The notes beneath the pieces were generated by a model that saw only the letters and a program-made list of their open reading frames with translations, searched no databases and was not told the origin of the DNA. Below are positions 1-64,000 of a stretch of DNA of 64,000 nucleotides, piece by piece; within the stretch, counting starts at the first letter, position 1; every line of letters begins with the position of its first letter. Source of the DNA: Glaciozyma antarctica PI12 (taxonomy: Eukaryota > Basidiomycota > Microbotryomycetes > Kriegeriales > Camptobasidiaceae); the NCBI GenBank assembly GCA_002917775.1, contig KZ627148.1, forward strand, positions 1,341,431 to 1,405,430. Direction: 5' to 3'. The position numbers and the translations under genes are program-made.

Positions 1-160
1 CTCGAACTGACCGTAGTCCTCTCCTCCCGAGTCGATAGCCTGGTCGTCGAGCTCATCTTGAAACAAAGGGAAGTCAGCTGCTGGCCGGCTGGGAGAGGTC
101 GGCTAAGACGAGTCGCTCACCGTCCAAGTCCAGGTTCTTGATGGCGCGATGGCGTGACAT
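1..160 (-). CDS. HBS1: HBS1 ribosome-rescue GTPase, N-terminal fragment (cut by window edge)
   Basis: Only the first two exons are visible; the gene runs off the left edge. Exon 1 (160 to 121) is followed by a 64-nt intron (120 to 57, GTGAGC donor, CAG-type acceptor) and then exon 2. The spliced protein begins MSRHRAIKNLDLDDELDD and continues QAIDSGGEDYGQFE. This MSRHR-x-x-KNLD-LDDELDD start is the conserved N-terminus of fungal Hbs1. Hbs1 is an eRF3/EF-1alpha-like GTPase that works with Dom34/Pelota to split stalled ribosomes in no-go and non-stop decay; that role is family knowledge, and the GTPase domain lies outside the window. The gene shares a roughly 160-bp divergent promoter with THO2. 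Confidence 0.75.
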
Positions 161-319
161 TTGAAGGCGTTTAGAGAAGGAGAGGGAGTAGGGAGGAGCG
201 AAGGGGAGGCGACGAGGGCGAGGTGACTTGGTCGCGAGCTGCTGGCTGGTGTCTTTCTCCCCCTCCCCACTTCCCTTCAAACTCTCCCAGCCTAGTTTGG
301 CTTGTAAACTCTCCTGGGA
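161..319. promoter_or_regulatory. Divergent promoter between HBS1 and THO2
   Basis: This 159-bp interval separates the start codons of HBS1 (minus) and THO2 (plus) and must carry both promoters and 5' leaders. It is GA-rich on one side and CT-rich on the other. I see no clear TATA box. Intron-containing first exons on both sides begin immediately at its borders. Confidence 0.5.
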
Positions 320-3300
320 ATGAGTCAAGTCACTCTCCAGCAGGGGAAGGAGCTCGGCGCAGCTCTCCACGCCGACTTCTCCTCCTCACCACGAGTGTAC
401 GTCTCCTCAAGCTCGCCTTGGTAACAGCCGCTCAACAAGGCTTCTCTCCACAGCACCGAACAACTGGTAGCGCTAGTAACGACAGCGCCCGCCTCCGCCC
501 CCGCCCCTCTCGCCCTCTACTCCGCCATCCACTCCCTCCTCTTCCCACTCGTCTCCGCTACACCTCCGTCCGTCTCTCTCGTCGCCTCCTACTTCTCCGA
601 CTCGCTCTTCCCCGCCCTACGTGCCGCGGACGACTCCGCAGACGACCCAGCACAGCGTGTCGCGGACGTCATCATCGATGCTGTGTGGCAGATCGACCAG
701 GAGATTGAGAACGGCATGCTGCAGCACCACACGGCGGCATCGACCCCGGCGGCTGTTGTCGCGCCGAGTGGTGAGGAGATGGATGTGGATGGAGCCGCAG
801 GGAGCAAGGACGCTGGAGCGAGTGGAGCAGAGGCGACTGCTAGTGTGGAGAGCGCCGCCGAGAAGGAGCTGCTCCGGCAGCAACACAACAAGAAGCTGGA
901 GAGGGAAGGGCGCAAGCGCTTGGCTGAGCTCGTCAAGGTCTTTATTGTGCGTGCATTCGTACTTCGCGCGGAGAGGAGCGCCAGCTGATCATCCGTTGCA
1001 GGCCGCCAACATCCTCTCGGTTAACGCCTGCCTCGAGCGCCTCGAGACGACTTTCGTCGCTCTTGAACCTCTCGCTCTCATCATGGATCAGCCCAACTTT
1101 GCTCGACTAGAAATCCGGAGCCGGACAGCTCTCTAGTGCGCTTGCGTTCCTGGTTGAGCTCGTTGCTGGGAGCTAACGTCCTCCGCCCGCGCAGCTACAA
1201 GCAGCAGAAGTTCAACCTCCTCCGCGAAGAGTCAGAAGGATACTCGAAGCTCGTCGTTGAGCTCCTGTCGAATATGGGCCCGCCTCACTCGGTCACGAAC
1301 GCGCGGAGCCAGGAGAGCGAGTCGCAGCGTGTCCGGCGCGCGAAGCTCGTTGGCGACTCTGTCAAGAGCTTAATCGGTGCGTTCTTAAGCCTGCTTGCAC
1401 TTTCTAGGCTCGCTCACGTTTTGTTACCGACAGGCAACTTCAACCTCGACCCCGATCGCGCGCTCGACATCGTCCTCGACACATTCTCGGACCAGATCGT
1501 CCATCACCACCAGTTCTTCATCGACTTCCTCGCGCACTCGCCTTGGGCTCCGAAAAAGCCGTCGAACGGAACCTCGAAGGTGGATACGGAGATGGAGGTC
1601 GACGAGGCGGAGGGTGGCAAGGGCAAGGCGAAGGCGAAGGAGCCGCTCGTTGATGTCGGACTGGAGGGGGGCAGGGGAAGCTTCTTGATCGGGCAGATTC
1701 TGGGGTTCAAGTTTTCGTTTTACCAGGTACGCGAAGGCGCAAGGGCAGAAGTCGGAAGTCAAGCTGACGTTTTGGGCAATCTGCATAGAGCCACGGCCGA
1801 GAAGACTCCCGAGAAGCTCTACCTCATGACCGCCCTATTGATCTGGAACGGTTTCGTCAAGCTAGGGGACCTCTATCCTCATGTGCGTGTCCTCATCCTT
1901 GCATTTACGCCGACGGCCACTCGAGTCGGTGCCTTGCGCAGCTCTCTCCCGAAGACGACGTTTTCGCAAAAACCGAATCCGTCTACCGCGAAGCTCAGGC
2001 ACAGCTCGCTCGTGCAGTCGGTGGCTCGAACGCCCTCACCCTCGCCGGCGCCCTAGTCGACGACGACACTCCCTCCCGCCCCTCCTCTTCGACCAACTCG
2101 AAATCCGCCGCCGAAGCTGCCGCCGCTTCCGCAAAGCGTGACCTCCCGCACCAAAAGCTCGGCCTTCTCCGCGCCCTCCTCTCCATCGGCGACCTCACGC
2201 ACTCTCTCTTCATCCTCGCCCAATATCCCTTCCTCGTCCCCGCTTACCCCGACCTCGCCGACCTCCTCCTCCGACTTCTGGCCGAATCAATCGCTCCCGC
2301 GTACGCTACGATTTCGGTTGCGAAGGAGAAGAGTCAGTACTCGCACGACTTTACGGCAGCGAAACCCAAGTTCGTCCCCGCCACGTCAGCAGCGAGCAAG
2401 GTCGCCCCAGTCGCGCCGGCCACCACGCTCCTGACGGGCAGTGCGTTCCCCGACCCGAACAAGGAGTTCGTCTTTTTCTTCGCCGACTGGAAGGGGCGGC
2501 TACCGAAGGCGGGAGACTGGGAGGAGGTCCTCGAGGTTCTCGAGCTGTTCTTGCCGTTCATTGGCGTCTTCGTCTCGCGGAACTTTTCGCTGTACACGAA
2601 GCTGTGTCGGATCATCAGCAGGGACATTCGCGTACGTCTTTCGAGTCCCCTCCCCGCGTTCCAGGAAGCTGACTGGACGCATTACTTCCGCAGGACGAGC
2701 TCAACGATCGGATGAGCCGGTGGATCGACCTTATTCGCCAATTCCGCCGTCCCCGCCGTCTCCCTCCTCGAGCACCACACCGTCGCGGCGATCGAAATCT
2801 GGACCGTCCTCTCATGCCTCCCCATCGAAGAGCGGTTCACGCTCTACGGCGAATGGAAGGACTCGATGTACCGCCGGATCCCAGCCCTCACGGTGCGCAA
2901 GGCGGAGGCGGAGCGCGATGTCAAGAATGTTCTGAGGCGGCTGTCGACGGACAACGTCAAGAAGCTCGGCAAGACGCTCGCCAAGATCGCGCATACGAAC
3001 CCCGCCATCATCTTCGCCATCGTCCTCAACCAGGTTCAGTCGTACGACAACCTCATCGTCCCCGTCGTCGAGGCAGCAAGGTACCTCTGCGAGTTTGGAT
3101 ACGACGTCATGACCTTCTCCCTCCTGGACGCTCTCTCGTCTGGAAAGTCTGGAAGACGAAGAAGAACGGCACGAGCACTGCGATGTGGCTTCAAGGTTGG
3201 TTGGCTCTCCAGGAGCTTTCGCTGGATTCGCGAACTGATGCTCCCTTCGCAGGTCTCGCGTGCTTCGCCGGTCAGCTCTACCGCCGTTGGGCTCCCATGT

Positions 3301-6300
3301 CGGGCTCGATGTGGGTCATCTTCCAGTACCTCGTCAACCAGCTCGTCGCCGGCAACTCGAAGGACCTCGTCATCCTCCGCGAGTTCATCACGCGCATGAC
3401 GGGACTCGAACCTTTCGCCGACCTCTCGGACGCCCAGGTCATGTCCCTCGCCGGTGGGAGTGTCCTTCGGAGCGAGGTCTTCAACCAGACCGACATCTCG
3501 CAGGCCGGGAAGCGCCCTCAAGTCGTCGCGCTGCAGAACGCCAAGATCCGCCTGACGCATGCGCTTCGTCGGTCGGGGTTAGCGATGCCGCTTCTCGTCA
3601 ACATTGCGATCCAGCGGCAGGCATGCTTGTCAGACACCGAAGCGCATCTCAAGTCGCTCGGAGGTCTCTTCGATCAGGTGAGTCTGGGTCGAGGGTGAAC
3701 GTGGTGCAGCTCGAGCTGATCTCTTTCATCAGTGCCACGCCGTGCTGTTCCAGTACATCGAGTTCCTGCGGTCAGCGTATGAGCCCGACGATCTCGCGGC
3801 GGAGGTTCCTACTATCAGCGACCTGATGGAGCGGTGGGGCATCGAAGCCGCCGTCGCGTTCGACATTGCGCGACCGAAGCTCCGCGCAGCGATGAAGGTG
3901 CGTCTCGTTCTGCTCTTCCGCCGCGAGAAATCGTTGCTGATTCGGCGAACCCCAGATCCACGAGAAGGACATCAAGGAGCAGGACACCAAGGCGACCGAG
4001 TCGAAGCGCAAGGCTGGATTGGCGGCGAAGCTCGCGCAGGAGAAGGCCATCGCCGCTGGTAGCGCAAAGATCGAGGAGATCAAGGGCGAGGACGCTTCGC
4101 CTGCGAACGGGAACGGCGACGTCGTTATGGCCGACGCTGCGAGCGCCTCACCAGCCCCTCAAGTTGCGGGACCGGTTCGTCGCTCGCCTCGCGCTCTTCG
4201 GGATTTAGCTGATGCCGTGTCGATCTACTAAGGTCTGGCATCCTGGCCTTCTCGACGTCATCAAGACCGCCGATAACGTGCTTCCTGAGCAAGTTCGCCT
4301 CCTCATGGGGTACGCTCTCTCTATAGTTCGCCAAACGTGACTTTCGCTGACGCTCGCCTTTCTCAGGTCCCCCTTCTTCGTCACCTTCTGGCAGCTCACG
4401 CTCTACGACATCGTCTACCCGAAGGAGCGATACGACTCGGAGCTCGTTCGATGCAGCGCCATGAGTCGCGAGGCTAATTCCTCGTTGACGCTCAAGACGG
4501 ACGACAAGAGAAAGTTCTCGGACGGAGTAGGCGAGCTGGCGAAGAAGCTCACGAACGAGTTCGGGGAGCACGCGACGGCGCGGGGCGTGACGCAGCGTCG
4601 TTTGACGAGGGAGAAGGGGCAGTGGTTCGCGGCGAGTGCGTGGCTGTCTTCCTCGTACGTTCTAAGGACCGGTTCCTGACGCTTTTGCCCCTAGAAGTTC
4701 GCAGTGCCGAGGAGCGAGAGCAGCTCGTCCTCCAGATCATTCAGTACTGCATTCATCCGCGCGCAAAGCTCTCCTTGCCGGACGCCGCGTTCTCGTACCA
4801 GTTCATCAAGCGCATGCATACGATGGACACTCCTGCGTTCCGCACGGCCGTCGTCTTCGACAAGGTTCGTCCTAGTCTCCCATCCTCTCGGGTTCGTGCT
4901 GACGTGTCTGCTCCCATGCAGATTCTCAACGAGCAGCTAGGACCGGTTCTGTACTCGTGCACAGAGAACGAGGCTCGCAATTACGGTACGTCCTCTCGAG
5001 TCGTTGGAATCGTCGATGCTGATTTCGTCGCTTTTCGAAAGCTCGCTTCCTCTTCGACATGCTCGCCGATCTCAACGCCTGGTACAAGAACGAGGCGCTC
5101 TACAAGCTCGAAGCCATCTCGTCGCAGACTCACGGCTTCGTCGAGTTCGATCAGACGACTGCCTCCCCCGAGGCCGGCTACATCACCTGGGAGAAGTACA
5201 AGACCCTCATGCAGAAGTGGCAGGACCGAATGGTTCGGGTACGTTTGTCGTCGCCTTCAGCTGCTGAACTCACTGATTCCTCTCTCCGCAGACCTTCAGC
5301 CTCAGCCTGGAATCTGGCGAATACATGCACATCAAAAACTCGATCCTCGTCCTGACCAAGATCGCTCCCTACTTCCCGATCCAGCACTCGGCGGGCGTGA
5401 AGCTTGAGAAAAGCGTCGCAGCGTTGATTGCGGCTGAGAAGCGCGAGGACCTCAAGATCTTGGCGTCGGGGTGAGTAGTTTTGAACCTGCGCTCTCGAGC
5501 TCGTGCTTATATTCCTTCCTTCGCTAGCTACAAAGCCGTACTCTACAAGCGAAGGAAGCACTGGATCGACCAACCACTTCCGGAAGAGGTACGCTTTTTT
5601 GTGCGAGATTCCAGAATCGCAGCTGACGAGCAACCCACCGCGCAGCCCAAGCCAAGGGCTGTCCCTGCTCCTGCGCCGGCGCCCGTCAGAGCACCAGCAG
5701 CCACCGCACCTGTGCCTTCGGTTCCTTCCCGTCGCGCTTCACCCGTCGCCGCCTCGACATCTACCGCGACCTCGGTCTCGACTTCGACCTCTTCGGTCCC
5801 GACTGGCCCAAAATTCGGGCTGCCCGCGAAGCCGGGAGCTTTGAACGGATCTACTCCTCGTCCTGCCGCCGCGTTAGCAATCTCTCACCGTTTGATGAGC
5901 TTTCCACTGACCACCCTCTTCAGCTCTCGGCCGTCGGAAGGCGATTCGAAGCCAGTTGCGATGGACGTCGACAAGCCGAGCTCTGCGCCTGCGCCTGCGC
6001 CTTCCACCTCCAGCGACGCGTACGTCTTCTCATTCGAATCATCGTGGGTGGAAGCTGATATTCTTGCGGCTCTTGCAGACGCCCTCACGCCGAACCTTCT
6101 CGTCGCCCTGCGGAACCCAACGCCAACAGTCGCCCTGCCTCGACGTCTTCTCGGGATGCTCCCGCGACCTCAAGCTTCCGCACGCACTCCTCCCTTCCCC
6201 AACGACCAGGGCAGCAACCAGCCGTACCGCCTGTCGCCCCCGAAACTCTCCGCCAGCAGGCTCTCGCATCGCAAGGCGCCTCGAAGCGGACAGCCGCCGC

Positions 6301-7521
6301 CATGGAGCCTCCAGCAGCCCCCACGTCCTCGTCTCGACGAGATCCTACCCTCCCCTCCTCGAAGCGCGACTCGCCGCCTCCCTCCAACTCCCGTCCCGCC
6401 AGCCCTCGCCATTCTGATTCCGGGCGTCGCGACAGGGGCTCTCGTGATGGAGACAGTCGAGGCGATCGCTCTGGCAAGGCGAGCCGCGATCGCAGTCCCA
6501 CTCCCGTCTCTCGGCGACTCGAGAAGGACAAGTACGATTCGAAGGACCGCCAGCGGGAAGACGACCATCGACGAGGATCCCGCGACGATCGCAGTCGGGA
6601 CTCTCGAGGCGGCCGGGACGATAGGCGGGACAGGGATAGCAGGGACAGTCGAACCAAGGAGCGTGATGGCGACCGAGGAGACGACCGGTCGAGGTCTTCG
6701 AGGGACCCGCCTCGCGGCCCCAAGGACGACGACAAGCGCAGCGTCGACTCCCGCCGACGAGACCCCGAACCGGAACGTCGCATTTCGTCCAGCAGTCGTG
6801 CGCCCGACACTTCGCGCTCCGATACTCGCGAAGCGGACAAGGATAAGGATTCGAGGACGCGCCGAGAGCTATCGCCACCTCGTCGGACCGACGCAGACTC
6901 CCAGCGAAGTTCGGTAAGAGAATCCGTTCTTAAAGCTCGTTACAGCTGCTGACTACCTCTTTCTCAGCAGTCTCGCTCGCAAGCTCCTGTCGACCGTGTC
7001 GTCCCTCCCCTCGCCGACGCCAAAGCCGACCGACCAGATCGACTCAAGCCCGCACCCGCGCACGCCATCTCGGCCAGCACGACTGGGCCAGAGTCCGCTC
7101 TCAGCATCAAGGGACGCGGGAGTGGCAGCAGGATCTTCGCGAGCGCTCTCGGCGGCGGTGGGAGTCGCGATTCGACGAGGAAGACTTCGGGGAGCAGCAG
7201 TCGACCTCGCGACGAGCCGAAGAAGGAGGAACGGGAGGACGAGAGCAAGAAGCGTCCTTCGTCGAGCACTGATCTCCTGGGTGCGTTTTTGTCTGATTGA
7301 CCCCTTCGCTTTCGCGCTAACGCTGGTTTGCAGGTCGCCTCGACTCGGCGAGGGAAGACGGGCAGGACGCGAAGCGAGCTCGCACGGGCGACGCTGACGA
7401 AGGGAGGTCGAGGGACCCTCCTCCGCATGTACGGGGAGGCAGTGATTCTCAAGCTCCGGAGCGACGAAGCGGGGGGCACGGAGGAGGTGGGGGCGGAAGT
7501 GGGCGCCACCCTCGGCGGTAG
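320..7521 (+). CDS. THO2: THO complex subunit 2 (Tho2/THOC2)
   Basis: This is the scaffold subunit of the nuclear THO/TREX complex, which couples transcription elongation to mRNP assembly and export. About twenty short introns interrupt it. The start (ATG at 320) is the only one that splices in frame into exon 2 at 454. Strong THOC2 landmarks occur in order: YYKQQKFNLLREESEGYSKL across the intron at 1136-1194, then NQVQSYDNLIVPVVEAARYL, CTENEARNY, and LESGEYMHIKNSILVLTKIA near 5310. The C-terminal third is low-complexity, Pro/Ser/Ala-rich and then Arg-Asp/Arg-Ser-rich (about 6400-6850), as in other THO2 proteins. One frame discontinuity lies near 3140-3160, between the DALSSGK and KTKKNGTSTAMWLQ segments, with no plausible intron to explain it. 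The last exon ends GSGRHPRR-stop. The gene is convergent with the phenol hydroxylase gene. Confidence 0.93.
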
Positions 7522-7735
7522 AAGTGATTTAGTCTCTCTCGTTCGCCTGTAAATTCGTTTCGTCGCTGGACTGGACCGCAAACGTGCTTCGCTTAGCCTG
7601 TCAGAGAGTTGAGCGGCTGGAAGAGAAGAGGAAGCTCAGTCTCGCAGGGCGTGCAAAAGAGCGAGCGGTGGCGGTGGATCGAGTGGCCTCTAACTAACCC
7701 AGCAACGCCTGTGTACACGAAACATTGCAAACCTA

Positions 7736-10603
<2,868 letters not shown>

Positions 10604-11306
10604 CGCGCGAATTGGGGTAGGTGGGGTTTGAAGAATGCGAGGAGAGGGTGAAGCAAGCAGTGGGCGACTCAGGATGCGGACGCTCGTCCAAGTCGATTCA
10701 GTGTCGAGAGCAGGAGACGACGATGGCTGTCCCTTTTCAAGGAGGAAGTAGACCCGCTACAACGCTCTCCCTCCTCATCCGCAGCTCTTTTCGGCAGGAG
10801 CAACCTGCCGAAGAAAATTGGCGGGCTAGACCAAATTTCTCGCTGGGTGAGGCGGGGTCAAGTTTCCCCCTGGGGCTCTCGGCAGGCAGCCATCAAGAGC
10901 GACGTACACACTGTCGTTGAATCGGGAGGAATGGTAAGCTCGTTGCCTTCGCGGGATCTCGAACGCGAAGTGGTCCGGCAGCGACGGCAGGATCAGATTT
11001 TCGAGCGCGTTCTGAACAGCAGCTAGATCTGGCACAGTTACCTGGCTCCTCCCTGCCCATGAAATCGGCGATTTGCGGAGTCAGGCGTGTTGCTCTGAGC
11101 ATCTGGGAGCAGCGAAGAAATCGAACGAGTTGGGGTCTGCGAAGCCAGCGAGCGAGCTTCGCAGGGGGACGTCTCAAGTTCTCAACGATGCAGCGTAGGG
11201 CCTGCTGCTCGAATTGGAAGTAATGCGAGATGAACAAAAAGTGTAGAGCTTGCTGCAGCAAATTTGGCGCACAGGTAACGACCACTCGAAATTCCTCATT
11301 CCCATA
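10604..11306. other. Intergenic region (P450 3' end / phenol hydroxylase promoter)
   Basis: About 700 bp lie between the stop of the P450 gene and the start of the phenol hydroxylase gene, both on the minus strand. The open frames here are short, overlap on both strands and do not resemble proteins. The stretch should hold the promoter of the hydroxylase. I saw no convincing repeat or RNA gene. Confidence 0.5.
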
Positions 11307-12819
11307 TCAATCTTCGTACAACTTGAACACCGACTTGGCCTCCTCCAACTCGCCACCAACGACCTTCTTAACCCCCGCATCACGGGGAGTAATCTGGCAC
11401 TTGAAAGGATTGGGCGCAGCCAAGAATCCAGGCGAGTACGAGTCTTCGAAGGAAGCGAATCTGAGTATCGCTCGCGATGTGAGCGAGAAAGAGCTTACTG
11501 ATGTCGACGGGGTTGAGAGGGTCTTCCTTGATGTCAAAAGCCCATGCGAGACGCGCGATGTTGACTGGGAAGGAAGAGCGAGTCAGTTTCTGCGCGACGA
11601 TGCCGAGACGCGAGAACTCACGGAACATGCTCCTCTCAGCGACGTGGACTGCGATGGCGAGGGTTAGCTGCGTTTGTCTCTAGCAATCCATAAGGTTACT
11701 CACGTCCGACACAAATACGACGTCCCCAGCCGTACCCGTAATGATCGCGAGCGTCGTCCCCGCTCATCGCAGCGTACTCGGGAGCGGAAAGGGGGAAGTC
11801 GCGGTAGCGCTCCGGCTCAAACTTGTTCGGGTCAGGGAAGCGCACAGGATCGTGGCCCATTCCCCACGAGTTGGTGATCAGAGTCGTTCCCTTGGGAATC
11901 CTGCGACAGACCGTCAGCGAGGTTTCGAGCAACGATGAGGAAGTGCGCACAGGAACTCCTTGTAGACTTCGTCGCGCGTAGTGTAGTGAGGGAAGGATTG
12001 GATAACGACGGGACGCCAGCGCTGGACTTCCTTGACGCACATCTGCGAGCGCGCGTTAGCGAGGTCGAACTTGTCGTGCGCGAGCGAAGGTGCTTACGCG
12101 GACGTAAGGCAGGTCATCGTAATCAGCCCAGGTAGGCATACGTCCTCGTCCGCAGACGCTATCAACCTCAGCCTGGATCTTGGCCTGCAAGATTCAAGTC
12201 AGCTTCGCGAAACCCACCTCGAAACAAAAGAACGCGAACGTACAAGCATATCGGGGAACGCAGCGCACGCAAGAATGAAAGAGAGAGTCAAGGATGAAGT
12301 CGTGTCGGATCCACCCTCGAGAAGGACTCCTCCGATGTAAGCGACCTGCTCATCGCTGAGAAGAGGCTCGTCACCGACGGCCTGCATCTCGAAAACCTTG
12401 TCGAGGAGAGATCCACGATCGATACCCTTTGCGCGACGAGCCTTGACCTCCTCCGCGAGACCGCCGTAGAGCTGCGAGAGAAAAGGTTCAGAGACTGCGA
12501 AGAAGAACGAGGGTCTGAAGGGCTCACCTTGAGCTCGAGAGCGCGAACGTGAAGAGCCTTGGTGCGCCAGGGAGAGAGGAAGTTGGGAAGGTACTTGAGG
12601 AACGGGAAGATGTCAACTGGCGGCGTAGCTCCCGTCTCGACGACTGGAATTCTCGTCAGCAAAATCCGGCCAGCGAAAGCGAATCGACTCCTCCACTCAC
12701 TCTATCGTCTTGGGACCAGGAGGGAGGAACGACTCCCTCGAACCGACGCGCGCAAGGCGGACGACGACGATGCCGACGACGACGACGGCGATGGCGATAG
12801 CTGCTGTTTGGTACTCCAT
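11307..12819 (-). CDS. Cytochrome P450 monooxygenase, membrane-anchored
   Basis: A microsomal class II P450. The start is placed at MEYQTAAIAIAVVVVG, which gives a single N-terminal membrane anchor followed by a proline-rich hinge LPPGPKTI. The oxygen-binding I-helix is seen in GGVLLEGGSDTTSS (near 12320). The heme-binding loop is YGWGRRICVG (near 11715), with the Cys ligand and flanking Arg and Gly residues present. The end is GGELEEAKSVFKLYED-stop. Several short introns interrupt it and the frame is kept throughout. The fungal subfamily cannot be set by eye; the general form is like the many CYP enzymes of basidiomycetes that act on xenobiotic or aromatic substrates. Its same-strand neighbour is a phenol hydroxylase. 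Confidence 0.9.
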
Positions 12820-13164
12820 CGTGGCTGTCTTGCGGAAAAAGAAAGGCGGAGAAGGGGAAGAGAAGGAAACGAGCTGGGGCCCAGAGTGCGGGGTCGGCTG
12901 GGAGAAACCTTGCCCCTTCAGGCAAATGGCTTCCACGCAGCGTCAAGTGGCTTCCACACGCCAGGTGGACTAGATCACGCTGCCGTGAGTAGACCAGGCT
13001 GCCGTGAGTGGAGGGAGCTGAGCTGAGCGGGACTGAGAAAGGCAAGGACTAACACGGACAGGCCAAGATGGGCTCTTTCGAATCCGAACGGGCGAACGAC
13101 GACGAAGAAGAACGAAAGGACTCGAATTGCGCCCCCTCGTCCGCTCCAGCATTCCATCCCCCCA
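12820..13164. other. Intergenic region (SOF1 3' end / P450 promoter)
   Basis: A 345-bp gap between two minus-strand genes. It holds the P450 promoter and the SOF1 terminator. A short near-repeat (CTGCCGTGAGTAGACCAG, then CTGCCGTGAGTGGA) occurs near 12980-13015. No coding potential was recognised. Confidence 0.45.
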
Positions 13165-15086
13165 CTAACTCTCCACCCGCTGAATCGCCAACTTCCTCGC
13201 CGACTTGGGCTTAAGCAGCTCCGCATCGACTCCCTTGGGCGCATGCGCCCTCCTGTTCTCCTCCTTCTTCGACCTCGCATCCAACATCGTCCTCCGCAGC
13301 GTCTCGGCGTTATGAATCGGCTTGGGAAGGAATCGTTGCCTGCGCGCACCATCAGCGCCTGGATATGGGAGAAAAGGGGGAAAGAAAGACGCACCGTTCG
13401 AGCTTGGCCACTTCTGCGACAGAGCCCCACTTGTCTCGAAGCCCGTCGCGGTACTCCTTGCGCGCCATCTCGCGCTTGTCGACCGTACCGAGCTTCTCCG
13501 CCGCGCGAGCTTTCCAGATCCGGAGGTTCGAGTCGTCGGAACCTGAGAGGACGAAGCGCGAGTCGAGAGTGTAGAGGGTTGAGAAGACGCTGCGAGATCA
13601 TCGTGAGCTTCGAGCGAGAGAGGGCAGAGGGAGGGGACGAACCGCTGCATCCGCTTGGTGTGGTACGTATCGCGGGTCTTGCCTTCTCCGCCGGTCCACA
13701 TTCGGACGGTGCGGTCGTAGCTACCCGAAACGAACTCGCGACCCGTAGGAGCCCAGTCGCACGACATGACGCTGGAGAAGGAGCAGAGGTCAGCCGTGAA
13801 TGCGTTGTAGAGGATGAGGTGGACGCACGCTCCGACGTGGCCCTTGTAGACTTGAGTCGTCGTGCTGAGGTTGCGGATATCGAAAGTGTAGAGGTTGTGG
13901 TCCTCGGAGGCGCAGAGAAGGACGGAAGGTTGCAGCGGGTTGAAGACGAGCTGGTTGACCCTCATCTGCATCGTCCAAAAGCGTTAGCCTTGACTCGAGA
14001 GCAAAAAAAGCGCCACGCACGTTTAACGCGACCCTCCCAACCGCCTTGCCACTCCTCAAATCGTACAGGCACACGGTCCTATCGCTACCACTACTCGCGA
14101 GAATGCTCGTCTCGCTCTTGTTGAACGCGACCGAGACGATATGCTCGCCCGTCGAGAGAGCCGAGGTCGAGTGGAACTTGAGCGTCGAGAGAGGGGAGGT
14201 CTTGGTTTCGTCCCAGATTTCGATCGAGGATGAGGCGGTGGCGAAGATGGGATCGTAGCGGTGATGAGAGATGGAGCTGCGTGTGAAGCGTGAGCGGAGA
14301 GGCGAGAAAGGAGGGCCCAGTGAACGTACTTGAAGGCAGCCTTGCCGACGTAGGTTTGCAGAGGCTTCGCAGAAGGAGAGGTCAGCTCCACACCCGCCAT
14401 CAATTACCAAAGCGAGAGCTCACTTTGACTCCGACTCCCCTTGCGCCCCTCACATCCCAGAGCTTGACCGTCTTGTCAACCCCACATGACAAGATCCTAG
14501 GCGACCCCCTCGCCTGAGGCGCCATCATGACATCATCACTCATCACTCCCCTCCTCCCTCCCCCTTCCCCTTCCCCCTTCCCCTCTACCCTCTTCCTCTT
14601 GACCCCCCTCTCCCCCGCTCCAACCTTCTTCTCGACCCTCCCCTCCTCCCCATCAACAGGGTGCGAAAACGCCAACCCCTTCACCATCCCCCTATGCCCC
14701 CCCACCACGTCCCAGACACTCTTCCGATCTCCCAAATCCCACACCCTCACTTCCCCATCCCCACTCCCACTCCCCACCCTCCCCAATCCCCCACTCTCAT
14801 CCTTCGTCATGCAGTACAGTCCGTCCCCATGTCCCTCGAGAGAAGCGACGAAAGGCTTGCTGAACATCCGCTCCAACTTGGCTGCTGCGAGTGCGCGAGT
14901 GTACTCTCGAGGTCGAGCGAAAGGGTGGAGAGCGGGATCGAGGTTGCGGGAGATGGGAGCGGTCGAGGTGGAGGAGGTGGGGAGGTGCTCTTCGAGGGAG
15001 CGGTGGAGGACTTTGATTTTCTACGGGGGTGGAGCTGGAGTCAGGCTGGGTCAGAGGTGGGAGGTGCGGAGTGAGCTTACGACCAT
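13165..15086 (-). CDS. SOF1: SOF1/DCAF13-type WD40 protein of the U3 small-subunit processome
   Basis: A nucleolar WD40 protein needed for 18S rRNA maturation. The first exon is only ATG GTC; a 60-nt intron (15080 to 15021) joins it to KIKVLHRSLEE, giving the typical MVKIKVLHRS start. WD repeats follow: EGHGDGLYCMTKDE, GDGEVRVWDLG, RILSCGVDKTVKLWDVRG, SSGSDRTVCLYDLRSGKAVG, ASEDHNLYTFDIRNL, SGSYDRTVRMW and SGSDDSNLRIWKA. The conserved Sof1 C-terminal tail is present (QRFLPKPIHNAETLRRTML, ending ARKLAIQRVES). A basic Gly/Glu/Lys-rich insertion between the first repeats (around 14530-14640) is lineage-specific low complexity. All exons join in frame. Confidence 0.9.
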
Positions 15087-15299
15087 CTTGGAGTTGTCCG
15101 CGTGAGAAGATCAAGACGGAAAAGCAGCTCAGCTCAACGGCGCGAGAAGGAGAGAAATCCTCTCGCTCGCACGGTCCCTAATTCGATCCAACTCGTTCAA
15201 TCGTGGCGCTGTTTCCTCTGCTTTCCTCGTCGGAGCGAACAAGAACGGATTTGGTACGATAAATTCCATACAGACAGCTAGCTCTCCTCCTTCCTCGAC

Positions 15300-16641
15300 T
15301 TAAACAGCTCCAGCGCCTTCAACCTCGTCGTCCTCCGGCAACCGAATCTCTCCCTCCTCACTCGAATCCCGAACATACCTCCACCCCACGCTCGCCAGTA
15401 ACGAAATAAACACCATCGCCGCTCCCAAAATAAGGGGAATCTGCCATAGAAAGAACGGGGCATCGTCAGCGTTGTTGCGCCTGGCAGCGAGAGAGACCGA
15501 ACGCACAAAGACTTGGGGAGGCTTGCCCTCTGAATTGATGGCGAGTGCGATGGAGAGGTAGATGGACGCAGCGGCCCAGACAAAGTCGGTCCACACGAAT
15601 ACGACGAGCGAATTGACGAAAGCCTGCGACAAAGTTAGTGCCTGCGACGATAAGGACGAAGCGAGGACGCACAATCCCCATGACGACTCCGAAAGCAATC
15701 CAGGAATGCATGGCATGGTCGCCTTCCCATTTGCCGTGATGTTGGCCTTCAAGAGGGCCGATGTAGCGGTACCAACTGCGCCAGCAGGTCAGGTCTTGCG
15801 AAGGATGAAGCGAGCGACAAACGTACCCCAAAGCCAGGAGCCCGTTCTGCCAGATATCGCACGAGAAGATAATTGCGAGCAACATCCTGCCACACCCCGC
15901 TTCATTAGTCTACGCCTCCGAGCCTCAGTCGCGACGAACGTACCTCATCGGCGCGTGAATGAACAAGTAGTCCATAGGCCTGCTCGCCGCGCACGGATAA
16001 AGCAAGAGCGTTCCCCACACCGAAGCAGCGAGTACGAGCGCAGCAAAGAGGATCATCTCGGCGATGAAGAAGAGGCGGAGAGTCCAAAAGAGGACCCAGG
16101 CTGCCATGAGGAGGTTGATGGCCGCGAGGCGAGTTCCGACGCCCGAGACGAGCGTTTGCTGCATCCGTACCGTCAGCTCGCACTCCTACTCGTCCTCACG
16201 AAGCTGATCCCTCGCTTGTGGAGGCAGTAGAACTCACCTTGGTCTCCGGCTTCCGCGCGATACTCAACAGCAAGCTCTGCCCGATCAAGAGGATGATAAG
16301 GACGCCCCAATAAGCTCCAATGAGCGTCGACTGCGAGCCAGTCAGCTCCCTCACCTCGTCCCCAAAGCAGCGGTCTTACAGAGGGAGTGAGGATCGTGAG
16401 GTACTGGTCGCTGATCTCCGCGAGTCTGCGAACAGAGAGCGTCAGCTGGCGCGTGGAGAAGGAAGGGGGGAGCGTACGTAGGAGAGGCGGCGAGGGCGGA
16501 GACGAGGGAAGCGGCTATGAAGAGTAGAAGGGAGAGTGGGGTGAGGAGCTGGAGCCGGGCTAGTTGACGGTCGAGGATGACTGCGTCCACTTGGACTGGG
16601 TCTGGTACTGAGAGAACTGCTGAGGTGTAGGGCGTTGCCAT
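15300..16641 (-). CDS. Multi-pass membrane protein of unknown function
   Basis: I do not recognise this protein with certainty. The start is set at MATPYTSAVLSVPDPVQ. Six or more hydrophobic spans are visible, for example LLTPLSLLLFIAASLVSALA, GAYWGVLIILLIGQSLLLS, AAINLLMAAWVLFWTLRLFF, AEMILFAALVLAASVWGTLL and PLILGAAMVFISLLASVGW. The C-terminus is short and acidic (SSEEGEIRLPEDDEVEGAGAV). Conserved-looking polar residues sit in loops (WYRYIGPLEGQHHGKWEG and CDIWQNGLLALG). The overall layout, short N-terminus plus many helices and an acidic tail, resembles fungal DUF1774-type membrane proteins, but this is a guess. It is interrupted by several short introns and is divergent from GPN3. Confidence 0.65.
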
Positions 16642-16998
16642 CGTTGCGGTTTCGAGGTTGTGGTAAGAGGGAGAGGAGCGAAGGCAAGATGACGCGGGAG
16701 GAGGTGGGTTCGGCTTGAGGAGCAGCTGGTCGCTCTCTTCGAGGTGAGCTAGGGCTGCTGGGGCAAGAGGCGACTTGAAATCCGTAGAGCACCTCCGCCC
16801 TGCCGCCAAAGGGATCAGGGAGAAGCTCAACCTGCGCCGAGCTCGTTCTTAATTCCTCGGAGCCGGACTCGCAGCCTGTTGCTCTCTCCCAACCAGCTCC
16901 AAACTTGCCAGCAGCACCTGTACAGACAAACGGCCTTCACGCGAAGCTACTCAGCTTGAAACCCATCCTTTCCGCCGAGCTTGCGACCTCAGCAAAGC
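16642..16998. promoter_or_regulatory. Divergent promoter and leader region between the membrane protein gene and GPN3
   Basis: About 360 bp between the two oppositely directed genes. The end nearest GPN3 must contain its untranslated first exon, because the GPN3 start codon is completed only after the first intron (donor at 17000). No ATG on the plus strand could give a normal GPN3 start here. Confidence 0.5.
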
Positions 16999-18391
16999 AG
17001 TGAGCCCTCTCCTCCTCCGAGCGTTGCTCCCAGCTGACTCTCCCTCCTCGCAGTGCGTTGTACGTCTCCGTTCCAGCTTCCACCGCCTCCCCTTCACCTA
17101 CCAAGACCCCACCCCGCGCCGCGCCCTCGCACCCTCTCCCACCTCCCCTCTCCTCCCTCAGCAAAACACTTCCCACCCTCTCTCGCTCCCACACCACCTC
17201 GCGCTCCTCCACACCAGCTAACCCACATATCTCCCAGACGCAGTCCTCGTCACTGGCCCCGCCGGCGCTGGCAAATCAACCTTCTGCGCCTCCCTCATCA
17301 CGCACGCTCAATCGCTCGGTCGGTCGGTCCACCTGTTCAACCTCGACCCTGCGGCGGAGAAGTTTGAGTACCCGCCTTCGATCGATATTAGGGATTTGAT
17401 CAGCTTGGAGGAGGTGATGGAGGATTTGGAGTTGGGGCCTAACGGGGGGTTGATCTACTGCTTTGAGTGAGTTCCCGTGCGAGGTGCTGGAGGGAGGGAG
17501 CTGATGGAGGCTGCAGGTACCTCATGAACAACCTTGACTGGCTATCAGACGCTCTAGGAGATTTTGAGGACGACTACGTGAGCTTCCTACCCTCTCCCTG
17601 CGCTCGCCTCGCCTGACCTCCTCCTCTCCAGCTCATCATCGATTGCCCAGGGCAAATCGAGCTCTACACACATATCCCCGTCCTCCCCCGCCTCGCCAAA
17701 CTCCTCACGACGACGATGAACATCTCGCTCGTGAGCGTGTACCTCCTCGAATCTCAATTCATGGAGGATTCCGCCAAATACTTTAGCGGAGTCCTCAGTG
17801 CGATGAGTTGCATGGTCGGCTTGGAAGTCCCGAGTGTGAACGTGATGAGCAAGATGGATTTGGTCAAGAAGGGGACGACGGGGGCTAAGAGGAGGAAGGA
17901 CGTTGATCGGTGCGTCGCTTTCGGTGGCGATGGGGACAGCGAGCTGAAGATGCGTGAACAGGTTCCTGGATCCTGATCCCGAGCTCTTGCGCGAGTCAGC
18001 GAACAAGATCACGAACCCCAAATTCCACGCCCTCAACAGCGCGCTCGTCCAGCTCGTGCGTTCGCTGCAGTTCCGCGCGAAAGGAATCGAAGCTGATTCT
18101 CGTGGAACGCAGATCGAGGACTTCAACATGGTTCAATTTCTGCCTCTAGACGTGACGGACGAGGACTCAATAGGTATCGTCCTCTCGCACATCGACAACG
18201 CAATACAGTGCGTCCCTCTCTACGAGCTTCCCGCAGATTTGGTGCTGATTGCTCTCGATACGCAGGTACGGCGAGCACGAGGAGCCCAAAGAACCTAAAG
18301 ATGCGAGTTTTTGAGCGTCGAAGGCGGAGAGCGAGCTGAGCTGACGTGGTTTTCGCAGATGGACGAGGGAGACTTTGACGTCGGGGAGTGA
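16999..18391 (+). CDS. GPN3: GPN-loop GTPase 3 (Gpn3), with an intron-split start codon
   Basis: A cytoplasmic GTPase that with Gpn1 and Gpn2 supports RNA polymerase II assembly and nuclear import. Motifs are complete: P-loop [11 protein letters not shown], the GPN loop in [12 protein letters not shown], switch [11 protein letters not shown], and the base-contact motif SKMDL. The N-terminus [15 protein letters not shown] only appears if an A at 16999 is spliced (intron 17000-17053) to a 6-nt exon TGCGTT (17054-17059), which is then spliced (intron 17060-17237) to AC-GCA-GTC. The start codon is therefore A|TG. The C-terminus also needs an unusual intron: EPKD joins [10 protein letters not shown] through a GC-AG intron at 18303-18358. 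Without it the frame stops earlier, after EPKDASF. The remaining introns are canonical. The first base could instead be an artefact of an extra G at 17053. Confidence 0.88.
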
Positions 18392-18618
18392 GGGGTCGTT
18401 GGAGGCTGTCTTTTGTATTATACGAATAGTAGATCCTATCGAGCGAGAGGGCAGAGAGAGCGAGCTAGAGAGAGCAGAGGTCGAGGCGCGCGCGCCCGGG
18501 AGAAATGTGCCAAGTATGCAGCCCATTCCGAGGCGTGTGAACTAAAAAGTATACGTATGGCAGGAATGAAAGAAGTGTGGACACAAAGAATATGGGGGAC
18601 AGAAGGGCAAGAGCCTGG

Positions 18619-24572
<5,954 letters not shown>

Positions 24573-25934
24573 CCTGCTTGAAGCGAAACCGCCTGGCGCG
24601 TGTCCTGTCGAAGAGGAGATGGAGTCGCGGGAAGGTGACGGGAGAGGTCGAATTGGCGGGTTTGCTTGTGGCTGAGCTGTTTGCCTCTCCTTGTTGTCTT
24701 TCGGAGGGTTTAGCCTGTTCAAAAGTTGGCTGGAGAAAGGGAGGGAGAAGAAAGAGCGGAGGAGGTGCGCTTGCGCTCCTCGAGCTAGTTCGGGCTTGGG
24801 GCAGCTTCGTTGACTACTTTCTCTGTTCCCTTTGGACGAACTTCCTAGCAAATGAAGCCAGTGGAGCGTGGAACGAGCTCTGAACGGGCAATACTCTGTC
24901 CCCATCTTGAGTAGGAGGAGGACCCACTCTCGCGCGTGCTGCCCAGCGAGCTTGGAGCTTGGAGCCTCCCACCGGACGGTTGTGGTACTATCAAGACGGA
25001 GGAGAGACTGCCAGAGGGATTCTTGTTGGCGCTGGCTGTGAGGCTGTGGCTGAGAACGAGCTAGCGAGCGATAGGCTGAGGAAGTTTGGCGCGGCGATTC
25101 CGGCGCTGGCTTCCGCGGAGTTGCGCTCCCTACATAGCTTGAGATAAACTAAAGAGCGAACACTCGCTCTTTTTGCACTCGTAGATACAGCATTGCACGC
25201 CAGTCATACTCCTCAGCTCAGCGGGACCTTGAATTTACTTAACCACTGCCCTCGACGCGGAGCTGTTGATTCAACCTCGCAGAGCTTCAACGCGGCGAGG
25301 AGGAAGAGCGCGGAGCCACACGAGAATCGAGCGTGACTAGTGAACGAAAGGATTGGAAGCGCGAGACGGAGAAGGAGATGAGACGGCCCTCCATCGGCGC
25401 AGGAGCGACGAGAGCGATTGATTCGACGTCGCTCACGAGTCTTCAGCTGGTGCATCAATGAGAGCATGACCCTCCAATTAACTGGGGTCAGAGGGAGGAG
25501 GAGGGGAAGGGCAAGGGGCACGAGGTTTACACTCAGGAGGTACGTTCCTTCGCTCGCATCTCGTTCGTTTTCGCTGAGCAGAGAATATGGCACGTTTTCG
25601 ACCGAGGTGCATCTTGAGCTTGGGAATGGGAGGGCTGCGGGGGAGCCAGTTCTGTAAATCTTGAGAGAGCGAAGGCTGCTTTTGCGAAGTTGAGCTAGTT
25701 GAGGTTGCGAAGCTCCCTCTCTCTCCTTTCTCCCTCTCGCTCTCTCGACTGCAAACCACGAGAAAGCCCGATTCGAGTTCCAGCATTCGCCCACACTTCA
25801 CTCGACGCCATAAGGCGACGCCGCAGGCTGCGGGAACATGAAGAGAGGAGCTCGCAAGCTCAAAGCGAGAGGAATATGTGAAGAAGGCTTGGTGAGAGAA
25901 CCTGTCCGGCCGACGATAAAAGCCTGTCTTGACA

Positions 25935-25969
25935 GTGGAGCGGAAAGTGGAGCGGAAAGTGGAGCGGGA
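25935..25969. repeat. 12-bp tandem repeat, about three copies
   Basis: The unit GTGGAGCGGAAA occurs twice perfectly and a third time with one change near its end (GTGGAGCGGGA). It sits in the NIK1-DnaJ intergenic region. Confidence 0.85.
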
Positions 25970-26047
25970 AGGAAACCAGCTGGGTAGCATCAAAGCTTGA
26001 CCCAGGAGAGGGGGGAGCCGGGGTGCTGAGAAAGGAAGAACCGCCGA

Positions 26048-26290
26048 TGGTGCGTCGCGTTGGGCCACTTGTCGAGCAGTTACAACGGATTATAGCTGCC
26101 CGTCAGGCAGAACTGCCACGGCTGATGTAGTTCGTGCCTCAACGTCGCGCGAGGGAGCTTGAGGAGGAGCAGGAGAGAACGAAGGAGTTAAACGAGCGAG
26201 ACCTGCTGTATCGCCAGGCTTTGGATTCGGCGCAGATCGCTACGTTCGTAGAGATCGCAGACCAGATTCCAGGGAACCGAAGATGCTAAA
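26048..26290 (+). pseudogene. Possible short relict coding segment, origin unknown
   Basis: Reading from the ATG at 26048 gives MVRRVGPLVEQLQRIIAARQ, then one internal stop, then a charged, helix-like stretch including RARELEEEQERTKELNERD and ALDSAQIATFVEIADQIPG before a final stop. It uses codons (TTA, ATA) that are rare in the surrounding genes. I cannot match it to a family. It could be a decayed gene piece or chance. Confidence 0.25.
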
Positions 26291-26351
26291 GGAAGAGCGG
26301 AGGAGAGACCCCGCAGAGAAAAGTGGTGTCGAAGTCGAGCAGGCGAACTGC

Positions 26352-26363
26352 GAGAATGTTCTC
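26352..26363 (+). promoter_or_regulatory. Heat-shock element upstream of the DnaJ gene
   Basis: GAGAATGTTCTC is a perfect inverted repeat containing the nGAAnnTTCn core bound by heat-shock factor. Additional TTC units follow at about 10-bp spacing (near 26374-26382). It lies about 190 bp before the DnaJ start codon, a usual distance for Hsf1 control of YDJ1-type genes. Confidence 0.55.
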
Positions 26364-26551
26364 ACAGCAGTTAGTTCTCTTCCTCCCACCACCATCCCTC
26401 GACTCTTAACGTTGCGCACTCGTACAAAAGGCTAGCACACCGACCGTCCCTCGACACAGACAGCCACAACTCCCGCCACAGCAACAGCCGCCGTCGCCCT
26501 CTCAGCTCGCGTAACTCTCCGTCGAACTAGCTCCACCTCTTTTCTTCTACC

Positions 26552-28450
26552 ATGGTCAAGGACAGCAGCTTCTGTGAGTCTTTCCAGTGACTGGAGTATG
26601 CGAGGGCAGCGCTGACTAGCTTCCCCCTTCTCCCCTCTCTCTTCCCCACCTCACCCTCGCTTTCGCGCCTTACTCAGACGATCTCCTCGGCGTCGACCCC
26701 TCAGCTTCCGAGACTGAGTTGAAAAAGGCGTACCGCAAGAAGGTAAGCAGTCTTTCAACGCGGTTTGTGACCTGGGGATCGTGCGGGTAGAACAGATGTT
26801 CGACGAGGATCCGCTGGCTTGGGATCAGGGGTCAGCGAATTCGTGGTGGCGTGCGAGGGATTGGGCCTTGGCTGCCGCAGGAGAACAGCGTAGCCGTGCT
26901 AGGGAGAAGCAGGGCGCGCTCTTCTCTGCCAGAGCTCAAAAGGACTCACGTCTCCGAAGCTCATTGCTGACGAGGTCCGTTTTTTGCGCAGGCGCTCCTT
27001 CTTCACCCGGACAAGAACCCCAACGCCGGCGACGAGTTTAAGAACGTTTCGCATGGTGAGTTTCGGGCCTGATTTGCGAGCTCTGGAGCTGCCGCTAACC
27101 TCTCTCCGCCCGCCAGCCTACGAGATCCTATCCGAGTGCGTTTGAATCCTTCCGCCGAGTTCACTGAGTCTGGGAGCTGACGGAGCTCTCCCCCTCCTCC
27201 CCTGCCCACCCTTCTTCCCATCTACTCCCTACACCGTCTCTACCGCCACCTTCCGTGCGCCTCTCCAGCCCCGACAAGCGACGAGTCTACGACCAGTACG
27301 GCGAGGAGGGACTCTCCAACGGCGGACCTGGAGGAATGGGCGGCATGGATCCTCAGGACCTCTTCTCCCAGCTCTTCGGTGGCGGAGGAGGAGGCTTCTT
27401 CGGCGGGCAGGGAGGACGCGGCGGAGGACGACCTCAAGGACCCAAGAAGGGCAAGGACCTCGTCCACCGGATCAAGGTCTCGCTCGAGGATCTCTACAAG
27501 GGCAAGACGACCAAGCTCGCGCTCCAGAAGCACGTTCTCTGCACCAAGTGCAAGGGCAAGGGAGGCAAGGAGGGTGCCGTCAAGAGCTGCCAGGGCTGCC
27601 ACGGTCAAGGAGTCAAGATCGTTCTTCGCCAGCTCGGCCCGATGGTTCAGCAGATCCAGCAGACGTGCGGCGACTGCAACGGCGAGGGCGAGATCATCAA
27701 CGCGAAGGACCGCTGCAAGGGTTGCCTCGGCAAGAAGATCGTCAACGAGCGCAAAGTGCTCGAGGTCTTTATCGATCGGGGAATGAAGGAGGGGCAGACG
27801 ATCTCGTTCGCGGGAGAGGCGGACCAGAGCCCTGGAGTCGAGCCGGGAGACGTCGTTATTGTGATCGAGGAGAAGCCGCACGCCGTCTTCAAGAGGAAGG
27901 GAGACGACTTGTACGCCGAGGTCGAGATCGATCTCCTCACGGCGCTCGCAGGCGGACAGTTCACCATTCCTCATCTCGACGAGCGAGCTCTACTGGTCAC
28001 CATTCCCCCGGGCGATGTCATCAAGCCTGGTTCGTCCAATTCTCTTCCCTAGTGCCGCGATTCGCGAAACTGACTGCGCTCTGCAGGAACGCTCAAGGTC
28101 CTCCCCAACCAGGGAATGCCTTCGTACCGCCACCACGAGATGGGCGACCTCATCGTCCAGATCAACGTCACCTTCCCCGGATCCCTCGACCCCGCAGCGC
28201 TCGCCCCTCTCGAGACGATCCTCCCCGCCCGCCGACCCCTTCCCACCTACCCCCAAGGAGATCCACTTGGACGAGCACGTCGAGATGGTTGATGCCGACG
28301 AGCGGAGGACGAGGAGCGGACGGGAGGATGCGATGGATGAGGATGAGGAGCAGGGCGGTCCTCAGGTGCAGTGCGCCAAGTGAGTTCCTCCCTCGCTCGC
28401 AGGTGGTGTGGAGAACGCGTGCTGACCTCTTTCCCTCGCGCAGCCAATAA
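26552..28450 (+). CDS. YDJ1: Type I DnaJ/Hsp40 co-chaperone (YDJ1/DNAJA type), with a frame break near the C-terminus
   Basis: A cytosolic Hsp70 co-chaperone. The J domain has the HPD motif (ALLLHPDKNPNAGDEF), followed by a Gly-rich linker GGGGGGFFGGQGGRGGG. Four zinc-binding CxxCxGxG-type repeats follow: CTKCKGKG, CQGCHGQG, CGDCNGEG and CKGCLGKK. The last repeat has lost the usual final Gly. The substrate-binding C-terminal domains come next (GMPSYRHHEMGDLIVQINV). The first exon is short (MVKDSSF plus one base), with the first intron right after it. At 28250-28254 a run of five C puts the sequence one base out of frame. Reading through gives a stop shortly after, whereas the +1 frame continues as PKEIHLDEHVEMVDADERR to a spliced end VQCANQ-stop. 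CANQ is a CaaX farnesylation box like CASQ of Ydj1, so the shift is most likely an extra C in the sequence. Confidence 0.92.
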
Positions 28451-28702
28451 TCGCGGTCGACGCCACGCGATATTTAACACCTTGCTCCCTCTCCCCCTTT
28501 TTTCTCGTTCTATCGATTTTCTCGGCATTGTAGTCTACACCCAATAGATTCGAGCCTTTCGGCGCATCCAGCACCACTTGCGCGAAGGCACGAGAGACGC
28601 AATTCGTGAGAGCGAGCGACTTCGCAGCGGTTCTGTGCGAACTTGCTCTCACGCTAGCTCTGGATGGCACTCTCGCGGCGTGCTCGCCAATTGATCGTTC
28701 CA

Positions 28703-31361
28703 TCACAACAAACTCTCGTCCAGCCCTCTCGCGCTCCTCGGCACCGGCGAAGGCTGCGCATAGTAACTCCCCTCCGTGCCCACCTCCCTCCCTCCCCGAA
28801 ACTCTCCCGACATACGCGCCAACGACGCATATGGATCCATCGCGTCGTCCTGCTCGATCGCCGGGGAATGCAACTGCGCCGACGGGTTGAGCGCAGCGTC
28901 CTCATCCTCATCGTCGACCAACAACCCTCCTCCACCTCCGTACTCGCGCGACTCCTGCCGACCGTACTGCTCTCCCATCGAATCCTGTCGCTCGCCAAAA
29001 GGCTTCGGCGGCACGGCAGGCGGGGGCGCGAGGGAGGTATCGGGGACGGAGGGGATGGGTTCGGGCGTGGGGAGGTTGAGCGAGTCGAGGTAGGATTGTT
29101 TGGCGGCGGGATCGAGGGCGGGGGAGTCCTGCAGGTACTTCGAACGAGCACCGCGGATGAAGGTCTGCGGCTCCTTGCCGTACAAGCTCGCGAGCGTGCC
29201 GGTGTGGAGGAGGAGACGGTCGAGAATGCCTCGGTCCATCGCTTCCGACTCGGTCGAGATGGGAGGTTTGGGCGCAAAGACGATCGAGGACGCCGCGCCT
29301 GGGTCGGTTGAGAGGAGGCGCCAGTAGATGAAGCCTCGGTCGCGGAGGTCGGGGTTGTCGACCTCTTCGGTCGCCCATTTGAGGACTTTGGGGACGAGCT
29401 CTTGCCCGGCGGTAGGGCGCTTGATGAAGAGCTTGACGGTGGCGGTGAGGAGCGCGAGTTGGACCTGCGAGGATGGAAGCGAGTCAGCCAGGAGAAGGAA
29501 TGGAGAGCATCGCGAACGCACCTCGACTGGCTCCTCGAGGAACGTGAAGAGGAAGTCGTCGAGCAACTCGTCCGAGTTCTCTATCCGGTCCGCGTACTCG
29601 CCGACAATCCAGATCATCGCAGCCTTCGCATCGGGCGTGTCGAGCGCGTCGAGGTTCTCGCACAGCGTCCCGATGATCCCCTCGTACTGGTTGGGGTACC
29701 GTCGGAAGATGTCCTTGATCACGACGATGGCCTCCTGAACGACGTAGTTGACCTTGGTCTGGACAAGGGCGAGGAGGACGGCGATGCAGAGATCTGAGGC
29801 GGAGGCGATCTTGATGGCGAGACGACCGATTGAGCGCACGGCCTTGCGAACGAAATCGACGTCGACTTCCGAGGCGTACCTGCGAGCGGAATGTGAGCAA
29901 GCTTCGAATGTGAATCGGAAGATACTCACTCTTTGAGCTCTGCGAGAACCTGCTCGACGTTCTTCTCATTCGCGAGGCGATAGATGATTTCGAGCTTGGC
30001 AAGCTTGACGTAGATCGGGTCGTTGTACTTGCAGAAGAAGACCTTGACGTCGTTTCGGAGAACCACTGGCCGGCGCTGGATGATGAGGAGGATGTTGCGC
30101 AAGGCGACGTATTGGACTTCGTAGCCCGAGGAGAGGAGGGTGACTGCGTGCGAAGGGGTCAGTTGCGAGGACAGGGATCGAGAGCGGGCGACGCACCGAG
30201 AGGGGGAGAGAGCTTTCGGCACATGGCCTCGACGATCTCTTGACTCCCCATGTAGTTCATCAAGTAGAGAATGACCTTGACGGTGGTGAGAACGACGGCG
30301 CTGTTCGAGTGCTGAAGCCGGATCGAGATCCGTTCGGCGAGCAGCTCCGCGTCCTCTTGCTCTTCTGGCACGTAGTACATAAGCGCCTCCAGGATGTATG
30401 TTTGACCCCACCTGCGCAACACAATCAGCTCCTTTCTAACTTGCTGGCGAAAGCTCGACCCACTCCGAACACTCCCCCATCGCCGCCACGAGCCTGCTCG
30501 CCACCGTCGCGTTCAACCTCAGATGAATATTTTCGCTCCGCTCGCTGATCTCCGTAAGCGCAGCCACCGCGTTCGCGACGACCGTAGGATTCGCGTCGGC
30601 GAGCAGATCGCGCAGCGAGTTGATAAATCCCTCCTTCTCGACGAGGGGCCGATCGTGCACGTAGAGCTTGGCAACGCAAATGGCGGCCGTCTTGCGGACG
30701 TAGGGATCTCGGTCTTTGAGGCAGTGGCGTAGAGGTTCGAGGAGAGCGAGGAGGACGGAGGGGACTTGGATGTAGGACATGGTGCGGATGGCGAGGGCGC
30801 GAATGAGAGCGTTTTTGTCGTTGGCGTCCTGCGTAAGCACTCGTTAGCTATGTTGTGCTCGGTCTGGAGCGTGTGCAGGAGCTGCCGCAACGCGGACTCA
30901 CGGAAAGGAAGCCACCCATTGCGTGCACGACCATCTCGGGCTTGACGCGTGCGTAATTGATCAAGTAGAGGTAGACCATCTTCTTGATCTCTAAAACCTG
31001 GATAGACAAGCAGGCGATAATGTCTGGGAACAACGGCGACATGTCCTGAGGACGCGGGGACCGTCAGTTCGGGCACGACCTCTCCCTCTCCAAGAAGCAG
31101 CTCACCTGGCCCATCGTCATGCTTGCTACCTAGAGGAGGAGCACACCAGTTAGCTCGGGTATCTGGCTCCCTCTCGCGTCCAGGGCTACTCACCACCTTC
31201 TTGAGAACCGTCTTGCGTTTAGTGAAGCCCTTGTCCTTCTTGTCCGTCTGAAGCTCCGCTCGTAGCCTGCACCGCTCCAGAGTGAGTACACACTCCTCCG
31301 CACGCCTCCTGGCCACGTACTCTTGGATCTTGGACCGCGTGAAGAGCTTGGAGTCGGACAT
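28703..31361 (-). CDS. Adaptor protein complex beta subunit (AP-1/AP-2 beta-adaptin type)
   Basis: A large subunit of a clathrin adaptor complex that helps form transport vesicles at the trans-Golgi or plasma membrane. The start [14 protein letters not shown] joins [14 protein letters not shown] through a short intron. The armadillo-like trunk is well conserved: [57 protein letters not shown] and [17 protein letters not shown]. The end is a Pro/Gly-rich hinge ([20 protein letters not shown]) and [13 protein letters not shown], without an appendage (ear) domain, as in many fungal beta-adaptins. About seven introns keep the frame. Which complex it belongs to (AP-1 or AP-2) cannot be settled by eye. 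It is divergent from the Sec7 gene across about 250 bp. Confidence 0.9.
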
Positions 31362-31615
31362 CGTGACGCGAAGGTGGGGAGCTCGAGCGCCGATTGGTTC
31401 GTGGAGCAAAGAGGTTCTTTGAGGCGACTGCCGGGCGACCTGAGTGTGTAGGGAGTGAGGTTGGGTATACAGAGAGAGAGCGGAGTGGGAGAAGGGAGAG
31501 AGCTACCGTGGCCGGCGAAGGGGACGGTGCTGCTTCTCCGGCTCCGCCAGCGAGCGCGCAGCTCGCGCTCCTCCCTCCACCCGCCTGGCCCACAAGGTCT
31601 CTCTGGCCCAGAGAA

Positions 31616-34600
31616 ATGACTTCAAGAACTCCGCGAACGCCTTCAGGTAGCAGCAACACCTCCTTAGGCGCTGCCAACCGCGCCGCCAACCGCCTCTCTC
31701 GAGTCTCTCCCTCAGAATTCGACCGAGTACTCCTCTCCAACGAGACAGTCGTCTTCTCGGGGGGAAGGGACGAGGACCTCCTGGGCAAGTCAAGTCGAGG
31801 AGTCGCAGGAAGCGAATCGTACCCTGAGCTTAGCGCCAGCGAACCCACCACGCCCGACCCACGCTCCTCCCTCCTCTCCACCTCGACTTCCTCCTCATCC
31901 GATACCCGCAGGGGATCCGTCTCTCGCTCATCAGTCACGGCTGCGAGTCCGGACCGCGCCAGTCTCACGACCCAGGGACGGAGAAGCAACTCGGAGGACG
32001 CATTTGGAGGAGGAGAGAACGACGCGACGAGCGCTGGACGAAGGAGCGGGGAGCAGGGGAGCAAGACGGGCAGGAGCGAAGGATCTCGAACGCCGGAAGG
32101 GAAGCGAGTAAGCTCCATCAGCGAGGTCACAGGCGAAACCACCCCCGTAGCGGCAGCAAGCCGCACTCCCGCACTCCCGAAACCTCACCTTCCGCCGCCC
32201 CAGTCGCCCTCTCCATTCCCGCCGACCACCTCAGCTCTTCGGAACAAGTTGGCGCTTCAGAAACTTCGACCGCGAGCGTCAGCTCTTTCGTCCACGTCAG
32301 GATTCCAAGCGAGGGGGAGATGCCCTCGTTTGCGACGATGCCGCGAAGAGGATCCGGTGCTTCAGGGAAGACTGGAGTGGGGATGCGGCTGGAGGAAAGT
32401 CCGACCAAGAGGAACAAGTCGGCGAGCAATCGGGACGCCGAGTCGACAAAGGTGCGTCTGAAGCTGGACTGGGAGCAGGAGTGGAGCTGACTGCTACGTG
32501 CGTGATGCAGTCGTCCTCATTCTCGAACACGATGCGCAAGACGAGTCAATTCTTTCGCAAGTTTGGCAGCTCCTCAAAGGCGAGCACCTCGGACTCCGCC
32601 TTTCGTGATATCGCTAACGTAAACGTCTCCGCAGAACTCGACGACATCCTCCACTCTCAGTGCTCCCAACACTCCAACAACAGGAAGCTTTCCCTCCTAC
32701 ACCTCCGACCTTGCTCCGACCTTCGTCCCGTCGATCCCCCTCGCCTATACGCAAGTCTTCCCCTCCAAACGAGTCGACTCGCGTGCCATCGTCTCCCCTC
32801 CTCCTCGAAAAGACTCGGTCGACATCACCATCAGCTCGCCTCGCCGTCTCTCCAACCCGAAAGAACCCCTCACCTACGCCGAGTCGCCATCGCACACGTC
32901 GCTCAGCACTACCGCCAGCGGGCACAGTCGACGAAGAAGCGTCAGCCTCAGCTCTGCTGCAGGACCTCTATTTCAACGGGAGCGCAGAGCGAGCGTCACG
33001 AAAGGCGTTGAGGAGTAGGACCGCCTGAGGGGCGAGCTCCTGCAGTGGAAGCAGGATATCGACGGTATGCTGGGCTCGGTCGGAGATGGGGATGGATTGC
33101 TGCTGTCGCCGAATGGGGGAAAGAGCAAGGTCGCCACCAAGAAGGCTGCGACTGCTCCACCGTCTCCACTTGTCGGGCTTCCCAAGTTCTCCCCTCTCGA
33201 CCTCTCCTTTCCTGGCGCCTCTCCCTCCGCGTCCTCCGAGAAGGTCAGGCCGACGTGGGACACCAACTGGACGAACGGATCGCTCCAGCCTCACGGCGCC
33301 ATCGACCCGGCGACTTTCGTACCTCCTCGCGCCGCGAGTCTCCCCAATCCTTCCCTCGACTCCTTCCCCGCCGCCTCGACCTCCACTTCAATAGCCCCTC
33401 CCATATCGGCATCCCCCATCTCGCCACCCCCAGCTCCTATCACGGCCGAATCTATGGATCCCCCTCGCATTCGACTCGTCTCTCCCGACCCCTCCTTCTC
33501 AGACGAGCCGGACGACACTCTCGAATTCCTTCCTTCCTCCTTCGCAACCGACTCGTCTCCCCCTCCCTCATCTCAACACACGCGGGACAAGCGTCTCTCA
33601 CTCCTTCCCGGACCCGCCTCCCTCGCCACTATTACCGAATCCGCCCACTCCCGCGAAAGTAGCCTCACGACCCCCACCAAGCCCTCTCCTATTCTCACCA
33701 CTCCGGAACCCTCCCGCGTCCCTCCCCTCGTCTTCACTCAGAGTCCAAGCCCCGGCTCCACCCTCCACTCGCAGCCGCCATCTCGCAAGCACGTTCGCCA
33801 ATCTGTCGTGGCCTACCCTGCTGGCCGCGCGTTCTCGTCGACGCCAGGGCAGTCGACTTCGTCCTCGCACACGAGTTTGCAGAGCGATGGAGTGGAGAGG
33901 ACGAGAGGAGGATAGGAGCGCAGATTAGGATGGGAAGCCGCTTGAGGAGAAGGCGAAGCTGCTTGCGCAGAGGTGCTGGGATGAGGATGGCTCGCTGGTC
34001 GAGACGAAGAAGCTGGCTGAGTGGCTGGGATCGCTGTGAGTCGGATTTCTAGGCAGGACGAGAAGCGCGCTAACGGTTTTTTGGGTGCGACAGGGATCCG
34101 ATCAAAGCGGCTTCGCTGACCGCGTACATCGAGATGTTCGACTTTGCGGGCTTGAGGCTCGACCTCGCATTCCGGTGCGCTGCTGTTCCGTTCCCGGTTG
34201 AGCGAGAGCTGACTTGACTGAGATCGCAGGCGTCTGTGCGAGAAGTTGTACCTCAAGGCCGAGTCGCAGCAGATCGACCGCATCCTAGTCGAGTTCAGTC
34301 GTTGGTACTGGGAGAACAATCCGACGTCGCTCTACCGGAGTGCAGGTGCGCTCTCCCCCGTCGTTCGCACTCAGCGCAAGTTGACGCTTCCTCGCACTCC
34401 AGACATCGTTCACGCCGTCTCCTACTCGCTCTTGAACACCAACACCGATCTCCACGTCGTCGACTCGACCGTCCGCATGTCTCGCCGCGCCTTCGTCGCC
34501 AACATCCTCCACACCATCAACGAGCAGTCCTCCCCCGAAGTCCTCACCCGAAACCCCCTCTTCGGGCCCAATACGACCGACGAGCCCGAGTCGAACAACG

Positions 34601-36645
34601 TTTTTGGCGGAGGCGAGGCGGCCGCATCGCACAAGTCGGTCGATCGCATTCGAGACGGAATCTCGAACCTCTCGAAACGGAGCGGGAGCATCCACAGTTG
34701 GAAGAGCGGCAAGGACTCGGCGGCACTCTCGATGCTCACCTTCGGCACTCCTTCTCCAACACGCTCGAGAACTTCGGTCGCATCTCCGAGCGCACATGAT
34801 GCCGTGCGGGGCCCAAGCCTCGCGACCATAACCGCTGGTCGAGCGGCGGACGCAGAGATTGAGCCGATGCTCAAGGTGTGTCTAGCATCCACCGTATGCA
34901 GAGCGATGGCTGACTTGGAACGCACGCAGGAAATGTACAACGCGATCAAGGCGCAGCCGATTTACCAGCGGGCGAGCTCGACCCTCAGCCTCACCGAGAG
35001 CCGGTCCTCCGTCTCGCTCGCGCCCGGCGGGTCACCCTACGGGACTTGGAGCGGCGGCATCAATCGGTCAGCGAGTCGACGGAGCGCCACTCCCTCGACG
35101 ATGAGCGGTTCATCGGGCGCGTTCAAGCGAAGCAGCATGCGGGGCTTCTCTTTCCTCGGCTCGTCGAGCGTCGACCTCGCGCGTTCCAGCAGTCCAACTC
35201 CCAGCAGCACGACTTCGCTTAACGACGTGAGTTGTCTTCTGGCTCTACTTCTGCGACCTTTGCTGAACCGCGTTGAGTAGGACAATTCGAGCACGGCCTA
35301 CGGCGCGACGTCGCATCACCAAATCCCTACCATCGGCTTCGCTAACAGCCTCTCGCACACCATCATTCGCGAGCAGCAAGAGGACGACAACGAGAGCGAC
35401 AGCGGCGTGTCCGTCACCGACGAAGAGCTGGCTCTTCTCGGCGCTCCTTGGGCGAAGGAGGGCATTCTCTGGCGCAAGCACTTCTGGGACTCGGTCGGGA
35501 AGCGCTCGAAAGAGAAGAACTGGCTCCAGGTCTTTGTCGTCATCTCGCAGGGCGAGGTGCGGATGTTCCGCTTCGATGGAGCTGGGACGACGCGAGGAGC
35601 TAGGAGGACGCCAAGCAGGGCTGGGAGGCGGGGACTGGGCTGTGAGTTCTTGCGTCTTTTATGCGACCGAGCTGCGACTGACTTCATTGCCGCCAGTCGA
35701 ACGCGCAGAGCGTCGGAGAAATCTCCCTCACGCATGCGCTCTGCGCCGGGCTACCTCCCCCCGGCTACAACCGCGACCGACCTCATTGCTTCGCCCTCAC
35801 TCTCCCCGGCGGCAGCTCGTACTTCTTCCAAGCCGGAACGCAGGACCTCGTTCAAGAGTGGGTGCAGACCTGCAACTACTGGTCGGCGCGCCTCAGCAAG
35901 GAGCCTCTCAGCGGCGGCGTCTCGAACATGGAGTATGGCTGGAACCGTGTCGTCGATGGGGACGACGAGGTCGAGGAGATGGCGAGCATTCGGAGCGGGA
36001 AGAGCGGGCGGAGCATTCGGAGCAAGGCGAGCTACGGCGGGTCGACTCTGGGCGGCAGGAACGACCGGATCGTCGTCCACGATTGGAAGCCGCCTAGTAC
36101 TACTCTCGGCGCGAGTACGCTCTCTGAGGAAGCGCAGCTCGAGAGCCTCAAGCGCCACGTCAAGATTATCGACGCCGAGCTGGAGCAGCACAAAGTGCTG
36201 AGGACGCCGATAAGCCGACTGGTGCGTGATTCCTCATTCTCTCCAAGAGTAGCCAAGTTCTGACCTCGTTCGATTGGCTCTGCAGTTCTCATCTCGCAGC
36301 GTCAACCTTGCGAAGGCGATGTCGAATTGGGAACGCAAGTTGCAGCATCTCAGCGCTGAGAACGTCAAGTACGAGCAATACGTCGAATCCCTCTCGGAGG
36401 CGATCCGACTTCGGTTCCACCAGCGCGGCGAACGCCTCAAGAACGAGATGCTCCTCATCGCCGACCACCACCCGATAGACGAGCGATCCGTCTCTCCGGT
36501 GCCGCCTTCGAGCCCAATCGCCGAGGGTTTCGACGAGGAGCTGGTGGACGATGCGCCGTCGGTGTTGGAGAGCGTCGACGAGTTCTTCGACCTGCCGTCG
36601 CCGTCGCCGTCGCCGACGTCTCCGACCTCCGAGCATGCGACGTAA
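31616..36645 (+). CDS. Sec7-PH domain ARF guanine nucleotide exchange factor (SYT1/EFA6-like)
   Basis: An ARF GEF acting in membrane traffic. A long Ser/Pro-rich disordered N-terminus (start MTSRTPRTPSGSSN) leads to a Sec7 domain. Its core motifs are FDFAGLRLDLAFRRL, KAESQQIDRILVEFSRWYW (the Glu of AESQ aligns with the catalytic glutamic finger) and VSYSLLNTNTDLHVVDST. A PH domain follows: GILWRKHFWDSVGKRSKEKN, then NAQSVGEISLTHAL and PHCFALTLPGGSSYFFQAG. A coiled coil comes next (NLAKAMSNWERKLQHLSAEN), then an acidic Ser/Pro tail ending SPTSEHAT. Three places do not read cleanly: an in-frame TAG at 33016 just before DRLRGELLQWKQD, a frame change at about 33890-33930 just before the Sec7 domain, and another at about 35575-35645 inside the PH domain. 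Domain order argues for one gene. Confidence 0.85.
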
Positions 36646-36958
36646 GGGAGCTGGAGGAGTTTGGACGATACCTTTCGCATACCCCCGCACGACCGAGTAC
36701 CCTTATTAGCTACCGTAGCACTCTCTGAACTTATTTTGATTCCTTTCATCGAAAGGAAAGCGAAGAGGAGTTGCCCCAACTGAGGACTAGGCGAGTCGGC
36801 GGCATCGAGCTCTCTCGTCCCTCCCACCACCCGCCACGTTGAACCCACCGCCTCTGGCACACTGAACCCTTTTCCCTTCACTCTCAGTCACCTTACGCCT
36901 GCCGACAAAGCCCCTGCCAGCTCTCGACCCCGGCGTGTGACGTGGCGCGGCGACAACG
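36646..36958. other. Intergenic region between the Sec7 gene and HRD1
   Basis: A gap of 313 bp between two plus-strand genes. It should contain the Sec7 terminator and the HRD1 promoter and leader. I see no further gene or clear motif. Confidence 0.45.
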
Positions 36959-39900
36959 ATGGCGCTCCTTCAGAGTAACCTCAAGCTCTACGGCCTCGTC
37001 AGCACCTCCCTCTTCATCTGGACCGTCCTCCATGCCTTCCGACAGCGCAGCAACTTCTACTCGGCGGCTGTTTATTTGAGCAAGAGCAACGCGTCTCTCA
37101 TGGTGCGTGCCCGCCTTCGGCCGGGACTCAAATACTGACGGCCCTGGCCACGGTACAGATTCTTTGGAACCAAGGCATCTATCAGACGATACTGTTCGGC
37201 AAGGTGCTGCAGTGGATCTTCTTTGGGGAGCTGCGAATCGTTGAGGTGGAGGTGAGCTCGGACTGGCGGCGGCGAGATCGCGTGCTGGGAAGCTGATGGC
37301 TGGTGTGTACGCAGCGTCTGCAGGAGCGAGGCTGGTTCGCCGTTACGGAGACGCTTCTGGCTCTGACGATCTTCAAGGATGAGTTCGACACCTCGTTCGT
37401 GATGCTCTTCGTGAGCTTGCTGTTCCTCAAGGTGTTCCACTGGCTCGCAGCGGATCGCGTGGAGATGGTGAGTCTCTTTGATCTGTGCTGGTGGAATGCT
37501 GGGCACTAACGACCTGCGCAGATGGAGCAGTCGGCGCATATCCCGAGGCGCTTCCACCTTCGAATGGGAGGACTCCTGTCCCTGCTCTGGGTCTTTGACT
37601 TGCTCCTCCTCGCCTTTGCGGTGGAGTCGATCTTGCTGGACGGGCCCACGATTATGATCATGTTTGCTTCGGAGGTACGTCTGGTCCGGAGAGTGGAGTG
37701 GGGAGACGCAGGCGCTGATGCAATGCTTGCAGTACATGATCCTGGTGGCCGCCGTCTTGGGCACGACGTTGAAGTACGCGCTGAACAGTATCGACTTGCG
37801 TTCGGAAGTTCCGTGGGAAGAGAAGTCGATCTACGTTTTCTACGTCGACCTTGCGACGGGTACGACTCGCTCCCTGCTCCCAGTAGTGCCAGCACTGACG
37901 CTTTTCGCAGACTTCTTCAAGCTCGCCACCTACCTCACCTTCTTCTGCCTCATCCTCACTTTCTACGGTCTCCCTCTCAACATCCTCCGCGACGTCTACG
38001 TCACCTTCCGGTCCTTCGTCCTCAAGATCCGCGACCTCCGCCGCTATCGACAAGCGACGCGCAACATGGACTCGCTCTACCCCGATGCGACGCTATGGAG
38101 CGAATGGAGCGAATGGAGGACAAGACGTGCATCATCTGCCGCGAGGATATGGAGTACCGAGGAGCTGCAGCGCCGCAAGTTCCTCCGCCCGCTGGCGAAG
38201 GCGAGCAAGCGGCGCCAGCACCTGTGCCAGCGACGCCCGCCGTACCGAGGACTGGTCCGAACGACACGCCCAAGAAGCTTCCTTGCGGACACGTCTTCCA
38301 CTTCCACTGCCTGCGAAGCTGGCTCGAACGACAGCAGAGCTGCCCAACATGGTCCGTTCAAATCGTGTTTTGCTCTCTGGGCTCGCAGCTGACTTGTTTC
38401 TCAACAGCCGCCGTCCCGTCCTTCCTCAAGACCAGACTCGCGCTCAAGCTGCCGCCGCAGTTCCTGCCGCCCGAGCTCCTCCCGCTGCCCTTCCAGTCGG
38501 AGAGGATGCGATTCGTCAAGCGCAGATCAACCTCGCGAGGAACCTTGGACGCGAGGCATTCGGCGTCGTCTTCCCCGGCCTCCCTTTCCCTCCCGAAGCT
38601 CTCCTGCCCGCCGCCCCAGCAGCTCAGCGCCCACCCCCTCATCAGCACCAGCCTGGAGGCGTCGTTCCTCCTGCACCAGCCGCCGCGGAAGCCGCCGCCG
38701 GACCCGCCACTCGAGCTGGAACGACTCCTGCGACTCGAGTACTGGGAGTAGGCGGCGACAACCCACTCGCGCGATTCTCGCTTCCCGAACTTCGACTTCC
38801 GCCGACAGGAGAGGCAGGACTCTACAGTCCTCCTCCCTCTTCTACGACGAGTCAAGGCTACGCTGGAATCGCCTATGGCGCGTACCCTCATCCACAATCA
38901 ATGCGCGGTGTCGGCCAGGCCGCAGGATCGCAGTCGCGCGTGCCGAATCTCGAGGAACGGCTGGCGCATATTCGGACGAGGATGTCGCAGGCGGTTACGC
39001 AGGTTGAGGGTGGGCAGAACGCGGCTGTCGTGCCGACGCCTACGACGGCTCTCGGGACGACGCCCACGTCCACGACGCCGCTGGAGACTTCTGCGGCGAT
39101 GTCGTCGCCTGTCGCCGGCCCTTCGACTGCTGCCTCGGATGCGACGTCGCCGACTGCGACGACGACGCAACTTTTGGCTAGGGAGGCTGCGCTGGCAGCA
39201 GCGGAGCGTCGAGCGAAGGCATCCAAGTCGAACGGGGTTCCTTCGACTTCTACGGCGAGCGGCGCCATCTTCCAAGGAGCGAGTTTGGAGAAGTCGACCT
39301 ACGACGGCTACTCACTCTCGCCTACCGCCTCGACCATCCCCCTCCCTCCTGCCACCTCTGCCCCCTCTCTCGCCACTACCTCCCCACCTCCCCTCTCCCT
39401 TCCACTTCCGACCTCAACGATACCGCCCACCAGGGAACATCCCGCCACGCCCGCTCTCACTCCCCTCTCACGTCCACCGACTGGCATCGCCCCTCGCCCC
39501 TCGCCCGACTTCTTCTCCCTCGGATCCAGCAGCCGCGCCGGACCTCTCTCGCCAGCCCCTTCACAAAGCGGTTCTGCCGCCTCCTACCCTCGCCTCATCC
39601 CTCTTTTCAACCCCTCCGACCCCCTCGCCACGACACTCTACCCACACCTCCTCTCCTCCATGCCCCCCTCCCTCGCTGGATTCTCTCAACCTTCCACCCT
39701 TCCCCGAACCCTCGAAGCTCGCCCACTCGTTCCTGAATCGCCGACGGAGGAGCAGCTGCGCGAATTGTCGCAGTTGACGCGGAGCGGGATCGAGGAGAGG
39801 CTGAGAGTGCTGGTGGGTTTCCAGGAGAGGATGGCGGCGCTCGCGAGCGACATGAGCCAGGTGCTGAGTGTTTTGCCGCCGGAGGAGGAGCTGAAGGAGG

Positions 39901-40004
39901 GGAGGAGTGAGGCGAAGAGCGATAAGGGGAAGGCGCCGGTGGAGGGGATTCATGCGGTTGCGAAGGAGGAAGGCGTGAGGTCGACGGTGGAAGGGGGAGA
40001 ATAG
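36959..40004 (+). CDS. HRD1: HRD1-type ER membrane RING E3 ubiquitin ligase
   Basis: The central ligase of ER-associated degradation. It starts MALLQSNLKLYGLVSTSLF and has a multi-spanning N-terminal half, including SVMLFVSLLFLK-like and MGGLLSLLWVFDLLLLAFA spans and the Hrd1 signature KVFHWLAADRVEMMEQ. The cytosolic segment RDLRRYRQATRNMDSLYPDA follows. The RING-H2 finger has CIIC, then CGHVFHFHCLRSWLERQQ and SCPTCRRP (the last Cys comes from a spliced TG|C). The RING loop between the first and second Cys pairs carries a Pro/Ala-rich insertion of about 40 residues. The C-terminal half is a long Ser/Pro/Thr/Ala-rich cytosolic tail ending GVRSTVEGGE. At about 38090-38095 the frame changes between the membrane half (PDATL) and the RING half (MERMERMEDKTC), with no intron possible there. 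Confidence 0.92.
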
Positions 40005-40561
40005 GTTGTAGTTAGGTTCGCAGCTTGCAAGTACGCAGTTTACGGTAGCTGTTGGCGGCAGAGGATAGGTCGGAACTCGGCAAGCGCGAGGCGAGCGAGA
40101 GTGGCGCTGAGAAAGGATTCCCTCGACAACGCTTCTGGTGCCGAAGCGACAGTGGTTAAATTGTCCTGAGCACCGCGCCAGCAAGCCCAACGTGAGGGCA
40201 GCTCGTTCAGGAGGGAACGACGACACCCTGAGCACGCGAGCGAACGTCCAGCGCAGAAATGTTTTGCTCTGCGAGCCCATCCTAGGCTTTTCTCTGAAGA
40301 CGAGGAAGTACACGACGTTAGACAAACCCTGTCCTACGAACGAATGCACTCGATGAGTGCAACTACGAGCCGGTCGTGAGGATCGCCAGCGAGGATTCGT
40401 AACGAAAAGTGCGAAGCGCTCGAACACCTCGCCCTCGCCTCGGCGCCATCCTCAGCGCCATCCTCAGAGAAGCGTCGCATCGCTGGAAAGATTCGGAGCA
40501 GTCCCGCCGCACCACCTTTCCTGCACTGCTATAAAGTACATTCCCGTCCCGTCGAGCCAGC
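40005..40561. other. Convergent intergenic region between HRD1 and OPI10
   Basis: A 557-bp 3'-to-3' gap. It contains no recognisable gene; short open frames on both strands look random. It contains a perfect head-to-tail duplication of 12 bp, CGCCATCCTCAG, at 40444-40467. Confidence 0.45.
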
Positions 40562-41542
40562 TCAGTCTTCTTGCAAGAGGAACCCCACGCCAGCATTCCT
40601 CAGCTTCGTCTCAAAGTTCCTGCAGCACATCTCATCAGCTCACGTCTCCGCTAAGCTCTCGAGGACGCACGAGTACCACCGCGCGATGACTCCGAGCTCG
40701 ATCCAGCTACCCTTCCCATCTGGCAGCGGCTGTGCGAACCCTCCCACCTGCGTCGCAATTGTCAGTGGTTGACTTCATGCCACGTGAAGCTCGAAACGCA
40801 CATGGTTAAAAAGGTTCTGGCCGACTCGCTGTGCCAGCAGCACCGGATCCATCGCAACGGGCGCATTCCGAGCGAGTACCATCCCCGTCGACGGCGCTGT
40901 CCCCACCTCTGCATGTTTGCTAAGTCCCAAAGCCGCACCATGAGCTTGTACAGCCTCGAGTGGCTCGCAGAGGATCCCTAGCGTCGCCATGAGGTGCGCA
41001 TTTGGCGCGAGCGAGGAAGCGGATGCGAATCCGGAGGTGTGGGAGGTGGCGGAAGCGATGAAGTCGCCTCGGAGGCGGAAGATGGCGGAGGGCTTTGCGT
41101 TCGATAAGCTATAGAGGGAAGCTTAGCGAGGTGAGATGAGGGAAGAGGAGCTGCTCACGAGCCGATTAGCTGCCAGCCTTTCCCGCTGCGAGGAGGTCAG
41201 CAGGCTCATACGAGAAGCACACTTTGTCTGAGCGAGCTCACGGAGTCTCAAGGTGGATTGTGCATCCGTATCCCTCTGGGAAAGGAGCTGAGGAGACCGA
41301 AGCGTTAGCTCTCCCTCCGCGCCTCCAGCTCCCGCACCGCGACTCACCAGCTCCGGTAAGAAACACAGCCACATGATTCAACGCCTCTGCTTCTGGTATC
41401 GAGGCGACGAACCGGTCGGGAGCTTCTGGTACCTGCTGGGTCTGCTGAACGAGTCGGCCGGGGATAACGAAGGCGAACTGCAAGCAGGAGCGTTAGCTGC
41501 GGGGATCCCGGGGACCTGACTGGAGGAGCTTGAGCGCACCAT
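40562..41542 (-). CDS. OPI10: OPI10/Hikeshi family protein (Hsp70 nuclear carrier type)
   Basis: Hikeshi in animals carries Hsp70 into the nucleus during heat shock; yeast Opi10 affects phospholipid regulation. The first exon is just the ATG (41542-41540). A 62-nt intron follows at once, and the protein then reads MFAFVIPGRLVQQTQQVPE. Conserved family landmarks are ALNHVAVFLTG, PFPEGYGCTIHLETP, GKGWQLIGSLSNAKPSAIFR and NLFNHVGGFAQP. The C-terminus RWYSNFETKLRNAGVGF matches the family pattern WYxNFxxKLxxxPxFL. The gene is compact with about six introns, all in frame. It is divergent from the GT90 gene. Confidence 0.9.
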
Positions 41543-42012
41543 CAAGTGCAGGAAGGAGCTCGTTCAAGGGTGGGAGAGGTGTGAGAGGCGGAAGGTGAAT
41601 GGGAGTTCCGTGAGGACCGAGGAGGCAAAGGTCGGACTTCAAGCTTCAAGGTCGGCGGAAGCTGGTGGTGCGAGCTGGGTGTTCGAAATCGTAAGGTTTC
41701 TGAGATGCACAGTGAGGGGTCGAAGGTCAAGCCAAGAGGTCGCGCCGCCGTCGACGACGACGCGAAGGAGCTCGACGTTTCTAGTGAGACGCTCTCCCTC
41801 TCCCAAACGACGGCGGCACTTAGGCACCGACCAGCACTGTACGAACAGCTCCACGCCTGGTCTGGTCGATAGCTCCCCTCTTCCGCGACGCTCGAGGAAG
41901 TTCGCCCAAGCCTCCCATCCTCTTCGACCTTAACCGCCTCAGCGTGGTGACTCCCAGCCCGCCACCGTTCCGCCACGCGTAATACGCCCAGATAGCTCGG
42001 AAGGACGCGCAG
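41543..42012. promoter_or_regulatory. Divergent promoter between OPI10 and the GT90 gene
   Basis: A 470-bp region between opposite start codons. Overlapping open frames on both strands are not protein-like. It must carry both promoters. No clear TATA box or known element was identified. Confidence 0.45.
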
Positions 42013-44611
42013 ATGGCACGAGGCTACGTACCAGGCGACTCCTCCCCGGACGACCCTTATTCGAAGAGCGACGCGACGGGAACGAGACAGGGCGAGAAGT
42101 ACCCTCCACGCCCATCACCCTCCTCAACCTCAGTGCATATCCCCCTACTCGACTCGGACGACCTCGACGGCGAGCCTGAGAGGAGCTCACCTCGCAGCGG
42201 CGCGTTGATGCGCCGCACGTCGTCCTCCGCCTTCTCCTCCAGATCCCGCCTTCATCCTTACACCCTTATCCCCGCCTTCATACTCGGCATATTCATCGCC
42301 CGCAGTGGCTTCTTCGGACGTGGTACCATCTGGTGGCAGACGCCAGACTTTGTGCTCAACTCGTACTCGATGGGCCCGACGAACGACGTGAGCTGGCTTG
42401 CAAGCTGCTGCTGGAGCAAGGCAGCTAACGCGGACCTCCACAGGACCGCCTACGACTCCCCACCTTTCCCTCCAACTACACCATTCACTCCTCGGGCCAC
42501 CTCTTCCTCCACCCCTCCTCCCTCGACCCCTCCTCCGCCACCTCCTCCCTCTCGCCTGAGCAAGCCGTTCTCGCTCCTGCCGGGGTCCGCCATCCGATTC
42601 ATGACCTTATAACGAATGCGACGCGAGATTGGGAGGCGAAACTATCGCGCCAAAGCAAGACGCTCGAGGAGGCAGTGCGGGACTACAGGCGGCGGCACCG
42701 CATGAACCCTCCGAAAGGCTTCGACGACTGGTGGGTCTCTTCATGTATAGGCCTTAAGTGGAGCTGTGACTTATACCTGCTGGTCCCACGCAGGTTCCGC
42801 TTTGCAAAGACTAACGACGTCGTCCTCATCGACGAATTCGACTCGATCCTTCGCGACGTCTTCCCCTTCTTTGCCCTCTCCCCGAAAACAATCAGCTCCC
42901 GCGCCATTAAGCTTCAGAACGACCCTTCGACCTTTACGATGGTCGTCAAAGGCGGGAAAGTCAAGATTATTGGCGCGCACAAGGACGACGGCCGAGCGGA
43001 GGATCAGGAGGAGTTGATGTTGCAGTGGATGCAGTGGGTTCCCGATGTTAACATCACGATGAGCGCGCACGATGGACCGAGTATCATGATGGACGCCAAG
43101 AGCCGGGAGAAGCACGAGGAGGCTGCGAAGAAGGGCGTCTGTGAGTTGACGAGCGTTTAGGGTGGTAGCGAGCTGAACTGACTCGCTCGCTTTCTGCTGC
43201 AGTGCTCACCGAGTCGGAGGCGCTTGAAGTGGACGATGATGCTGGGTGGGTGCTCTCTCATTCAGCCCGACGAAGCTCGCTGACAGCAACTCCTTGCGCA
43301 GCTTGTGGGGCTTCTCGCTCGCCTGTCCCGAGGACTCGCGCCTACGACGCTACTCGAAGGGACTCGAGACTTCTACCCTACCCTCCGGCCCAAGCTACGT
43401 TCACGACCACCTCAAATCGATGGATCTGTGCTCGAATCCCGAATGGCAATACCTCCACGGTACGCCCGTTAATCTACCCTCTCCCTACCTCGCTGACCCT
43501 TTGCGCTCACAGGATTCACCGCCTGGCCCGGCACGCGTCCCCAAGTCCTTCGCCCACTCTTTTCCTTCGCCAAAACCTCCCTCCATTCCGACATCCTCCT
43601 CACCCCGCTCGAGCAGTACTGGGATCACGAGCCGTGGGACCCAGCCTGGGAAGCGAAGAAGGAGAACAAGGCGATGTGGCGCGGCTCGACGACGGGAGTC
43701 TGGTTCGACCGCACGACGTGGTGGCGTTCTAGCCAGCGCGTGAGGCTGTATTTCACCTCCAAGGACCGTACGGGGAGTCGATTGGTGCGGTTCGATGGAG
43801 TGGGAGAGGAGAGCGGGATGGGCGTCGAGTCGATTGTCGAGAGGAACGTTTCGACGAGCGCACTCGTCGAGAGGTACCTCGATTTTGGGTTCTCCGGCAA
43901 GGCGGGACAGTGTACGGAGGAGGATGGATCGTGTGATGCGGTTAAGGAGCTTATTGAGTTTATGCCGACGCTTGGGTGGAACCAGGCGAACGAGTACAAG
44001 TACCTCCTCGACCTCGATGGGAATGCGTGGAGCGGGAGGTTCCATCGCCTCTTGTCGTCTAACTCGGTCGTGCTGAAGAGTACCATCTTCCCCGAGTGGT
44101 ACGTCTTCTCATCCTTTCACCGAACTCGATCGCTAACTCCTCTCGCCGCAGGTATTCGGGCTGGATTCAACCCTGGGTGCAGTACGTCCCTCCCCCTGTC
44201 CCCTTCCTCGTACGTTCCCGCTAACCTCTCGCACAGCTACGTCCCTCTCAAAGTCGACTACAGCGACCTCTTTGACATCATGGCTTTCTTCTCGGGCGAC
44301 CTCGAAGGGCGGAACGGGCACGAGGAGATGGCGAAGAAGATTGCGGTGCAGGGGCAGGAGTACGCGGCGAAGTATTGGCGGTATGCGGATATGGAAGCTT
44401 GTGAGTTCTCGTCGTGTCGAGCCGAGTGAGAGATGAGCTGATGGACGGGGGCGCGCAGATTTCTTTCGCCTGGCGTTGGAGTGGGCGAGGGCAACTTGTG
44501 CGTTTCTTTCTGGGTTCGACGAGGTGGCGATGAGCTATTGCTGATTAGTTTTTTTGGGCAGCTCATGATCGAAAGTCGATGGAGTACAAAGGCCCTGGGA
44601 CCGGAGCCTGA
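42013..44611 (+). CDS. GT90 (CAP10-type) glycosyltransferase, type II membrane protein
   Basis: A Golgi-type glycosyltransferase of the family that includes cryptococcal CAP10 and xylosyltransferase CXT1. It starts MARGYVPGDSSPDDPYSKSD. A single signal anchor follows a Ser-rich cytosolic tail (LHPYTLIPAFILGIFIARSG). The stem and catalytic domain follow, with KGFDDWFRFAKTND, the hallmark MWRGSTTGVWFD (donor-binding region), YKYLLDLDGNAWSGRFHRLL and KSTIFPEWYSGWIQPWVQYV, then YSDLFDIMAFFSGD. The end is KSMEYKGPGTGA-stop. All exons join in frame. In this group such enzymes add xylose or other sugars to capsule, mannan or glycolipids; the donor and acceptor here are not known. Confidence 0.9.
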
Positions 44612-44766
44612 AAGGGAGCAGTGGGAGGGGAGCACACGCAATCGCATGATCTTATTCGTTACATCCACCCCGCTTTCTCCGGCCATCTACGATTGCGCAA
44701 AGGCGCCATTTCTGAGGAGAGTAGACTCGTTAGTCGCCCCGTCGATTCTGCAAAGAACGCGAAGGC

Positions 44767-46094
44767 TCACCTCCTCATCCGCACGAACTCGCGGTACGGC
44801 GGCGCTTTCGGAGGCTGAATCGGTGCCGTTGGGATTGCAGAGATACCGGTGGAAGAATAGAACGTCTCCGAGTCGTAAGCGCTGTTCGTACCTTCGCATC
44901 AGCAAGTACGGGCGAGGAAGGGAGGAAGGACGTACCTGAGGTCTCCGCAGGCTACGAAAGGGGAGATGAATCGCATATCTCCAACGAGGTTGTTGGTACG
45001 AGGAGAGATGCTGTCTGATTCGCTGGCGGGAGACGAGTAGGGGAAGTCGAGGAGGGGTTTCGAGAGGTCGGGAGTGACGCCCGAGCGAAAGTTCTCGCAG
45101 ACGACGAACGCCTCTGCAGACGACGGGCATGGTTAGCGCAAGTCCTGTGGCAGAGGCGAGGATCGACTTGCCCATACTGCTGTTGCGAGAGCTACGGGGT
45201 TTGGCGCAGGTCACTCGCTCGAAGTAGCAGCGCAGCTGGTCGTAGAGGAGTGTGACGTCGCGACCGCGGAAGATCTTGGCGACGAAGACTCCCCCAGGGC
45301 GGAGGACGTGGAGTGTGATGTTGAGGGCCTGCGCAAAGGAGCGTCAGTGCCGTGAGGAGGTGGCAGGGAGGAAGAAGGCGCACGGCGAGGAGAAGCTGGG
45401 CTTGAACGAACTCATCGAGATCATGTAGGCCGGTCACTAGGATAAGAGCTCAGTATTCAAATGCTTCAGTACTAAATGGTCAGACGTACCGTCGGGAGCG
45501 CCGTCGCAAACCACGAGATCAGCGAGACCTCCTTTAAAGTGGCCGATGATCTGCTCCGCCGTTGCCTTCTTCGTGATGTCTCCTTCAATCTCCACGACTC
45601 CAGGAAGTGGTGCCTGTAGTATAATACGTGAGTCGACGGGAGCAGGAGAGGGGAGAGAGAGAGCACCATCGGCTGAAGGTCCACGGCGATGATTGTGGCG
45701 GAGGAACCTTCTGGTCGTCCTTCGCTGTACGCGGAGGCGTGTATGAGTTTTCAATACTTTAGTGCACCTGGAGAGATGGCTACGCACTTGAGTTTCTTCG
45801 TCAATACCTGCGACCAGCTCCCGGGGGCAGCGCAGAGGTCTACCACGCGTTCGACCCCTTGGAAGAGGTTGAACTGCTCATCGAGGTGAAGAAGCTTTGA
45901 CGAGAGCAGAGTCAGTGAATTCAGCGTCCACGACGGTACGACAAGCTCACCTTGTACGCCGATCGAGCTCGATAACCTGGAAGAAAGCGCGTAAGGGAAT
46001 GCGCTCGTGAGGCACCACCGGACGACGCGGACGTACCTTCCTCCTTGGCGCTTCGAAAGAAGACGTCGCGCTTGAGAGCAGAGGTCTTGCCCAT
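44767..46094 (-). CDS. TRM7: tRNA 2'-O-ribose methyltransferase TRM7 (FtsJ family)
   Basis: Methylates the anticodon loop of certain tRNAs at positions 32 and 34, with Trm732 and Trm734 as partners. It starts [20 protein letters not shown]. The K-D-K-E catalytic set is visible: Lys in [17 protein letters not shown], Asp in [19 protein letters not shown], Lys in [13 protein letters not shown] and Glu in SSRNSSMEAFVVCE. The SAM-binding loop is [15 protein letters not shown]. The C-terminal extension ends [12 protein letters not shown]-stop. Introns are short and keep the frame. The gene is convergent with GT90 (155 bp) and downstream of the 2OG-oxygenase-like gene on the same strand. Confidence 0.95.
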
Positions 46095-46490
46095 AACGGA
46101 GCAGTGGTGTGGGGGTCGAGGAGCTGGACGCGAAGAGGCTTTTGCGTGCAAGTCAAGCGGGGAGAGCTGCGTGTGGCCTCGGGTGGGCTGCTGGCTGGTA
46201 GGACGTTCCTTGTGAGTCCTGTGAGCGGTAAAGGCGGTGGATCAAACAAGCAGGAGAACGCGGTAGCTTTCGTGCCGTGGCCCGCTGAGAGGAGCAAGAG
46301 GTTTTATTTATTTATTCGAGCCAGGGGGTCAGGCGGGAATTAATGGACCTTCGAAGGCTCCGCGGAGCTTGGACGTTCAGCTTGAGACGAGCTCTCCCAG
46401 GTCTTTCTATCGCGCTTTTGGCGACGCAGCAGCGAGATTCAGACCAAGCTTGAGAGGATTGCGAAGGTCTCGCTACTCTTCTCGTCCACG
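46095..46490. other. Intergenic region between the 2OG-oxygenase-like gene and TRM7
   Basis: About 400 bp with the TRM7 promoter on one side and the 3' end of the 2OG-like gene on the other. An AT-rich run on the minus strand (46302-46317) looks like overlapping polyadenylation signals. No gene is seen here. Confidence 0.45.
46302..46317 (-). terminator. Putative polyadenylation signal cluster
   Basis: On the minus strand the sequence reads GAATAAATAAATAAAAC, giving overlapping AATAAA hexamers. This is strikingly AT-rich for this region and lies downstream of the 2OG-oxygenase-like gene on the same strand. Confidence 0.4.
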
Positions 46491-46542
46491 TTACAAAACT
46501 GGGAACCTATCCCAAGCCTCGCTCCATCCCTTCTTGACCCCC

Positions 46543-48310
46543 TCATACATCCTCTCTTGCTCCACCTTCCCCAATTCCACCCACGCCCCCCTCACTCCCA
46601 TACTCGTGCCACAAGAATAAGCTCGAGCTACACCAAAACGCCATGCTCCCCCTCCCGCGCTCGTCATGTACCGGCGTATTCGAGTGCGTAAAAACCGCTG
46701 AGGGGAAGAGGAAGACGTCTCCTGGCCCAACTTGGACCACGAGCTGGGCCTCCCAGAGGACGACCCAAGCTGAGCGACGCGAGTCGAATGTACCGAAGGG
46801 AAAGATGCCGCACAGGCCTGGACCTGCGAAGTTCGTTAGGGTAGGAGCGGGAGAGAAGAGGACGGACCAAGGTTGTGGTAGTCGCGGTGGGGGAGGCAGG
46901 CGACTCGTTCGGTGTTGATGCAGATGCTTGCAAAGGCGCCGAAGAGGAAGTGGAGGCCTACGCTGGCGAGGGAGCGGGCTACGGAGGCGTGATAGTCGAA
47001 TAGAAGGGGATAGTGCGTCTTTAGGCAGTCTGCCAACACAGTTAGCAGCCGATCTCGCAAAGAAGCGAGCGAGAAACTCACCCGAAACATGCTCTCGCAC
47101 TTTGCTGAACCCGTTCCCGCGCATCAACCGAGTCCATTTCGAAAGGTGCTTCGTGAACGACATGCTGTACCCCAATCTCGCCGCTCCCTGCTCCCGATGT
47201 ACCCCAATCTGTCGAATCTCATGCGCACCCCGACCTCTATCGTGGCGGATAGGCCCAATCGCTTTCTTCCCACTCGTCGCCGCTTTGATCTCTGCTTCCA
47301 CCTCATTCGCCAGCGACGAGTGCGAGTCCGGGCGTTCGATTCGCGTGCCAAAGGCTCGGCCTGTGAGGTCGGTGAAGGTGGTCGATTTTCCGGCGACGTT
47401 GGTGCGGTGGGAGAAGGTGAAGGAGGCGAGGCGGGGGTCGGTCGAGATGAGGTGGGCTTTTATTTGCGAGTGGGAGGATGGGGAAGGCGGAGATTGAGGA
47501 GGATGTGATGATGAGGAAGACGAAGTTGATGCGAGTGCGTCGTCTTGTCGTGTGAAGGGAGGGCTGTGAGGTTGAAGCTTGAGTTGCGGCGAAGGAATGG
47601 AGGAAGGGATTGCGAAGGAGAGGGGAGAGGGTAGGGATGGTCGGGTTGATGCTGGAGCTGTAGAAGCTGACCTCGGAAACAGCTTGTGATCCAATCTGTT
47701 GCCTTGAAGACCTGCTCGCCGCGTCGCAGGCAGAGTGAAGGCCATCACGTCCGGCACCGCTCCCAAAACAAGTTCGACATCGAGCCTCGCGTTCGTCCTT
47801 TCGCTCGCCGACTTGAGCTTGTCATCCTCCCTGGATCGCTTCGTAGGAGAACTGGGCAGCGACTTCGGGTTGAAGGAGGAGAAGGAGGAGAGTCGGTAGC
47901 GATCACGGGATCGACTTCCTTGCGAGGGAGAGTGGTCGAGCGGAAAGGAGGGGTCGACGGAGAGGAATCGCTGTCTTTGATATCCTCGCCATTTAGTGGC
48001 TCGAGAGCGATCTCGCTTCTCAGCGAGGACAGCTCGACGGCGAGGTGCAGCAGGTCGGTGCGCTCGAGGTTGGTCTGCGGGGCTCAGCAAAACGCTCTCG
48101 TGTAGAGAAAAATCCACGCACCGACTCGGAAAGAGGATCAAGCAGTGTGTTCCCCGTGCGGTGCAGCGAAGCCTGATCCAGCGCGTCCACTCGCTTCGAG
48201 ACGGCGGCTGAGACAGCCGCGCCGCAGAGGCAGAGGTTCAGTCCTTGACAACACTCTGGGCAGAGCTGCTGAGAGGAGACGCTCGAGCAAGCTTTCCTGA
48301 CCTTGACCAT
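46543..48310 (-). CDS. 2OG-Fe(II) oxygenase-like protein of a basidiomycete family (TET/JBP-like fold suspected)
   Basis: The C-terminal half shows a double-stranded beta-helix pattern. LFGAFASICINTERVACLPH leads into HRD in PHRDYHNLGPGLCGIFPFG (HxD iron ligands), then VVLWEAQLVVQVGPGDVFLF, FPSAVFTHSNTPV (distal His) and RGRGSMAFW (candidate 2OG-binding Arg). From memory this resembles a family much expanded in mushrooms, related to or confused with fungal TET/JBP-type dioxygenases; the substrate is unknown. The N-terminus (start MVKVRKACSSVSSQQ) has a Cys-rich CPECCQGLNLCLCG patch and a long Ser/Pro linker. One frame change is needed near 47840-47910. A run of six G (minus strand, 46586-46591) may hide a longer C-terminus ending WDRFPVL at 46491. 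It is divergent from the BYE1-like gene by 173 bp. Confidence 0.65.
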
Positions 48311-48483
48311 GAAGCAGGAAGGCCAGGATCGTTGAAGCGGAGGGAGAAAGAAGCGCGCTCGCTGGGCCAAAGTTGGCAGGGGCAAAGTGGGACCCCCCTG
48401 GCCACCTCTCTGCCCTGCCCCTCTCCGTTCCCCTTGCGCTTTCTGCTCCTTCCGCACGCTCGACAACAAGACTCGACAACAAG

Positions 48484-51400
48484 ATGGCAGGAGCCCGTAT
48501 CAGAAACCCTTCAAGCCGAGCTCTCGCCATCGCCGCAGAGGCTCTCACTCCCGCCGCGCCTCCCCGAGTCAGGAATCGCAAACCAGCAGCGTCTCGTACG
48601 AAGAAGGTCGCCGCGACCAAGAACGGGAAGGGCAAGAGCAAGGCGATAGATCCGGAACTACTGGAGGAGCAGGAGGAGGCGATGGAGGACGACGAGGAGA
48701 AGGAGCCAGACTTGACGTTGTGTACGTTCTCTTCCTCTTGTCGACCCGGGTGGGTGGGACGTGGAGCTGACGGCACGGTTCCTCTTGCAGACTGTATCTG
48801 CCTCGGCTTCGACACGGGGGAACAGCCTATGATTCAGTGCTCATCCTGCTCCAATTGGTAAGTGCAGCTTCGCCGATCCGAGTGGGCGGGAGGAGGCGTC
48901 CACCCGAGAGGATGTTGCGGTGTACTGGAGAGCTAACTGGGAACTCTGTTGCTACAGGTTCCACTTTCGCTGCGTCAACCTCACCGAAGACGAAGCCTCC
49001 AACATCGAAGCGTACTGCTGCGACATCTGCGAGGAGATGGGAGCTGGACACACGCTACGTGAGTCACTTTCTCTTCGCGCACCCGTTCTCCTCTATCGCT
49101 GTTGGTGGCTTGGATCCTTGACTATGTTGGATGGGGCGTGGGGCCATTGACCGGCGCACCATGCAGGCGGGAGCTCGCTTTCTTGGGCTGGGCTGAGCAG
49201 GCCTCCTTCCGACCTTGGGTCGCCTTTGCATTTGTTACTACCATACACTACCATGCCTAGCTGTGGAAGCCGGTTCCTGTTGAGCCGCACTTCTTCGCTT
49301 GGCCTCGATCGAAGCAGCGAGCGCAGCGCTGCCCGCACCTCTCCCCTCCTTCCCATCCTCTCCACCCTCTCCCATCCACCCTCTCGCCGCCTATAACCAC
49401 CCCGCCTTCTCCCCATCGGCCATCGTCCCCGTCAAGGACCGCGCGCAGCGCCAGCGTCGAACGCGAGATGTTGAAGCCTCGAGTGAAGAGGAAGGCCTGG
49501 AGGCGGTGGAGGGGGCGGGGCGGGGACAGCTAGCTTACCTTGCCGAAGTGCGATAGTCCTCAGCGTGCTGCCTTCGCGTTCACAGTCGCAGCCGAGGGAG
49601 CCCTCGCTGGCTGCTTCGACGAGATGGAGGACAAGACGGCAGCAACGGCGGCGATGGGCGGTCCAGCGGCGGCTTGAGCTCCTGAAGGAGGAAAGCTCTT
49701 CTTCAGGGCTTGCTTCCACCTGGCGCCTCTGGGGTGGGAGGGCTCAGGGCGTCGCAGCGTCCTCGCTCTTTCGCCCTTTCGAGCATTCCTTCTCTTCAAC
49801 TCCCCTCCTCTCCCGACAGTCGCTGACCATTGCTTCCCTCGCAGGATCTACCGACGCATCTACTTCACGCGCCAAACTACTACCCGCCTCGTCCGAGGAC
49901 GAGGACGACGCGCTCGCCGACCCTGATGCAGAGATGTCACTTCCTTCCTCCCCTTCTGTCGCCGGCTCCGAGGACGACGAGGAGATGTCGGAGGACGACT
50001 ACGAGGGAGATAAGAAGGGAGGAAAGCAGCGCAAGAGGGGAAAGGGCGCGGATGGGAGGAGGAGGAAGAGCGACGCAGGCAGCGAGGTGGACGAGGAGTA
50101 CGTCGGCGACGAGGAAAGCGTCCTGAGGGATCGACCGAGGAAGAGGAACAGGACCAAGGCTCCTCAAGTGAGTACCTTTTTCAGCGTTCTTCACGATGGG
50201 AAGGTGCTAACGGTGACTCTGGCAGCCCGCCGCGAAACGCGATCGACGACGAAGCGCGTCCGCCATCGAGTCGTCTCCCCCTCCTCCGCCCAAGCGTAGC
50301 TATCAACGCAAACCCGCCGTCCCAGTTCCTCCCCCTCCTTCCTCCAGCACCGCATCGACGCCAGCGACCGACAAGACCCGCGCCCACTGCACCAAAACAC
50401 TCGCCTCCCTCTTCCAATCCATCTTCTCCGTCTCCGACGCCGACGCCAACTCTGCCGGCGTCGAAGTGCGCGCCGCCGCGTTTGCGGAGAGCGTCGAAGT
50501 GGAGCTCTTCGACGGGTTCGGCGAGGTCGACCACAAGGGGATCAAAGGTCCTCGAACAAAGTACGCCGCCAAGTTTCGCTCGCTGCACTTCAACCTCAAG
50601 TCGAACGCGGCGTTCCGGTCCCGCATCTCGTCCAGCTCTCTCGGACCGGCCGAGATCGTCAACATGTCGAACGAGGACCTCCTCACGCCCGAACTCAAGG
50701 CGATGGCCGAGTCGGTTCGGGCAGCGAGTCTCAAGCATTCGGTCATGGAGGTACTCGCGGCGCCTACGGCCAAGCGAACGCACAAGGGCGAGGAGGAGAT
50801 CGACAATTACGCAGCGGGCGCAGCGGCGGCGGAGGAGCGGGCGTTGGAGCAGAGGGAGCTCGTCGAGCGGCAGAAGCAGGCCGAGAGGGCGCGCGAGCGG
50901 TCCGCGTCGTTCTCGGGCTCGATGCAGGACAGCCCGGCGCCGATCGCGTCGCCTAGGAACGAGCTGTTTGCGTTCGGATCGCCGAGCGCTAGCACGTCCC
51001 CCGCTGCGAGCGAGTCGCCTGCCGCCCTTTCGCTCCCCTTCCCCTCGTCGTCCTCTCGCCCTCGATCATCGCTACCGACCTCCAGCCTCTCCATCACCGC
51101 CGAGGATCTTGGCCTCGATTCGACCGGCCCCTCGTCCGTCGAACACGCCGAGCAGAAGGAGGCCGCGCCGTCGCCGTCTGCCGCTAGCGCCGCCTCTCCG
51201 TTCCCGCTGAGCGCGGGATCATCTTCAGTGGACGGTGCGATGCTCCCTCCTCCTCCTCGGAGCCGCAGTAGCTTCGACATGGCGTCAATTTGGGCGCAAG
51301 CGAAGCCGTCGCCGACGCTCCCTTCCTCCGAGCAGGTCGAGTCGACGCCGATGAACGACAGTGCTGAGCAGGTCACGACGGGAGCGAAGAACGAGGACGA

Positions 51401-53093
51401 CTACGATCCTTTTGCGTCGACGAGTCGAGGCGGGAACGGCGGCGACGACGAGGATTTCGAGTCGTCGCTACTTCGCGACGAGCCTGCGGTCCCGCTTCTC
51501 AAATCCGCCATCAAGCCTGCGACCGCCTCTCAGCAGTCCGGTAGATCGATCACTCCTCACAACCAACCTCCCCCTCACTCTTCCTCGACCACGCACTCGA
51601 CCCCCCTCTCCGAACTCGTCCCCATCTGGGCCGGAGACGTGATCGTCCCCGACGAAGGCGGCTTCCCAGCTTTCGGCGTGCAGATCGGAGGACGCGCGTT
51701 CGGCACCGCGCACGAGGTCTGGAGTCAGCTGCTTCCGCGCGGGCTGACGATGGACGGTCGGATCCCGACCAAGGTCGCGAGCAAGTACCTGGTCGAGTGC
51801 TCGTTCGCCAGCAGTCGCGAGCTCGTCGTCGTCGCTCTCCAGGCGGACTTGACGGGTCCGTCGGAGCAGTTCCCGTACAAGCCCACCGGACCCAGCTGCC
51901 TCGCCAAGCACGCGCGCGTCGTCGAGTTTTACGTCAAGAAGGACAGGACTGGGGTCATCAGCCCGCCCGAGCAGCTCAAGAAGGTTGTCAAGGACATCTA
52001 CATCATCCCGCTCAAGAAGGACGCTCCGCTGCCCGAGTACATCGAGCTCCTCGACGAGCACAACGTTGCGGAGAAGGGAGAGCGCGAGCAGGACTTGCTT
52101 CTCTGCGTTCTCGTCATCCAGAAGGGTGCGCTCCCAACGACGTTTTTCACCACCGGTCCTTCAATCCCAGCGCCGGCGCCAGCACCCATCCTTCCCCTTT
52201 CCTCAACGTCGTTCCCCTCGGCCTCTCCCTCGCCCTGGCCAACTTCGTCGCAATCTCCCCTCCCTACCTTCGCTCCCCACCCCTCTGCCCTCTCCGCCTT
52301 CCCTCAACCCTACTCCCCATCCCTCCCCTTCTCCCACGCCCCCGAACCCACTCTCCAAAACGCCTCCGCCTCAGGCCTTTCCTCCCTCCTGTCCAACCCC
52401 TCCCTCCTCTCCTCCGTCCTCACCTCCAACACGACCGCCGTCCAAAACCTCGCTGCGAACCCGAACCTCCTCGCCGCTATCGCCAATGCCCCCGGCACGG
52501 CTCAGCTGCTCGCGGACCTCATGAAAGGCGGAGGACTGCCCGTCGCCGGAGGAGGAGGGTTCTCGCCTATGCAACAGCAGCAGCAGCAGCAGCAGGGGTA
52601 CGGAGGACCTGGACCGGCGCGAGGAGAGGGGAACGCGAGTCCGCTGGCGGGGGGAGCTTCTCCGCCTTCGAGGAGCGTCGGCTTCGTTCACCCGAGCAGG
52701 ATGGCGTTGGTTCCGGATTTCGCTCCTGCTGCAGCTGGAGGAGGGTGGAGTGGAGGGAGAGACGATGGGGGAGGAGGGTGGGGAGGTGGGCGAGACGATG
52801 GTGGAGGATGGGGAGGAGGACGAGGTGATGGTGGCGCCGGAGGCGGCGGAGCAGGAGGCTGGGGAGGAGGACGAGCTGATGGGGCTCCTGGAGGTCGTGG
52901 TGGTTGGGGAGACGGCGAACGAGGGGGAGGGTACGGAGGAGGAGATGGGAGCAGAGGACGTGGAGGAGGGTACCGCGGGGGTGGAGATCGAGGAGGGAGA
53001 GGAAGATTCTCGCCCAATGAGCGAGGGTCGGGCTGGGGCGCGCGGAGGAGGACGGTGGGGAGGGGCGGAGGAGGAGGAGGAGGAGGGTACTGA
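48484..53093 (+). CDS. PHD-TFIIS-SPOC protein (BYE1-like transcription regulator) with Gly-rich tail
   Basis: A nuclear regulator of RNA polymerase II elongation, similar in architecture to yeast Bye1 and animal DIDO/PHF3. It starts MAGARIRNPSSRALAIAAEA. The PHD finger is YCICLGFDTGEQPMIQCSSC with NWFHFRC and YCCDIC. After acidic and basic linkers comes the TFIIS central-type domain (KYAAKFRSLHFNLKSNAAFR, VNMSNEDLLTPELKAMAESV). The SPOC domain follows (LVPIWAGDVIVPDEGGF, YKPTGPSCLAKHARVVEFYV). The end has eight Gln and a Gly/Arg/Trp-rich tail of WGGGR-type repeats. From 50222 to the stop the frame is continuous. The exon structure between the PHD finger and 49848 is unclear: an exon-like stretch (about 49299-49545) does not join the next exon in frame. 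Confidence 0.85.
52572..52595 (+). repeat. CAG microsatellite coding for eight glutamines
   Basis: One CAA followed by seven CAG codons inside the BYE1-like gene, giving QQQQQQQQ between the SPOC domain and the Gly-rich tail. Length variation between strains is likely. Confidence 0.9.
52730..53092 (+). repeat. GGA/GGT-rich minisatellite coding for WGGGR-type repeats
   Basis: Imperfect tandem units coding for GGWGGGRDDGG, GGWGGGRGDGG, GGWGGGRADG and related Gly/Arg-rich blocks at the C-terminus of the BYE1-like protein. The repeated, purine-only character makes long false open frames on both strands. Confidence 0.8.
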
Positions 53094-53236
53094 AGCTTGC
53101 GAGATGTCTCTTTTTGTAACAATCTGTGTTACGTGTAAAGCTGTGGCTCGTTACTAAACTGCTTCGTAAATTACTGCTCAAGACGATCTCGTGTTCGTGC
53201 AAAGACACATAAAAAGATGGTCCCCCCTCCCACTCA

Positions 53237-56200
53237 TCAATCCTCCTCCGTCTCGCAAACATGCCTCGTCCCATCTCCCCCTCCCTCCTCCGATATCCGA
53301 CAAGTCCGCGAGCAATACGTCGTCTTGCACCTCGGGCAGGCCGGGTAATTGAGTCCCTTCTTCCCGCACGTCGAGCACTTGGTCCTGACGCCGACTCTCG
53401 ACTTGCGTTCGAGCTCGAGGAGGAGTGGGTCGATATCGACGGCTGACGATTTGTCGTTGTTGTCGTGGCGAAGGGATGATGGCGTGTGAGAGTGCAGACG
53501 AGATGAGAAATCGTCGGGTGTGGGAGGGGTGTAGGTGACTCGAGGATTGGGGGAGGAGAGGCGGGCAGACGTTGGATCCACGAAGGAGCGTTGAGGACGG
53601 AGAGAGTGGTGCCGCCTAGGCGTCGAGGGGGCCGTCGAAGTCGAGGCGTCGCGGCGAAAGCGAACCACGGGAGGAGGGGAAGACTCCTCCTCGACGGCCG
53701 AAAGCTCCTCCTCCTCTCCCCCTTCTTCCTCCCTCTCCCCCTCCTCTGATTCCGCCTCGCCCGTATCCGCCCAATACATCCCCGGCCCAGCACTCTCGTC
53801 GTCCTTCCTCAGCACCTTCTTCAACACCGCCATCGCGCTCGGCTTCCCCACCTCGTTCCTAAACGGATTCAACGACGAAAGTCGCTCCCTGACCCCACTC
53901 GTCCACCCGCCTATCCTCCCTCCACTCCGCTTTTCTTCCGCCAACGTCCCGTTTGGGTCCAGCGCGAACCGACTCGGCGGTCCAGCGAGGCTCGTCGTCG
54001 TGCGCAGCGGCCAGGGCGTCGTGCGGAGGCTGCCGAAATTGGGCGGGAGGGTCGAGACGCTCGCGCTAGATTGGACGCGCGAGAGTAGTCGAGGAGGTTG
54101 GAAGGACGACGTCGAGGCCATTCGGCGGGGACGGCGGTTCGATGGGCTCGAAGGGGCGGGAGCGGCGGAGGTGCGCGACGAGGTCGAGAGAGCGGTCGAG
54201 GTGGCCGGGGTTGAGGTGGGAATGGTGGAGGAGCCGAGGATGGGGAAGTCGGATTCGTGATCTGCATCGGAGGAGCGGTGGGTGCCAGGAGGGGAGGGGA
54301 GAGGAGTATCGGGGGGCGAGGGGTATTCGGTGGCGGAGGCAAAGTGGAACTTGGAAGGTCTTGAGCCAAAGCCGGAGGCAGAGGGCATGACGGTCGACGC
54401 CGACGACGTGCTGATCGCCCAGGGAAGGGCCGCAGAGCTTCCTCGTAAAGTGGCGTCCTGCTCATCCGGGCGAATCGTGATGCTCGACGACCCGAGTTCT
54501 CCATCCCGCTCCTCGCTTAACTCCCTCGCCTTCCCCTTCCCCTTCCCCTTCCCCTTCGCACCGCCGAGATTCTCGAGCTTCTCCCGCCAGATATCCACGA
54601 GCGCGTCCCGCGTCGGCGACGTCGACTCGCGCGCTGCGACTACCGAGGGCGGAGAAGGACTTTCTTTGCGCCGCTTCGAAAGCTTCCACGCCGTGTCGGG
54701 CTCGACGTCCTGAAGCGCCTTGAGCCTCTGCGTCGCCTTAAGAACGATCTCGTCGCCCTCCTTGGTCCCGACGACGCCTCCAGCCGCTTCCGACACGCGG
54801 AGGATCTCGAGCCAGTGCTCTTCGGCGGCGGTTTGGTCTGTCGGCCAAATCTGAAGCGCGAGGAGGTAGAGGCAGTGGATCTGGATCGTAAGGCGGAGCT
54901 TGAGGTTTGGTGGGAGGTGGTGGTGCGTTACGGAGGAAGGGAGGTGGGAGGGGATAGCGGAGAGGCTGGTGGAAGGGTGAGAGTAGGACCGCACAGTGGC
55001 AATGCGGCGTGGCGAAGCGGCACGGGCAGTCGAGTCGAGGAGGGGTGAGTTGCGGGTGGTGGAGGGCGAGCGAGTGGTGGAGATTGCGCGAGCCGCGCTA
55101 GAAGGTCGGGTGTGGGACGAAGTCAGAGGGGACGAGGGGTGAATGGCAGCTGGACGACGGGGCAGGGTAGGCGCAGCCCAGGCGACTGCTGGGTGCCGAA
55201 GAGTGCGCTTAGCGAGTTGTGGACCTCGTTTCCAAAGGTCCTCCGTGTCCGACTCGTGCTGGCTATCTGAGAAGACGCCGAATCGGTAGCTGTCGGTCAA
55301 CTGGGAGGGAAAGAAGTGGGGAATCAGCAATATAGTGAAAGATCGACAGAGGAGGAAAGACGCACCCCAATAACCAAGTCGAGCGCACGTTCGAGTCCAA
55401 AATATTCTCCCTCCGCACCCTCCTCCTCACTCGCACTGCCATAGGAACCATCCATGCCCTCCGAATCGATCCCCGCCGCTCTGCCAGCCTGCTCCTTCTT
55501 CGCGTGCGACCTCCCACTCCTAGGATCGCGGGGACTCTCGACCGGCTTTGAGAGCTCCAGGGCGAGTCCCTTTGCAAACAGCCTCGCCGCCGCCAGTCCA
55601 TCGGGAAGAGAACCTTGCGCGACGTCGCACGGGATCGAACCGGTCATGCCGTGAGGAGTGTAGCAGGGTTGGCCTTGAGGAGGGTGGAGAGGGGAGACAG
55701 CGTTCGAGTGAGCGTGACTTCGCAGGCCGCGAGAGAGGAGACTGCACGGAGAGGAGAGTTAGCTGTGTCCCTCCTCTAAAACCAGGAACAGAGCTTGGCG
55801 TACTTTCCGAGCGTTGCACATGCTGCTGAGGACTCGAGCGCCACCGCCTGCTGAAGCTTCGAGACGGCTTGACTGTTCCGGTGCGCGATCAGATCCATCT
55901 GTACAGAGAAGAGGGTGGTTAAACGGTCATTCTCATGAGCTGGATAGTATCTCGAAGAAGCCGAGAGCGGGGGAGTTGGACAGGAGACACCATCGGACCG
56001 CCTCCTCCACCACCCTCTCTCCTCCGCTCCCTCCTGACAGGCTAGGACACTCACCTGGGTACCCCACAACAGATCCTCGACGTCCACCTCATCGTCGCTC
56101 CCTCCAGAGTCGCTACCACTGCCGTTGTTCGAGTTGTCCTCCGTCACCTCATCGGCGGCGAGGACCGCCTCGGGGGATCGAAATCGAGCTGTCCAGCTTG

Positions 56201-56249
56201 ACGGGTTATTCAGAGTTGTTTGGTGGACAGGCGAAGAGGGTTTGAGCAT
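53237..56249 (-). CDS. Zinc-finger (MYND/HIT-like) protein of unknown function
   Basis: I do not recognise a named ortholog. The protein starts MLKPSSPVHQTTLNNPSSW, has an acidic Ser/Asn/Gly stretch and then short helical segments reminiscent of Sel1/TPR repeats (MDLIAHRNSQAVSKLQQAVA, and QGSLPDGLAAARLFAKGLAL). A further helical part follows (LKLRLTIQIHCLYLLALQIW; TAAEEHWLEILRVSEAAGGV). A very long Ser/Pro-rich region comes next. The C-terminus carries a treble-clef-like zinc finger, CSTC, CPRC, YCSRTC and a terminal H-x-C, spaced as in MYND or HIT fingers. It ends CETEED-stop only 144 bp from the convergent BYE1-like gene. Exons join in frame. Confidence 0.7.
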
Positions 56250-56505
56250 GGATTGGAGGACGGCGAACGAGGGAGGGAAGGGGAGGAAGGAAAGCCTTGG
56301 CTCTGCACAGTGTATTGAAATGGAGCGGCGCTAGCTCTCCTCCTTTTCTCGCTTTCGAAGGAGCAACGCAGCAACGAAGAACACTCTCAGTAATCACTTC
56401 CTTTCGCTCGCGGCACGAGCAGAAAAAAACTCGCTCCTTGAAACGGTCGGCTCTCTCGGCAATTCACGACAGATGCAAAGCTAGTTGCGCACACATACTT
56501 GGGAC

Positions 56506-59500
56506 CTAACGGAACACGAGACGGTGCAGGATCTTCGAACCCTCCTGGGCTGAGAGAGAGACGACGAGTCAGTCGAGGGTCGAAAACGGCGCGAGCGAGC
56601 GAGGACGAACCTATCTCCCAGCGCGAATCTGCAATGTAGTCGATGATGCTTTCGCACAACGGAAGCCTGAGAAAGTGAGTGTTAGTAGAAGGCTCAGCTT
56701 CAGCTGAGGAAGCGAGTGCAAGCTTACACGTTGTTCTGCGAAGCAAAGGTCAGCGATCACCCTTCAGCGACGACGGCGAAGAAACACGCACCTTCTTCGT
56801 AACCACGAGGAGACCTTCAAGAGCTCAAGATTAGCACCAGGTACGCCAACTTCAGGACGAGAACGTACCGTCCGGAGTCGCCGCGCACATGGAATCGAGG
56901 TAAGTCATCGTAGCCGCGCGATGGTCAGGTTCGCGAGGCCCAGCTGGCCCAGAGGCTGGTTGAACGCAAGCAGAGCATCAGCGTATGCTGGTGACGACGT
57001 GAATGAAGACGCACTGGCGATACCGAAGCAATAGAGAGTGAGGCAGGCGATGTACACGGACCAGCCATGGTGAAGGCACGCCGCGAGGTCACCAGTTCCG
57101 CGCAAGTAGTGCTCGAGGCTTGACCTGCGACGACATCCTTGTCAGGATCTGCGCAGTAGAACGGTAGCAGTCGACTCACCGAAGGAAGTGAGCCGCATGC
57201 CAAGTCGCTGCCCGACCATCCTTTGACGCCGCCCAAGTCCGAATCCTGCCCTTTGTCGCTTCTTGAACCGCTGGCGACACGATGAGCCCGAGAGCGTTCT
57301 CTGCACCGGCGAAGATCTGCGATCGGTGGTCAGCTTTAGCTGAGAGACTTAAGGTGGGAGAGTTAAGGATAGGGAGAAGGGGAGAGCAAGAGCGAAAGCC
57401 TACTTGAAGTTCGTGAATGTCTATCGAGAGAGTGACGTGTGCGACGGCACTGCATTCGCACATCGTCAGCCTTTAAATTCGACGACGAAACGAAAAGCGG
57501 AACGCACTATAGAGAAATCGAAGCTCGGAGCATCTGAGACTGCACGAACGGCGCGGTGAGCAGGCAGGTGTCGAGGCGTGACTTCCACGAGTTGTAGCTG
57601 GCAGAGCTAAGAAGCGGTACGAGGAAAGAAGGGGTCAGCAACCGCCAATCGGTCCCAACGAACGCGCGCCAGCCGACTCACATCATGTCGCGCCAGTTGT
57701 TCGCCCTCCCTTCCAGCTGGCTCAAGCCGATGACATGGTCTCGCCTGCGAAGAGAGAAAGATCAGCGGCGTATCAGCGGGCGCACGAACTCGGCGCACCA
57801 TTGCAGGTCCTGAGCGACGCTGAGAAGACCGTGCAGAATTGCGATACGGGAGAAGGGGTTGAGCACCGGCGGAGCGTGGCCAGGCATGAGGCTGGCTTTG
57901 AGAGCGGAGATGAAAGGGATGGGAGCTCGAGATTGGCTGTAGGCTTGCGCCCACACCTCCGCGTTCGGCGCGTCCCATAGCTCTTCGTCGCATGGAAGAG
58001 TGAGCTGGATCTGGAACGCCGAGAGCGCAGGCGAATGTCGGAAGAGTGCGGCGTCTGGACGAAAAAGGTTAGCCGCAGAACTGCTCGAGAAGCGAGAGGC
58101 TTACGCTCGACGTCGACGGCGAACTCGACGTGCGCGATCCTCTTCGCAGACTCCTCCTCGATCCAGGCGTCCCACTGTGCGTGAACGTCGTGCGAATGCT
58201 CCGTGACGATGATGGTTCGCTGTGAGAACAGAGCACTTCGGCGTCCCAGCTGCGAAAGAAGCTTCAATTCCTGCGACGTCGAGGGCCAGCACGGCGTGCG
58301 TACCGTAACGACAGAGCTCCAGAAGATGTGTGACATCTCGTGCGCCATGCGGTTCGAGCAAAGCTTTCCGAACACGATGAGAAGCAGCGCCGTTTCTGCA
58401 CGCGCGGGCGAAGTCGTCAGCGAACTGTAGAGCGGCAGGAAGAGCGATCCAACGCACGATGTAGCCAGATCTCGGCGCGGGGTCGGAAATCAGTGGACTG
58501 AAGATCGCACGAATGTCAACACAGCTCAAGAGAAGACGACAGCTGAACTCACGCAGAAGACCTTGCCGCGAAACCCGGGGTGGATCTTGACGGCGAGCTG
58601 ATGAGCTTCGGGCGCCTCCGCAAAGTAGGTACCGAGGAGGACCTGCAGCAGCGAGTTAGTCCTTCCGTCCCGGAGATATAGAGTGGAACGAACCATGGAG
58701 AGGATCAAAGGGACATGCGCGGTTTCGGTGCTGGGGCGCAAGTCAGCATCCTGTTCCAATCGTGATGGTCAAGAACTCACTTGAAGCTAGCTCGATGAAT
58801 GCACGGAGCCTGAGTCTCGTGGATGCGCGTCCAGAATAGGCAGAGATACTCCTCGATGGCTTCCGACGACATGCGCGAGTCTCCTCGAAGGCCGATCCAT
58901 TCAGGCTGCGAGAACGGTCAGCCGAGTGCGCGCTCAGAGGAGGGAAAGGAGGGACGCACTCCGAGGTAGTCGAGAATACGAAGCCGGGTCGCAGGGCTCA
59001 CAAACGTCGAATGGTCGCGAGGGTGTTGCTGAGGCAGAGGCGTAGCGGTCGCTGCGACGCTCCCGCTCGCACTTGAGCCCTGACTTGGAGCTCGCTCCTG
59101 CATCGATTCGACAGGTCAGCTCGACTTCAGCAGCTGAGAAGGAGAACATACTCACCGGATGCTTAGCGATCTCAGAGTCGTGGGACTTGGGCGGCGCCAT
59201 CTCCGCAACTGGTCCAGGAAGCTGCTCCGGCATTGCGCCAGCCCAAGCTTGCCCTTGCGCTTGCTCTCCAGGCGCACTGAAACCCCTCGCATCGAGCTCC
59301 AACCTCGCATATTCGAGCCCGCGCGACGCTTCCTCGAGCCTTTGCCCAACGCTAGGAGACATCGCACCGATCATCTCGTCCGCGGGTCCGGGACTGGCGG
59401 GTCGACTGCTCCCGAGCGTGATGTTGAACGACGAGTTGCCAAAGAGCCAGTCGTACTCGCTCGCTGAGACGAAAGGCGCGCCGTACGAGGCCTGGATAAA

Positions 59501-60409
59501 CTTCAGCGGGAAGTCGAAGCCGGCGAGGGCGGGTTGCTCGGACGCGGGGAAGTTGTCGAAGAAGGTGCCTTGTTCAAAGGAGGGGATGCCGAGGTTGCTG
59601 GCGTAGGGAGCGTGCTCTGCCGTATGAGGAGAAGGGTAGCTGGTGCTGTTGTGGGGGGAGACGCCGTGAGGGGAGATGCCGTGAGGAGAGAAGGCGTTGG
59701 GGGAGAGGACCAGCGAGGCTGGGTTCGTCGATCCTAGCCCGTCGTAGCCGTAGAAGACGGGCTGCTGTACTCCTTGCTGATGCATTTGCTGCCCGCCTGG
59801 CCACGAACCGCTTCCGCTTGCGATAGGTCCAGCATCTCCGTTGGCCGCGGTAGGCTTGGAGAGTCGTCGGACAGGCTTGTTCGGTACGTCTCCCGCTTGT
59901 CGCTTGTCGTGTCGTTCGGTGTGGCGGAGGAGGAGATCTGAGCGGACGAATCGTTTGGGACAACTGCAGGAACAACACGAGAGTCAGCTGGGTCCCCTCC
60001 TCTCCACCGTCTCTAGATCCACACACCGATCGCAGCTGTAGATCGTTGTGGGGTTGTCTGTAAGTAATAACAGTCAGTTTCAGCTGGGCAGGAGAGGCGC
60101 CCCAGCTCACGGTTGAGCTTGTGTCGAGCGAGATGGTCAGGCCGCGAGAATGCTGGAGATGGTGGGTCAGCTCGAGTCCCCTCGCACCCTCCACTGATCA
60201 AAGTCCTACTTACACTTGGTGCAGCCTTCCCAGTCACACGCGTGAAGCTTGTCTGTGGCCTCGAGGTTGGGCTTTCTCCGCTTGGCCTTCGCGCGAGCTG
60301 CCGGCTCCCCGTCTCCACCGTCGCTAAAGGCGTTCTCCTCCTCCTCTAGAACGCGGGTACTGCTCGTTGAGGACACCGTGCGAGTTGGAGGCACTGGAGG
60401 CGCCATCAT
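56506..60409 (-). CDS. C2H2 zinc-finger transcription factor with fungal-specific regulatory domain
   Basis: A DNA-binding regulator. The start is MMAPPVPPTRTVSSTSSTRV. Two tandem C2H2 fingers follow: CDWEGCTK-x-FSRPDHLARH and CDRCPKRFVRSDLLLRHTER. The middle has a Ser/Pro/Gly-rich region with HGISPHGVSPH repeats and EYDWLFGNSSFNITLG. The remainder matches the fungal_trans middle-homology type: PEWIGLRGDSRMSSEAIEEY, LCLFWTRIHETQAPCIHRAS, LLGTYFAEAPEAHQLAVKIH. The end is SRWEIAQEGSKILHRLVFR-stop after a short intron. About twenty introns break it up and all appear in frame. C2H2 plus fungal_trans factors often control carbon or lipid metabolism, but the target is unknown. Confidence 0.88.
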
Positions 60410-60621
60410 GGCGTCGAAGCGAGTTGAGAGGGAGAAAGGGGAAGGTTAACCGCGCGCGGGGTAAACGGCTGGTCGACGAGGCGCGAGGCTTTCGAGGATG
60501 GTGGGAGCGCTCACCAACACCGACGAACACGAGTCTGTACTATCGAAATGGGATTGCGCGCAACACAACAACGCTATCAATACTCGAAAACCCTCCTCAA
60601 GCACGCGGCCTCCTCTCCACC

Positions 60622-63600
60622 TCAAGCCACCGTCGTCCCTCCCTCCTTCTCGAGCTTTGCCATCTTCGGCGCCGACACCTCGATATCCTCCTCCTCGAGC
60701 TTCCTCTTCCCGAGCCCCGAAGCCGCCCCTCCGTTCGCCAGAGCCGGCGCAGCAGCGACGGATTTGGGAGCCACGACCGGCGCAACGACCTTGGGGATGG
60801 TCGAGGGAGGTGCTGCGGTCGGGATGGGCGTCGGAGTAGCGGAGAGAGGTTTGGGTATGCCTGGAGCGATGGGAGGGGCGGAAGCGACCGCCGGAGGGGG
60901 CGCGACCGTCGACGGCGTCCCCGCTGGTCTCGCTGGGGTCGCCGTCGCCGAGCCAGTCGTCCCGCTCGTTGTCCCCGCTCCATTCGACGTCCCTGCTGCC
61001 GCACCAGGCGTCCCGTTCGTCGGTCCTCCTCCACCGTTCGCCGCCTTCTCCTTCTCGGCCGCCATCTTGCGCATCTTGTCCTTGAAATGCTGCACGACGA
61101 ACGCCTGGAGAATCTGGAGCGCCTGGCTCGCGGGTAGGATCTGGAGGTTGTCGAGCTGCGTCTTCTGGAGGTGCGCGAAGATGGACGGGTTGAGAATGAG
61201 CTTCCCTTCGTGCAGTACGATAGGGGGATCCTTGAGGAGGGAGGCGGTGAGGTCGTCGGGTGGGGTCGCGGAGGGAGGAGGAGCGGGGCGGACGTAGGAA
61301 GCTGGGATGGGGGCGATGATGATGGGGAGAGGGGTCGAGAGGGACGGCGCGGTCGAGGCGTGAGGGGGAGGTCGAGCGATGGGCTTCGAAGGACCGGCGA
61401 CGGCGGATCCCTGCGTGACGAGCGCCGCCTTGGGGACGAGCGACGGACCCAGCTTCGGCTGCTGGACGGGCTTCGGAGGCCTCGGTGCGCCTGGGACGCC
61501 CTTGGGCGTCTTCTTGCGGAAGTGGAGGCCGTCGAAGTTGCGAATCTGAGTCGGGTCGATCGCCCAGAACGCTCCCTTGCCCGGCTCGTCCGTTCGACGA
61601 GGGATCTTGAGGAACCCGCGACTGATCGTAAGGTTGTGCCGAATCGAGTTCTGCGTACCCAGCAGCGAAATCAGCAGCTTGCTTTGAGTTAGGAATCGAA
61701 AGAAACGACGTACCTGCCACCCGTTGTTGTTGTCACTAAAGTACGGCCACCTCGCCGTGATCCAATCGTAGATCCCGTTGAGCGTAAGCTTCCTCGTCTC
61801 AACGCTCGACACGGCCTGCGCGATGAGCGAAGCGTAGGTGTACGGCGGCTTGACGAGGAGGTCGTCTCCTGCTGGTGCTGGAGCTCCCGGAGCGCCTGCT
61901 GCGGTCGACGAGTTCGCGCCAGGAGCCGCAGCTGCAGACGCAGCGACGAGCTTAGCGGCTGACGGCGGTTCGGGGAAGACGGGGTAGGGGAAGGCGGGCT
62001 GAGCGGGATTGGCCGCTGGGAGGCTCGGGTCGAGGGGAATGCCGCCGTGCGTGACGACTGGCGAAGGGAGAGCAGGGAGGGCGGGGTCGACGGGGGCGAG
62101 AGGTTGGGCGGGAGGAGGAGGAGCGGGCTTGGCCTTGGGGAGTTTTGGCTTCGGCGGCTTCTTGACGGCCGGTGGTGCGGCCTGCCCTGGAAGTGGTTCG
62201 GGCTTGGGTTTGCGAGGTCGTTGGGCGCAGATGCCGTTCTTCGGAGGCCGTCCTCGCCCTCGCTTGATGGGAACGCCGGGAATGCCTGGGACGCCGGGTT
62301 GGCCGGGGACGAAAGCTTGACCGGGGAGTGGAGGGAGGGCGGAACCAGGCGCGACGAAGGTCGACGAAGATCCCGAGGCGGTGGCGTTGGCGTTGGCGTT
62401 GGTGGAGAGGGAGGGGAGTGGAGGGAGGCTCGAGACGAGGATGTCGGCTGGGCCGGGAATGAAAGGGGCGGGGTCGGTCGATCCGTAGAGAGGCCTGGGA
62501 GAGGGGTCGATGGTCGAACCAGACGAAGTGGCGGTCGCAACCGAGGGACTGGGTAGGGGAGGAAGGCTGCCGAGGGGGATCGACGGACTCGCGGCGGCTG
62601 GAGGGTGATTCGGAGGCGCAGGAAGAACGACGCGGACGGGCTGCTTCTTGGGCTGCTTCCTAGCTGCCGGCTGCTTGACCGCCTGAATGACCTTCCTGAC
62701 GACCTCCTCGCGCTTCTTCTTGTAGACGACGGGCTCGGGCGCTCGCTTCGGCGGACTCGCTTCGACGTGGTCGAAATAGTAGTCGTCCATGTCCTCGTCG
62801 CTGTAATCCTGCTCCTCGTCCTCCTCATCGTCCCAATCCTCTCTCGACGCGTTCGACTGCCTCCTCGCCTTCTTCTGCGGCAACGTCGTCTTCCCCTTCT
62901 TCGCTGCCGGCTTCTTCCTCACTCCCACTCCCTTGCCCTTCCCCCCTCCTCCCTTCCCTCCTCCTCCCTTCCCACCCTTCCCTCCGTTCCTAACCGCCTG
63001 CAACACCTCCAACCGCTTCCCCGACGTCGCTCCGACCGCTCCCTCAATAAACGGCAAAACCTCCTTGTAGTCGACTCCCCTGCTCGCAGCTCTAGGCGGA
63101 GGAGCGAGAGCGAGAAGGAGGTTACTCGTACTTGCGCGCGGCGGGCTCCAGGCGTCGGTGACCTTGATCGCGGGCGGAGAGCGGAGGAGGTACGTCGGAG
63201 GAATGACGGGGCTGAGGTCGCAGTCGGAGGAGGAGAGTTCCGAGAGGGAGGAGGACTCGTCCGACTCTGCGCTTGAGAGGGACGAATCTGAGTCGGACAT
63301 GGGGGCTTCTTCGAGAGGGGAAAGCGTGGTCGGTTCGATGGTGGGGAGGACGAAGTAAAAGATGCGTTCGGCGATTTGGATCTTGGTCCTTCAGTCGCGA
63401 TCAAGATCAGTATCCTCCTTGCGAGAGCGCGAGAACAGGGTACTCACCTCCTTCCGAGACTCTCCTTCTCGCCCTTGGCCTTCCACTTGCCCTCGACGAC
63501 AACTCCATTCCTCCCCAGCACCTCGAGCGCCCATCCACCCATGTCGTAATCAAAGTACAGCCTCGCATGCTGCCTCGAAACCGCTCGAATCGGTCCGAGG

Positions 63601-64000
63601 TCGATATCCGTGAGAATGGGCGGAGGGACGACGGGGAGAGGCTCCTGCGGCGGAGGAAGAGCGGACGAAGGCGAGGGGATGGGAGGAGGAGGAGGAGGAG
63701 GAGGAGGAGGGAGAGTCGAGGCAACGGCTGAAGGATGAAGGCGAGACGGGTTCGACCTTGATGATGGGGAGTTCCGTCGTTCCGAGCGTCGGCGAGCTCT
63801 TGAGGAAGTCGGAGAACTCCATTCCAGCGCTCGCGTTCGCTTCCGCCGACGCAGCGGCCGACGCAGGCGCCGCGACCGGAGTCGGACCTCGAGCTGGAGA
63901 TCCGGGCCTGCTGCTCGCCGTGAGTGCGACGACGGGGATGGGAGTCTCGGTCGGCTCGAGCTTGACCTCCGCGATCGGCTTCTCCTCGTCGTCGCCTAGC
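60622..64000 (-). CDS. FHL1: FHL1-like FHA-forkhead transcription factor (5' end beyond the window)
   Basis: Fhl1 controls ribosomal protein genes with Ifh1. The FHA-type domain near 63400-63610 reads GPIRAVSRQHARLYFDYDMG, then EVLGRNGVVVEGKWKAKG and TKIQIAERIFYFVLP after an intron; this EVLGRNG pattern is typical of Fhl1. An acidic/basic linker and an AT-hook (KRGRGRPPKNG) follow. The forkhead domain comes next: VKPPYTYASLIAQAV, LNGIYDWITARWPYFSDNNN, GWQ, an intron, then NSIRHNLTISRGFLKIPRRT and GAFWAIDP. The C-terminal half is Pro/Ala-rich, ending KMAKLEKEGGTTVA-stop. Upstream of the FHA part a coding stretch with a LPIIKVEPVSP sumoylation-like motif is in a different frame; the change falls near 63735-63765 beside a GGA microsatellite. 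Confidence 0.88.
63681..63711. repeat. GGA trinucleotide microsatellite
   Basis: About ten GGA units, read on the minus strand as a polyproline tract (PPPPPPPPPP) just before the FHA domain of the FHL1-like gene. Confidence 0.9.

Follow-up and report, generated by a model that had tools for sequence, protein, structure and literature searches.

We report that the gene for GPN3 (GPN-loop GTPase 3) predicted in a 64,000-nt stretch of Glaciozyma antarctica PI12 DNA (contig KZ627148.1; the whole stretch is referred to as the window, and positions are counted from its first letter) probably has a start codon that an ordinary spliceosomal intron of 54 nt interrupts between A and TG (A|TG) and that is followed by an exon of 6 nt. 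On this model, to which we give a probability of roughly 0.9, the region is the 5' end of a functional GPN3 gene. The arrangement described in the initial annotation was confirmed as an observation, and reading it as a split start is well supported by the computational evidence; the case is made by the match of a conserved Arg-Tyr (RY), the intron scores and the uniqueness of the solution taken together. The complete GPN3 model has nine exons and encodes 277 amino acids, with the following features (the basis for each is given within brackets):

16999, plus strand: final base of the 5' leader exon (exon 1), providing the A of the split AUG (sequence)
17000-17053, plus strand: intron 1, 54 nt, phase 1 within the start codon, GTGAGC / GCTGAC / CGCAG (intron scoring)
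17033-17038, plus strand: GCTGAC in intron 1, resembling a branch site, with its A at 17037 (pattern only)
17054-17059, plus strand: exon 2, 6 nt, TGCGTT, i.e. TG of the AUG, the Arg codon CGT and the first base of the Tyr codon (translation; RY is found in human GPN3 too)
17060-17237, plus strand: intron 2, 178 nt, phase 1 in Tyr3, GTACGT / GCTAAC / CCCAG (intron scoring)
17238-17466, plus strand: exon 3, with the P-loop GPAGAGKST and the GPN motif (translation, human GPN3 match)
17517-17577, plus strand: exon 4 (gene model)
17632-17909, plus strand: exon 5 (gene model)
17962-18055, plus strand: exon 6 (gene model)
18056-18112, plus strand: 57-nt intron, in frame and stop-free, easily read through as 19 extra residues (homology gain on removal)
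18113-18207, plus strand: exon 7 (gene model)
18266-18302, plus strand: exon 8 (gene model)
18303-18358, plus strand: GC-AG intron (GCGAGT...CGCAG), the last of GPN3, with a strong branch site (gene model)
18359-18391, plus strand: exon 9, the 10 C-terminal residues and the stop (gene model)

The letters and coordinates of A 16999, of the introns 17000-17053 and 17060-17237 and of the 6-nt exon match the window sequence, and on inspection intron 1 is canonical, as had been described, in its GTGAGC donor, GCTGAC branch-like site and CGCAG acceptor. Translation across the junctions 16999/17054 and 17059/17238 gave the conserved GPN3 N-terminal peptide, again as proposed. The spliced start context reads CAAAGC-AUG-C, with an A at -3, and the branch-like A of GCTGAC lies 16 nt before the last base of intron 1; the branch-like GCTAAC of intron 2 is likewise placed 16 nt from the end of the intron. 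Since its donor follows the A of the ATG, intron 1 belongs to the introns that disrupt a start codon, with use of this codon for initiation being predicted, and TGCGTT is a microexon in the sense of a very short exon that lies between two introns and is needed for the reading frame.

The predicted protein is GPN3, as it is nearer to GPN3 than to GPN1 over almost its full length. Specifically, the 277-aa protein matches human GPN3 (9t5j_C) with 308.5 bits (E 5.3e-91; query residues 2-270), while the match to human GPN1 is far weaker (91.2 bits) and GPN2 is absent among the 5 matches listed. The Pfam family PF03029 (ATP_bind_1) was matched over positions 1-240 of its 240-position profile (E 1.3e-79), and both GPAGAGKST and LGPNGG are present in the translation. 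The alignment begins with R2 of the query on residue 3 of human GPN3, which has two residues before RY. Given that R2 is encoded in the 6-nt exon and Y3 spans the exon 2/exon 3 junction, these conserved residues constitute direct evidence for the second junction. GPN1-GPN3 are described as central to RNA polymerase II maturation and trafficking (PMC10746158). GPN3 relatives were also sought in viral contigs (7 stretches matched the pattern) and in genome contigs (35), and none was confirmed.

At the 3' end of the gene, an eight-exon model encoding 296 amino acids was considered and rejected as wrong, since it reads through the 57-nt intron 18056-18112. With this intron removed, the score against human GPN3 rose from 286.6 to 308.5 bits and that against PF03029 from 251.2 to 267.9 bits, and the biggest gap relative to human GPN3 was closed. 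If the GC-AG intron 18303-18358 is left unspliced the protein ends ...KDASF and the normal C-terminus is lost.

To judge the two introns at the 5' end against their surroundings we trained a two-strand gene finder on the window, keeping any intron that begins in 16900-17240 out of the intron training; the coding model was seeded with GPN3 and two Pfam-matched ORFs (TFIIS_M/SPOC and Forkhead). A Pfam scan of ten long ORFs gave families for two of them and none for eight. The gene finder predicted 20 genes in the window, whose G+C content of 60.4% and densely placed short introns are in keeping with a basidiomycete yeast, and among four neighbouring predicted proteins three matched Pfam families (phenol hydroxylase-like, FtsJ-like and Sof1/WD40) and one had no match. 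From the predictions, 156 GT introns were kept (gene score >10, flanking exons no shorter than 25 nt); these are predicted rather than transcript-derived, their median length is 56.5 nt, the longest is 268 nt, 139 of the 156 end in CAG, and the commonest donors are GTGAGT, GTGCGT and GTACGT. Intron 1 scored higher than 117 of these predicted introns (75.0%) and intron 2 higher than about 60 (38.5%). With a strict set of 100 introns (flanks no shorter than 60 nt, GPN3 locus excluded, leave-one-out scoring) the corresponding numbers were 65 and 42. Intron 1 has a rather weak donor (14th percentile), and the length of intron 2 is high for the window, where four of the 100 strict introns exceed 150 nt. 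As judged by these scores, the two putative introns resemble the other predicted introns of the window in donor, branch site and acceptor.

The sequence at 17053 is one letter away from a plain ATG, and an extra G, i.e. a single-base error in the record or a recent mutation, would leave an unsplit start codon and no intron 1, with the downstream coding sequence and intron 2 unaltered. In that case the donor, the branch site, the pyrimidine stretch and the 54-nt length of intron 1 all become accidents. We imitated the situation by inserting a G into 1178 other ATGs on both strands and seeking an upstream A|GT donor, and none of the 1178 reached the score of intron 1 (best 14.11 vs 16.19); the same was true for the 131 located outside predicted genes (0/131) and for the 18 predicted starts (0/18), and with a stricter model the best imitation scored 14.16 vs 15.57. 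Moreover, none of 3000 shuffles of 16701-17049 gave an intron as good. We therefore regard an extra G as very unlikely. Among the 385 AG|TG sites in the window two score as well as intron 1, namely intron 1 itself and a site on the minus strand (57507-57450).

The initial annotation also held that no plus-strand ATG can start GPN3, which is slightly too strong. The region 16600-17500 contains two plus-strand ATGs, 16689 and 17417. The latter is in the GPN3 frame but lies past the P-loop; 16689, which as written opens an ORF of nine codons, can reach GPN3 through a weak intron. The absence of ATGs over 16693-17237 is not unusual (none seen vs a shuffle mean of 1.15, P(0)=0.27), and ATG depletion was for this reason dropped as an argument for the split start. 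The first exon of the alternative model is:

16689-16703, plus strand: alternative first exon (ATG), requiring the weak 289-nt intron 16704-16992 (gene finder, enumeration)

In this model the exons 16689-16703 and 16993-16999 precede the 6-nt exon, the protein begins MTREEQSMRY... and the codon split by intron 1 is that of an internal Met; a variant without the 6-nt exon begins MTREEQSN.... Skipping of the 6-nt exon (16999 joined to 17238) forms no ATG at the junction, and the skipped form is possible only with ATG 16689. At its default setting the gene finder starts GPN3 at ATG 16689, placing two exons (15 and 7 nt) ahead of the 6-nt exon, and it makes the same choice under every setting that penalises split starts and permits long introns; the training of its start model included the context of 16689 itself, which gives a slight lean toward this ATG. 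Against it, the 289 nt of intron 16704-16992 exceed the length of every one of the 156 introns, and its total score and its branch signal are each at the 1.9th percentile of that set (5th and 3rd, respectively, of the 100 strict introns). In addition, human GPN3 has just two residues ahead of RY, and a divergent gene has its predicted start at 16641, 48 nt away from ATG 16689. Because the intron it depends on is poor, we rate ATG 16689 as a minor rival, and an unlikely one.

How far the choice depends on the gene finder was seen from 11 settings applied to 14001-20000. Both junctions in question (16999/17054 and 17059/17238) were used in nine of them; the two misses were those with an intron limit of 120 nt, where the start moved to 17417 and the P-loop was lost. 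The split start was chosen in three of the 11 settings, i.e. with no split-start penalty or with introns limited to 200 or 250 nt, and split starts were switched off in three others. When a penalty on split starts was combined with introns of up to 300 nt ATG 16689 was preferred, via the same A|TG junction. Finally, in a run over the whole window with no penalty and introns of at most 280 nt, GPN3 was the only gene among 20 with a split start.

The 5' ends that can feed the P-loop exon were also enumerated over about 16400-17239, with no more than three GT-AG introns per solution and none longer than 300 nt. At an intron threshold of 11.88, which corresponds to the 5th percentile among the 156, and also at 10, the split ATG was the sole solution. 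ATG 16689 is missing at both these thresholds and appears at 8.8; at 8.8, 8 and 7 there were three solutions, the two additional ones both starting at 16689 and one of these skipping the 6-nt exon. The 5th percentile of the strict leave-one-out set is lower, 8.77, and the upstream intron of 16689 scores 8.38 on that scale. When 16401-17219 was shuffled 600 times with dinucleotides preserved and the acceptor of intron 2 kept, 52 shuffles gave some start (74 solutions), so that a start arises by chance in about 9% of cases; none of the 600 gave a start ending in RY, and much of the weight is consequently carried by the conserved RY.

If intron 2 is retained, reading leaves the GPN3 frame. If intron 1 is retained, there is no AUG between 16692 and 17417, and an in-frame GUG is present at 17053-17055. 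It could be argued that intron 1 does not exist and that translation begins at this GUG (GUG CGU U|AC), which is in the correct GPN3 frame; any A|TG split leaves a GUG at this place upon intron retention. GUG is a poor start codon in eukaryotes, and a GUG start leaves the signals of intron 1 unexplained; of the alternatives considered here we find it the least probable.

Under the split-start reading, removal of intron 1 would create the AUG, with its A at -3, and removal of intron 2 would bring CGU-U|AC into the frame of the P-loop exon. Both introns are expected to be spliced out of most transcripts. Short fungal introns are recognised as units, and recognition of this kind may be the way in which an exon of 6 nt is tolerated here; as the two sites are only 6 nt apart, introns 1 and 2 would presumably be removed one after the other. 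Transcripts that remain unspliced would yield little or no GPN3. Most likely the arrangement is constitutive rather than a regulatory switch. The geometry as such is observed, and it might be imagined that splicing gates GPN3 translation, with spliced mRNA starting at the strong AUG and intron-1-retaining mRNA at the weak GUG, such that the splicing capacity would determine how much of this RNA polymerase II assembly factor is made; we consider this improbable.

The initial annotation referred to both a split initiation codon and a 6-nt exon as rare, and this is partly borne out by published data. In a survey that included fungi, introns of phase 1 and phase 2 that interrupt the start codon are documented and described as "relatively rare" (PMC1626468, Nielsen and Wernersson 2006). 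The position of the intron in the start codon is common to these cases and to GPN3, but the peak in the survey is directly after the ATG (phase 0), whereas GPN3 has A|TG with a next exon of 6 nt (PMC1626468). For Yarrowia lipolytica 42 "start codon" introns are reported, with the 5' splice site after one of the start codon's bases, A, T or G (PMC13309789). The placement of the donor is the same as in GPN3, but Y. lipolytica is an ascomycete, and the passages cited neither divide the 42 by position nor describe a tiny exon (PMC13309789). Cryptococcus neoformans is an intron-rich basidiomycete with a median intron length of 56 nt and exons down to 1 bp; the short introns and tiny exons resemble those of the GPN3 locus, and the passages cited mention no start-codon case (PMC3990503). 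In Fusarium CYP621A a one-nucleotide exon is confirmed by RNA reads, and there, as in GPN3, the tiny exon was revealed by a conserved protein motif; the CYP621A exon is internal and read-confirmed, while that of GPN3 is at the start and predicted from the sequence (PMC12940212).

Among the red yeasts, intron 1 of Rhodotorula toruloides GPD1 is given as "+3 to +131" (PMC5124236). Should +1 denote the A of the ATG, this intron would lie at or within the start codon; the passage gives coordinates only (PMC5124236). In the same species introns altered the expression of five of six genes tested (PMC5124236), and 5' UTR introns are mentioned for its promoters (PMC6599526). Phrase searches of the literature for split start or initiation codons returned no on-topic match in a collection that covers few subscription journals. 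Split starts and very small exons are each of a known kind; the unusual part is their combination in one gene, and we make no claim to a first report. GPN3 is a clean candidate case of a housekeeping gene that acquires its first codon only through splicing, with a 6-nt exon coming next. For such genes, gene finders that insist on an uninterrupted ATG or on exons above a set length would give a wrong or truncated N-terminus. The locus also offers a simple test of whether retained transcripts of an A|TG-split gene start at GUG.

With respect to the surroundings of GPN3, its divergent neighbour (15300-16641, minus strand) is predicted to encode a 312-aa protein with long hydrophobic stretches, for which no Pfam family was found at E 0.001; 357 nt separate the start codon of this neighbour from A 16999. 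The minus-strand pair 57450-57507 lies within a predicted gene, for which the gene finder chose a longer intron (57450-57681) that shares the acceptor. Other tiny exons, all of them gene-model predictions, are present on the minus strand at 21900-21907 (8 nt), 56728-56735 (8 nt), 56541-56549 (9 nt) and 41540-41542 (3 nt).
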